From positions 1 through 38,407 of the forward strand of contig JAQBUF010000030.1 of the NCBI GenBank assembly GCA_027623995.1: a stretch of DNA of 38,407 nucleotides, given 5' to 3'. The DNA comes from Nitrospirota bacterium (GTDB lineage Bacteria; Nitrospirota; Nitrospiria; Nitrospirales; UBA8639). The notes beneath the pieces are model-generated. The model was given only the letters and a program-made list of their open reading frames with translations. It did no database searches and had not been told where the DNA came from. The translations under genes and the position numbers were made by a program. This document shows, piece after piece, positions 1 to 38,407 of this stretch; position 1 is the first letter of the stretch, and the number at the start of each line of letters is the position of its first letter.

Positions 1-161
1 TTGATCCTGATGGGTGACTGGTGCGTCTCAGTGAAGGAGACGACATCGATACCGATGAAAACCCAGGTGCGAGTTGGTTCCCCCACGGGGAGGAGGAAGA
101 AAATATGCTTTGTACAGTAGAAAAACAGAGCGGAGACGTGCGCCCACTTGACAGGTTCCTG

Positions 162-344
162 CTAATAGGTGACCCCTTTATAATATAATAATAATATAAA
201 TTCTTCTTTCACCTCTTCTCGAAATTGTTGAACCTCAGTGAGGATATTCTGATGACCTTCCGCGACATGCTGGAGATCATGCCGAAGGCCTTCTGCGACA
301 ACACCAAAATGGCGTTTCACTTCTTCCATTTCTTCAGAATTCAT
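162..344 (-). CDS. Truncated coiled-coil hypothetical protein
   Basis: A 60-residue ORF begins with an acidic and basic helical stretch (residues 1-48, with VAEGLRHDLQHVAEG and FREEVKEEF) that looks like the N-terminus of a longer coiled-coil protein. It ends abruptly in an unrelated hydrophobic tail (ILLLYYKGVTY). The tail is encoded by an AT-rich run at 176-203, just next to a GACCCC sequence at 171-176, so the gene was probably cut there by a rearrangement. Function is unknown. Bases 1-161 upstream hold no gene I recognise. Confidence 0.4.
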   Translation of the reverse strand: MNSEEMEEVKRHFGVVAEGLRHDLQHVAEGHQNILTEVQQFREEVKEEFILLLYYKGVTY

Positions 345-490
345 ACGAGCTCCACTTCAAGGGGGAAGGTTGTCCAGTATTAGACTCAAATCATCTGCTC
401 TTGTCAAAAGCCACACCACATAAAACCGTTCTGCCGAATTCCTCTAACTATCTTTAGGAGTGGCAAGTATAGCAGGGCCGCAATGTGGTA

Positions 491-508
491 TTGCAAGACC
501 TGACCCCA
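491..508 (+). repeat. REP-type terminal repeat, copy 1
   Basis: TTGCAAGACCTGACCCCA lies 27 bp beyond the stop of the lipoprotein gene at 535-1044. The same 18 bp ends the RAYT element at 3436-4363, and nine copies in either orientation lie between 491 and 5995. This is the outermost copy and has no partner nearby, so it is either a solo REP or the scar of a deleted element. Confidence 0.8.
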
Positions 509-534
509 TACATTTTAGAAGGTGGCGGTTTCTT

Positions 535-1044
535 TTAAAACACAAAAGGTGTTTCAAAAGAAATCTTATTAATCATATTTACATCGTCAACCAAGTTGTA
601 GACGAAGGTCATACTTTGACTTGGTGTATTGAAGTAAAAGGAATATTCAACTACAAAAGATTGGGATTCCCCAGGATTTACTGTAATGCTTTCAATAGGC
701 TTACTAAGAGCAAAACTGGGAATACTTTTATGTGGGCGTAGTCGAAATGAAGCCTCGGGGACTGGTTGACCATCTACCTTTATCCACAAGTTTGATTGAT
801 CAAATCTGATTGGATCGCTTCTTACATTCATAATTCTTATTGAAAACTTTCCCGAAGTGCTGCCGTAATAACGAGTTTGATTCCCTTTAAGATCAACGGT
901 GATTCCTTGTTTTGAGATCCTTAGATTATATCCCTCGTCAGGCACCCCAAGATTGCTGAAATCCGGTCGAAGCTGAAAAGTAGCCGGGTCACACGCCACG
1001 ATTAAGGCGGTAATGAATAGACAATAAAAGCCTTTTTTTCTCAT
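535..1044 (-). CDS. Lipoprotein, candidate immunity partner of the adjacent RHS toxin
   Basis: The 169-residue product starts with MRKKG, a hydrophobic stretch and a lipobox-like ALIVAC (Cys18), so it is probably a lipoprotein. The mature part is beta-rich (GKFSIRIMNV, ESQSFVVEYSFYF), like a small Ig-type or immunity domain. It begins 24 bp after the stop of the RHS gene on the same strand, the usual place for a cognate immunity gene. A lipoprotein immunity factor would act in the periplasm, which would suit a metallopeptidase-like toxin acting there. The lipoprotein call rests on sequence. The immunity role is inferred from position only. Confidence 0.55.
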   Translation of the reverse strand: MRKKGFYCLFITALIVACDPATFQLRPDFSNLGVPDEGYNLRISKQGITVDLKGNQTRYYGSTSGKFSIRIMNVRSDPIRFDQSNLWIKVDGQPVPEASFRLRPHKSIPSFALSKPIESITVNPGESQSFVVEYSFYFNTPSQSMTFVYNLVDDVNMINKISFETPFVF

Positions 1045-1068
1045 TGTTCACCAGACAAACATATTTTA

Positions 1069-3411
1069 TTACTTTTCAAATAATCCTGAATTCCTAATAG
1101 TCGTTAGGTCACTACCGGTTGGAGCATCCCCTAAACCGTAGGTTTCTAGAGGACTCAGGTCATGAGCGAGGGTTGAAAAATCTGAATATCGATCTGGAAG
1201 TCCCCAATTATAAATTGTCACAGCTAGAGCGCCAAAAGTACCAACAGCTAAAGATGCAGCATGGCCGGGGATATAGGCCGGACCTAATAATTTTCCCTGT
1301 GGACTTACATGGCCACCCTCATGACCAAAAAATAGTATTTTCTGCATTGGCGACATATTTTTTGTAGAAGGTCCAAAAATTACATTTCCAAAAGTGATTC
1401 CTCCCTCTGGATTGCCATCATAAATGAATGTCCCTCCATCATAAAATGACCAATCAGGTCCTTTGAGACAACCACATGATATAGATTGTCCGGTAAATCC
1501 GACTGCATGACCCACTGCATTATTAAATTGCCGACCACCAGCATATGCAATAATTCCCCCTAGGATACCCTCTCCAATATCTTGGCCTTGAATTGCCGCT
1601 GATGCTGCACCAATCGCTGTCCCTCGCAAGGTATCGTTGAACGCCTGGTTCGCATAATTTACGAACCAGTTTTGGGTGCTATCGCCAAATGGCTGAAATT
1701 TTGATGAATCAACATATGCGGCTAACCCACCCAATGCGCCTCCAAATAATGCACCCTTTAAGGGGTCCCCTCTTGTTGCAGCCGCTGAGGCTGCCCCAGC
1801 AATTGCACCTTGAACAATTCCCGGGCCACCAACATAAAATACTGCCCCACCAATAGCGCCGGAGATAGCTGCATTTCCTAAATCGCCACCTGTAACAGCT
1901 GCTATCGCCACATTTGTGGCAGCACCAATTGCCGCGCCGATTATGGCCTTTACAGCAATTGCTGCTACAAAAGAAAAGAACCGACCTGAGGGATCAGTAT
2001 AAATAATTGGGTTATTAACAACATAGGTATATCGATTCAGCGTTTGTGGAGTTTGTGGGTCTGGGATGACTGTATCCGGCGAAATAAATCTTCCGAGCAC
2101 CGGATCATAGTAGCGCGCTTCATAGAAATAGAGGCTCGTGGTGGTATCGCGTTCTTTGCCCGTGAATTTGTACGCCACATCCGAGGTGCCGGTGTGGGTG
2201 TGGGTGTCGCCATATGGGAGATACGCATTGTGTTCTTCGGCCACGCCGGTGGCGTCGGTGAGGACGCTGGTGGAGCCGAGGTGGTCGGCGTGGAAGTAGC
2301 TGGTGGAGCCACTGCCCACTTGTTTCATGGCGATGCGTTGATCGCCGGCGAAGATGAATTTGACGCACGACAGTGGAGGTGTGGTGCCTTCGCAGACGTA
2401 GAGTTTGCCGATGTACGTTGTCGTGGTCGTCCCATCACTCTTCTTCACCCGTCCTCCATCACCGTCGTAGACGAAGGTGGTAGTCACGCCACCTTTGATG
2501 ACGCTATCCGGTCGGTTCTCGAAGTCGTAGGTGATGATCCGGCCGGCACCGATATTCATATTCCCATTGGCATCGTAGGTGTAGGTGTTCGTGCCATCGG
2601 AACTCACGGCATGCGGCCGTACGCTGGAGCTGCCACTGGCGGGATACGAATACGTCCCCACATTGGACTTGGTCAGCATGTTCCCGATTTCGTTGTAGCT
2701 GTAGGTCACGGTGCCATAGCCGCCCGTGGCACTGGTGAGTCGGTCGAGGTCGTCGTAGTTGAACGTTTTGGTGCCGTGCACGGCATCGGTGAGTGAGGTA
2801 ACGTTCCCGCCATCGTCAAACGTGTAGCCCAAGTCTTGTAGCACGGTGGTGCCTTTTTCGGTCTTCAAGGTTTTGAGGCGGAAGTTTTGGGCGTCGTAGG
2901 TGTAATCCGTCGTCACGCCATTGCCGAGCGTGAGTTGGCTGGGTTGGCCTAGGGCATTGAACCCACTATAGCTTGCGTATGTGGTACTGCCTTCTTGCAC
3001 ACTTTGCAGCTGCGGTCCGTTGTAGGTTTGGGTAACGGTGCTGCTGTTGGGATAGGTGAGGCTGGTGACTCGTCCTAACCCATCATAGGCGCTTTGTGTG
3101 GTGTAGGTGGTGCTATCCACGACCTTGTCGGTCTTGGTCACTCGTCCGGTGATGTCGTAGTAGAAGGTCGTGGTGCCGCTTGCATCGTCTACTTCTTGGA
3201 GGCGGCCTTTGCGGTTGTTCGTGGTCCCATCATACGTATAGACCACATCGCCCGAACCTAATGTTTTCTGCGTGCCGTAATCTTTTTGCACTCTTCGATT
3301 GAGCGCATCGTATTGAAAATGGATCTGTTGGAGTTTGGCATCTGTCTGCAGGGTGAGGTTGCCGTTGGCATCGTAGACATAGCTCCAATCTCCCATGTCC
3401 GGATCATGCAT
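1069..3411 (-). CDS. RHS/YD-repeat polymorphic toxin, 5'-truncated, with HEGGH C-terminal domain
   Basis: Residues 1-430 carry many YD repeats (YDANGN, YDALNR, YDGLGR, YDDLDR). They are followed by the RHS core signature RYYDPVLGRFISPD near 430-446 and the DPSG junction near 473. A Gly/Ala-rich pre-toxin stretch runs about 480-640, and a C-terminal domain contains HEGGH at 697-701 followed by GPAYIPGH. HExGH is a zincin-type metal-binding motif, so the tip may be a metallopeptidase. The Met at 3411 is not a natural start: the frame stays open to about 3435 and matches the internal part of the second RHS fragment (LSRKTS before MHDPDMGDW), where the RAYT element's terminal repeat replaces the rest of the gene. 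No signal peptide, PAAR or transport domain remains. Whether the fragment is expressed is unknown. Confidence 0.85.
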   Translation of the reverse strand: MHDPDMGDWSYVYDANGNLTLQTDAKLQQIHFQYDALNRRVQKDYGTQKTLGSGDVVYTYDGTTNNRKGRLQEVDDASGTTTFYYDITGRVTKTDKVVDSTTYTTQSAYDGLGRVTSLTYPNSSTVTQTYNGPQLQSVQEGSTTYASYSGFNALGQPSQLTLGNGVTTDYTYDAQNFRLKTLKTEKGTTVLQDLGYTFDDGGNVTSLTDAVHGTKTFNYDDLDRLTSATGGYGTVTYSYNEIGNMLTKSNVGTYSYPASGSSSVRPHAVSSDGTNTYTYDANGNMNIGAGRIITYDFENRPDSVIKGGVTTTFVYDGDGGRVKKSDGTTTTTYIGKLYVCEGTTPPLSCVKFIFAGDQRIAMKQVGSGSTSYFHADHLGSTSVLTDATGVAEEHNAYLPYGDTHTHTGTSDVAYKFTGKERDTTTSLYFYEARYYDPVLGRFISPDTVIPDPQTPQTLNRYTYVVNNPIIYTDPSGRFFSFVAAIAVKAIIGAAIGAATNVAIAAVTGGDLGNAAISGAIGGAVFYVGGPGIVQGAIAGAASAAATRGDPLKGALFGGALGGLAAYVDSSKFQPFGDSTQNWFVNYANQAFNDTLRGTAIGAASAAIQGQDIGEGILGGIIAYAGGRQFNNAVGHAVGFTGQSISCGCLKGPDWSFYDGGTFIYDGNPEGGITFGNVIFGPSTKNMSPMQKILFFGHEGGHVSPQGKLLGPAYIPGHAASLAVGTFGALAVTIYNWGLPDRYSDFSTLAHDLSPLETYGLGDAPTGSDLTTIRNSGLFEK

Positions 3412-3466
3412 GCTGGTTTTTCGTGAGAGCGGTTATGGGGTCAGGTCTTGCAATAACACATTGCCT

Positions 3467-4315
3467 TCAATTCCCGTCTTCCGCTTTCCGTACCGCCCGA
3501 CTGACCGTGCTGTAATGGACGCCAAATTGCTGGGCGATGGCCTTCAGGGTATACCCTCCAGAAGCATAAGCGCGGGCCATGGCCTGTAGAGGATCTCGAC
3601 CGCCTTGCCTCATATACCAAGCCAGGGATTTTGCAGGGGCTCGTCGCTGGGCACGTGGCACCTCGGAAAGATCCTGAGTGGCCTCCAAGTGCCTTTGAGC
3701 CTTTCGAATAAAGGTCTCAGAGCCCAAATATACTTGATGCTGCAACTCTTCCCAAATGGGAGGCTGCTTTCGCCCCTCGGAGACAAACGCGCGATAGGCA
3801 GCCTCCGCCTTGGCGCGAGTTCGGCCAAAATGCCCTAAGACCCAATCCGTCGCCAGCCAAGAAGAGGCGGTGGCTTGGCCTGCAGTCGCCCGGTAACTAC
3901 TCCATGGCCATTCTCTGGCACTCCGAACAAGCCCGGCCCGTACCGGATTGAGCACCACATAGCGACAGAGCTCCAGAAGATAGGATTCTCGCTCAACAAG
4001 GATTCCCTTGAAGCGGCCCTGAAACACATGTCCCGTTCGTCCATGCACGCGATTGAAATGTTGGGTATAGACGCCATTGAGTTGGCGCATCCCTTGAGAC
4101 AAATTCGCATCCGGGGTTTCGATGACAAAATGATAATGATTGGCCATCAAGCAATAGGCATGACATCGCCAATTGAAGCGAGAGCTGACGTGGGCATACA
4201 CCTCCAACAATCGGACTCGATCGGCATCCTCAAGAAAAATATCGGCGCGGGCATTGCCACGAGCCGTGACATGATAGAGAGCCCCAGGATATTCAATGCG
4301 AAGAGGACGTGCCAT
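3467..4315 (-). CDS. REP-associated tyrosine transposase (RAYT, Y1_Tnp family)
   Basis: The 282-residue product has the Y1 transposase fold: PGALYHVTARGN at 10-21, an HUH motif NHYHFVIE with His60 and His62, and CRYVVLNPVRAG at 117-128, where Tyr119 is the likely nucleophile. A C-terminal helix-turn-helix (about 243-279, YTLKAIAQQFGVHYSTVSRA) follows, as in many RAYTs that read REP sequences. Length and motif order are normal and there is no frameshift, so it could be active. The enzyme class cuts and joins single-stranded DNA. Its probable substrates are the repeat ends and 138-bp elements in this locus. A 100-bp copy of the beginning of this gene lies at 5896-5995. Confidence 0.92.
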   Translation of the reverse strand: MARPLRIEYPGALYHVTARGNARADIFLEDADRVRLLEVYAHVSSRFNWRCHAYCLMANHYHFVIETPDANLSQGMRQLNGVYTQHFNRVHGRTGHVFQGRFKGILVERESYLLELCRYVVLNPVRAGLVRSAREWPWSSYRATAGQATASSWLATDWVLGHFGRTRAKAEAAYRAFVSEGRKQPPIWEELQHQVYLGSETFIRKAQRHLEATQDLSEVPRAQRRAPAKSLAWYMRQGGRDPLQAMARAYASGGYTLKAIAQQFGVHYSTVSRAVRKAEDGN

Positions 4316-4345
4316 GGGAGAAGGGTAGACGATTAGAATATGTTA

Positions 4346-4363
4346 TTGCAAGACCTGACCCCA
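4346..4363 (+). repeat. REP-type terminal repeat, right end of the RAYT element
   Basis: TTGCAAGACCTGACCCCA forms the upstream end of the RAYT element, 31 bp before the transposase start codon. It is in direct orientation with the copy at 4505-4522. The 141 bp between them (4364-4504) show no coding potential and no match to the neighbouring RHS sequence, so they may be leftover flanking DNA. Confidence 0.8.
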
Positions 4364-4491
4364 AATCTGTAAAAGTCGAGGAAAGATATACCAAATTTGA
4401 CAACTTCTAGCGAGCGATCCCTTGACCCATGGGAATTGTGTTCATATTTTAAATCCACTAGTAGTCATAATGAAAACCTGAACTTACATCT

Positions 4492-5253
4492 TTAATGTGT
4501 GGCAGTACAAGACCTGACCCCCAATCTGCCGTTGCCCAGGGTCAGTGTGCTGGGCTGGCCTAAGGCATTGAACCCGCTATAGGCGGCATACGTGGTGCTG
4601 CCTTCTTCGACGGTTTCCAGTTGCGGGCCGTTGTATGTTTGGGTGACCGTGCTGCTGTTGGGATAGGTAATGCTCGTGACCCGGCCTAAGCCATCATACG
4701 CACTTTGCGTGGTGTAGGTGGTGGAATCCACCACTTTATCCGTCTTGGTCACTCTTCCGGTGACGTCGTAATAAAACGTGGTGGTGCCGGAGGTATCGTC
4801 CACCTGTTGGAGCCGGCCTTTACGATAATTGGTGGTCCCATCATAGGTATAGACCACATCGCCATAGCCCAGGCTCTTCTGCGTGTCGTAATCTTTTTGC
4901 ACTCTTCTGTTTAAGGCATCGTATTGGAAATGGATGTCCTGATCCTTGGCATCGGTCTGGAGGGTGAGATTGCCATTGGCATCGTATTGATAGGTCCAGT
5001 CGCCCATGTCCGGATCGTGCATGCTGGTTTTGCGGGAGAGCGTGTCATAGGCCATGGTGGATTGATTGCCGAGATCATCCGTCAAGAGCACCAGATTGCC
5101 CAGGACATCGTAGTCATACGTGGTGGTGGCATAGGGGGTGCCCACGGCCGTGGAACAGGTGGTAAACGTGCCGGTGTATTCTTCGACCTTGGCTACGCGG
5201 CCATAGGCATCGCGCGTGGTGCGTTTTTTATGATCGTTGGCATCGATGGTCAC
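4492..5253 (-). CDS. RHS/YD-repeat core fragment, truncated at both ends
   Basis: The 253-residue ORF consists of YD repeats (YDYDVLGNLV, YDTLSRKTS, YDANGN, YDALNRR). It is about 90% identical at protein level to the first 165 residues of the neighbouring RHS protein, from MHDPDMGDW to TLTLGNG. The 3' end is abrupt: after LGNG the frame reads through the REP copy at 4505-4522 and stops, giving an artificial tail GVRSCTATH. At the 5' end the frame stays open beyond the GTG at 5253 into the MITE at 5306, so no true start is left. This is a dead piece of a second RHS gene or a duplicated module. A product, if made, would have no toxin domain. Confidence 0.75.
   Translation of the reverse strand: MTIDANDHKKRTTRDAYGRVAKVEEYTGTFTTCSTAVGTPYATTTYDYDVLGNLVLLTDDLGNQSTMAYDTLSRKTSMHDPDMGDWTYQYDANGNLTLQTDAKDQDIHFQYDALNRRVQKDYDTQKSLGYGDVVYTYDGTTNYRKGRLQQVDDTSGTTTFYYDVTGRVTKTDKVVDSTTYTTQSAYDGLGRVTSITYPNSSTVTQTYNGPQLETVEEGSTTYAAYSGFNALGQPSTLTLGNGRLGVRSCTATH
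4505..4522 (+). repeat. REP-type terminal repeat truncating an RHS gene
   Basis: A slightly diverged copy (GTACAAGACCTGACCCCC) ends the RHS homology at 4523. The neighbouring RHS sequence continues normally past the same codons, so the repeat marks a real break. It has no inverted partner within the next 140 bp. Confidence 0.7.
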
Positions 5254-5305
5254 GGCGACCCAGTCATCATGACAGCTAAGTCCCCGGGTCCCATCCGGAG
5301 GATTC

Positions 5306-5443
5306 GGGGTCAGGTCTTGCAGTGACGTATTCCCCTTAAGTCAATTCTTGTGGATTTCTTCCCAATCTTATAAGGGAGAGAGTTGAATGTCGAGATTTAG
5401 AAAAGATTGGTAGGTGAGATATGGCATTGCAAGACCTGACCCC
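5306..5443. mobile_element. 138-bp MITE-like element, copy 1
   Basis: The unit runs from GGGGTCAGGTCTTGCA to TGCAAGACCTGACCCC, so it carries the RAYT element's terminal inverted repeat at both ends but no gene. An inner inverted pair (CCAATCTT and AAGATTGG) adds a stem. A second copy at 5754-5891 has the same length and differs at about 7 positions (about 95% identity). Identity continues for 3 bp on the left (TTC) and 6 bp on the right (ACACCC), so the mobile unit may be slightly longer. The RAYT at 3467-4315 is the obvious candidate to mobilise it. Confidence 0.82.
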
Positions 5444-5753
5444 ACACCCCAGGCCTCCCGCTGCACCCACACCAATAGCTAGTCCAATATTCGTATTATA
5501 CCCTGCAGCTCGATACAAAATCGCACTGGTCCCTCCAACAGCAGCACCTGCTGCTGCTCCACCAGCTATAGCCCCAAAGGCACCTCCTCCCACAGCACCA
5601 CTCACATAACTTCCCACTCCAAAGCCAACGGCTCCTGATGCCCCCCCAATTGCTGCCCCGGTTAAGGTGGCCCCAATGTCCCAATCGCTTTGAATGCCAC
5701 TGGACACTGTACCAACAATTGCGCCAATAAGAATTGCGGTAAAAAACCGCTTC
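5444..5753 (-). pseudogene. RHS pre-toxin (Gly/Ala-rich) fragment captured between two MITEs
   Basis: Read on the minus strand, the open frame begins KRFFTAILIGAIVG next to the MITE and continues as a Gly/Ala-rich stretch (GAAIGGASGAVGFGVG, GGGAFGAIAGGAAAGAAVGG), ending GLAIGVGAAGGLG at the other MITE. KRFF aligns with GRFF right after the DPSG junction of the intact RHS protein, and the Gly-rich composition matches its pre-toxin region. The piece lacks the RHS core before it and any toxin after it. It is a stranded segment of an RHS tip, not a working gene. Confidence 0.65.
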
Positions 5754-5891
5754 GGGGTCAGGTCTTGCAGTGACGTATTTCCCTTGAGTCAATTCTTGTG
5801 GATTTCTTCCCAATCTTATAAGCGCGAGAGTTGAATGTCGAGATTTAGAAAAGATTGGTGGGTGAAATGTGGCATTGCAAGACCTGACCCC
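5754..5891. mobile_element. 138-bp MITE-like element, copy 2
   Basis: This is a same-length, about 95% identical partner of the element at 5306-5443 in the same orientation. Together they flank a 310-bp RHS fragment like the arms of a composite transposon. The right end is followed within 5 bp by a truncated RAYT copy. Confidence 0.82.
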
Positions 5892-5895
5892 ACAC

Positions 5896-5995
5896 CCGTG
5901 ACATGATAGAGAGCCCCAGGATATTCAATGCGAAGAGGACGAGCCATGGGAGAAGGGTAGCCGATTAGAATATGTTATTGCAAGACCTGACCCCA
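5896..5995 (-). pseudogene. RAYT transposase stub (first codons plus terminal repeat)
   Basis: These 100 bp match 4264-4363 of the intact RAYT element with about two substitutions. They include the terminal repeat (5973-5995), the leader and roughly the first 17 codons of the transposase gene (MARPLRIEYPGALYHV). The rest is missing and is replaced by the MITE ending at 5891. It shows that a second RAYT copy once sat here and was truncated, probably by the MITE insertion or by recombination between repeats. Confidence 0.85.
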
Positions 5996-6026
5996 AATCC
6001 GGGCCTTTATGTTCAATGTTCATGTT

Positions 6027-6389
6027 TCATGTGAAATCTAAACCTGTTCCACTTGTACGAACTAGATAATCCACATACTCTTCCCAAACTTCATCAACGC
6101 TCGCAACTATTCTAGGGTTAACTTTAATATTTCGTTCTTGATAGTAAACTTCTAAGCCATTCGATACAGTCAATACATATAACCCATCACGATTCCCAGG
6201 CTGACAGGGAACTACATCTTTCAATGAAAAGTTATCTTTTAAAAATTGAAGAATTTCATGTTTTTTGATGGTAAACACTCGTTGATAAGACTCACCATCA
6301 GATAGTTCCGGCGGTGTTAGCCTTTCAACAAGTCGGCAAGCTTGGTGATTCATTAACGCTCTAATTTGCTCTTCATGAGTTGCTAGCAT
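6027..6389 (-). CDS. Candidate immunity protein of the orphan RHS tip
   Basis: The 120-residue soluble protein has no signal peptide or membrane segment. It starts 3 bp after the stop of the toxin-tip ORF at 6393-7136 and ends about 30 bp before the RAYT stub. The C-terminal half is acidic (ASVDEVWEEYVDYL), a common trait of immunity proteins to cytoplasmic nuclease or nucleotide-modifying toxins. I do not recognise the family. The immunity role rests on tight coupling to the RHS tip. Lack of a signal peptide suggests protection in the cytoplasm. Confidence 0.5.
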   Translation of the reverse strand: MLATHEEQIRALMNHQACRLVERLTPPELSDGESYQRVFTIKKHEILQFLKDNFSLKDVVPCQPGNRDGLYVLTVSNGLEVYYQERNIKVNPRIVASVDEVWEEYVDYLVRTSGTGLDFT

Positions 6390-6392
6390 TTT

Positions 6393-7136
6393 TCACCTTA
6401 AGATTTTTATGGTTTCTTTTAATTCACGAAGGTTCCCAAAATCGGATGGATCAATGACTATTTGAAAGGCATTTTTCCCGCCACCTTCAATAAACCCAAC
6501 CTTAGCTCTTGTAGTCCTCGTTACCTCCAAAGAAGTCAATCTATTGGGTCTTGCCCCTGTAATTGCGAGTTGTCTTATCGCTGCTTCCGTTGAAGTGAGT
6601 GTAGATGATGTAACCCCGCGAGTCGTAAATGATCCAATAGGATTGTTAACTCCTTCTTCGAAAACTCTATCAAGACGCGTGCCAGGGTTTAAGGTAATTT
6701 CTTTGAACCTCCCATTCCTAAAGGTATTTTCAAAAGCCTCTCCCCCGACCTTGACGGTTGCCCCAAAATTAGGCAGGAACGGAAAAACCGCATTGGCTCC
6801 GAGACTTACCCCAGCTGCGACTCTTTCGAACGTTGATGAACCTGGAGAAAACAAGACAGCTGCATCCAAAAATTCCCCAACCCCTGGAATTGTACTTGCC
6901 AAAAGTGTCCCACCGAATAAAGCCGCATCCCTTATTCCAAATCCAGAACCTCTCGATTGACTGGAAACAAAAGGTGTATTTGAAATACCCAGACGTTGCG
7001 ACTGTAAGCCCGCAACATTTGGATTCGCAAACGTAGTGGGAGCGTTGAGTGTGGAACTCGGAATCTGTTGCTGTGCTACTGGAATTCCACCTCCACCGGA
7101 TGGAACTGTTGGTGTATCGCTCCCCCAGCCAAACAA
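6393..7136 (-). CDS. Orphan RHS C-terminal tip with unknown toxin domain
   Basis: The 247-residue ORF starts FGWGSDTPTVPSGGGG, a flexible low-complexity linker. A Gly/Ala/Phe-rich hydrophobic stretch follows (about 65-125), then a C-terminal domain (about 150-247) ending FIEGGGKNAFQIVIDP and a basic tail. The frame is open upstream of the Met to about 7230 and reads LDPFSLFGWG, which resembles the DPxGL junction where RHS tips join the core. No RHS core is present, so this looks like a displaced, orphan tip. The final domain is likely the toxin, since it is followed immediately by an immunity candidate. I cannot name its activity. Confidence 0.55.
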   Translation of the reverse strand: MFGWGSDTPTVPSGGGGIPVAQQQIPSSTLNAPTTFANPNVAGLQSQRLGISNTPFVSSQSRGSGFGIRDAALFGGTLLASTIPGVGEFLDAAVLFSPGSSTFERVAAGVSLGANAVFPFLPNFGATVKVGGEAFENTFRNGRFKEITLNPGTRLDRVFEEGVNNPIGSFTTRGVTSSTLTSTEAAIRQLAITGARPNRLTSLEVTRTTRAKVGFIEGGGKNAFQIVIDPSDFGNLRELKETIKILR

Positions 7137-7303
7137 GGAAAAGGGGTCAAGCCTATTTTCTAATGTATTAAAGTTTGTGGGAGAATTTACCTTCCAGGTG
7201 TATTTCTCGTTAACCGAATGCTACCTAAATTGCTAGTTAAAATGAAAGAGGAAACTGAATTCCGAATGGGGTTTTTAGAGGTGCCCAAATGCAATTCGAT
7301 GGG

Positions 7304-10084
7304 TTAATGCGTGTAGATGACACGCAGGGCGGAGAGCTTCAGGGTGCTGCTTTGCAACCGATTTTCCAGATCGGAAATTTTCGTGCGCAGAGCTTGCACT
7401 TCTTCATCGCGAATGGTTGGGTTGCGCTTTTGCAGGGTCAGCAGACGCTGTAACTCGCCATCTAACTCCGCGTGCATTGATGCGATGGCCGTGTTGCGAA
7501 ACTCTGGGATTTGTTGTGTGGCAATTTCCTCAATTTGTTGCACCTGGTTTTTTAATGTCGCACGTGTTCTACCGATCAATTTCCGTGCAACTTCCTGATC
7601 GATCTTTTCCAGGAGAGGTTCATAGGTGTCAGGTGGTAATTGTCGTGTCTTGTTTTCCCCCTCCTGGTTGACCAGTACGCGCAAGGCGTTGCAAGGAAGG
7701 TAGCGACCGATGTCTAACCAGGCGGGTGCCGGACAGTTCGGTTCGAATAAAGCTTCGAGTAAAATGCTGCGACGGGGAAGTTGCGGCATGTGTAACGCGC
7801 AGACGCTGACCCGGCCTTTTTCTCCGTTCACAAGCATGTCGATTGTTGCGCGCACCAATGGGTGCTCCCAGCTCAGAAACTGCATGTCTTCTCGCGCAAG
7901 CGCGGTCTCGCGATTGGTCGTCACGGTGATGCCGTCTTCGGGTAACTCAGGAAATTGTTCAACCTGTAAGTGCGCACCCGGGCGTACGATCCAACTGTTG
8001 AGCGAATGATCTTCTATTCCAACTCCAAGACAATCAAAGGCCTTTTCAAGGTATGGTGTTAACACGCTCGCCTGTTCATTTTGAATGATTGTTTCAATCA
8101 ACGGGTCGGCGATTTCTTTACGGCAACCACTGAGTTCAAATAACCGGTTTCGACCGAGGTTGAGTTGCCGGGTCTTTTGTTCGTGCAGATGCTTGCACTC
8201 GCTGATAAACCTGTCTTCATCGAGGTGTTCGCCAATCAGGTAGGTGGCAAATTGTTCGTTCATCTCAGCTTTGATGTGTTGGCCGGTTACGCAACTCTGC
8301 TCAAATGCATGGAGTGCATGATGGTACCAGTGGCTCAACCGTGCGTCTCTTGACCCTGCCGCGACAGGCACGTGAATGTTGATATCGTGCTCTTGCCCGA
8401 TTCTATCTAGGCGGCCAATGCGTTGCTCTAGTAAATCGGGGTTGTCGGGTAAGTCGAACAGCACGATATGGTGTAGAAATTGAAAATTTCGGCCTTCACT
8501 GCCAATCTCCGAGCTAATCAATATTTGCGCACCGTCTTCGGCATCGGCAAACCAGGCGGCAGCGCGGTCTCGTTCCAGGAGACTCATGTCTTCATGAAAC
8601 ACACTGGCTTGGACCCCATGCTTTTGCAGCAATGTTTTTGACGTGAACACCGCGCTCTCGGCGGTTGCGCAAATCAGTAGTACTTTGTGCGGCGATAGTT
8701 CTCGTAGTGTGTCGGAAAGCCATCTCATACGGGTCTCGTCTCGGTCATCGTCGAGTACAGCAGGAATACAATGACGCTGGGGAAAACCGCCAATGGTCGC
8801 ACGGGTGTTCCTGAACAACATTCGGCCCGTGCCGTGTTGATCTATTAAATTGTCGATGATGTGTCGTCGAATGGTCTGTGCCTCGTCGTTCACCGCATTG
8901 ATGGCATGTATGTCGATTGAGTCGCCATCATCAATGAGCGAACGTAATCGCGCCAGATCATCTTCAGCCATTGTCTGATTATCGAGTAGTAGATTGACTA
9001 GCTCGACCGTCTCGGCATGTTGTTTCTCCTCGGATAGATAGCTTTCGAGCGAGTGGAAACGCGCCGGGTCGAGGAGTCGCAAGCGGGCAAAGTGCCCTGC
9101 CGTGCCGAATTGCTCCGGTGTGGCGGTTAATAACAACACGGATTCTGACTGATGAGCCAATGTCTCGATGTGTCGATACTCGCGGCTGCTCTCGCTCGGT
9201 GTCCACTCAAGACGGTGCGCTTCATCGACGACCAATATATCCCAATCGCACGCGGCAATGAACGGGGCGATCTCATCGCGGCAGGCAAAGGGTAATCCGC
9301 ATAACACGAGAGGGTATTGATCGAAATAGTTTTCAATCGGGACCGATTCTTCAGGATCGTCAATGGCCTGGTGGTCATTTGAAAAATACTGTTCATCAAT
9401 GATGGTGAAGCGTAAATTAAAGCGCCGTAGCAATTCCACCAGCCACTGATGCAGGAGTGGTTCGGGTACGATAATGAGTGCACGGTGTATTTTTCCGGTC
9501 AGTATCAGACGGTGCAGAATTAACCCGGCTTCAATGGTTTTACCGAGGCCGACTTCATCGGCGAGCAGCACACGTGGGGCTGTTCTCTTTGATACTTCAT
9601 GGGCAATATACATTTGATGGGGAATCAGGCTGACACGTGGCCCCTGTAAGCCAAAGCTTGCTGATGTGTGTTGTGTGGCAAGGTGTTGCAGCGTGGCCGC
9701 GCGCAGCTCAAACCATGTGTTGTCGTCAACGTGTCCGGCAAACAGCTTGTCTTGCGGTAAATTAAACGTGATTTCATCGGAGAGTTCACATTCGTGTATG
9801 GTGGTCGTGTCGCCATTGTCCCGAATGCCGTGGTAGCGTACGGTGCCGCTGGCATGTTCTATTTTGATAATCGATAGAGACCAACCATCCCTACTTGTAA
9901 TTGATGCACCGATATCAAATGTCACACGCGTCAGCGGGGCATTATCTTTTGCATAGGTGCGCGTTTCATCGGCGGCGGGAAATTCTATTTGAACCGTGCG
10001 AAACTCGACAGATTGGACGATGCCCAACCCGAGGGCGGCATCGTTGTCACTCACCCAGCGTTGGCCGGTCGTAAATTTATCCAT
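7304..10084 (-). CDS. rapA: RapA/HepA-like SNF2-family ATPase (RNA polymerase-associated)
   Basis: The 926-residue protein matches RapA in length (968 in E. coli) and layout. It has N-terminal Tudor-like barrels (about 1-110), a SNF2 ATPase lobe with Walker A DEVGLGKT at 176-183, DEAH at 287-290 and TAT at 320-322, a second helicase lobe with SSEIGSEGRNFQ and QRIGRLDRIGQ, then a RapA-specific C-terminal region ending in a coiled coil. RapA binds RNA polymerase and helps recycle stalled or post-termination complexes using ATP. It stands alone between the RHS locus and a NYN gene, with no operon partner. RapA is best known from Gammaproteobacteria, so transfer is possible. A related SNF2 family is the alternative. 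Confidence 0.9.
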   Translation of the reverse strand: MDKFTTGQRWVSDNDAALGLGIVQSVEFRTVQIEFPAADETRTYAKDNAPLTRVTFDIGASITSRDGWSLSIIKIEHASGTVRYHGIRDNGDTTTIHECELSDEITFNLPQDKLFAGHVDDNTWFELRAATLQHLATQHTSASFGLQGPRVSLIPHQMYIAHEVSKRTAPRVLLADEVGLGKTIEAGLILHRLILTGKIHRALIIVPEPLLHQWLVELLRRFNLRFTIIDEQYFSNDHQAIDDPEESVPIENYFDQYPLVLCGLPFACRDEIAPFIAACDWDILVVDEAHRLEWTPSESSREYRHIETLAHQSESVLLLTATPEQFGTAGHFARLRLLDPARFHSLESYLSEEKQHAETVELVNLLLDNQTMAEDDLARLRSLIDDGDSIDIHAINAVNDEAQTIRRHIIDNLIDQHGTGRMLFRNTRATIGGFPQRHCIPAVLDDDRDETRMRWLSDTLRELSPHKVLLICATAESAVFTSKTLLQKHGVQASVFHEDMSLLERDRAAAWFADAEDGAQILISSEIGSEGRNFQFLHHIVLFDLPDNPDLLEQRIGRLDRIGQEHDINIHVPVAAGSRDARLSHWYHHALHAFEQSCVTGQHIKAEMNEQFATYLIGEHLDEDRFISECKHLHEQKTRQLNLGRNRLFELSGCRKEIADPLIETIIQNEQASVLTPYLEKAFDCLGVGIEDHSLNSWIVRPGAHLQVEQFPELPEDGITVTTNRETALAREDMQFLSWEHPLVRATIDMLVNGEKGRVSVCALHMPQLPRRSILLEALFEPNCPAPAWLDIGRYLPCNALRVLVNQEGENKTRQLPPDTYEPLLEKIDQEVARKLIGRTRATLKNQVQQIEEIATQQIPEFRNTAIASMHAELDGELQRLLTLQKRNPTIRDEEVQALRTKISDLENRLQSSTLKLSALRVIYTH

Positions 10085-10190
10085 GGTGTTCGTTCATCTT
10101 CTTTTAAGAGGTCAGAAATTGTTTCTCTACGAAGTACTATCAGCAGTTTCGTCGAGGTGGTAGTCAGTTTTATGCATGCCCAGCGACTAG

Positions 10191-10256
10191 GGGGTCGGGT
10201 CTTTCATACTTTAAAGTTCTTCTAGTCTCAGGCAAAGGGGAGCAAGGTTCGACCCC
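10191..10256. repeat. 66-bp inverted-repeat element with GACCCC-type ends
   Basis: The segment begins GGGGTCGGGTCTT and ends AAGGTTCGACCCC. The ends are imperfect inverted repeats (10 of 13 positions). They share only the outer GGGGTC with the RAYT family further left, so this may be a REP of a different RAYT group. It lies in the rapA upstream region between rapA and the NYN gene, where it could also fold in RNA. Confidence 0.4.
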
Positions 10257-10310
10257 TTATTCTAAATTGCTTCGCTTTGCCCGTGGGACCTATGATCTCT
10301 TTTGGTTAGG

Positions 10311-10802
10311 TCACCAGGTTGTAGGTATCGACAACAACAGGTGCCCTTGAATTGGGACAAATCGTGTCGCCGAATTGATCAATGCAGTGGCGGTGAGGTC
10401 TGGGACTCCGTAGATTTCTACCTCCACTTTGGACTCTTGTTTGACCTTGTCCACGACGGCGGTGAAGTCTCCATCCCCTGATGCGAGGACGATCGTGTCC
10501 ACCTGTTTGGCGTAGTCGATCATATCTAGGGCTATCCCTACGTCCCAGTCACCTTTGGCTGAGCCATCACGTCGTTGGAGAAATGGCGTGAGTTTTATTT
10601 CAAATCCCATTCTCTCTAGGATCTTCTGAAACTCAATCTGCCTTCGGTCCCCTTTGTCGGTCGCGTAGGCGATGGCTTTGATCACACTCCGGCCAACAGT
10701 CGCCTGCTCCCAAAATGCCCCGTAATTAAAATGGCACTGATACTGTTGCTTCACCGTGTAATACAGGTTCTGGACGTCTGCGAATATGGCGACTTCGTTC
10801 AT
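10311..10802 (-). CDS. NYN (LabA/DUF88-type) PIN-like nuclease
   Basis: From the Met at 10802 the protein is 163 residues and starts MNEVAIFADVQN, the typical first strand of NYN domains with the catalytic Asp9. Other conserved acids are in DWDVGIALDMIDYA and LASGDGDF. NYN domains resemble PIN nucleases and cut RNA with a metal ion. I prefer the start at 10802 because GGAAG lies 5 bp upstream; a Met at 10814 is also in frame. The gene lies just downstream of a DUF433/DUF5615 toxin-antitoxin pair on the same strand. Its target is unknown. Confidence 0.85.
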   Translation of the reverse strand: MNEVAIFADVQNLYYTVKQQYQCHFNYGAFWEQATVGRSVIKAIAYATDKGDRRQIEFQKILERMGFEIKLTPFLQRRDGSAKGDWDVGIALDMIDYAKQVDTIVLASGDGDFTAVVDKVKQESKVEVEIYGVPDLTATALINSATRFVPIQGHLLLSIPTTW

Positions 10803-10837
10803 GCGTTCTTCCATGTAATTTTTTCTGGCCTACTGAA

Positions 10838-11155
10838 TCAAGCCAGAGGAACCTCAATGATCGCCCCTGGTTGAATTGTGGCGATGGTTTCTCGGATGGC
10901 CGGAAGCAAGGTTGTCACCAATGGCACTTGATTGGTTGGAAGAACAATGATTGAGAGTTGCCTGCCTGTAAGATTTTGTTGATACCGTAGTTGTTGGTCT
11001 GCGGTGATAAAGGTCGTGAACTGCTGCTCTGCGGCCGCAAGCAACTCTCCATTTTTCATACCAGACCATCCCATCTATTGGACGGTGGATATGGAAAACT
11101 CGGGAAGCTGGGTTTTAATCAGACGTGGAACGGATTCGTCGAGAAGGATGGTCAA
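10838..11155 (-). pseudogene. DUF5615 PIN-like toxin disrupted by an in-frame stop
   Basis: From a TTG at 11155 that overlaps the antitoxin stop (TTGA), the frame reads LTILLDESVPRLIKTQLP, reaches VQ, meets TAG at 11075-11077, then continues MGWSGMKNGELLAAAEQQ and ITADQQLRYQQN to 10838. The parts before and after the stop together make a full-length DUF5615 protein (about 105 codons), with LLDES at the front and the TADQ strand later. DUF5615 proteins are PIN-like and usually pair with DUF433 antitoxins. In relatives the residue before MGWSG is commonly Glu, so a GAG-to-TAG change would explain the stop. The remaining 78-codon ORF lacks the first catalytic Asp. Confidence 0.85.
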
Positions 11156-11397
11156 GAGGTGTGGCCGAGTTTCAGAATGGTGGCTTTCGAAAATTCAAGG
11201 ACTTCCAGCGCTTGTTGGCGAGTGACTGAGGGGAAATTTTGGAGAAACGCATCGAGAGTGAGCCCAGCTTCCAGGTTAGAAATGAAGGCATCCACCGGGA
11301 CGCGGGTTCCTCGAAACACGGGAGCGCCACTACATACCTCGGGGTCAATCGAGACAGGCAAACGGTTGAGTTCTTGTTCGTCAATAACGAGAGTCAT
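11152..11397 (-). CDS. DUF433 antitoxin
   Basis: The 81-residue protein contains the DUF433 pattern: SIDPEVCSGAPVFRGTRVPV (about 16-35), FISNLEAGLTLDAFLQNFPSV and a helix QALEVLEF. This fold is a small HTH-like domain that acts as antitoxin and probable autoregulator for DUF5615 PIN-like toxins. Its stop overlaps the toxin start by 3 bp, so the two are translationally coupled. Because the toxin frame is broken, the antitoxin may now be an orphan. Upstream (11398-11618) is a 220-bp gap that should hold its promoter. Confidence 0.88.
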   Translation of the reverse strand: MTLVIDEQELNRLPVSIDPEVCSGAPVFRGTRVPVDAFISNLEAGLTLDAFLQNFPSVTRQQALEVLEFSKATILKLGHTS

Positions 11398-11536
11398 GGA
11401 AATTTCCTTTGAAAGAACTTAGCGCCAATTATACTCTAAGGTAGAGCGGGCGTCTATTCGCGAGGTTCATTGGTATGTCGACAGTACATTCCTGAGCATC
11501 TTATCGTGGAACGTCCCCCACATGATATAAAGATGG

Positions 11537-11561
11537 ATTCCCGATTAATAATGTCGGGAAT
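11537..11561. repeat. Short dispersed-type hairpin (ATTCCCGA ... TCGGGAAT)
   Basis: Perfect 8-bp arms with a 9-nt loop form GATTCCCGA...TCGGGAATGAC. Similar sequences are scattered as intergenic repeats in many bacteria. It lies between the DUF433 gene start and the rsmJ stop, so it could also serve as a transcription end for the DUF433 side, but there is no clear T-tract. Confidence 0.4.
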
Positions 11562-11618
11562 GACGAATTTGAAGAGGGGATAGCTGAGGAAAACCCTGAA
11601 TCATATGATTTCGATCCT

Positions 11619-12278
11619 CTAGGTATTGATAAGATACATATCAAAACGATGTTTTTTTGTTTTGATTGAGGTGTTGGGTTTGAGTTTGGCGAGGAAGTCT
11701 GCATAGGTGGGGCGTTTCACGATGACACGGTTGGTGGCAATCGTGAGGGCGAGTTTCAGTAATTCATCGGCGTCGTCGTCTTGCCCTACGACTTCTTGAA
11801 GTATCCGCATTTCTTTTTTTACCAACGCCGATTTATCTTTGTGGGGAAACATGGGGTCAAGATAAATGACTTCAGGTTCGAATGGGACGTTGCCTAGTTC
11901 TTGGCGACTCTCCCCACAGGCAAGCGAAAGTTTGTCTTTGATCAACGCGCCAATTTTTTCATCTTGCGCTGCACGGTGCAAGCCATCTTCTAAAAGTTTG
12001 GCGATGACTTCTGATCGTTCGATCATATGGACGCGACAGCCTAGAGTCGCGAGCACAAAGGCATCTCGCCCCCAACCAGCGGTGGCATCTACCACATTCG
12101 GGCGGTTGCCTTTTTTGATGCCCACGGCCTTACTGATCGCTTCACCCCCGGCATGCCCATACTTTCTGCGATACGCGGTTTTCCCTGAAAGGAAGTCAAT
12201 GAATACTGGGGTAATGGCTGGTTCATCTTCGTCCACCAATTGCCATTGGTGTTCAGTCTGCTGAAGGCTGTATCTCAT
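11619..12278 (-). CDS. rsmJ: 16S rRNA (guanine(1516)-N(2))-methyltransferase RsmJ
   Basis: The 219-residue protein carries the RsmJ signatures: DFLSGKTAYRRKYGHAGGEA at 28-47, the SAM-binding loop VVDATAGWGRDAF at 62-74, an ER acidic end of strand 2 (MIERSE), and the catalytic-type YLDPMFPHKDKSALVKKEM around 138-156. It methylates G1516 of 16S rRNA using S-adenosylmethionine. At 219 residues it is shorter than the E. coli protein (250) at the N-terminus, which is variable in the family. The gene stands alone on the minus strand, with a gap of about 36 bp from the upstream secreted-protein gene. Confidence 0.92.
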   Translation of the reverse strand: MRYSLQQTEHQWQLVDEDEPAITPVFIDFLSGKTAYRRKYGHAGGEAISKAVGIKKGNRPNVVDATAGWGRDAFVLATLGCRVHMIERSEVIAKLLEDGLHRAAQDEKIGALIKDKLSLACGESRQELGNVPFEPEVIYLDPMFPHKDKSALVKKEMRILQEVVGQDDDADELLKLALTIATNRVIVKRPTYADFLAKLKPNTSIKTKKHRFDMYLINT

Positions 12279-12314
12279 TCGCTCAACGTTGGGCTGCTTG
12301 TCAGTGCGTAGTCT

Positions 12315-12725
12315 TCAGTACCCTCGCCCGGTGCTGCCACGTCCCATCCGTGCAAACGGAAGTGCCTCATGCCGTTCCTTGAGTGTTGGATGTTGATTGA
12401 GATAGTCCTTCACGACTGCGTCATTGGCGAACACCTCTGGGCTGCGTTGGCGATATTCATCGATGGTCAGGTTATGCGTGGCTAAGAGTGTGCTGAGCTT
12501 GGCGTTGATGTCCTCTCCCATTTTCTTCATTTGTTCGGGGTCTGGTCGTTGTCCCTTCTTCAACTGGTTTTCACCAGAAAAGTAGTTAGTCATCATTTCA
12601 CCGATCTCAATGCGTGCGTTCACGAAATTATCGACATCTGCTGGGTCGGCGGCAAGGCCGGTTCCAGCAAGCAGGACGAGTCCCAAAAATATTCCAATCA
12701 TGATGTGTGTCAGCTTTGTGGTCAT
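12315..12725 (-). CDS. Small secreted protein of unknown function
   Basis: The 136-residue product has a clear signal peptide (Lys, then IMIGIFLGLVLLAGTGLA, cleavage after ALA-like GLAA near 26). The mature part is mostly helical (VDNFVNARIEIGEMM, EQMKKMGEDINAKLSTLL) and ends in a Gly/Arg-rich tail (MGRGSTGRGY). The pattern is loosely like DUF4168-type periplasmic helical proteins, but I am not sure. It follows the DUF2130 gene after about 40 bp on the same strand and may be co-transcribed. Confidence 0.6.
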   Translation of the reverse strand: MTTKLTHIMIGIFLGLVLLAGTGLAADPADVDNFVNARIEIGEMMTNYFSGENQLKKGQRPDPEQMKKMGEDINAKLSTLLATHNLTIDEYRQRSPEVFANDAVVKDYLNQHPTLKERHEALPFARMGRGSTGRGY

Positions 12726-12766
12726 AATTTCCTCTTCCTGTTTTTACGTTGAGTTCGTGGTAGAAA

Positions 12767-14065
12767 TTATCCAAATAATGTTCCGGTCGTATCCTGGTCT
12801 TTGACTTTTGGTGCTTCGAGCGCTTGGAGTTCCAATCCTTCGATTTCTTGCAGTGATTTGCCCGCGATGCCTTGGAGGTCACCGTACATGCCGACGGTGG
12901 CCTGCATGACTCGTTCGATTTGTTCATCTCGTTTGGCCCATTGTTTCAGAATCACTTTTCGTTCTTTGTCCAGGTCTTCCTGCATGGTAGAGAAGCCTTC
13001 GACGATCGCCTGTACTCGTTGCCGAAATCGTGGGCCCATTAAATATTGATAGACCATTTCCATCTTGGTTTGCTGCCCTTCTGACGATTGCCGTGCCAAC
13101 CCTACTTCAATGAGTGTGTGTCGGAGCATGAACGCCACTGGGAGGGTGACTTTTGGATGGATGATCCACACGCCCTCGATGAAGGCAAAGCTCTCCACAT
13201 CTTTCGGGAGCGTTTGACTGACGATGACCGAGATTTCTGCTTTGGCGGCGCGTTGATCTTCTCGTAGTTTGATGAGCCAGCCATCGCTCCAGTTTTTGGT
13301 GCGTTTCGATTCCCACAGAATGGTTCCGCTCGATTGGCCCACAGGGCTAACAACCCGCTGGATGACATCGCCTCCGAATTCGCCTTTGGGAACGGGTACG
13401 ATTTGGTCGAACGGGAACTTGGCGGTGAGCAGGGCTTCGAGTTCGAGTTCTTGTACTTCACCTTGGAGTTGCTGCGAACCCTGTTCGGCTCTGCGATTGA
13501 GTTCCTCAATCTTTTTCTGCATAGCCAGGATGGTTTGTTCTTTTTCCATGACCTTGAATTTTAAGGCTTCCTCGGCTTCTTTCTTGGCCTGATCTCGCGT
13601 GGCGGTGAGGCCTTCTTGCACCCGTTTCTCCACGGTGAGTTCCAGCTCGCGTTTGGCGTCATCCAGCTCGCGTTGTTTGCGAATCAGGTCGGCTTGGGCC
13701 TTTTGGGCTTCGGCAAGTTTTTCGTTGCGCTGTTTGAGGATCTCCTGTAATTCAATGAGTTCTTTGGCTTGTTGATCGAAATCATTCGCCATGGTCAGCT
13801 TCGCCTTCTTGGCTTCTTCCTCGGCGATTTTGGTGCGTTCGACTTTTAACTTTTCAGCAATCTGGCTGTCCTGATGTTCTTTGGCTTTGGCTAGGGCCTC
13901 TTCTTGTGCGCGTAAGGTTGTTTCGCGATTGGCAAAATCCGCGTCTTTTTGTGCAAGGCGTTTTTCGAAATCTTTCTTGGTCGCTTCGATGAGGGGCCCA
14001 GCGAGGGATTCGTTGAGTTTGATTTCGGTCTTGCAACTTGGACAGGTGATGGTTGGTTCAGTCAT
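12767..14065 (-). CDS. DUF2130 coiled-coil protein
   Basis: Starting at the Met at 14065 (MTEPTITCPSC), the protein is about 432 residues. An N-terminal zinc-ribbon-like CPSCKTEIKLNE is followed by a long charged coiled coil (about 30-200). The DUF2130 domain then contains EFGGDVIQRV and GTILWESKRTKNWSDGWLIKL, a restriction-endonuclease-like strand with Glu-x-Lys (WESKR) that suggests a PD-(D/E)xK-type fold. A Met at 14101 is also in frame and overlaps the upstream vapC stop as TAATG, so coupled translation from there cannot be excluded. The role of the family is unknown. Genes with this domain are often found near defence or mobile genes. Confidence 0.85.
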   Translation of the reverse strand: MTEPTITCPSCKTEIKLNESLAGPLIEATKKDFEKRLAQKDADFANRETTLRAQEEALAKAKEHQDSQIAEKLKVERTKIAEEEAKKAKLTMANDFDQQAKELIELQEILKQRNEKLAEAQKAQADLIRKQRELDDAKRELELTVEKRVQEGLTATRDQAKKEAEEALKFKVMEKEQTILAMQKKIEELNRRAEQGSQQLQGEVQELELEALLTAKFPFDQIVPVPKGEFGGDVIQRVVSPVGQSSGTILWESKRTKNWSDGWLIKLREDQRAAKAEISVIVSQTLPKDVESFAFIEGVWIIHPKVTLPVAFMLRHTLIEVGLARQSSEGQQTKMEMVYQYLMGPRFRQRVQAIVEGFSTMQEDLDKERKVILKQWAKRDEQIERVMQATVGMYGDLQGIAGKSLQEIEGLELQALEAPKVKDQDTTGTLFG

Positions 14066-14100
14066 TGGAATAGTTTTCTGGTGTGAGAAGTTTTCATGCA

Positions 14101-14454
14101 TTAATCCAATCGAAGCTTTTCGGTGGAATTTTTTAACGATTTGTCAGTGGTCCAAAGAGTACATCCAGTGAGTTGTGCGGAGGCCAGGAGATTCACATCC
14201 ACCCATCCCAATCCTTTTCCAAACAGTTTGTATGTTTCAATAAAGGAAAACACTTCATGATCATCAGCTATCTGAGCCTGGGGAAGATCTTGCAGTAGGG
14301 TGAGTATTTCGTTTCGATTCCTTAACATGCCACAGGCCAGTTCCCCAATGATCCACGGATGGGTGAGGACTTGCTTTTCCTGGAGTAGCCTTCCGAGGGT
14401 CGGAGTTCCCTTTCGGAGATGATCAACCCAGATAGAGGTGTCCACCAAGGTCAT
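14101..14454 (-). CDS. vapC: VapC-family PIN-domain toxin
   Basis: The 117-residue PIN domain has the four expected acidic residues: Asp5 (LVDTSIWVDHL), Glu38 (IGELACG), Asp86 (WVDVNLLASA) and Asp104 (WTTDKSL). VapC toxins are Mg-dependent RNases, often cutting tRNA or rRNA. The start overlaps the vapB stop by 4 bp (ATGA) and the stop overlaps the alternative DUF2130 start, so the genes form one tight operon. All catalytic residues are present, so it is likely active. Confidence 0.92.
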   Translation of the reverse strand: MTLVDTSIWVDHLRKGTPTLGRLLQEKQVLTHPWIIGELACGMLRNRNEILTLLQDLPQAQIADDHEVFSFIETYKLFGKGLGWVDVNLLASAQLTGCTLWTTDKSLKNSTEKLRLD

Positions 14455-14657
14455 GACTTTGGAGCCGATTGACGGCGTGGTGGGAGCTTGAGGCGTTTTT
14501 CTGTTCCACCTAGTTGAGCGAGTCGTAAGGCGGCTTGCTCAGCAATGAGTGCTTCAAGCCCAAGACGCACCAAAGAGGTTTTTTCCTGAATGCCTGTGAG
14601 TGTGGAGGCTTTTTTTAACAGCTGCTCGTCGATATTTAGTGTTGTTCTCATATGCAT
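14451..14657 (-). CDS. vapB: VapB-family antitoxin (ribbon-helix-helix type)
   Basis: The 68-residue protein begins MHMRTTLNIDEQLLKKASTL, the strand and helix of a DUF2191-type VapB, followed by TSLVRLGLEALIAEQAA and a basic C-terminal tail (KRLKLPPRRQ) that would bind the toxin. Residues TTLNI form the DNA-binding strand. The Met at 14657 is preceded by AAGG at a spacing of 7; a second Met at 14651 is possible. The start codon lies inside a perfect 10-bp inverted repeat, which is a good candidate for autoregulation. Confidence 0.9.
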   Translation of the reverse strand: MHMRTTLNIDEQLLKKASTLTGIQEKTSLVRLGLEALIAEQAALRLAQLGGTEKRLKLPPRRQSAPKS

Positions 14658-14687
14658 GAATATGCCTTATCCATGCATATGAGTCAA
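14649..14687 (-). promoter_or_regulatory. vapBC promoter/operator palindrome at the start codon
   Basis: CATATGCATG at 14649-14658 and CATGCATATG at 14672-14681 are perfect 10-bp inverted arms separated by 13 bp. On the minus strand a -35-like TTGACT (14682-14687) is followed after 17 bp by CATATT, a 4-of-6 match to a -10 box. One arm covers the vapB start codon and the other overlaps the promoter spacer. A VapB dimer pair bound here would block both transcription and the translation start region. If this -10 is right, the mRNA would have almost no leader. Confidence 0.6.
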
Positions 14688-14705
14688 CATGTGCTGTGGA
14701 GCATT

Positions 14706-14906
14706 TTACCAGCCGCACGTGCGAATCACGGCCTTGGCGATGCCTTCGGGTAAGTTGCCGTCGTCGCCATGGGTGAGCAGGACCACTCCTGCTTTTTGGG
14801 CCGGGTAGCCGTAGAGCGTACATTTAAAGCCATGATTGGAACCGCCATGGTTGTATCGTCGTTTGGTCCCACTTCCGCTAAAGAAGCAGCCTAATCCCAC
14901 GGTGTT
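14706..14906 (-). pseudogene. Beta-lactamase-family serine hydrolase, C-terminal remnant
   Basis: The frame encodes NTVGLGCFFSGSG, then RRYNHGGSNHGFKC and GVVLLTHGDDGN, ending AKAVIRTCGW. HGGSNxGF followed by a strand with TxGDxG is the hallmark of the last third of class C beta-lactamase-like esterases and peptidases. The Ser-x-x-Lys and Tyr-x-Asn parts are missing, and upstream the frame runs into unrelated repeat-protein sequence. This is a decayed tail, not a working enzyme. Confidence 0.7.
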
Positions 14907-14964
14907 GCCCAGCGAGCATCGTGTTAACGAGTGTGGTCTGAAGAAACCGCGTTCGGCCAACGAG

Positions 14965-15309
14965 TCCACCATCGTTGAGCATGATGATGACCTTGGCAAA
15001 CGCGCCTATTTTTTTAAAGCATTCGTCAGGGATGTTCCGCGCGAAGTAGGTTCGATTGGTAACGATGTCCCATCTCCGCCGGGAAAGGGAAAGGCAATGC
15101 AGCGAATGGTGTGTCCTGCCTGCAAATAGACGAGGAGCTTTTGATAACATTCTTCGGGAATATTTCTCGCTAAAATTCGTCGATTTTTGGTGACGATCAC
15201 TCAGCCATTGCTTGAGGTAAAGGCGAAAAACCTGAATAAGGTTTTTCGCCATGGAGCCCATTTTGATATGCGCTTCAGCGGGAATATTTCGGTTGAATAA
15301 TGTGGGCAT
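14965..15309 (-). pseudogene. Small triple-repeat protein broken by frameshifts
   Basis: Read on the minus strand, three related units appear in different frames: MPTLFNRNIPAEAHIKMGSM from 15309, then IVTKNRRILARNIPEECYQK from about 15197, then IVTNRTYFARNIPDECFKK from about 15075. Each contains N-R-x(1-4)-RNIPxE followed by a helix. Units 1 and 3 share a frame and unit 2 is shifted, so at least two indels (near 15200 and near 15080) have broken a single gene of about 110 codons. It runs directly into the hydrolase remnant. I do not recognise the family or its role. Confidence 0.55.
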
Positions 15310-15415
15310 GCCAGACCTCCATTTCCAGGAATAGACATGGTGTGCGTGGGGCTCCTCTCATCTGAGAAATGAGTGAGAGGATACCCCCTAACCGTTCGGT
15401 TATTCGCGCATTCAA

Positions 15416-15514
15416 TTAGCCTTTTTTCTTAGCCTGTTTTTCCGCGCGTTTTTCCTTGGTGGATTTGGCAGGTTGTTTCTTGGTTTCTTTGCGTGAGTCT
15501 TGGCTTTTGGCCAT
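15416..15514 (-). CDS. Lys-rich micro-protein (32 residues)
   Basis: The ORF MAKSQDSRKETKKQPAKSTK continues with KEKRAEKQAKKKG and is about 40% Lys/Arg. The start at 15514 is chosen because AAGGAG lies 8 bp upstream. Frames that extend further upstream lack a plausible start. Similar very basic 30-40-residue proteins are known in many bacteria with no assigned function; nucleic-acid binding is likely from charge alone. It is isolated, with about 100 bp of non-coding DNA downstream. Confidence 0.65.
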   Translation of the reverse strand: MAKSQDSRKETKKQPAKSTKEKRAEKQAKKKG

Positions 15515-15790
15515 GGGTCGTGCTCCTTTTTGGTGAATGTGGTCCTGTGTTGGTGATGTGGTATCAAGGGCCAGGCGGTTTTGCAAGCCTTTTGTCAGTT
15601 CTCCCGATAGAGTCCAGACAAGGTGCGACATGTGATGTCCGTCGTTGGCGGATTTAGGCACGACGCTGAAGGCTGGGAACCCTTCTTTTACCTCTGAATG
15701 CTCCACGAACATTTTCTGAGACTCTCCACTGACATTTCTGTGGTGGATGGGTCTCGTGTAGCCACAACTGTCTATAGGAGTACCTTTGTG

Positions 15791-16759
15791 ATGAATCGGG
15801 AATGGACTATTGAGTTACGTCGCCGGCTCCACGGAATAGGCCAGGTGTGGTATCACATTGGACTGGTGAGTGTGAGTGCGACGATTGCGATGTTGCTACC
15901 GTATTCGGCCCAAACGTTTTTGACGTATTGGGAATTGGTCAAAAACGAAAAGGTCTATGTGGTGTCGGCCGAAATCGCCGTCGCGGTGGTATTGATTGTG
16001 GTGTTAAATTTCCTTGGGCGTAGCATTCGGGATGCTAAACTTGCGAAGTCGGCCCGTGGCGCAGGGTTGGTGCATGTGTTTCCAGGTGGCCGGCGGGCCT
16101 CGCCGACTCGCATTACGTCGTTGATTCAGGATCATGGTTTTCCCAGGCATCTGATGATTATCGGTTCGACCGGCGGGACATTTGTGGACCCGAAAGGTGA
16201 TTTGCATCAGGTGTTAAAGCATTGCCTGGAGGCGAAGATCTTGTTGCTGAATCCCATCAGTGAGAATGCTCGGGTGCGGGCCCAGTCAATATTACATCCA
16301 GACATTACCTTGGAAAGTTTAATGGCACACACTAAGGCGAGTATTGATTTCCTGAAGATCCTTCGTGCGGCACAAAAGAAGGTGACGGTGAAGTTTTATT
16401 CGGACGATCCGAATGTGAAACTGGCGATTCTCGGAGATCATATTTGGTTGCAGCACTACCACACGAATTTGGATATTCAAGATATGCCGATGTATGCCTT
16501 TCAATACAACCCCAAGGAGCATGTGTTGTACACGATTTTTTACCAGCATTTCGTGGAGAAGTGGGAGCATCTCGACACGCCCGAGTATGATTTGGAAACC
16601 GATGCGTTGGTGTATCGTTGGGAAGATGGCACGGAAAAGCGACGTGTGCCTTTTTCTTGGGATGGAGTCCCGCCGTTAGCTCACCCACAAGTATTGCATA
16701 ATTTCGTTCCTGCGCCTAATGATGTAGAGATGAGGGGAGTGCCTGTGCCGTCGACCTAG
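15791..16759 (+). CDS. Membrane-anchored protein of unknown function
   Basis: From the Met at 15791 (AGGAG about 9 bp upstream) the protein is 322 residues. Two hydrophobic segments (about 22-45, LVSVSATIAMLLPYSAQTFL, and about 58-75, VSAEIAVAVVLIVVLNFLG) are followed by a soluble domain of about 240 residues. The domain has HLMIIGSTGGTF, a KILLLNPISENARVRAQSI strand and KFYSDDPNVKLAILGDHIWLQHY. The last strand resembles the sensor-like or phospholipase-D-like superfamily, but the HKD motif is absent. It may be a catalytically dead relative used for binding. It has no operon partner. Confidence 0.6.
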   Translation: MNREWTIELRRRLHGIGQVWYHIGLVSVSATIAMLLPYSAQTFLTYWELVKNEKVYVVSAEIAVAVVLIVVLNFLGRSIRDAKLAKSARGAGLVHVFPGGRRASPTRITSLIQDHGFPRHLMIIGSTGGTFVDPKGDLHQVLKHCLEAKILLLNPISENARVRAQSILHPDITLESLMAHTKASIDFLKILRAAQKKVTVKFYSDDPNVKLAILGDHIWLQHYHTNLDIQDMPMYAFQYNPKEHVLYTIFYQHFVEKWEHLDTPEYDLETDALVYRWEDGTEKRRVPFSWDGVPPLAHPQVLHNFVPAPNDVEMRGVPVPST

Positions 16760-16890
16760 GGGATCTATTGTCGGTACATTTCGAAAGTGGCAATTTGCTC
16801 AAGAAGCGTGATACAAATGATTGTGGCTCTGGAGTATAGGAGCGGGTTGTTATTTGAGTCTTGATATGGATACGGGGGGACGAACAATTC

Positions 16891-17526
16891 ATGGCTGATC
16901 AATGGATGCTTCGGGGTGTGGAGTTTACGAACTGCAACTGTTCCTATGGCTGTGGCTGTCAATTTAATGCCCCCTCGACGAAAGGGTTTTGTGAGGCGAT
17001 TGGTTCGGGCCATATTGAAGAGGGGTATTTTAACGAGATACGATTGGATGGGCTCAACTTTGTGATGTTGCTTCAATGGCCAGGTGAGATTCCTGCCGGA
17101 AACGGAAAGCAACAAATCTTGATCGATGAGCGGGCCGATGAGGATCAGCGCGAAGCCATGAGGAAGATTTTACATGGGGAGTCTACTAAACCAGGTTCCA
17201 CGCATTTCTTTGTGTTCAACAGTACGATGTCCACGGTGTTGGATCCTCAGTATGTCCCCATTGAATTGGAGATTGATGTGAATGCGCGGCAGGCGAAGGT
17301 CACAGTGCCTGGACTGGTGGAGTCAACGGGTGTGCCGATTACGAATCCTTTCACAGGTGGTCCGTATCAAGCGCGTATCAATTTGCCTGAGGGGTTTGAG
17401 TACACTGTCGCTGAAATAGGCAATGGCACAACGAAAGCTCAAGCTGGAGTGACGTTAAATCTCACCGACAGCTATGGGCAGTTTAATATTCTGCATATGA
17501 ATCAGGATGGGGTGATACGGGCCTGA
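16891..17526 (+). CDS. DUF1326 domain protein
   Basis: From the Met at 16891 the 211-residue protein starts MADQWMLRGVEFTNCNCSYGCGCQFNAPST, with four clustered cysteines (CNC..GCGC) typical of DUF1326. The rest is a beta-rich domain including VLDPQYVPIELEIDV. The family is uncharacterised; the Cys cluster suggests metal or redox binding. A GGGGGA run 10 bp upstream supports this start. The gene is followed after 42 bp by a DUF2182 membrane protein, a neighbour pair seen repeatedly in other bacteria, so the two probably act together. Confidence 0.88.
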   Translation: MADQWMLRGVEFTNCNCSYGCGCQFNAPSTKGFCEAIGSGHIEEGYFNEIRLDGLNFVMLLQWPGEIPAGNGKQQILIDERADEDQREAMRKILHGESTKPGSTHFFVFNSTMSTVLDPQYVPIELEIDVNARQAKVTVPGLVESTGVPITNPFTGGPYQARINLPEGFEYTVAEIGNGTTKAQAGVTLNLTDSYGQFNILHMNQDGVIRA

Positions 17527-17568
17527 TCTTTTCTCTTGCCGTATTCCTCTATCCCCTTGTCCTTTCCC

Positions 17569-18345
17569 ATGTTTGCCTCTTCTCCTCTCTCTCTACCTAC
17601 ACGTGATCGGATTGCCATTGTTTCAGCGCTTGTTGGCGTGACGGTATTGGCTTGGGCGTACATTTTGTATGTGTGGGCCATGATGCCCGCCATGAATATG
17701 GACGCGCCGGATTCGATGATGGAAATCCTTCCGTGGATGCCGGCAGATTTCGTGTTCATGTTTTTTATGTGGGCGATCATGATGGTGGGGATGATGCTTC
17801 CGAGCGCGGCACCGATGACGATGCTGTATGCGGGCATGGTGCGGAAGGCCGAACGCCATGGAACGCCAATGCCCTCGACGGCAGCCTTTGTTTCCGGGTA
17901 CTTGGCGATGTGGTGTGTGTTTAGTGTTGGTGCGACGTTGTTGCAATGGGGCCTACATCAAGCGGCCTTGCTTTCGTCAATGATGATAACGAAGAGTCAA
18001 GTGCTTGGCGGAGGGTTGTTGCTGATGGCCGGGCTGTATCAACTCACGCCGTGGAAAAATGTGTGTCTAGATCATTGCCGTTCGCCTGCGCATTTCTTTT
18101 CCCACCATTGGCGGCCTGGTGTCAGTGGAGCCTTTCGTTTGGGATTAGAGCATGGTGCGTTTTGTCTTGGCTGCTGCTGGGCATTGATGGGGCTGCTTTT
18201 TTTTGGCGGCGTGATGAACTTGCTGTGGATCGCAGGGATTGCCATTTTTGTGTTTCTTGAAAAAGTGTTGCCGTTTGGTGTGTGGGGCGGTCGCTTGGCT
18301 GGTGGCGGATTGATCGCTCTTGGGCTTCTTGTTCTTCTATTATAG
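17569..18345 (+). CDS. DUF2182 integral membrane protein
   Basis: The 258-residue protein has about six or seven hydrophobic helices, the first at about 10-30. The Met-rich segment WAMMPAMNMDAPDSMMEILP lies between helices 1 and 2. FMWAIMMVGMMLPSAAPM and the central HCRSPAHFF, GLEHGAFCLGCCWALMGLLF are DUF2182 hallmarks, with His and Cys facing the membrane. Met, His and Cys enrichment suggests copper or other metal handling, but this is inference. I use the Met at 17569; an upstream TTG at 17536 is also in frame. It is the partner of the DUF1326 gene just upstream. Confidence 0.88.
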   Translation: MFASSPLSLPTRDRIAIVSALVGVTVLAWAYILYVWAMMPAMNMDAPDSMMEILPWMPADFVFMFFMWAIMMVGMMLPSAAPMTMLYAGMVRKAERHGTPMPSTAAFVSGYLAMWCVFSVGATLLQWGLHQAALLSSMMITKSQVLGGGLLLMAGLYQLTPWKNVCLDHCRSPAHFFSHHWRPGVSGAFRLGLEHGAFCLGCCWALMGLLFFGGVMNLLWIAGIAIFVFLEKVLPFGVWGGRLAGGGLIALGLLVLLL

Positions 18346-18358
18346 GTGCTGCCATCAT

Positions 18359-18844
18359 TTACTCTTTGGCTTCGTTGTGTTTCTCTGCGGTGTTCTTTTT
18401 CCCTTCCGACATCTGGTAGTTTTCAAATTCTTCTCCGGTCACTTCGTGAGGATTATCCATCCCTGAGACTATCCTGTGGAGGGTCACCATGGTTCGAGAA
18501 TAGGTCTCTTCCTCCTGCCTGACCGTAAAGGTCTCTCCTTTTGTGTAGATATATTCTTTGGGGGCGAACCCAAATCTCACCAAAAGATAATAGTCTCCAG
18601 GAGCCAGTCGGATTCTCTTTTTTTGATCGAGAGGAATTTTTGCGACGGCTTTCGTCGGGCCGACTGTTTTGACTAAGACGAATTGGCCTGAATCGTTTTG
18701 GATGGTGAGGAGATTCCCTGCCTTTTGAGCTTGGCTGATGGCGATAGGCGCAAGGAGGCTATATGTGAGCAGAAGCACCATCGTGACCCATCGGTGGGGG
18801 AATGTTTTTGTCGAAGTCTGTTGGCTGAGTCGATACACGGTCAA
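18359..18844 (-). CDS. Secreted protein of unknown function
   Basis: The 161-residue product has an N-terminal basic region and a hydrophobic segment (VTMVLLLTYSLLAPIAISQAQ, cleavage near 40). A small beta-sheet domain follows (LLTIQNDSGQFVLVKTVG, IRLAPGDYYLLVRFG), similar to PEGA-like or carboxypeptidase-regulatory-like folds. The last 25 residues are charged. It converges with the DUF2182 gene at 18345, leaving 13 bp between them. No function can be assigned. Confidence 0.6.
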   Translation of the reverse strand: MTVYRLSQQTSTKTFPHRWVTMVLLLTYSLLAPIAISQAQKAGNLLTIQNDSGQFVLVKTVGPTKAVAKIPLDQKKRIRLAPGDYYLLVRFGFAPKEYIYTKGETFTVRQEEETYSRTMVTLHRIVSGMDNPHEVTGEEFENYQMSEGKKNTAEKHNEAKE

Positions 18845-18856
18845 TGTGATTTCTCC

Positions 18857-19171
18857 TTAACTCGGTGGAAGTAGTGGCCCGGCCCATTGTCCTTTGACGC
18901 GTTGCACATCAACTAAATTGTTGGGTGGCCCAAGGTCGGCCATGAGTTTGGTGTCAATCCGGCCGTGACTCACGAGCAAAAGCTGCGGTTCGCTAATGCC
19001 TGGTGGTTTAAACCAGTACCATCCAGGACAATCGGGAATGGCCTCACTCCAGTTTGGGACCACATGGCGCAGTTCTCGTTCGAGTTTTGTTTGCACTTGA
19101 GATGCATCATGGTCACCTAAGATTGGACGAAGGACATCGTAGAGTGCTTCAGCATGGGCTCGTAAGGTCAT
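18857..19171 (-). CDS. Hypothetical soluble protein
   Basis: From the Met at 19171 the 104-residue protein starts MTLRAHAEALYDVLRPILGD. It has a helical first half and a Trp/Pro-rich second half (CPGWYWFKPPG, QWAGPLLPPS). There is no signal peptide or known motif. It lies 12 bp upstream of the secreted-protein gene on the same strand and may be co-transcribed with it. An in-frame Met 12 codons earlier is less likely because those codons are Arg/Ser/Glu-rich and lack a ribosome site. Confidence 0.5.
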   Translation of the reverse strand: MTLRAHAEALYDVLRPILGDHDASQVQTKLERELRHVVPNWSEAIPDCPGWYWFKPPGISEPQLLLVSHGRIDTKLMADLGPPNNLVDVQRVKGQWAGPLLPPS

Positions 19172-19268
19172 GGTGTTACTTTCGCTTCTTTCCCTTAGAA
19201 ATGGCAACCCACTTCAATTCTCGTACTCTCCTTGTTTGCGTCAAGGACTCAAGGGTGGGGTGGCTCAG

Positions 19269-20255
19269 TTATAAATTGACCCAGGTCATGCCTACTTCGG
19301 GATAGCGGTCGCCTGCGGCCACTCCAAGAGGCGCGATGTGATTGATGTGTGTTAAATCCTCTGGAGAAAGACAAATATCGAGAGCTGTAATATTACTTTC
19401 AAGATGAGTCCGTTTCGTCGTGCCAGGGATAGGAATAATGTCTTTGCCTTGCGTGAGGACCCAGGCGAGGGCAAGTTGAGCTGGAGTGCATCGTTTCTTA
19501 TTGGCTAGGCCTTCAATGGCTTCCACGAGTTGTAAGTTCTTCTGAAAGTTCTCTGGTCGAAAACGTGGATTCTTTCGACGCGAATCTTTGTCATCCAAGT
19601 CTTCGGGTTTAGCGATGTTGTGTGCCAGGAACCCTCGCCCCAGTGGACTATAGGGTACGAAGCCAATGCCCAGTTCACGGCAGGTTGGAAGTATTTCTTC
19701 TTCAGGATCGCGAGTCCACAATGAGTATTCCGATTGTAGGGCAGCAATAGGATGGACCGCATGGGCTTTTCGTAGAGTCTGGGCGCTGGCTTCAGAAAGC
19801 CCCAGGTATCGGACCTTTCCAGCATGAACGAGGTCTGCCATGGCACCCACGGTGTCTTCAATTGGCGTGTCTGGATCAACGCGGTGCTGGTAGTAGAGGT
19901 CGATCACCTCAACCCCGAGCCGTTTGAGACTCGCTTCGCAGGCTGATCGGACATAGTCCGGTCGACTATTGACGCCAACAAATTCACCATGGTCGTTCCT
20001 GACGATACCAAACTTTGTTGCTAGAATAATTTTCGAACGATGTTCTTTGAGAGCGGCTCCCACAAATTCTTCATTTCGACCTTGGCCATAAATATCTGCG
20101 GTGTCAAAAAAGTTCAGGCCGCGCTCGATGGCCAGATGCAATGTGGCAAGTGCTTCCTGTTGGTTGGCTTGTCCATAAAACTCGGACATGCTCATGCATC
20201 CGAGTCCCAAGGCTGAGACCGTCAATTCACTCGTTCCTAGTTGTCGTTGTTTCAT
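19269..20255 (-). CDS. Aldo/keto reductase
   Basis: The 328-residue TIM-barrel oxidoreductase has the complete catalytic tetrad: Asp51 and Tyr56 ([12 protein letters not shown]), Lys81 (ILATKFG) and His124 (YYQHRVDP). Later strands include [11 protein letters not shown] and [15 protein letters not shown] for NADP binding. It belongs to the AKR13-like group of general stress reductases that act on aldehydes or quinones. Its start is 4 bp from the stop of the TerC gene on the same strand, so both belong to one transcript. Confidence 0.95.
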
Positions 20256-20258
20256 GAG

Positions 20259-21002
20259 TTATTCCGCATAGCGTTGTCGCAGTTTAACCGGTGGCTTTCG
20301 ATGACGACGAATCTTGGTGTTCAACATTTCGACAAAGACTGAGAACGCCATCGCAAAGTAAATATACCCTTTTGGGATATGGAAGTGCAGCCCTTCGCCT
20401 ATGAGCATCACCCCCACCAACAGTAGAAAGCTCAACGCGAGCATTTTGATCGTCGGATGTTGGTCGATAAATTCGCTAATGGCTCCTGAGGCTGCCATCA
20501 TCACGAGGACCGCAATGACAATCGCTGTGGCCATGACGCTCACCTGATCGACCATACCAACTGCTGTGATCACGGAGTCCAAAGAGAACACGATATCGAG
20601 AAGAGCGATTTGTACAATGATCGCTCCAAAGGTGGCGGCTCCACGTGTTGTCCCGTGATCTTCTTCCCCTTCCAACTTGTCATGAATTTCTAGAGTACTT
20701 TTCCCCAAAAGGAAGAGGCCACCCACGATGAGAATGATGTCACGCCCGGAGATTTCATATGCAAAGACCGTTAAGAGGGGAGCAGTGAGGCCCATTAACC
20801 ATGCCAAGGAAAATAGGAGCAATAATCGTGTGCCCATTGCGACCCCTAATCCCCAGAACCGTGCACGAGGCTGTTCGGGTTTTGGCAGTTTTGAGGCCAA
20901 GATGGAAATGAAGATAATGTTGTCGATTCCTAATACGATTTCGAGGGCTGTTAGGGTGCCTAAGGCAAGCCAGGCTTGAGGGTCGGCTAACCAACTGATC
21001 AT
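20259..21002 (-). CDS. TerC-family integral membrane protein
   Basis: The 247-residue protein has about seven transmembrane helices and the TerC signatures: LTALEIVLGIDNIIFISIL in helix 1 and LLDIVFSLDSVITAVGM in a middle helix, each with a membrane Asp. The C-terminus is basic (KIRRHRKPPVKLRQRYAE). TerC relatives have been linked to tellurite resistance and to manganese export. The Met at 21002 is preceded by AAAGGAG. It is followed after 4 bp by the aldo/keto reductase. Confidence 0.93.
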   Translation of the reverse strand: MISWLADPQAWLALGTLTALEIVLGIDNIIFISILASKLPKPEQPRARFWGLGVAMGTRLLLLFSLAWLMGLTAPLLTVFAYEISGRDIILIVGGLFLLGKSTLEIHDKLEGEEDHGTTRGAATFGAIIVQIALLDIVFSLDSVITAVGMVDQVSVMATAIVIAVLVMMAASGAISEFIDQHPTIKMLALSFLLLVGVMLIGEGLHFHIPKGYIYFAMAFSVFVEMLNTKIRRHRKPPVKLRQRYAE

Positions 21003-21105
21003 GGATGCTCTCCTTTTCTCTGTAATCGTTCTGCGTCAACAGCAGGACGGATAAGTCTTGAACGTTGGGGCAGGTACCGTATGGGCATGAATATTTTATT
21101 CTTGG

Positions 21106-21435
21106 TTAGGTGCGGGGGCTGTACATCAATATAGCGACGCCGCTTAGGCACAGTATCCCGCCGATCACATCAAATCGGTCAGGCCGGGTTCCATCAAGTG
21201 CCCATCCCCAAAGTAACGACAGGATAATAAACATTCCGCCATACGCCGCATAGACTCGTCCAAAGTGTGCATGTTGTAATGTGGGAATGACGCCGTAGGT
21301 CATCAAGAAGATTCCGCCGAGAATCCCCACGCCCATTGGTTTTCCTTCGCGAAGCCATTGCCACACCAAATAGCCTCCGCCGATCTCGCACAGTCCAGCC
21401 AACACAAATAGTCCAAGGGAAACGGGGATTGTCAT
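21106..21435 (-). CDS. YnfA/UPF0060 family membrane protein
   Basis: The 109-residue protein has four transmembrane helices and the family motifs [17 protein letters not shown] in helix 1, then [21 protein letters not shown] and [16 protein letters not shown]. The family is a small multidrug-type fold without a firmly known substrate. It stands alone with AGGAGG 8 bp before its start. About 100 bp separate it from the TerC gene. Confidence 0.93.
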
Positions 21436-21590
21436 GTTTGATCCCTCCTAATAGATGTTCAACGTGGGTATTATGAAGTTGGTTCTTGCTCGTGTCTATG
21501 TGTATGATCGATCATCTACATTTCCCCTTGGGATAAAACAAAGCCCTAACACCGATTCGTATGACTCAATTGTCTGAAGGAGCGAAGCCA

Positions 21591-22259
21591 ATGAATCAGT
21601 CTGCATCGTCGAGAATTGGGATAATGAGTGTCGGGTTATTGTTGGTCATGGTGTGTACTGGCTGCCAAACGGCTTATTACGGGGCCATGGAAAAACTGGG
21701 ATATCACAAACGAGATATTTTGGTGTCTGACGTGCAAAAGGCGCGTGATTCTCAGGAGGATGCCAAGGAACAATTTAAATCGGCGTTGGAACAATTTTCC
21801 ACTGTGTTAAATTTTAAAGGGGGAGCGTTACAGGAAAAATATGAGACATTGAATGCCGAGTATGAGCGTAGCGACAGCAAAGCCCAGGCCGTTCATGACC
21901 GTATCGCTTCAGTGGAAAATGTCTCCGAGGCGTTGTTCGATGAATGGGTAATTGAGTTGGGACAGTATTCGAAAGCGAGCCTGAAACGTGCGAGCCAACA
22001 AACGTTAGACCAAACACGCAAACAATATTCTCAATTGATTAAAGCCATGAAGCAGGCGGAAAAGAAGATGGGGCCTGTTATCGCGGCCTTCAAAGATCAA
22101 GTCCTGTTTCTCAAGCATAATTTGAATGCGCAAGCCATTGTGTCCCTAAAACAAGAACTGGTTTCTGTGGAAGGCGACATTTCGTCGTTGATCAAAGAGA
22201 TGGAAGCTTCGATCAAAGAGGCGGATTCATTTATTGTCTCGATGCAAGAAAAGGGCTAG
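21591..22259 (+). CDS. DUF2959 lipoprotein
   Basis: From the Met at 21591 (GAAGGAG 7 bp upstream) the 222-residue product has a signal peptide with lipobox VCTGC near residue 25. Then comes AYYGAMEKLGYHKRDILVSDV, the typical DUF2959 opening, and a long helical coiled-coil body (AKEQFKSALEQF, VHDRIASVE, LKQELVSVEGDISSLIKEM). It is predicted to be anchored to the outer or inner membrane. Its role is unknown. A broken GlsB-type gene follows on the same strand. Confidence 0.88.
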   Translation: MNQSASSRIGIMSVGLLLVMVCTGCQTAYYGAMEKLGYHKRDILVSDVQKARDSQEDAKEQFKSALEQFSTVLNFKGGALQEKYETLNAEYERSDSKAQAVHDRIASVENVSEALFDEWVIELGQYSKASLKRASQQTLDQTRKQYSQLIKAMKQAEKKMGPVIAAFKDQVLFLKHNLNAQAIVSLKQELVSVEGDISSLIKEMEASIKEADSFIVSMQEKG

Positions 22260-22297
22260 ATGTTCGGAGCGATTGAGCTTCCAACAAGGAGAATCTC

Positions 22298-22534
22298 ATG
22301 GGAATTATCGCGTGGGTTGATTTCTGGGATTGCGGTCAAGCTCATTATGCCAGGGAAAGACCTAGGCGGAATGGTGTTTACGATCTTCATTGGCATCGCC
22401 GGAGCATTGCTTGGTGGTACGATTAGTTCTCTGTTTGGTTTTGGGGTTGTAACTGGTTTTATCTTGGCAGTTTGGCTTTCGCGATTGGGGGCGCATTGTT
22501 GCTCCAAATTGCATACAGAAAGTGGAAGGGATAG
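22298..22534 (+). pseudogene. GlsB/YeaQ/YmgE-family membrane protein, frameshifted
   Basis: The real start is ATG at 22298 with AAGGAG 7 bp upstream and reads MGIIAWV, the usual family opening. Then the frame is lost: LISGIAVKLIMPGKDLGGMV and FIGIAGALLGG are in another frame. After VVTGF the frame shifts again to YLGSLAFAIGGALLLQIAYR, ending KWKG with a stop at 22532-22534. Fitted together the pieces give a normal protein of about 80 residues with three transmembrane helices. The first lesion is a small deletion after codon 7, the second a missing base in the T-run near 22458. The family is a small stress-induced membrane protein of uncertain role. Confidence 0.75.
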
Positions 22535-22967
22535 AGGGCCGAGGCCAATTTTTCTGACCTGAAGGGTTATTTGGTATACGTCGAATAGGAATCGATGGTA
22601 ATTGACAGTAGGGAACTTCTACTGTACTTTGAATGAATTGTTGGCTGAGACGGTCCGGCGGCTTTCAATGGTAGGATGAATCTCGGACCCGCGATCGTAT
22701 CGCGACCAGATCCTGCTCGGAGCGGACTCCCACCTAAGTTCTGCCTCGTTTGGTTTTCTGACTACGTCCACATACGATCCCACTAACAGAGTGTCAGCAC
22801 CTCTTTTCCTTGTATAACAGGGACAGTCTTGCATGGGCATCATTTAAATGATGCTCCGGGGCTTCCGTGCGCAATACGGAGTGGTGTGCCAAGTATGTCC
22901 TTTTCCCAAGGGACCGCAAGAGGCATTCTGTTGGTTTAACTTTTACTTGGGATAAGGAATATCTTTT
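22535..22967. other. Gene-free stretch upstream of the RNA helicase
   Basis: There is no convincing ORF in these 433 bp. Two short hairpins are visible: ACAGTAG/CTACTGT at 22605-22625 and CGCGAT/ATCGCG at 22690-22704. The last 100 bp are likely the promoter and a long leader of the DEAD-box helicase gene, which starts at 22968. Cold- or stress-controlled helicase genes often have long structured leaders, but I see no known riboswitch. Confidence 0.4.
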
Positions 22968-24317
22968 ATGACCGAATCAGTTGCAGTGTCGTTCGAATCT
23001 CTTGGGGTGTCTGCTCCTTTATTGCAGGCTCTCAAAAACGTGGGCTTGATTGAGCCTACTCCTATTCAAATTAAATCCATCCCCGCTGCTCTTGAAGGGC
23101 GTGATGTGTTGGGTTGTGCCCAAACGGGAACCGGGAAAACCGCCGCGTTTGTCATTCCAATGATTGAGCGTTTAATGGCTGGACCCAAAGGTCCGCCGCG
23201 TGCGCTTATTTTGACTCCCACTCGTGAGCTGGCCTTTCAAATTCAAGAGACGATTGAAAAAATTGGACGCTCGCGTCGAATATTTGCCACCCCAATCGTG
23301 GGGGGAGCTGATATGAATGCTCAGATTCGTGGCCTTCGGCAACGGCCTGATATTTTGGTGGCTACCCCTGGGCGGCTGTTAGACCACATGTGGCAAGGAA
23401 CCATTTCATTAAACCAATTGCAGATTGTGGTCTTGGACGAGGCCGATCGAATGTTGGATATGGGCTTTGCCCCGCAGCTCAATCAAATCCTTGATGCCAT
23501 CCCAGAAGAGCGACAGACGTTGCTTTTCTCCGCGACCATGCCTACTAATCTTGGTGATTTAGCTCGGATGTCGTTGAAGGACCCTGTACGTGCGATGGTT
23601 TCCAAATCCGCAACGCCTGCAGAAGGTGTCAATCACGTGCTGCATCACACGACTTCCTCAGATAAGACTCAGTTGTTGTTGATGATCCTTCAAGAAAAGC
23701 AGGAATCGGTGTTGGTGTTCACCAGGACCAAACATCGGGCTGATCGTTTAGGGGAAACCTTGGAGCGTGGAGGCCATCGTGTGGCCGTGTTGCATGGAGG
23801 ACGACGTCTTCCTCAGCGACGAGCTGCGCTTGAAGGATTTCGTCAAGGACGTTTTCAAATATTGGTGGCCACCGATATTGCGGCTCGAGGACTCGATGTC
23901 GCGAATATCGGTCATGTCGTTAACTATGACTTGCCTAATGTTCCAGAAGACTATGTACATCGCATTGGCCGAACCGCGCGAATGAATGCGATTGGGTCTG
24001 CGACGAGTTTTGTCACGGTCGAAGATTACCGATCCTTGCAAGCTATTGAGCGGTTACTTGGATGTGCAGTGCCTTGTGCGCCAGGGAGTCGTCCAGTTGC
24101 TCGACAACGCCCGAACGGAGACACGTCTCGACCGCCAGCCGCGGGTGCACGCTCTGGTCAAAAGCCAGGAGGCGCCTCTGCCAGACCACGTTCCTCTAAT
24201 GGGCCTTCACGGCCAAGGTCGGTAGACGGTCAGAATGGCGATCGTCCAGAAAGGCCGAGAAACTTTAACTCGGCTCGACCACATCGACCTTCGAGTCCTG
24301 CTCCTTCTATCCGATAA
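22968..24317 (+). CDS. DEAD-box ATP-dependent RNA helicase (RhlE-like)
   Basis: The 449-residue protein has all helicase motifs: Q motif EPTPIQIKSIP at 29-39, Walker A AQTGTGKT at 51-58, PTRELAF, DEAD at 157-160, SAT (LLFSATMP), then in the second lobe VLVFTRTK, ATDIAARGLDV and HRIGRTAR. Residues from about 375 form a low-complexity tail rich in Arg, Pro, Ser and Gly, typical of RNA-binding tails in RhlE or CsdA relatives. It unwinds short RNA duplexes in ribosome assembly or mRNA decay. A terminator follows 17 bp after the stop. Confidence 0.95.
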   Translation: MTESVAVSFESLGVSAPLLQALKNVGLIEPTPIQIKSIPAALEGRDVLGCAQTGTGKTAAFVIPMIERLMAGPKGPPRALILTPTRELAFQIQETIEKIGRSRRIFATPIVGGADMNAQIRGLRQRPDILVATPGRLLDHMWQGTISLNQLQIVVLDEADRMLDMGFAPQLNQILDAIPEERQTLLFSATMPTNLGDLARMSLKDPVRAMVSKSATPAEGVNHVLHHTTSSDKTQLLLMILQEKQESVLVFTRTKHRADRLGETLERGGHRVAVLHGGRRLPQRRAALEGFRQGRFQILVATDIAARGLDVANIGHVVNYDLPNVPEDYVHRIGRTARMNAIGSATSFVTVEDYRSLQAIERLLGCAVPCAPGSRPVARQRPNGDTSRPPAAGARSGQKPGGASARPRSSNGPSRPRSVDGQNGDRPERPRNFNSARPHRPSSPAPSIR

Positions 24318-24334
24318 GATGTAGATTCTTGAGA

Positions 24335-24366
24335 GGCCCACCCGCTTTTATAAGAGCGGGTGGGCC
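24335..24366 (+). terminator. Hairpin terminator after the helicase gene
   Basis: GGCCCACCCGCT pairs with AGCGGGTGGGCC around an 8-nt loop, a GC-rich 12-bp stem 17 bp past the stop codon. No strong T-tract follows, but an outer AGATTC/GAATCT pair extends the structure. It could work for both directions. Confidence 0.8.
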
Positions 24367-24582
24367 TTGAATCTTGAGCAACACTGCGTAAAGTCACTAA
24401 CCTTCTCGCTGCTTCCCACACCTGCTTGGGCTCCATTCCCCAAATTCAATTGACTATCAAATATTTCGGTGTGCCAAGTTATTATTGAAACAGCGGTGTA
24501 AACTGTGAAGGGGGACTTGTGTGCCCTAGGGAGTTGAGGTTGTCGAAGAATGTTTTAGGGATGAGGACTTCGAAGGAATTGG

Positions 24583-24936
24583 CTAGCTTGCAAGTTGTTG
24601 ATTGGTCTCGACTCGAGCGTCTGCCCATTGTTGAGCCAGCATGTTGAGTTGGTCCATGACTGTGGTTAATTCTTGCCCTTCTTTAGTAAGTCCGTAGGTG
24701 ACCTGTGGGGGCACGGTAGGTTTGTGTTGGCGGTAGATGATCTCGGCCTTTTCGAGGGTTCGTAACCGTTCAGTCAACATTTTTGATGAAATCCCAATAA
24801 GTTGTCGCTTGAGTTGGCCAAATCGGGTAGGTCCGTTTTGATGCAGCCGACAAAGGATATAGATGGTCCACGGACCAGATAAGACACGAAGCAATGCGTC
24901 GAGGGGGCAGCCAGCTGGACTAATTGGTAAATTCAT
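24583..24936 (-). CDS. HxlR-family transcriptional regulator
   Basis: The 117-residue winged-helix protein opens with CPLDALLRVLSGPWTIYIL (Cys10 is the usual conserved Cys). It continues TRFGQLKRQLIGISSKMLTE, the recognition helix, and YRQHKPTVPPQVTYGLT, the wing. HxlR proteins often sense electrophiles through this Cys and repress a neighbouring reductase. Here no reductase is adjacent; the upstream gap (24937-25195) holds AGTA/TACT-type sites, so it may at least repress itself. Confidence 0.93.
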   Translation of the reverse strand: MNLPISPAGCPLDALLRVLSGPWTIYILCRLHQNGPTRFGQLKRQLIGISSKMLTERLRTLEKAEIIYRQHKPTVPPQVTYGLTKEGQELTTVMDQLNMLAQQWADARVETNQQLAS

Positions 24937-24947
24937 GGTTACTTTTT

Positions 24948-24985
24948 AGTACCTACTTTACTTTTGTAATCAGATACTTATAGTA
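24948..24985 (-). promoter_or_regulatory. Candidate HxlR operator
   Basis: AGTACCTACT at 24948-24957 and TACTTATAGTA at 24975-24985 are two small palindromes with the same AGTA/TACT half-sites, 17 bp apart, 12 to 49 bp before the HxlR start codon. HxlR/YodB-type repressors bind such TACT-AGTA pairs. The assignment rests on this resemblance and position. Confidence 0.5.
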
Positions 24986-25195
24986 ACTAGAAACAACGAT
25001 AAAAAACAAGAGGTCGAGGTGAACAGAATTGAAATTAAATTTTATGAATGTGCCCAAGCCTACTTGAATAAAGCGAAATATTGATTATCAGAGAGAGGTA
25101 AGCATATTTCTGGCGAAAAGGAAATGTTTGAGGGACACGATATTTCTAATTTCCCTCGAGTATAAAAGCAGCCACATGCTGCGAGGAGATATATC

Positions 25196-25378
25196 ATGAA
25201 ATGTTCAAGGTGTCAGGGGTTGGTAGTAGAGGATCAGTTGTATGATCCAGATGGGCCATACTTACACATTGCGATTTTGCGTTGTTTGAATTGCGGGGAG
25301 ACGACCTATATTAAGGACGATAAAGGCAAGGGCCAAATACAACCACAGCCCAATCGTACAGTATCTAAAGCTGCGTAA
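25196..25378 (+). CDS. Small CxxC zinc-ribbon-like protein
   Basis: The 60-residue protein has two CxxC pairs, CSRC at 3-6 and CLNC at 30-33, separated by a short beta segment (LYDPDGPYLHIAILR). This is a small zinc-ribbon pattern. GAGGAG lies 8 bp before the start. It ends 29 bp before the sigma factor gene on the same strand, so the two are probably co-transcribed. Its role is unknown. Confidence 0.75.
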   Translation: MKCSRCQGLVVEDQLYDPDGPYLHIAILRCLNCGETTYIKDDKGKGQIQPQPNRTVSKAA

Positions 25379-25407
25379 TGTTGGGTGTACAATAAAGACA
25401 ACTATCT

Positions 25408-27057
25408 ATGAATAAAACATTTGACATAATGACTCAAGACGTTGAAACGCTCTCTGACTTTGCAGCCATGCCGACTGGTATGGGCGAACCTTCGATGTCT
25501 GCATCACGCCAGAACCCATTGCAGGGTCATATGGGCGAAGAAAATACTGCGGAATCCAGAGGCCCCGTTCATGCGTTTTTAAAGGAAATGGGGCAAGTTC
25601 CCTTGCTTAAGCAAGAAGGCGAAGTCCGACTGGCCAAGCAAATTGAACAGGGCAAAGCGGATGTGTTTCATGCCTTATTTACGCTTCCCACCACACTCGA
25701 TTATTTGTGGAACGTGCATGAGCTCTTGCGTCGAGAGGAAATTTCGCTTCGAGAGGTGGTGACAATTGAGAGTGCGACTGAAGGTGAAGATGGCAAAGAC
25801 GAAAGTAGTGCTCAAAGCCAAGAAGCGTTATTAGCTCAGACCCTGGAGGGCCTTTGCTTTCTGCGCAGACAAACCAAAACTCTTAAGGGCATACTTGAAG
25901 AGCGCCTTGGGCAAAACTCGACGAAACCGCTGATGGCCAATAGTGAAAAACGCCAAGAGCAAATTCAACAAAATATTATAGAACAGATTCAACAACTCAA
26001 TCTGTCAATGGCCTTCCAGCGTCAATGTTTGGAGCGGGTCAAGGCCGAAGGTGGGAAAGTCCGTTCGTATCTTTTTGGATTACAGGAGGGTGCTCGACAA
26101 TTTGGTCTGTCAAAGGCTGAAGCCAACGCGAATGCGGCCAAACAACGTCCGAATTGGATCGCCTTGCTTTCCAAAAAACGAAACCCCCAATTATCAAAAG
26201 ATCAGGCTGAATCTCTGATGGCCAGTATGATTGATGCGCAAGCGAAATTGAATGACCTTGAAAGTGATGTGCTCTTCATGTCTGTGGTCCAGTTTCTCAA
26301 GGTGTTAGACCGTCTTGAACAGGCTGAGGCTCGCATTGAGCAAGGGAAGTCGGATCTGATCAGTGCAAACCTCCGTTTGGTCGTGAGTATTGCCAAACGA
26401 TATATGGGGCGGGGTTTACAGTTTCTGGATCTCGTTCAAGAGGGGAACCTGGGGCTGATGAAGTCCGTGGACAAATTTGAATATCAACGTGGGTTTAAAT
26501 TCAGCACCTATGCCACGTGGTGGATTCGGCAGCGCATTACGCGAGCACTCGCGGATCAAGCCAATACCATTCGTGTTCCTGTGCATATGCATGAAGCCAT
26601 GCAAAAGGTGAAGCGAGTGAAGGGGCAATTAGTCCAACGTTTAGGCCGAGAACCCAAACTCGAAGAGGTGGCCTTGGAGTTGGATCTGTCCTATGAAAAA
26701 GTTCTCGAAATCACGAACTGCATTAAAGAGCCTATGTCGCTTGATATGCCTATTGGTGATAGTGAGGATATGCGATTCGGTGATTTCATTGAAGATGTGA
26801 ATGTTCATCAACCTTATGCGGCGGCTGAACGGTTTGATGTGCAACAGAAGGTTTCCACGGCCTTAGGCGTGTTGACGGACCGTGAAGCCTATATCATCAA
26901 GAAGCGATTCGGTATCGGGTTTGAAAAAGATCACACGCTGGAAGAAATCAGCGAGGATTTTGGTGTGACCCGAGAACGTATTCGCCAAATCGAAGCCGTG
27001 GCCTTGCGCAAGCTGCGACAACCGCATTGTGTGGAAGTACTCCAAGACCTTTCATAA
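25408..27057 (+). CDS. rpoD: RpoD-type sigma-70 factor
   Basis: The 549-residue protein has region 1.2 ([20 protein letters not shown] at 54-73), a spacer domain (about 90-300), region 2 ([20 protein letters not shown], then [17 protein letters not shown] for -10 recognition), region 3 (about 392-470) and region 4 with the [23 protein letters not shown] near 510-530. It lacks a clear acidic region 1.1. The -10 and -35 contacts are those of a housekeeping-like factor. It may be the primary sigma or a close RpoD paralogue, since spacer length and N-terminus differ from E. coli. A terminator follows at 27065-27086. Confidence 0.88.
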
Positions 27058-27064
27058 TCCTAAC

Positions 27065-27086
27065 GGATTCCCCTTCGGGGGAATCC
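27065..27086 (+). terminator. Hairpin terminator after the sigma factor gene
   Basis: GGATTCCCC and GGGGAATCC form a perfect 9-bp stem with a TTCG loop, 7 bp past the stop. The following sequence has only short T runs. Confidence 0.8.
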
Positions 27087-27177
27087 ACTGTCCTTTCGAG
27101 TCGTCTCCTTCCTAAAAAGAAGCGTTTTTTTGTGGACGCTGAGTTTTCTTTTGCGCGTACCTTCGAACGGAATTTTC

Positions 27178-28566
27178 GTGAAAAATCGTGTACTTCCCAA
27201 AAGGTTTCTTAGAACGCTGCTAGTTGGCTTGTGGGCCGTGTCCATTATTTTTGGTTTTCCCGTCCAAGCTCAACAGCCCATTGTGTATGTCGTTCCCGTA
27301 GAGGGGATGATTGATTTGGGTTTAGCTCCCTTTATTCAGCGAGTGTTAGATGAAGCAGAACAAGAGAATGCCAAGGCCGTGGTCCTTGAAATTAATACGT
27401 TTGGAGGCCGGGTAGATGCGGCGGTCGTGATTCGCGACGCATTGCTTGAATCCAAAGTGCCTACCGTGGCCTTCGTCAATAAGCGAGCGATTTCCGCTGG
27501 AGCTCTCATCAGTCTCGCGACCGAAACCATCGTTATGGCTGATGGCAGTACGATCGGTGCGGCCACACCAGTTCAAATAGGCGCCCCAGGTACCCCGGCC
27601 CAACCGGTGTCTGAAAAGACCGTGTCGTACATGCGAAAGGAATTTCGCGCAACGGCTGAAGCTCGCAAGCGTCCAACAGTAATTGCGGAGGCCATGGTAG
27701 ATGCGGATGTTGAAATTAAAGATGTGATTGACAAAGGAAAGTTACTCACCCTCACCACGGAAGAAGCGCTCAAGCTGAAGGTGGCTGATTTTCGGACCAA
27801 TTCCCTTGAACTTGTGCTAGAGTCCCTGGAGCTCGCCAATGCGGACGTTCGTCATGCTTCAGAGTCATGGGCCGAATCGCTCGTCCGGTTCCTCACAGAT
27901 CCGGCAGTCAGTTCGTTGCTGATGACCCTCGGGATTTTTGGCATTATTGCTGAAATTCGAATGCCAGGGTTTGGCGTTCCAGGTGTGCTGGGGCTCACGA
28001 GTCTGGCGTTGTTTTTCTGGGGACATGGGCTGGTTCGTTTGGCGGGGCTTGAAGAAATTTTAATCGTTGGGCTTGGCTTGATTCTGATTGGAATCGAAGT
28101 CTTTGTCATTCCTGGGTTTGGGATTTTCGGGGTCTTGGGAATTTCAGCCTTACTTGGTGGTCTAGGATTGAGTCTGGTTGGTGCCGGAGCCACGTCGGAG
28201 GTGATGTTGGAAGCGATAGGTCAGGTGGCCATCTCCTTGCTCGTGGCCATTGTCATTGGGCTGGTAGTGTTGCGAGTCTTTCCACGTTTGCCATTTGGAA
28301 AGCGGCTAGTTCTCGAAAAGGAACTCGTGGCGGAAGAGGGCTACGAGTCAACACCAGCAACCGATCGGCAATGGCTAGGGAAACAGGGAACATCCGGTTC
28401 AGATCTTCGACCTGCTGGGATTGCCCATTTCAATGGGCAGCGAGTCGATGTCGTGTCCGAGGGAGAGTTTATTCAAGCAGGGCAGTGGATCGAAGTGGTC
28501 CATGTCGATGGAAATAGAATCGTGGTCCGACCATGTGCAGAACCACCGGAAAGAGGGGATACGTAA
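27178..28566 (+). CDS. NfeD-family membrane serine protease (long form)
   Basis: From a GTG at 27178 the 462-residue protein has a signal peptide ([17 protein letters not shown]). A ClpP/crotonase-like protease domain (about 35-215) includes [17 protein letters not shown] and the [11 protein letters not shown] loop with Ser106, the likely nucleophile. Four or five transmembrane helices (about 240-370) follow, and a C-terminal OB-fold NfeD domain ([19 protein letters not shown]). Long NfeD proteins cleave or regulate membrane proteins together with flotillin/stomatin partners. Its stop overlaps the floA start (TAATG), so the two are coupled. Confidence 0.92.
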
Positions 28567-29543
28567 TGGGAGCAGAGACTCAAGTGTTTGGATCGCTCGG
28601 AGTCCTTTTTGTCGTGTTAGCGGCACTGGGATTTTTGTTATTTCTGATCCCTATTCCGCTATGGATTGCGGCTTGGGCGTCCAATGCCTATGTAGGGTTG
28701 ATGACGTTGATTGGCATGAGATTGCGTCGAGTTCCGCCGGGAACCATCGTGAATGCACGGATTATGGCCGTCAAAGCGGGCCTCGAAATTTCCGTGAACG
28801 ATTTAGAGGCGCATTTTCTAGCTGGCGGGAATGTGGTGCGGGTGGTCAATGCCATGATCTCTGCGGATAAGGCCAATATCCCGATAACATTTAAACGAGC
28901 TGCCGCGATTGATCTTGCGGGACGAGATGTGTTGGAGGCCGTGCAAATGTCGGTGTTGCCCAAGGTCATTGAGACGCCGCGCATTACTGCCGTGGCCAAG
29001 GATGGCATCCAGCTCATCGCCGTCTCTCGTGTGACGGTTCGGGCGAATATAGATCGCTTAGTCGGTGGTGCCGGGGAAGAGACCGTGATCGCGCGAGTTG
29101 GGGAAGGGATGGTCAGTGCGATTGGGTCCTCTCGCACGCATAAGGATGTGTTGGAGAACCCTGATGAAATTTCCAAATATATCTTGAGTAAAGGGTTGGA
29201 TTCGGGAACGGCTTTCGAAATTTTATCCATTGATATTGCCGACGTGGATGTGGGAATCAATATTGGGGCCAAACTGCAAATTGATCAAGCGGATGCGGAT
29301 AAACAAATTGCCCAAGCCAAGGCCGAAGAACGGCGTGCTATGGCCGTGGCGTTGGAACAAGAAATGAAAGCCAAAGTCGTGGAAGCGGAAGCTGAAGTCC
29401 CTCTCGCGATGGCCGAGGCCTTTCGTCAAGGGAATATGGGCATCATGGATTATTATCGAATGAAAAATGTTCAAGCCGATACTGCCATGCGCGATTCCAT
29501 CGCAGGAGGTGAAGACGATACCCCAAGTGGGCAAAAGCCATGA
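28566..29543 (+). CDS. floA: Flotillin-like protein FloA
   Basis: The 325-residue protein has an N-terminal hydrophobic hairpin ([20 protein letters not shown]), an SPFH-type domain (about 60-240: AISAD-like [38 protein letters not shown]) and a long Ala/Glu-rich coiled coil (about 245-305). This is the FloA/UPF0365 type. Flotillins organise membrane microdomains and work with NfeD. The start overlaps the nfeD stop by one base, and the stop overlaps the next gene by 4 bp. Confidence 0.94.
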
Positions 29544-29905
29544 GTATGGAAAGTATTCTTTTTTTCATTCTAGCCCTGTTCGTCTGGGGCCTTTCCGCCG
29601 CCGCACGGTGGTTCCAGGAACAGGTGAACAGGCGTTCAACTGATGGGTTGGAGTTTGAACCGATTGAGTGGTCCTCAGATCCTGAGCTTGAAACGGTGCC
29701 AAATGTTCAAACGCTGGAAGCACCCGTCCTGAAGAAACAGCCAAGCCGTCCAATACCTGATCGTGGTAGCCTCGTCAGGCAAAAGAAAACCGGCAATCGG
29801 TTTGGCCTAGACAAGCCGCAGACTCTTCGCCAGGGAATCATCCTCATGGCCGTCCTCGGCCCCTGCCGAGCGCTTGAGCCACCCAAAGACTCAAACTCGT
29901 TTTGA
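29540..29905 (+). CDS. Third gene of the NfeD-FloA operon, small membrane protein
   Basis: The 121-residue protein has one N-terminal membrane helix ([20 protein letters not shown]) and a Pro/charged cytoplasmic linker. It ends with [19 protein letters not shown], an amphipathic motif (LRxxIxxxxxLGPxxAL) that I believe recurs in small proteins next to flotillin-type operons. The start ATG overlaps the floA stop (ATGA). It is likely a microdomain partner or adaptor. No enzymatic motif is seen. Confidence 0.75.
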
Positions 29906-29993
29906 ATATGACGTCTCATTCAGACGTTCGCTCCGGTATCCTTCTAACAGATCAATTTCAGCTCACAGTGTTGAAATAATGTATGGCGAGGGA

Positions 29994-30022
29994 CCGTTGG
30001 GAATCAGAATGATTCCCAACGG
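29994..30022. terminator. Bidirectional hairpin terminator
   Basis: CCGTTGGGAATCA pairs perfectly with TGATTCCCAACGG around a 3-nt GAA loop, a 13-bp stem between two convergent genes (stop at 29905 on plus, stop at 30045 on minus). T runs are weak on both sides. Confidence 0.8.
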
Positions 30023-30044
30023 GACTTAAGGGACTGGACTGTAT

Positions 30045-30263
30045 TTATTGTTCCGCGTGAAGTACCTCAACATAACGAGTGTTATGCGAGTGCGTAATTT
30101 GAGTGGATAGGCTTTCTGAAGGTTGAAATAGTCCCTTGGCCGAAACGGCGACGTTGGGCGGACCTGAGGAATATCGAACTTGTTTTTTTATCCCGCACCC
30201 AGTCATCCCCATCGATAAACCTAGGCAAACAATGCTCAAAATAAACCAACGAAAATATTTCAT
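30045..30263 (-). CDS. Small lipoprotein
   Basis: From the Met at 30263 (GAGGAGG about 7 bp upstream) the 72-residue protein has a signal peptide MKYFRWFILSIVCLGLSMGM and a lipobox MTGC at about 20-23. The mature part is short and polar (GIKKQVRYSSGPPNVAVSAK). It is predicted to be a membrane-anchored lipoprotein without a known role. Upstream to 30541 there are about 280 bp without a gene. Confidence 0.7.
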   Translation of the reverse strand: MKYFRWFILSIVCLGLSMGMTGCGIKKQVRYSSGPPNVAVSAKGLFQPSESLSTQITHSHNTRYVEVLHAEQ

Positions 30264-30541
30264 GATGTTTCCTCCTCTTGAAACCACGAATTTGTGACGG
30301 TAAATCACAACTACCTTTATCTTTGTCGGATGGTGACAAGAAGATGTTGCTAGAGGGGGCGTAAAAGGTGACGTCGTGGCTATAAAGAAAGGTCTTTATC
30401 TTGAAATTGAGAGTTGTTCTTAGAGGGCTATGGAGGATGTGCCAAAGAGAGATGAGGATGACGTGTTGAATGGATGGTAGTCCTAGAGGGGGCCATCTAG
30501 GGGGTACGAATGTATCACTAGCCTCAAAACCAAATTTTTCA

Positions 30542-31249
30542 CTACGTTTCCACTTTCACGGGTATCACTTCCACGTGGACTTTGGCTAGGCCTTTTTTGT
30601 GGAAGCCGAGGCGTTTGGCGGCACCGTAGCTGAGGTCGATGATGCGTTTGCCGGATTGGGAATTGTTGACGCTGGGGAAGGGACCGCGGTCGTTGACTCT
30701 CACGATAATCCATCGGCCATTTTCCAGGTTCGTGACTTTGACATTGATGGGTAGCGGAAGATGTTTGTGTGCTGCGGTGAGCCCTCCTGGGTCAAAGGCT
30801 TCACCGTTGGCGGTCATGTGGCCACCTCGTTGTTCGCGTGTTTCTTGGCCATACCAGGAGGCAGTTCCGGTGGCTTCGTAATCTTGCGCTTCATCCATCG
30901 TCATGGGGACGTAGCGTCGGCCTTTGACCACGTAAGGCGAGGCTTTGACTCGGCCCTGTCGGATGGCTTCTTTGACGGGCAGGCCATCGATGGTTTCCAG
31001 TTCATCATGCGTCAGGGGCCAATCGTCTGGCGCCCGCACCACATTAAACGTGAATTTGCCAATATGGTAGACCACTTTAGTGACGCCAGCCGTGAGATGG
31101 TACGCGCCCTTCACCACATAATAGCCACCTTTGACCGTTCCCTTTGTAATACTCCAAGCCGCATCTAGGACGCTGCACCCTGGGAGGAGGCATATGGCGC
31201 ACAGGGCCATCAGTCTAAAAAGAGGTGTAGTGCTTGCTCTATGTTTCAT
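30542..31249 (-). CDS. rlpA: RlpA-family septal ring lytic transglycosylase
   Basis: The 235-residue lipoprotein (lipobox LLPGC, Cys25) has a Gly/Tyr/Val linker (GGYYVVKGAYHL) and a double-psi beta-barrel domain at about 127-210. The motifs are TGTASWYGQETREQRGGHMT, NGEAFDPGGLTAAH, the catalytic-type RVNDRGPF and GKRIIDLSYGAAKRLGF. RlpA removes naked glycan strands at the division septum. No SPOR domain is seen at the C-terminus, so septal targeting would need another signal. The gene stands alone. Confidence 0.92.
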   Translation of the reverse strand: MKHRASTTPLFRLMALCAICLLPGCSVLDAAWSITKGTVKGGYYVVKGAYHLTAGVTKVVYHIGKFTFNVVRAPDDWPLTHDELETIDGLPVKEAIRQGRVKASPYVVKGRRYVPMTMDEAQDYEATGTASWYGQETREQRGGHMTANGEAFDPGGLTAAHKHLPLPINVKVTNLENGRWIIVRVNDRGPFPSVNNSQSGKRIIDLSYGAAKRLGFHKKGLAKVHVEVIPVKVET

Positions 31250-31350
31250 GATCGTGTGCTGAACATGTCATTGTGTATCCGTAGAGATTGTCACTTCTTT
31301 TATATCTCATTTCAACTGAAAATTGTATTGCCCGCTTTTTTCTCTTCTGG

Positions 31351-31502
31351 GAACGTTGAAAAAAGCCGCCAGCGGCGTTCCCTGGCTTTGCCGAAGCGGC
31401 TCGCCCAGGCATAGTCGCCATTTTGCCATGCTCACGTACTAAGAGTACGCTCCGCGCGTCAAAATGGCTACGGCCTTGCTGGACGGACTTTTTTGAACAT
31501 TC
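31351..31502. repeat. 152-bp inverted-repeat intergenic element
   Basis: Outer arms GAACGTTGAAAAAAG (31351-31365) and CTTTTTTGAACATTC (31488-31502) are inverted with 13 of 15 matches. An inner pair GCCATTTTG (31417-31425) and CAAAATGGC (31460-31468) is perfect, and a GTACT/AGTAC stem lies inside. Its size, ends and nested palindromes look like a dispersed non-coding repeat rather than a simple terminator. It fills most of the 450-bp gap between rlpA and the glycosyltransferase gene, where I see no ORF. Confidence 0.6.
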
Positions 31503-31705
31503 CCTCCCACTGACGTGAGTCATCTACCCTGAAGCATTTATGGCTATTGACCATGAAATATTCAACAGGCCCCTTCTGGAATCTTCATGCCTGTGTTGTA
31601 CTGACCCAATATGATAGAGTGCTCAGCCGGTCACATTACCGTTGTTGAGTTACCGTTTTTATTATCTTCTCTCTAGCTATTTCCTGATGACGGGTAGTTG
31701 TTTTG

Positions 31706-33361
31706 ATGAAGCAAAAGGGTCTGCAATTTTGTGTGGTTCTGGTGCTTGGCCTGCTTGCGGTCTTCTGGCATCTTGATATTTCACTGTTTGTGGAAGATGA
31801 AGGTTTGTACGCCGCCATTATTGATCGGACCTTTGCGCAAGAGAATCCTTTTTACCTCACGCTGCACGGCCAAATCTACTTAAATAAACCCCCTCTGTTT
31901 TTCTGGATGGAATCCCTCGCTTCGACCTATCTTACGCCGCTGTTTGGAAGCCTCGAGGTGGCGTTGCGTATGCCCGAGTCGTTATTCAGTTTGGGGACGT
32001 TGCTGCTAACCTATCACCTAGGCGTGATTTTGTTTTCCCCGTTAGCCGGGTTTTGGGCTGGGGTGGTCGTGGCGACCACGTATCTTTTTTATTGGTATGG
32101 GCGATTGGTCTTGATGGATCCTGGGCTGACCTTTTTTATGACGGCTGGTCTGTATTGTTGGGCACGGGCCTATTTTCTTAAAAAACAAGATTGGTGGTAT
32201 ATCGTCGGGTTTGTGTTCTTGGCAGGAGGGACGATGTTTAAAGCGGCCCATGCGCTGTTGCTGCCATGCTTGGTGCTTCTGGTGTTTTTCGTGTGGCAAC
32301 GGGAGTGGGGCGTCCTGCGACGATGGCCCTTTTACGCGGGCCTTGTGGTGTTTCTGGCTATGGTCATTCCGTACTATTGGGTGTTAGGGTCGGAGTTTCG
32401 CGAGAACTTTTTCTTTAAGGAGAGCTTGGACCGGGTGATGTCTGAGCCAACGGTAGGGAATAACCCATTCTACTATTACATGATTGTAGTTTGGTTTGAT
32501 TTCTTTCCCTGGTCGGTGTTGATCCCCTCGACCTTGGGCTTGTTGTGGTATGCGCGACCCTTTGGTCCAAAGTCCAAAGAGCTGTTTTTGTTGGTGTGGA
32601 TTCTGGCGTACTTCGTGGCCTTTAGCCTGGCTCATGGAAAAACCGAACGGTATCTGTTGCCGATTGTACCGCCGATGGCCTTGGCGATTGGATATTTTTA
32701 TCATTCGGTCTTCGCTGATCTTCGACAGAAGATTTACGGTGAACGTGTGTTAAAGATCCTTCTTGGAGTCTTTTGTGTGGTGAATGTCATTGGATTGATC
32801 GTTGGCCCGTATATTTTAGAGCGCCAGCGAGGTGTATCACTTGATGCCTTTCCCTTACTTTATATTGGCGTGATGATCGGCTTGTGTTTGTGGCTCCTGT
32901 GGCAGGTCGTGTCTTCTCGCATCCACCTGGCGTTGAATGGCTTAGGGATTATTGCTGTTGGATGGTTATTTGGCATCATAGGATTTCTCCTGCCAGCCAT
33001 GGATGTAGCTGCTTCTCCACGTGCGATGTTTCAGGAAACGAAAGCGCTGTTGCCCCATCCCTATGATCCGATTCTGGCGTTTCAGCATTGGGACTGGCGG
33101 GGTGACGAAGATTTGTACTATTGGCAGTATCGGCATCCTGGCGCTGGTATCATTTCAGCTCAAAAGGAAATCACCCTGGCTTCTCGGGATCTTCTTGAAC
33201 TCGTGAATCAACAAGGGCAGGTCGTGATTTTGATGACCCCAGACCAGTTGGGAAAATTAGAAGGAGTTCCTGTGGGATTGACGTTAGAACGGTTGCGGGA
33301 TTTCGATCGAGGAAAACGTCAAATCGTGCTAGTTCGGGTTGCCAAAATAGAAGAGATGTGA
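31706..33361 (+). CDS. GT39-family glycosyltransferase (ArnT/PMT-like)
   Basis: The 551-residue protein has about 11-12 membrane helices. A first-loop VEDEGLYAA at 29-37 holds the acidic residues of the GT-C superfamily, with LNKPPLFFWMES and RMPESLFSLGTLLL in the next segment, the usual ArnT/PMT layout. The C-terminal 100 residues are soluble and periplasmic. It likely moves a sugar from a polyprenyl donor to lipid A, protein or a glycan. It precedes the dTDP-rhamnose operon by about 85 bp, so it may act on the same surface polymer, though the donor cannot be told from sequence. Confidence 0.88.
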   Translation: MKQKGLQFCVVLVLGLLAVFWHLDISLFVEDEGLYAAIIDRTFAQENPFYLTLHGQIYLNKPPLFFWMESLASTYLTPLFGSLEVALRMPESLFSLGTLLLTYHLGVILFSPLAGFWAGVVVATTYLFYWYGRLVLMDPGLTFFMTAGLYCWARAYFLKKQDWWYIVGFVFLAGGTMFKAAHALLLPCLVLLVFFVWQREWGVLRRWPFYAGLVVFLAMVIPYYWVLGSEFRENFFFKESLDRVMSEPTVGNNPFYYYMIVVWFDFFPWSVLIPSTLGLLWYARPFGPKSKELFLLVWILAYFVAFSLAHGKTERYLLPIVPPMALAIGYFYHSVFADLRQKIYGERVLKILLGVFCVVNVIGLIVGPYILERQRGVSLDAFPLLYIGVMIGLCLWLLWQVVSSRIHLALNGLGIIAVGWLFGIIGFLLPAMDVAASPRAMFQETKALLPHPYDPILAFQHWDWRGDEDLYYWQYRHPGAGIISAQKEITLASRDLLELVNQQGQVVILMTPDQLGKLEGVPVGLTLERLRDFDRGKRQIVLVRVAKIEEM

Positions 33362-33445
33362 GAAATCTTCAAGACGATATGGCACATGAGGCTAGAGGCT
33401 TATGGTAAATATTCTCATCTGTGAGCGGTGGAATCGGAGACATCA

Positions 33446-34330
33446 ATGAAGGGCATTATTCTGGCAGGTGGATCGGGGAGTCGTCTGTATCCGCTCACGA
33501 GCGCCATCAGTAAACAGATCTTGCCGGTATATGACAAGCCGATGATCTATTACCCGCTTTCGACTTTGATGCTCGCCGGCATTCGGGATATTTTGATTAT
33601 TGGCACACCGGAACATTTGCCGTTGTTTCGCCAATTGTTGAAAGATGGCCAGCAATGGGGCTTGCAGTTCTCTTATGCCGAACAGCCTCGCCCCGCTGGA
33701 CTGGCCCAAGCCTTCATCATCGGTAAGGAGTTCATCGGGCAGGACGATGTTTCTCTGATTTTGGGCGATAATATTTTCTATGGGCATGGGTTGTCTGCGA
33801 TTCTTCAACAGGAAGCGCAAGCCAAAGACGGAGCCACGGTGTTTGGATATTCGGTCAAAGATCCTGAGCGCTATGGGATTGTCGAATTGGATGCCGAAGG
33901 CCACCCCATAGGATTGGAGGAAAAGCCGAAGCACCCCAAGTCTCACTATGCGGTTACCGGATTGTATTTTTATGATAACCAGGTGGTGAATATCGCGGCG
34001 CAGTTACAGCCGTCGGCGCGAGGAGAATTGGAAATTACGGATGTCAATAAAGCGTATTTAGCACAAGGTTCGTTGCGGGTTACACTCTGGGGACGCGGGG
34101 TGGCGTGGTTGGATATGGGGACGCCAGAATCATTGCTTGAAGCCGCCAATTTCATCGAGGTGATGGAAAGCCGACAGGGATTAAAGATTGGCTGTGTTGA
34201 AGAAGTGGCATATCGCATGGGCTATATTGATGCGGAGCAGCTGAACCGGTTGGCCTATGATATGGCTGGTACCAGTTATGCGGAGTATGTGAGTCGAATC
34301 GTCAATCAGAAAGGTGCGGAGGGGCTATGA
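33446..34330 (+). CDS. rmlA: Glucose-1-phosphate thymidylyltransferase RmlA
   Basis: From the Met at 33446 the 294-residue protein starts [20 protein letters not shown], the nucleotide-binding loop (GGxGxRLxPxT). It continues [28 protein letters not shown] and [11 protein letters not shown], all RmlA hallmarks. It makes dTDP-glucose from dTTP and glucose-1-phosphate, the first step to dTDP-L-rhamnose. The stop overlaps the rmlC start by 4 bp (ATGA). Confidence 0.97.
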
Positions 34331-34890
34331 AGATTGTTGAAACCGCATTGCCAGGAGTGCTGCGAATTGAACCGCGAGTGTTTGGTGATAGCCGTGGGAT
34401 GTTTTTTGAGACCTGGCAGGCAAACCGCTACCAAAAGGCCGATGTGCCTGGTCCATTTGTGCAGTCAAACTTTGCTCAATCTCAACAGGGCGTTGTTCGG
34501 GGTCTTCATTATCAATTGAAACACCCGCAAGGGAAATTGATCTGGGTCAGTAGGGGTGAAATTTTTGATGTGGTGGTAGATATTCGGGTGGGATCGCCAA
34601 CGTTTGGCCAATGGGTTGGGGAAGTGTTATCGGAGGATAATCATTGGCAACTATACGTCCCGCCAGGATTTGCTCATGGCTATGTGGTGCTCTCTGAAAT
34701 CGCCGACGTGCATTATTTGTGTACGGACTTTTATGAACCCAACGATGAATACGGAATTCGCTGGGACGATGAGGCGTTAAAGATAGCCTGGGGAATGACT
34801 GCGCCGACGGTTTCGGAAAAAGATCAAACCTTGCCTCGCCTTCAGGATGTCTCCAAAACCAATCTGCCTTTATTGACAACTTCCTCGTGA
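34327..34890 (+). CDS. rmlC: dTDP-4-dehydrorhamnose 3,5-epimerase RmlC
   Basis: The 187-residue cupin-like protein carries [12 protein letters not shown] at 20-31, VVRGLHYQ with His61, and [20 protein letters not shown] with Tyr130, the RmlC active-site region. It epimerises dTDP-4-keto-6-deoxyglucose at C3 and C5. Translational coupling on both sides (ATGA with rmlA, GTGA with rmlD) shows one operon. Confidence 0.97.
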
Positions 34891-35792
34891 ATATCCTCAT
34901 TATCGGCAAAGACGGCATGGTCGCTCAGGAACTACGGGAATGCTTCCGCACGACCGGGATTGACGTGGTGTGTCAAGGCCGTCCAGAAGTTGATTTGTGC
35001 AAGCCTCAAACAATTCGAGATGTTCTTCTTCATGATCCGCCTTCAGTGATTATCAATGCCGCTGCGTATACGGCTGTTGATCAAGCAGAGACCGAGCCAG
35101 ATCTGGCGTTTGCGACTAATCGTGATGGCGTGAAATGCTTGGCCGAGGTTTCTCATGGCTTGGGCATCCCTTTGATTCACATCTCAACGGATTATGTGTT
35201 TGATGGTAAAAGCCGTCGCCCGTATCGAGAAGAAGATCCAAAAGCTCCACTGGGTGTGTACGGACAAAGTAAGTGGGACGGTGAAGAGGCGGTGCGGCAA
35301 TGCCACCCCCACCATATCATTCTTCGCACGGCCTGGCTGTATAGCATGTACGGTAAAAACTTTTTGAAGACGATTGTGGCCAGAGCCAAAGCGGGGAAGG
35401 ATTTACGAGTGGTCAATGATCAGCATGGGTGTCCCACCTGGGCGAAAGATGTGGCCTCGGCGGTGGTGGTGATCACCCAAATGATCCAAGAGGGCAAAGA
35501 CGTGTTGTGGGGCACCTACCACTTTTGTGGAGCCGGGGAAACCACGTGGTATGAATTTGCCCAAGCCATTATCAAGCGGGCTCAAGACATTTCGCCCTTC
35601 AAGTCTGGGCGCTTAGATCCCATTGCCACTGATGGATATCCTACCTTGGCCAAGCGACCCCTGTATTCCGTCCTCGATTGTTCCAAGATCGATCAAGTCT
35701 TTGGTATTCAGTCTCCCTCATGGCATGAGAGTATGCAGCAATGCGTAAAGGAGCTATGTGCATGTCCAGATTTTCTCCACGGTCAGTCTTAG
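34887..35792 (+). CDS. rmlD: dTDP-4-dehydrorhamnose reductase RmlD
   Basis: The 301-residue SDR enzyme starts from [19 protein letters not shown] with the Rossmann loop at 7-13, NAAAYTAVDQAE at 58-69, and the catalytic pair in YGQSKWDGE (Tyr125, Lys129). It reduces the 4-keto group to give dTDP-L-rhamnose. Its start overlaps the rmlC stop by 4 bp, and its end overlaps the rmlB start by 31 bp. Confidence 0.96.
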   Translation: MNILIIGKDGMVAQELRECFRTTGIDVVCQGRPEVDLCKPQTIRDVLLHDPPSVIINAAAYTAVDQAETEPDLAFATNRDGVKCLAEVSHGLGIPLIHISTDYVFDGKSRRPYREEDPKAPLGVYGQSKWDGEEAVRQCHPHHIILRTAWLYSMYGKNFLKTIVARAKAGKDLRVVNDQHGCPTWAKDVASAVVVITQMIQEGKDVLWGTYHFCGAGETTWYEFAQAIIKRAQDISPFKSGRLDPIATDGYPTLAKRPLYSVLDCSKIDQVFGIQSPSWHESMQQCVKELCACPDFLHGQS

Positions 35793-36793
35793 TCACCGGA
35801 GGAGCCGGATTCATTGGCTCGCATTTCGTTCGCGACCTCCTCACGACCAACTCTTCGGTGAACATCGTGAATCTCGATGCGCTGACCTATGCTGGTTCGC
35901 GAGATAATCTTGAAGGATCTGTTGATTCTAGCCAGCACACATTTATTCTCGGCAATATTTGCGATCAGGCGTTAGTGCCATCTCTATTGCGACAATATGA
36001 CATTGATACGGTGGTGCACTTCGCCGCGGAATCCCATGTGGATCGTGCCATTGCTGGCCCAGGGGTTTTCATTGAAACCAATGTGCAGGGGACGTTTGTG
36101 TTATTAGAAGAGACTCGAAAGTTTTGGTTGGAGGAAAAAGGTTGGGACCACACGCAATGTCGGTTTCATCATATATCAACGGATGAAGTATACGGAACGC
36201 TCGGTCCGGAAGACCCACCGTTTACGGAGACGACATCTTATGCGCCAAACTCCCCATATTCCGCGAGTAAAGCTGCCTCGGATCATTTAGTGAGAGCCTA
36301 TCAGCACACGTATCAATTGCCGACGACCACGACCAATTGTTCCAATAATTATGGTCCGTATCAACACCAAGAGAAGTTTATTCCTACCGTGATTCGTTCC
36401 TGTCTCAATGGCCACCCCATCCCCGTCTATGGTGACGGAACGAATGTGCGAGACTGGTTGTATGTCGAAGATCACTGCACAGGGATTTGGAACGTGATTG
36501 AACAGGGAAACCTCGGGGAGACCTACAATATAGGCGGCTCGAATAACTGGAGTAATATCAAGATCGTGAAGCTGCTGTGTCGAACGCTGGCCGAAGTCAC
36601 AGGGGAAAACGAAGAGAAATATTTGAAGCTGCTCAGTTTCGTCACCGATCGTCCAGGCCACGATTGGCGGTACGCAATCGATTCACGAAAAATTCAGACG
36701 GAACTCGGCTGGCAACCTGCCCATGAGTTCGAAGCCGGCATTCACAAAACCGTGGAATGGTATGTGACCAAGTGGCGACAATCTCACCCCTAA
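35762..36793 (+). CDS. rmlB: dTDP-glucose 4,6-dehydratase RmlB
   Basis: From the Met at 35762 (AAGGAG 9 bp upstream) the 343-residue SDR starts MSRFSPRSVLVTGGAGFIGS with the NAD loop at 13-20. It has HFAAESHVDRAI, STDEVYG and the catalytic YSASKAASDHL (Tyr166, Lys170), then YGPYQHQEKFIP. It makes dTDP-4-keto-6-deoxyglucose. Order A-C-D-B is less usual than B-D-A-C, but the set is complete. An earlier in-frame ATG at 35756 would put the ribosome site too close. Confidence 0.96.
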   Translation: MSRFSPRSVLVTGGAGFIGSHFVRDLLTTNSSVNIVNLDALTYAGSRDNLEGSVDSSQHTFILGNICDQALVPSLLRQYDIDTVVHFAAESHVDRAIAGPGVFIETNVQGTFVLLEETRKFWLEEKGWDHTQCRFHHISTDEVYGTLGPEDPPFTETTSYAPNSPYSASKAASDHLVRAYQHTYQLPTTTTNCSNNYGPYQHQEKFIPTVIRSCLNGHPIPVYGDGTNVRDWLYVEDHCTGIWNVIEQGNLGETYNIGGSNNWSNIKIVKLLCRTLAEVTGENEEKYLKLLSFVTDRPGHDWRYAIDSRKIQTELGWQPAHEFEAGIHKTVEWYVTKWRQSHP

Positions 36794-36850
36794 AAGGTCA
36801 GGAGCTGAAAAATTCGAAATTGGGTTGCATTATTGTTGGATGTTCTTGAA

Positions 36851-36890
36851 TTGACCTAATGGAGCCTGTTGTATATCATGACGTATATAC
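36851..36890 (+). promoter_or_regulatory. Promoter and operator of the second vapBC pair
   Basis: TTGACC (36851-36856) and TATCAT (36874-36879, 5 of 6 with TATAAT) are 17 bp apart. GTATAT (36871-36876) and ATATAC (36885-36890) are inverted arms covering the -10 box. GAGGAGG lies just before the start at 36905. An antitoxin dimer bound to the palindrome would block RNA polymerase directly. Confidence 0.65.
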
Positions 36891-36904
36891 ATGAGGAGGT
36901 TCGC

Positions 36905-37141
36905 ATGAAGACGGCAAAAATCTTTCGAAGTGGGAATAGCCAGGCGGTCAGGATACCGAAAGAATTTCAGCTAGAAGGTGATGAGGTGGAAATTCAAAAA
37001 AAAGGAAATGCCCTTATCTTAACGCCTACCAAGCAGTCCTGGGTTTCCCTCCTGGGAAGTCTTAAGAAATTCAGTGAAGATTTTATGGTTCATGGACGGA
37101 AGCAGCCGAAGATTCAAACCCGGGGCAAGCTCTTTTCATGA
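36905..37141 (+). CDS. vapB: VapB antitoxin, AbrB/SpoVT type
   Basis: The 78-residue protein starts MKTAKIFRSGNSQAVRIPKE, the swapped-hairpin AbrB fold found in VapB and MazE antitoxins. The C-terminal part (LGSLKKFSEDFMVHGRKQ) would wrap the toxin. I use the Met at 36905 because GAGGAGG lies 6 bp upstream; frames extending upstream run through the palindrome. The stop overlaps vapC by 4 bp (ATGA). Confidence 0.93.
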   Translation: MKTAKIFRSGNSQAVRIPKEFQLEGDEVEIQKKGNALILTPTKQSWVSLLGSLKKFSEDFMVHGRKQPKIQTRGKLFS

Positions 37142-37536
37142 AAATTATGCTCGATACCAATATCTGTATTTATATTATTAAACAGCAGCCGCAATCGGTT
37201 CTGGAAATATTTACATCCTTTGTGGTTGGAGATATTGGTATCTCTGTCATGACCCTCGCGGAATTGGAATTCGGAGTAAGCAAAAGCCTGCATCAAAAAC
37301 GAAATCGCCAAGCCCTCGAACAGTTCATTGAACCCTTGGAGGTTGCTACATTCGATGATAAGGCCGCCAGAGTGTATGGAGAGCTAAGAACAAAACTGGA
37401 AGCAAAAGGGCAACTCGTAGGTTCAATGGATCTGTTAATTGCAGCCCATGCCCTGAGCCTTGGTGTGCGAATTGCTACTAATAATGAACGAGAATTCAAA
37501 CGGGTCCCAGGTCTTCGCGTTGAGAATTGGGCCTAA
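37138..37536 (+). CDS. vapC: VapC PIN-domain toxin
   Basis: The 132-residue PIN domain has Asp6 (MLDTNICIYI), Glu42 (LAELEFGV), Asp98 (SMDLLIAAHAL) and NNEREF at 115-120, the complete active site for this VapC group (VapC4-like, fMet-tRNA or similar targets in relatives). It is probably an active RNase held by the AbrB-type antitoxin. It differs in type from the first VapBC, whose antitoxin is ribbon-helix-helix. Confidence 0.94.
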   Translation: MKIMLDTNICIYIIKQQPQSVLEIFTSFVVGDIGISVMTLAELEFGVSKSLHQKRNRQALEQFIEPLEVATFDDKAARVYGELRTKLEAKGQLVGSMDLLIAAHALSLGVRIATNNEREFKRVPGLRVENWA

Positions 37537-37545
37537 TTGCCGATT

Positions 37546-38184
37546 TTAGGAATTCGTTGAATGTCTTTGTGCCTGCGAATGGTAATTTGATTTTAAGTCT
37601 ATATTTTCCGCCTCAAGCTCGGCCACACGAAGTTTCAAGTTCTGAATTATTCCCTCCGTTTCTTCATCAACCCTTGGGGTAATGTGTTGTGGGCAATTGA
37701 CATCCCAGGCTTTCACGTAAAAGCGGATAATGCGTTCGGGCTTGCCTTTATAGTTGGCATCGTTGAGCTCGTCCAGAAGCTTTGGATCATTCTCCACTAC
37801 TTCCGCTGTGCCCCAAACTTTTATTCTTTGTTGGTTGGCGTAATCCATCAAAAAAATAAAGGCCTTGTTGTTTTCGGCGAGATTGCCAGCGGTAATGTAT
37901 TGTCGATTGCCCACAAAGTCGGCAAAGGCCAATGTGTGGTCATCCAATACCTTGAGAAACCCTTTTGGTCCGCCACGGTGTTGGATATAGGGCTGACCGT
38001 CCGCAGTGGCGGTGGCCAAGTAGAACGAGTCACGCTCGGCGATAAAATCTGAAAGGTCTTGGGTGATGGTGTCGGTCCAACCCCCTCGGTCTTCCATGCG
38101 TTCATCTTGTCTCCGTGAACCCATACGCTTTTGAATGGCTTTCACGGCTGGGGTAAAGGCAATATCGCTGATTGGTTGTTTCAT
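37546..38184 (-). CDS. Pyridoxamine 5'-phosphate oxidase-like flavin protein
   Basis: From the Met at 38184 (GGAGAACC upstream) the 212-residue protein has a split-barrel FMN-binding domain: FIAERDSFYLATATADGQPY, HRGGPKGFLKVLDDHTLAFAD, QYITAGNLAENNKAFIFLMD, then RIKVWGTAEVVEN. A C-terminal helix (IIQNLKLRVAELEAENID) looks like a coiled coil for dimerising. The family includes heme-degrading and F420/FMN-dependent enzymes. Its substrate cannot be told. Confidence 0.88.
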   Translation of the reverse strand: MKQPISDIAFTPAVKAIQKRMGSRRQDERMEDRGGWTDTITQDLSDFIAERDSFYLATATADGQPYIQHRGGPKGFLKVLDDHTLAFADFVGNRQYITAGNLAENNKAFIFLMDYANQQRIKVWGTAEVVENDPKLLDELNDANYKGKPERIIRFYVKAWDVNCPQHITPRVDEETEGIIQNLKLRVAELEAENIDLKSNYHSQAQRHSTNS

Positions 38185-38221
38185 GTTCGGTTCTCCTTTC
38201 TTATCACTATACGGATTCAGT

Positions 38222-38335
38222 TTATTTGTCCAAAAAACGTCGTATGTGTGCCGCGATGACCTTACCATCTTCCTCTAGCGCGAAGTGGCCCGTGTCTAGT
38301 AAATGGAATTCCAAATTTTTTAAATCCCGTTTATC
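38222..38335 (-). pseudogene. C-terminal remnant of an alpha/beta hydrolase
   Basis: On the minus strand the frame from about 38335 reads [20 protein letters not shown], then [17 protein letters not shown] and a stop at 38222-38224. GHFALEE near the end is the catalytic His and the following helix of haloalkane dehalogenase-like alpha/beta hydrolases. An in-frame TAG at 38336-38338 and unrelated sequence up to the window end show that the rest is missing. It lies directly upstream of the flavin protein gene on the same strand. Confidence 0.65.
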
Positions 38336-38407
38336 CTAAAAACGGCAGTTGGAAGATGGATTCTACCTAGAAAATCCACGTTCACCTCAGGAAATTATGT
38401 CGGATGA

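What the first reader, a model, noticed from the sequence alone, without database searches (positions are those of the whole stretch)
5303..5897. Composite-like unit: two 138-bp MITEs in direct orientation bracket an RHS pre-toxin fragment
The two elements share length and about 95% identity, keep RAYT-type ends, and enclose 310 bp of RHS coding sequence. That geometry could move the enclosed fragment as a cassette. No gene-free MITE capturing a toxin tip is known to me.
Basis: partly seen in the sequence, partly recalled or inferred. Interest (0 to 1): 0.7.

Follow-up and report, generated by a model that had tools for sequence, protein, structure and literature searches.

The report
Transposon ends stitching an Rhs toxin array
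Two near-identical 138-bp mobile repeats flank a dead piece of an Rhs toxin gene; they do not form a jumping cassette, but they are two of the many ends of one transposon family that sit at almost every seam of this toxin array, as the same family does in unrelated Vibrio toxin arrays.

Summary
The repeats are real and exactly placed: 5306-5443 and 5754-5891, 140/147 identical with edges, 14-16 bp inverted ends (GGGGTCAGGTCTTGCA). They are non-autonomous relatives of the tyrosine-transposase element at 3437-4362. That enzyme has the HTH_23/HTH_28 tail and GGGG[AT][CG]A[CG] ends of TIRYT/TIRtron elements (PMC3733652, PMC6006769), so 'RAYT-type' is only loosely right. The enclosed 310 bp is a toxin-less Rhs linker that starts at the core/tip junction and is cut at both sides. 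The composite-transposon reading fails: no second copy, other MITEs carry no cargo, and the outer flanks (Rhs core; transposase 5' fragment) do not belong together. Unusual is that nearly every seam of the array carries a TIRtron end, two of them about 30 bp behind putative immunity genes. Vibrio genomes found by MITE DNA alone show the same at CDI and Rhs loci: 5 of 31 end-clusters within 5 kb against 0.16 expected. An orphan toxin-immunity module, 98% identical in two Vibrio species, has both borders within about 20 bp of TIRtron ends; a shared toxin-antitoxin unit starts exactly at one. Across 118 loci of many phyla there is no toxin enrichment. Best reading: TIRtron ends act as breakpoints or carriers in toxin arrays; mechanism inferred.

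The parts
5306..5443 (+). MITE1, 138 bp, inverted ends GGGGTCAGGTCTTGCA / TGCAAGACCTGACCCC; element probably includes ACACCC to 5449
5754..5891 (+). MITE2, 138 bp, same orientation as MITE1, 95% identical
5444..5753 (-). Rhs piece C: post-core linker (glycine/alanine-rich), starts at the first residue after the DPSG core-end motif, no toxin domain, cut by a MITE at both sides
3437..4362 (-). complete TIRYT element (TIRtron) with the same ends; gene 3467-4315 (Y1_Tnp, HYH motif, C-terminal HTH_23/HTH_28)
5892..5997 (-). 5' fragment of a second TIRYT copy, cut by MITE2; 5898-5999 aligns with 2 mismatches to the 5' end region of the complete element near 4258-4367
4363..4521 (-). solo left end (4508-4521) with about 145 bp of a truncated element, cut by the TIRYT element
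494..507 (-). solo TIR end, 27 bp behind ORF 535-1044
1069..3436 (-). Rhs piece A: core and tip, 5' part lost at the TIRYT end
535..1044 (-). putative immunity gene of tip A (by position only)
4522..5305 (-). Rhs piece B: internal core fragment, 90% identical to A over 171 aa, cut by a TIR end at both sides
6393..7205 (-). Rhs piece D: core end (LDPFSLFGW) plus C-terminal tip, no Pfam match
6027..6389 (-). putative immunity gene of tip D (by position only); TIR end 5981-5994 lies 32 bp behind it

Best explanation
The region 494-7205 is a decayed Rhs toxin-tip array on the minus strand whose seams are made of TIRtron (TIRYT) ends. The two MITEs are internal-deletion relatives of the TIRtron family; the full copy at 3437-4362 could supply transposase. 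Shown: nine exact TIR ends lie in 5.5 kb; the edges of pieces A (5' side), B and C fall on TIR ends; neither MITE has flanks that are neighbours in intact Rhs relatives; piece C begins exactly at the core/tip junction. Inferred: these ends acted as breakpoints, either by aberrant single-strand cleavage and joining by the HUH transposase or by homologous recombination between MITE copies. The result was displaced tips and immunity genes parked behind TIR ends, most of them probably inert here. The enclosed 310 bp is debris, not cargo.
For: Anatomy. Two TIR ends lie 27 and 32 bp behind the putative immunity genes 535-1044 and 6027-6389. Same layout in Vibrio genomes: V. amylolyticus MITE | AHH toxin + Imm11 | TIRYT, and MITE | TNT toxin + neighbour gene | MITE | next module | MITE; G104 CDI array with Colicin-DNase/WHH toxin + SUKH immunity, then TNT module, then further modules, TIR ends between all; G158, G197, G149 with ends 1-26 bp behind the gene that follows the toxin. 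Co-location in 16 Vibrio genomes chosen by MITE DNA alone: 5 of 31 end-clusters within 5 kb of an Rhs or CDI scaffold against 0.16 expected, P 4e-7; 7 within 12 kb against 0.33, P 2e-8. A 1279-bp TNT module 98.3% identical between V. amylolyticus and G104 starts 11 bp behind a MITE right end and departs within about 20 bp of a TIR left end. An 899-bp unit, 94% identical between G065 and G066 in different surroundings, starts exactly at a TIR left end and carries an RelB/ParE pair ahead of a TIRYT gene; a related pair sits on Vibrio plasmids without TIR ends.
Against: In 118 loci of many phyla the neighbours of such MITEs are ordinary genes, with no toxin enrichment, so the link is not a general property of TIRtrons. 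The G208 Rhs array has several displaced modules and only one TIR end, so TIRtrons are not needed for tip displacement. No excision, insertion or transposase activity was observed. MITE orientation relative to the toxin differs: co-directional in most Vibrio arrays, apparently opposite here. Immunity assignments in the window rest on position. The window is one contig of a 110-contig assembly and may hold assembly errors at repeats. The co-location test assumes uniform placement and has no control with other mobile elements.
Confidence: 0.6

Rival explanations
1. Safe-haven accumulation: displaced Rhs/CDI tips are dispensable DNA, so any mobile element piles up there. The TIRtron inserted once, its MITEs hopped locally, deletions followed, and the association has no mechanistic meaning.
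For: Orphan cdiA-CT regions are known to be disrupted by IS elements (PMC3150448). The TIRYT and both MITEs lie within 2.5 kb of each other, and only one other MITE exists in the genome. Toxin enrichment is absent in most phyla.
Against: Simple insertions would leave contiguous flanks; here the flanks of each MITE are not neighbours in intact relatives. Module identity borders coincide with TIR ends in Vibrio. Ends sit just behind the immunity position again and again.
Confidence: 0.27
2. Composite cassette: left end of MITE1 and right end of MITE2 mobilise the enclosed fragment as one unit.
For: Same orientation, intact ends; a TIR-bounded unit with cargo exists in Vibrio.
Against: Single copy, no toxin in the fragment, mismatched outer flanks, solitary MITEs elsewhere in the genus.
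Confidence: 0.04
3. MITEs serve as portable homology arms: the Rhs/CDI scaffold gives homology on the 5' side and a MITE behind the immunity gene gives it on the 3' side, so modules are swapped by ordinary homologous recombination without transposase. (A sub-case of the best explanation.)
For: Same-orientation MITEs up to 98% identical lead different modules in two Vibrio species; direct orientation within arrays.
Against: MITE parts behind the shared TNT module are about 90% identical while the module is 98%, so recombination inside the MITE is not shown; MITEs of about 138 bp are short for efficient homologous recombination.
Confidence: 0.15

Closest known systems
TIRtrons / TIRYT elements (Di Nocera 2013, PMC3733652; TnpA Y1 subclass 2.1, PMC6006769)
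   Same: Y1 HUH transposase with HTH_23/HTH_28 C-terminus, terminal inverted repeats fitting GGGG[AT][CG]A[CG], dimers of TIRs dispersed in the genome
   Different: The passages read do not describe MITEs bounding Rhs/CDI tips or toxin-antitoxin cargo
Orphan rhs-CT/rhsI and cdiA-CT/cdiI modules (PMC3150448)
   Same: Displaced toxin tips with immunity genes downstream of a full-length scaffold gene, tips demarcated at DPxG
   Different: There, rearrangement is ascribed to recombination between scaffold and orphan regions, perhaps after tandem duplication; no TIRtron ends at seams are described
REPINs mobilised by RAYT (PMC3116915)
   Same: Short non-autonomous inverted pairs depending on a Y1 transposase in trans
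   Different: REPINs carry GTAG-tagged REP hairpins in high copy number; here TIRs without that tag and three copies
IS200/IS605 insertion sequences (IS608, ISDra2)
   Same: Y1 HUH catalytic family; conserved short flank beside the left end (ATT in 4 of 5 left ends, CTT in the fifth) resembles a left target
   Different: Known members lack terminal inverted repeats (stated in PMC2817692)

Membership tests
TIRYT/TIRtron | Y1 transposase domain with HUH motif and tyrosine | tested here: met
   PF01797 E 3e-11; HYH and RYVVLNPVRA in the sequence
TIRYT/TIRtron | C-terminal helix-turn-helix HTH_23/HTH_28 | tested here: met
   PF13384 2e-6 and PF13518 7e-6 at residues 245-279
TIRYT/TIRtron | terminal inverted repeats fitting GGGG[AT][CG]A[CG] | tested here: met
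   GGGGTCAG at both ends, 3437 and 4362; consensus
TIRYT/TIRtron | transposition activity of the enzyme | not testable with these tools
   needs biochemistry
RAYT/REP | REP palindromes tagged GTAG | tested here: not met
   ends begin GGGG; the fold pairs the two ends with each other rather than a REP hairpin at each end
Composite transposon | the bracketed unit found elsewhere, or outer flanks that belong together | tested here: not met
   single copy of the enclosed DNA; outer flanks come from two different genes.
Rhs orphan tip array | Rhs repeats, DPxG-demarcated tips, several tip pieces in tandem | tested here: met
   PF05593 in A and B, DPSG junction of A and C, pieces A-D
Rhs orphan tip array | functional toxin and cognate immunity | not testable with these tools
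   no Pfam toxin or immunity match in the window; activity needs experiment

The most novel reading that the evidence does not exclude
TIRtrons and their MITEs are a shuttle for toxin modules: in some lineages the HUH transposase, or recombination at its ends, moves toxin-immunity and toxin-antitoxin genes between loci and species, building arrays in which each module is delimited by TIR ends. The window would be a decayed example in a distant lineage.
Probability: 0.3. Interest if true: 0.8.

Novelty: new variant of a known kind. Interest (0 to 1): 0.5.

Why it matters
How Rhs and CDI tips are displaced and exchanged is usually put down to recombination in the scaffold gene. A poorly studied transposon family whose ends recur at module seams, and that bounds a toxin-antitoxin unit shared between species, offers a testable second route and gives TIRtrons a first suggested cargo role.

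Tried and rejected
Composite transposon (flanks and copy number). General toxin association of the MITE family across phyla: 220 neighbouring ORFs from 118 loci give housekeeping families only among the families shown; the few paired MITEs there (L108, L109) enclose no recognised toxin. Rfam: nothing. Shared flank ACACCC as proof of joint duplication: rejected, because Vibrio subfamilies also share 5-7 bp behind the right end (TTTATCT, GAGTGTG), so it is probably part of the element. MITE hairpin as transcription terminator behind immunity genes: one strong hit in a Vibrio MITE, none within the window MITEs. Plasmids and phages: no copy of the window MITE on plasmids; the Vibrio toxin-antitoxin/TIRYT unit gave no match in phages. 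Literature: no paper in the held library joins RAYT with Rhs or polymorphic toxins; only two mention TIRYT.

Full report
Observation. 5303-5449 and 5751-5897 match at 140 of 147 positions. Inside each is a 138-bp inverted-repeat element (5306-5443, 5754-5891) whose ends GGGGTCAGGTCTTGCA / TGCAAGACCTGACCCC pair as a 19-bp stem when folded as single-stranded DNA (z -5.8). The genome has three such MITEs (the third, 78% identical, on another contig) and a congener has one; those two look solitary.

What the element is. A complete copy with a gene lies next door: 3437-4362, gene 3467-4315. The enzyme has the Y1 transposase domain, a HYH motif and a C-terminal HTH_23/HTH_28. That tail plus ends fitting GGGG[AT][CG]A[CG] is the published description of TIRYT transposases and their TIRtrons, TnpA Y1 subclass 2.1 (PMC3733652, PMC6006769). 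REP/RAYT proper has GTAG-tagged hairpins, not seen here.

What is enclosed. The 310 bp between the MITEs is an Rhs linker, open for 103 aa on the minus strand. Its residue 2 aligns with the first residue after DPSG in the neighbouring Rhs protein A, and it matches the post-core linker of intact Rhs proteins in two relatives at 57-65%. DPxG is the sharp core/tip border of Rhs proteins (PMC3150448). The fragment stops before any toxin domain; its reading frame runs into a stop codon inside MITE1. It occurs once in the genome.

Why not a composite transposon. The left outer flank (before 5303) is mid-core Rhs (piece B). The right outer flank (from 5898) is the first 100 bp of a TIRYT element copy. 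If MITE1-C-MITE2 had landed in that copy, the rest of the gene should lie to the left. It does not. Each MITE likewise has flanks that are not neighbours in intact Rhs genes. I compared flanks one by one and joined none.

Array anatomy, read on the minus strand: tip D (6393-7205), putative immunity (6027-6389), TIR end 32 bp behind it, truncated TIRYT copy, MITE2, linker C, MITE1, core piece B, solo TIR end with truncated element, complete TIRYT, core and tip A (1069-3436), putative immunity (535-1044), TIR end 27 bp behind it. This is the only Rhs locus found in the genome. Outer flanks of the left-type ends share ATT in 4 of 5 cases and CTT in the fifth, as expected if a left target is recognised; that is inference.

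Is the link with toxins more than local chance? In 118 loci of many phyla it is absent: one Rhs hit by tblastn and ordinary Pfam families among 220 neighbouring ORFs. The one Rhs hit led to Vibrio amylolyticus, where all four exact MITEs lie at toxin loci: AHH nuclease with Imm11, TNT toxin with its neighbour, an Rhs core end. Further Vibrio genomes were then taken by MITE DNA alone. G104 carries a CDI array: MITE, Colicin-DNase/WHH toxin, SUKH immunity, TIR end, MITE, CdiA-type gene with TNT tip and immunity, MITE, another pair, MITE, a small gene, TIR end. G158, G197 and G149 have TIR ends or a whole TIRYT 1-26 bp behind the gene that follows an Rhs or CdiA gene. Leaving out the genomes that led to the idea, 31 end-clusters in 16 genomes give 5 within 5 kb of an Rhs or CDI scaffold against 0.16 expected (P 4e-7) and 7 within 12 kb against 0.33 (P 2e-8).

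Evidence on movement. A 1279-bp TNT module is 98.3% identical between V. amylolyticus and G104. In G104 it is the end of a longer CdiA-type gene; in V. amylolyticus it starts 11 bp behind a MITE right end, and identity departs within about 20 bp of a TIR left end behind the immunity position in both. Separately, an 899-bp unit shared by V. amylolyticus and Vibrio sp. G066 (94%), in different surroundings, begins exactly at a TIR left end and holds an RelB-like/ParE pair (PF05016, 3e-13) followed by a second left end and a TIRYT gene. A related toxin-antitoxin pair, without TIR ends in the match, is on Vibrio plasmids at about 80%. So a TIRtron can carry a toxin module at least at its left border. 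No right TIR was found behind the TIRYT gene there.

Reading. The window's MITEs are parts of a TIRtron-riddled Rhs array whose breaks lie at TIR ends. How the breaks arose is open: aberrant HUH cleavage, recombination between MITEs, or insertions followed by deletions in dispensable DNA. Counter-evidence is kept in view: a G208 Rhs array with several displaced modules has a single TIR end, and MITE orientation relative to the toxin is not uniform.

Noticed in passing
G000 contigs C45:6730, C55:139, C25, C67 (L003, L007, L018, L019): A second TIRYT subfamily (41% identical enzyme on C55) with ends GGGGTCAGGTCTTGACTTCATACCTTAAAA; two of its ends sit at contig ends, a hint that it breaks the assembly.
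   Followed up: partly
L210 1-15000 (Vibrio G197): Around a large Rhs-repeat gene, a series of small immunity-like genes each separated by MITEs that still encode residues 1-41 and 256-279 of the TIRYT, i.e. clear internal-deletion derivatives.
   Followed up: partly
L292 1129-3321 (Vibrio G104 C1:1175600-1177800): One complete TIRYT with three truncated copies (5' parts) in tandem, each about 350-400 bp, joined at TIR ends.
   Followed up: no
L172 11945-11974 and like positions in other Vibrio MITEs: A 13-pair stem followed by a T run in the left half of the MITE resembles an intrinsic terminator and lies behind immunity genes.
   Followed up: partly
L206 2934-4454 (Vibrio G104 C2:1854000-1855450): A Fic-domain protein gene lies between TIRtron ends.
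   Followed up: no
L289 1058-13675 (Vibrio G208): Rhs gene followed by several displaced core-end/tip modules, 87-95% identical in the shared core piece, with only one TIR end.
   Followed up: partly
window 10191-10204: GGGGTCGGGTCTTT, two mismatches to the TIR, upstream of the RapA gene; possibly a decayed end.
   Followed up: no

Follow-up and report, generated by a model that had tools for sequence, protein, structure and literature searches.

A probable orphan Rhs toxin/immunity module with a putative NADase-like domain in a decayed Rhs locus of a Nitrospirota bacterium

Two adjacent minus-strand genes in the window analysed here, a stretch of 38,407 nucleotides from a Nitrospirota bacterium (contig JAQBUF010000030.1), very probably constitute an orphan rhs-CT/rhsI (toxin/immunity) module in a decayed Rhs locus. 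We further consider it somewhat probable that the reading holds as a whole, namely, that the C-terminal toxin domain (CT) of this module is a divergent, ART-fold NAD(P)+ glycohydrolase of the TNT/Tse6/Rhs1-like kind.

Anatomy and Rhs origin of the gene pair

Both reading frames reported in a first-pass annotation, made from the sequence alone, are present where it had placed them on the minus strand, with a tip at 7220-6393 and an acidic 120-residue protein at 6389-6027 (Table 1); the stop codon of the tip (6395-6393) is separated by 3 bp from the ATG of the downstream gene. The 275 stop-free codons of the tip exceed the longest run, 256 codons, observed in 3,000 first-order (Markov) randomised copies of the region. 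The frame contains no ATG at all, and its earliest ATG, GTG, or TTG codon is a TTG at 7136 with no Shine-Dalgarno or ribosome-binding sequence close by. Having no convincing start, the frame is an orphan Rhs tip, and no sigma-70-like promoter was seen in the region. The description of the pair as a complete cassette is therefore an overstatement, given that the tip lacks its own start codon and, in this genome, any intact core to join.

The DPFSLFG junction from which a Gly-rich linker had been proposed to extend lies at 7148-7128, although glycines are abundant only in the first part of the linker. Similarly, the frame itself is without an Rhs core, as claimed, but tip residues 5-31 (KYTWKVNSPTNF...DPFSLFG) look like a decayed core end, with 50 and 73 of 5,000 shuffles, respectively, scoring at least as high against two real Rhs core ends, and core fragments are found 0.7-6 kb downstream of the pair. 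Stronger evidence for the Rhs origin than this vestige is provided by the linker, which aligns to the linker of L002, a locus of another genome of the same family (G021), with a score of 89, compared with 35.7 +/- 6.7 for shuffles, none of 5,000 scoring as high. In L002 (899-2603), an Rhs core is followed, with one frameshift, by the tip carrying the matching linker and then by a small immunity-like gene (133 aa); a fragmentary RAYT lies alongside. All Rhs repeats and the sole Rhs-associated core of the genome under study, every one of them truncated, sit in the locus described here. Because the linker recurs in a tip that follows a genuine core and Rhs core debris is present at the locus, the reading already put forward at first pass, an orphan Rhs tip next to a candidate immunity gene, is well supported.

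The putative immunity protein is acidic (net -5, pI 5.1) and the CT is basic (net +4, pI 10.1); such opposite charges fit a toxin and its binder and prove little. Relatives of the 120-residue protein were found neither in plasmids (tblastn), viral contigs, and GTDB contigs (pattern scan), nor in 48 genomes of the same family. Given that the immunity proteins of Rhs1-CT, Tse6, and Tne2 are mutually unrelated (PMC10539506), this absence is no argument against an immunity function. Searches of the Pfam, NCBIfam, PHROGs, and PADLOC profile libraries yielded no family match for either the partner or the tip, consistent with the unrecognised domain that had been noted; a GUN4_N match to the partner (E 0.02, below the cut-off) was taken as chance, and the fold model of the partner was uninformative (pLDDT 38).

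Table 1. Features of the orphan tip, the immunity candidate, and the surrounding Rhs locus (window positions), with related domains in other loci
Feature	Position	Strand	Basis or remark
Orphan Rhs tip, 275 codons without a stop	6393..7220	-	0/3,000 randomised regions reach that length
Putative vestige of Rhs core end just before DPFSLFG	7208-7128	-	weak similarity to the ends of two real Rhs cores
DPFSLFG junction	7128..7148	-	read from tip frame
Tip linker (...LGISNTPFV...IPGVGEFLDAA...)	6747..7127	-	matches linker behind Rhs core in L002 (genome G021)
Predicted C-terminal toxin domain (CT), 117 aa, ART/TNT-type NADase-like	6396..6746	-	fold comparison, homologue L010, family profile
Codon of CT Gln95, aligned with strictly conserved Gln of TNT-type NADases	6462..6464	-	alignment A2; A3 places it otherwise
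Immunity candidate, 120 aa, acidic	6027..6389	-	AAGG (Shine-Dalgarno-like) 6 nt before ATG, at toxin stop
RAYT element scar (5' end and terminal REP)	5896..5999	-	98% identical to 4264-4367 (repeat family D4)
REP-bounded MITE, copy 1	5754..5891	.	repeat family D2, 95% identical to copy 2
Gly/Ala-rich fragment, probably linker of a further Rhs tip, MITE-cut on both sides	5444..5750	-	assigned by inspection
REP-bounded MITE, copy 2	5306..5443	.	95% identical to copy 1
Rhs core fragment 1 (YD repeats), truncated on both sides by REP elements	4525..5300	-	profile matches
Complete RAYT element, transposase gene 4315-3467, inverted REP ends, within Rhs locus	3437..4362	-	NF047646
Rhs core 2, 5'-truncated, own tip contains HEGGH	1069..3430	-	TIGR03696, 79.4 bits, cut-off 32.5; only such core in genome
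CT-family members in other loci	L026 3965-4372, L027 3989-4369, L028 3989-4363, L029 3989-4363, L030 3989-4237, L031 3989-4384, L055 5001-5375, L010 1-327		no Pfam/NCBIfam model

Fold and family of the C-terminal domain

Comparison of an AF2 single-sequence model of the CT, itself poor (pLDDT 60), with the PDB produced 11 matches at Z >= 2, 10 of which are TNT-type NADases (Z 2.6-3.7), including Rhs1-CT (6xtd, Z 3.7), Tse6 (4zv0, Z 3.7), and Tne2 (6b12, Z 3.3) as well as AfNADase of Aspergillus and a Fusarium NADase (Z 2.6-2.8). Foldseek E-values for this model were not significant, a fold search against viral structures returned no NADase and no coherent group, and sequence comparison of the CT with the Pfam TNT domain (PF14021) and with the NADase structures gave no significant match. 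Among four TNT-type NAD(P)+ glycohydrolases that have been compared, a single Gln is strictly conserved (PMC10539506). In alignment A2, CT Gln95 coincides with this active-site residue (Gln1452 in Rhs1-CT), which is not the case in A3; Phe40, in the SFTT segment, is a candidate aromatic ribose-binding residue by alignment only.

A relaxed search of 395 genomes of the phylum led to the homologue L010, a CT of 109 residues at a contig start that is 31-35% identical to the CT described here. The whole-domain local alignment scores 85, compared with 26 +/- 4.3 for shuffles (best of 3,000, 51), and single-pair BLASTP gives an E-value of 2e-5. Taken alone, this match is at chance level for a search of 395 genomes (E 0.01 per genome, with 18 genomes, including that of the window, at E <= 0.05); its weight comes from the membership of L010 in a polymorphic-toxin CT family, with L010 as the only clear member among those genomes. 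In plasmids, this family provides the C-terminus of a Sphingomonas Rhs protein and an orphan tip in a Rahnella Rhs array, directly after an Rhs core end (IDPLGL), and elsewhere it occurs as a stand-alone or CDI-neighbouring gene; in Paraburkholderia, members lie near BcpA/CDI loci. Recurrence behind other Rhs cores, proposed earlier as a check on the pair, is thus seen for this related toxin family but not for the pair itself or the immunity gene alone, no second copy of which was found anywhere searched.

A profile built from the family scores 15.9 bits on the CT, compared with a maximum of 9.7 among 20,000 shuffles, and in a set of 1,875 background ORFs an unrelated ORF reached 12.7 bits against 13.1 for the CT. 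The CT aligns with the family over the whole domain at 20-35% identity, shares with it the segments ...TF..G(R/K)(F/Y)KEI.L...T.L.R...G and GG...Q, and resembles it in residing on an Rhs tip. Of the 14 residues invariant in the family, the CT retains five (G38, A56, both glycines of GG, and Q95, the placement of the latter being alignment-dependent); unlike the family, the CT is without the Q-x-R-I-D and P-x-W motifs and the G-x-Q-G-G turn. L010 matches Pfam TNT weakly (E 0.1, below the cut-off), and no match was obtained between the family profile and a bona fide TNT domain of the same phylum (hhalign probability 1%). Across 295 genomes of the phylum, Pfam TNT exceeds its cut-off for a single protein, encoded in L024 (1163-1417; 65 bits).

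The partner of family members is usually DUF6966-like, in contrast to the immunity candidate described here. PF22294 (DUF6966) matches the partner of L029 (4363-4671) over the cut-off and those of L027 (4369-4668) and L026 (4391-4669) below it, and matches neither the 120-residue protein nor the partner of L010. DUF6966 is probably an immunity family; our literature search found no paper linking it with immunity. In another genome of the same family (G003), a lipoprotein-like gene (L033, 1450-2100, minus strand) displays the toxin-family signature YRVW...GSWWS...NQVFIP (profile E 9e-4) and sits outside any toxin locus seen. No relatives of the CT were detected by tblastn in plasmids and phages, nor of the CT or its partner by peptide-pattern scans of genome and viral contigs. 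A candidate relative, L004 (G078, E 8e-4), was rejected, as the match spans three stops between ordinary genes.

If the pair is indeed an orphan Rhs module, the CT, which was left unnamed at first pass and in fact matches no profile library, can be assigned with moderate confidence to a divergent ART/TNT-type NADase fold; that it also has NADase activity appears less likely than the fold. More tentative is the notion that the CT founds a new subfamily of ART-fold NADases, with a reduced active site that lacks the Q-x-RID and GxQGG elements found in the closest relatives and with an immunity protein of unseen fold. The orphan module might instead carry a CT of another fold or activity, such as a nuclease, a deaminase, or an ART modifying protein or RNA, which we regard as rather unlikely. 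The lack of any profile match, fold Z-scores below 4, and the loss of several invariant residues of the nearest family are compatible with a different fold, and ART-fold Rhs toxins can be either transferases or NADases, which the fold alone cannot separate (PMC13285283); yet NADases were the only coherent group among the fold matches, and the homologue family points to the same class. The NADase-like assignment is our preferred one.

The surrounding Rhs locus

In the direction of transcription, the orphan tip and its immunity gene are followed by a RAYT scar and a MITE, a Gly/Ala-rich tip fragment, the second MITE, core fragment 1, a REP, a complete RAYT element, core 2 with its tip, and a lipoprotein gene, such that the Rhs core is broken up by a RAYT transposase gene and REP/MITE repeats. 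The transposase matches NF047646 (REP-associated tyrosine transposase) with 91.7 bits (cut-off, 80). The REP end GGGGTCAGGTCTTGCA occurs eight times exactly (nine times if one base may be degenerate) between window positions 492 and 5994; in this genome, the exact copies are confined to the 5.5-kb Rhs locus, where they bound the complete RAYT element and both MITEs. The same REP is widespread in related genomes, and none of the 20 REP-flanking regions examined there contains an Rhs core, for which reason a specific mobilisation of Rhs tips by RAYT/REP was rejected: these elements are general to the family and simply accumulate here. In the tip of core 2 (1069-1984), which has no Pfam match, HEGGH is embedded in the segment ...FFGHEGGHVSPQGKLLGPAY..., which hints at a zinc-metallopeptidase-like toxin, and the lipoprotein gene that follows (1044-535) may encode its immunity partner.

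No gene for the T6SS sheath protein VipB/TssC was found in the genome; with no start, no intact core, and no sheath, the orphan tip is stranded. It is conceivable, if improbable, that the tip is a decaying, inactive toxin pseudogene and that its partner, if retained at all, serves solely as an orphan immunity gene. The lack of a start codon, the degraded core end, the RAYT and MITE insertions throughout the locus, the loss of Gln, Asp, and Trp at positions invariant in the nearest family, and the availability of only truncated cores to reload, in a genome where the sheath gene was not found, would fit such a remnant; against it stand the persistence of 275 stop-free codons, the integrity and proper spacing of the CT and the immunity gene, and the functionality of orphan modules elsewhere once provided with a start signal (PMC3150448). 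The possibility that the two are chance or unrelated small genes with no connection to Rhs, toward which the lack of a second copy and of partner relatives might be taken to point, is highly improbable given that the linker is homologous to one following a real Rhs core (0 of 5,000 shuffles) and that the pair lies inside the sole Rhs locus of the genome.

Relation to known modules and proposed function

Orphan CTs without start signals, accompanied by expressible immunity genes, have been described (PMC3150448). In Escherichia coli EC93, the orphan immunity protein is made and protective, whereas the orphan toxin is apparently not made, and orphan modules of other bacteria function once given a start signal (PMC3150448). 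Like those orphan rhs-CT/rhsI and cdiA-CT/cdiI modules (Poole et al. 2011, PMC3150448), the pair described here consists of a detached tip near a conserved junction, with no translation start, and an intact downstream immunity gene with its own signals, and has transposable elements nearby; it differs in that the orphan lies 5' of surviving core pieces and the genome holds no intact main rhs gene. With the TNT-type/Tne toxins (Rhs1-CT of Serratia, Tse6/Tne1, and Tne2; PMC10539506), it shares an Rhs-borne C-terminal domain adjoined by an unrelated immunity protein; these toxins are also the best fold matches of the CT model, and their conserved Gln is apparently kept, but the CT shows no significant sequence similarity to any solved member, and the Z-scores stay under 4. 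By description, a further likeness is to Tne5, an ART-like C-terminal NADase with a cognate immunity protein from an Rhs of Pluralibacter gergoviae (PMC13285283). Neither orphan modules, which are common and well documented, nor Rhs-borne NADases are new; what is found here is a putatively divergent representative, paired with a previously unseen partner in a wrecked locus.

Under the proposed mechanism, the orphan CT would be a reserve toxin that recombination at the DPxxLFG junction could place on an Rhs core; if then delivered, it would hydrolyse NAD(P)+ of a rival cell, with the downstream 120-residue protein binding the CT and blocking its active site. The immunity gene would be translatable without the tip and could protect against rivals with the same toxin. 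At present, this bacterium probably neither produces nor delivers the toxin, while the immunity gene could still be translated and protective.

The locus clearly illustrates the shredding of an Rhs system by a RAYT element. Should the CT prove to be an active NADase, it would widen the sequence range of this toxin class and add another unrelated immunity protein, perhaps blocking the same active site. The family that bridges the CT to other toxins, which occurs in Rhs, CDI-linked, and orphan contexts and has no Pfam or NCBIfam model, is probably the more useful result, as it points to a likely immunity role for DUF6966.
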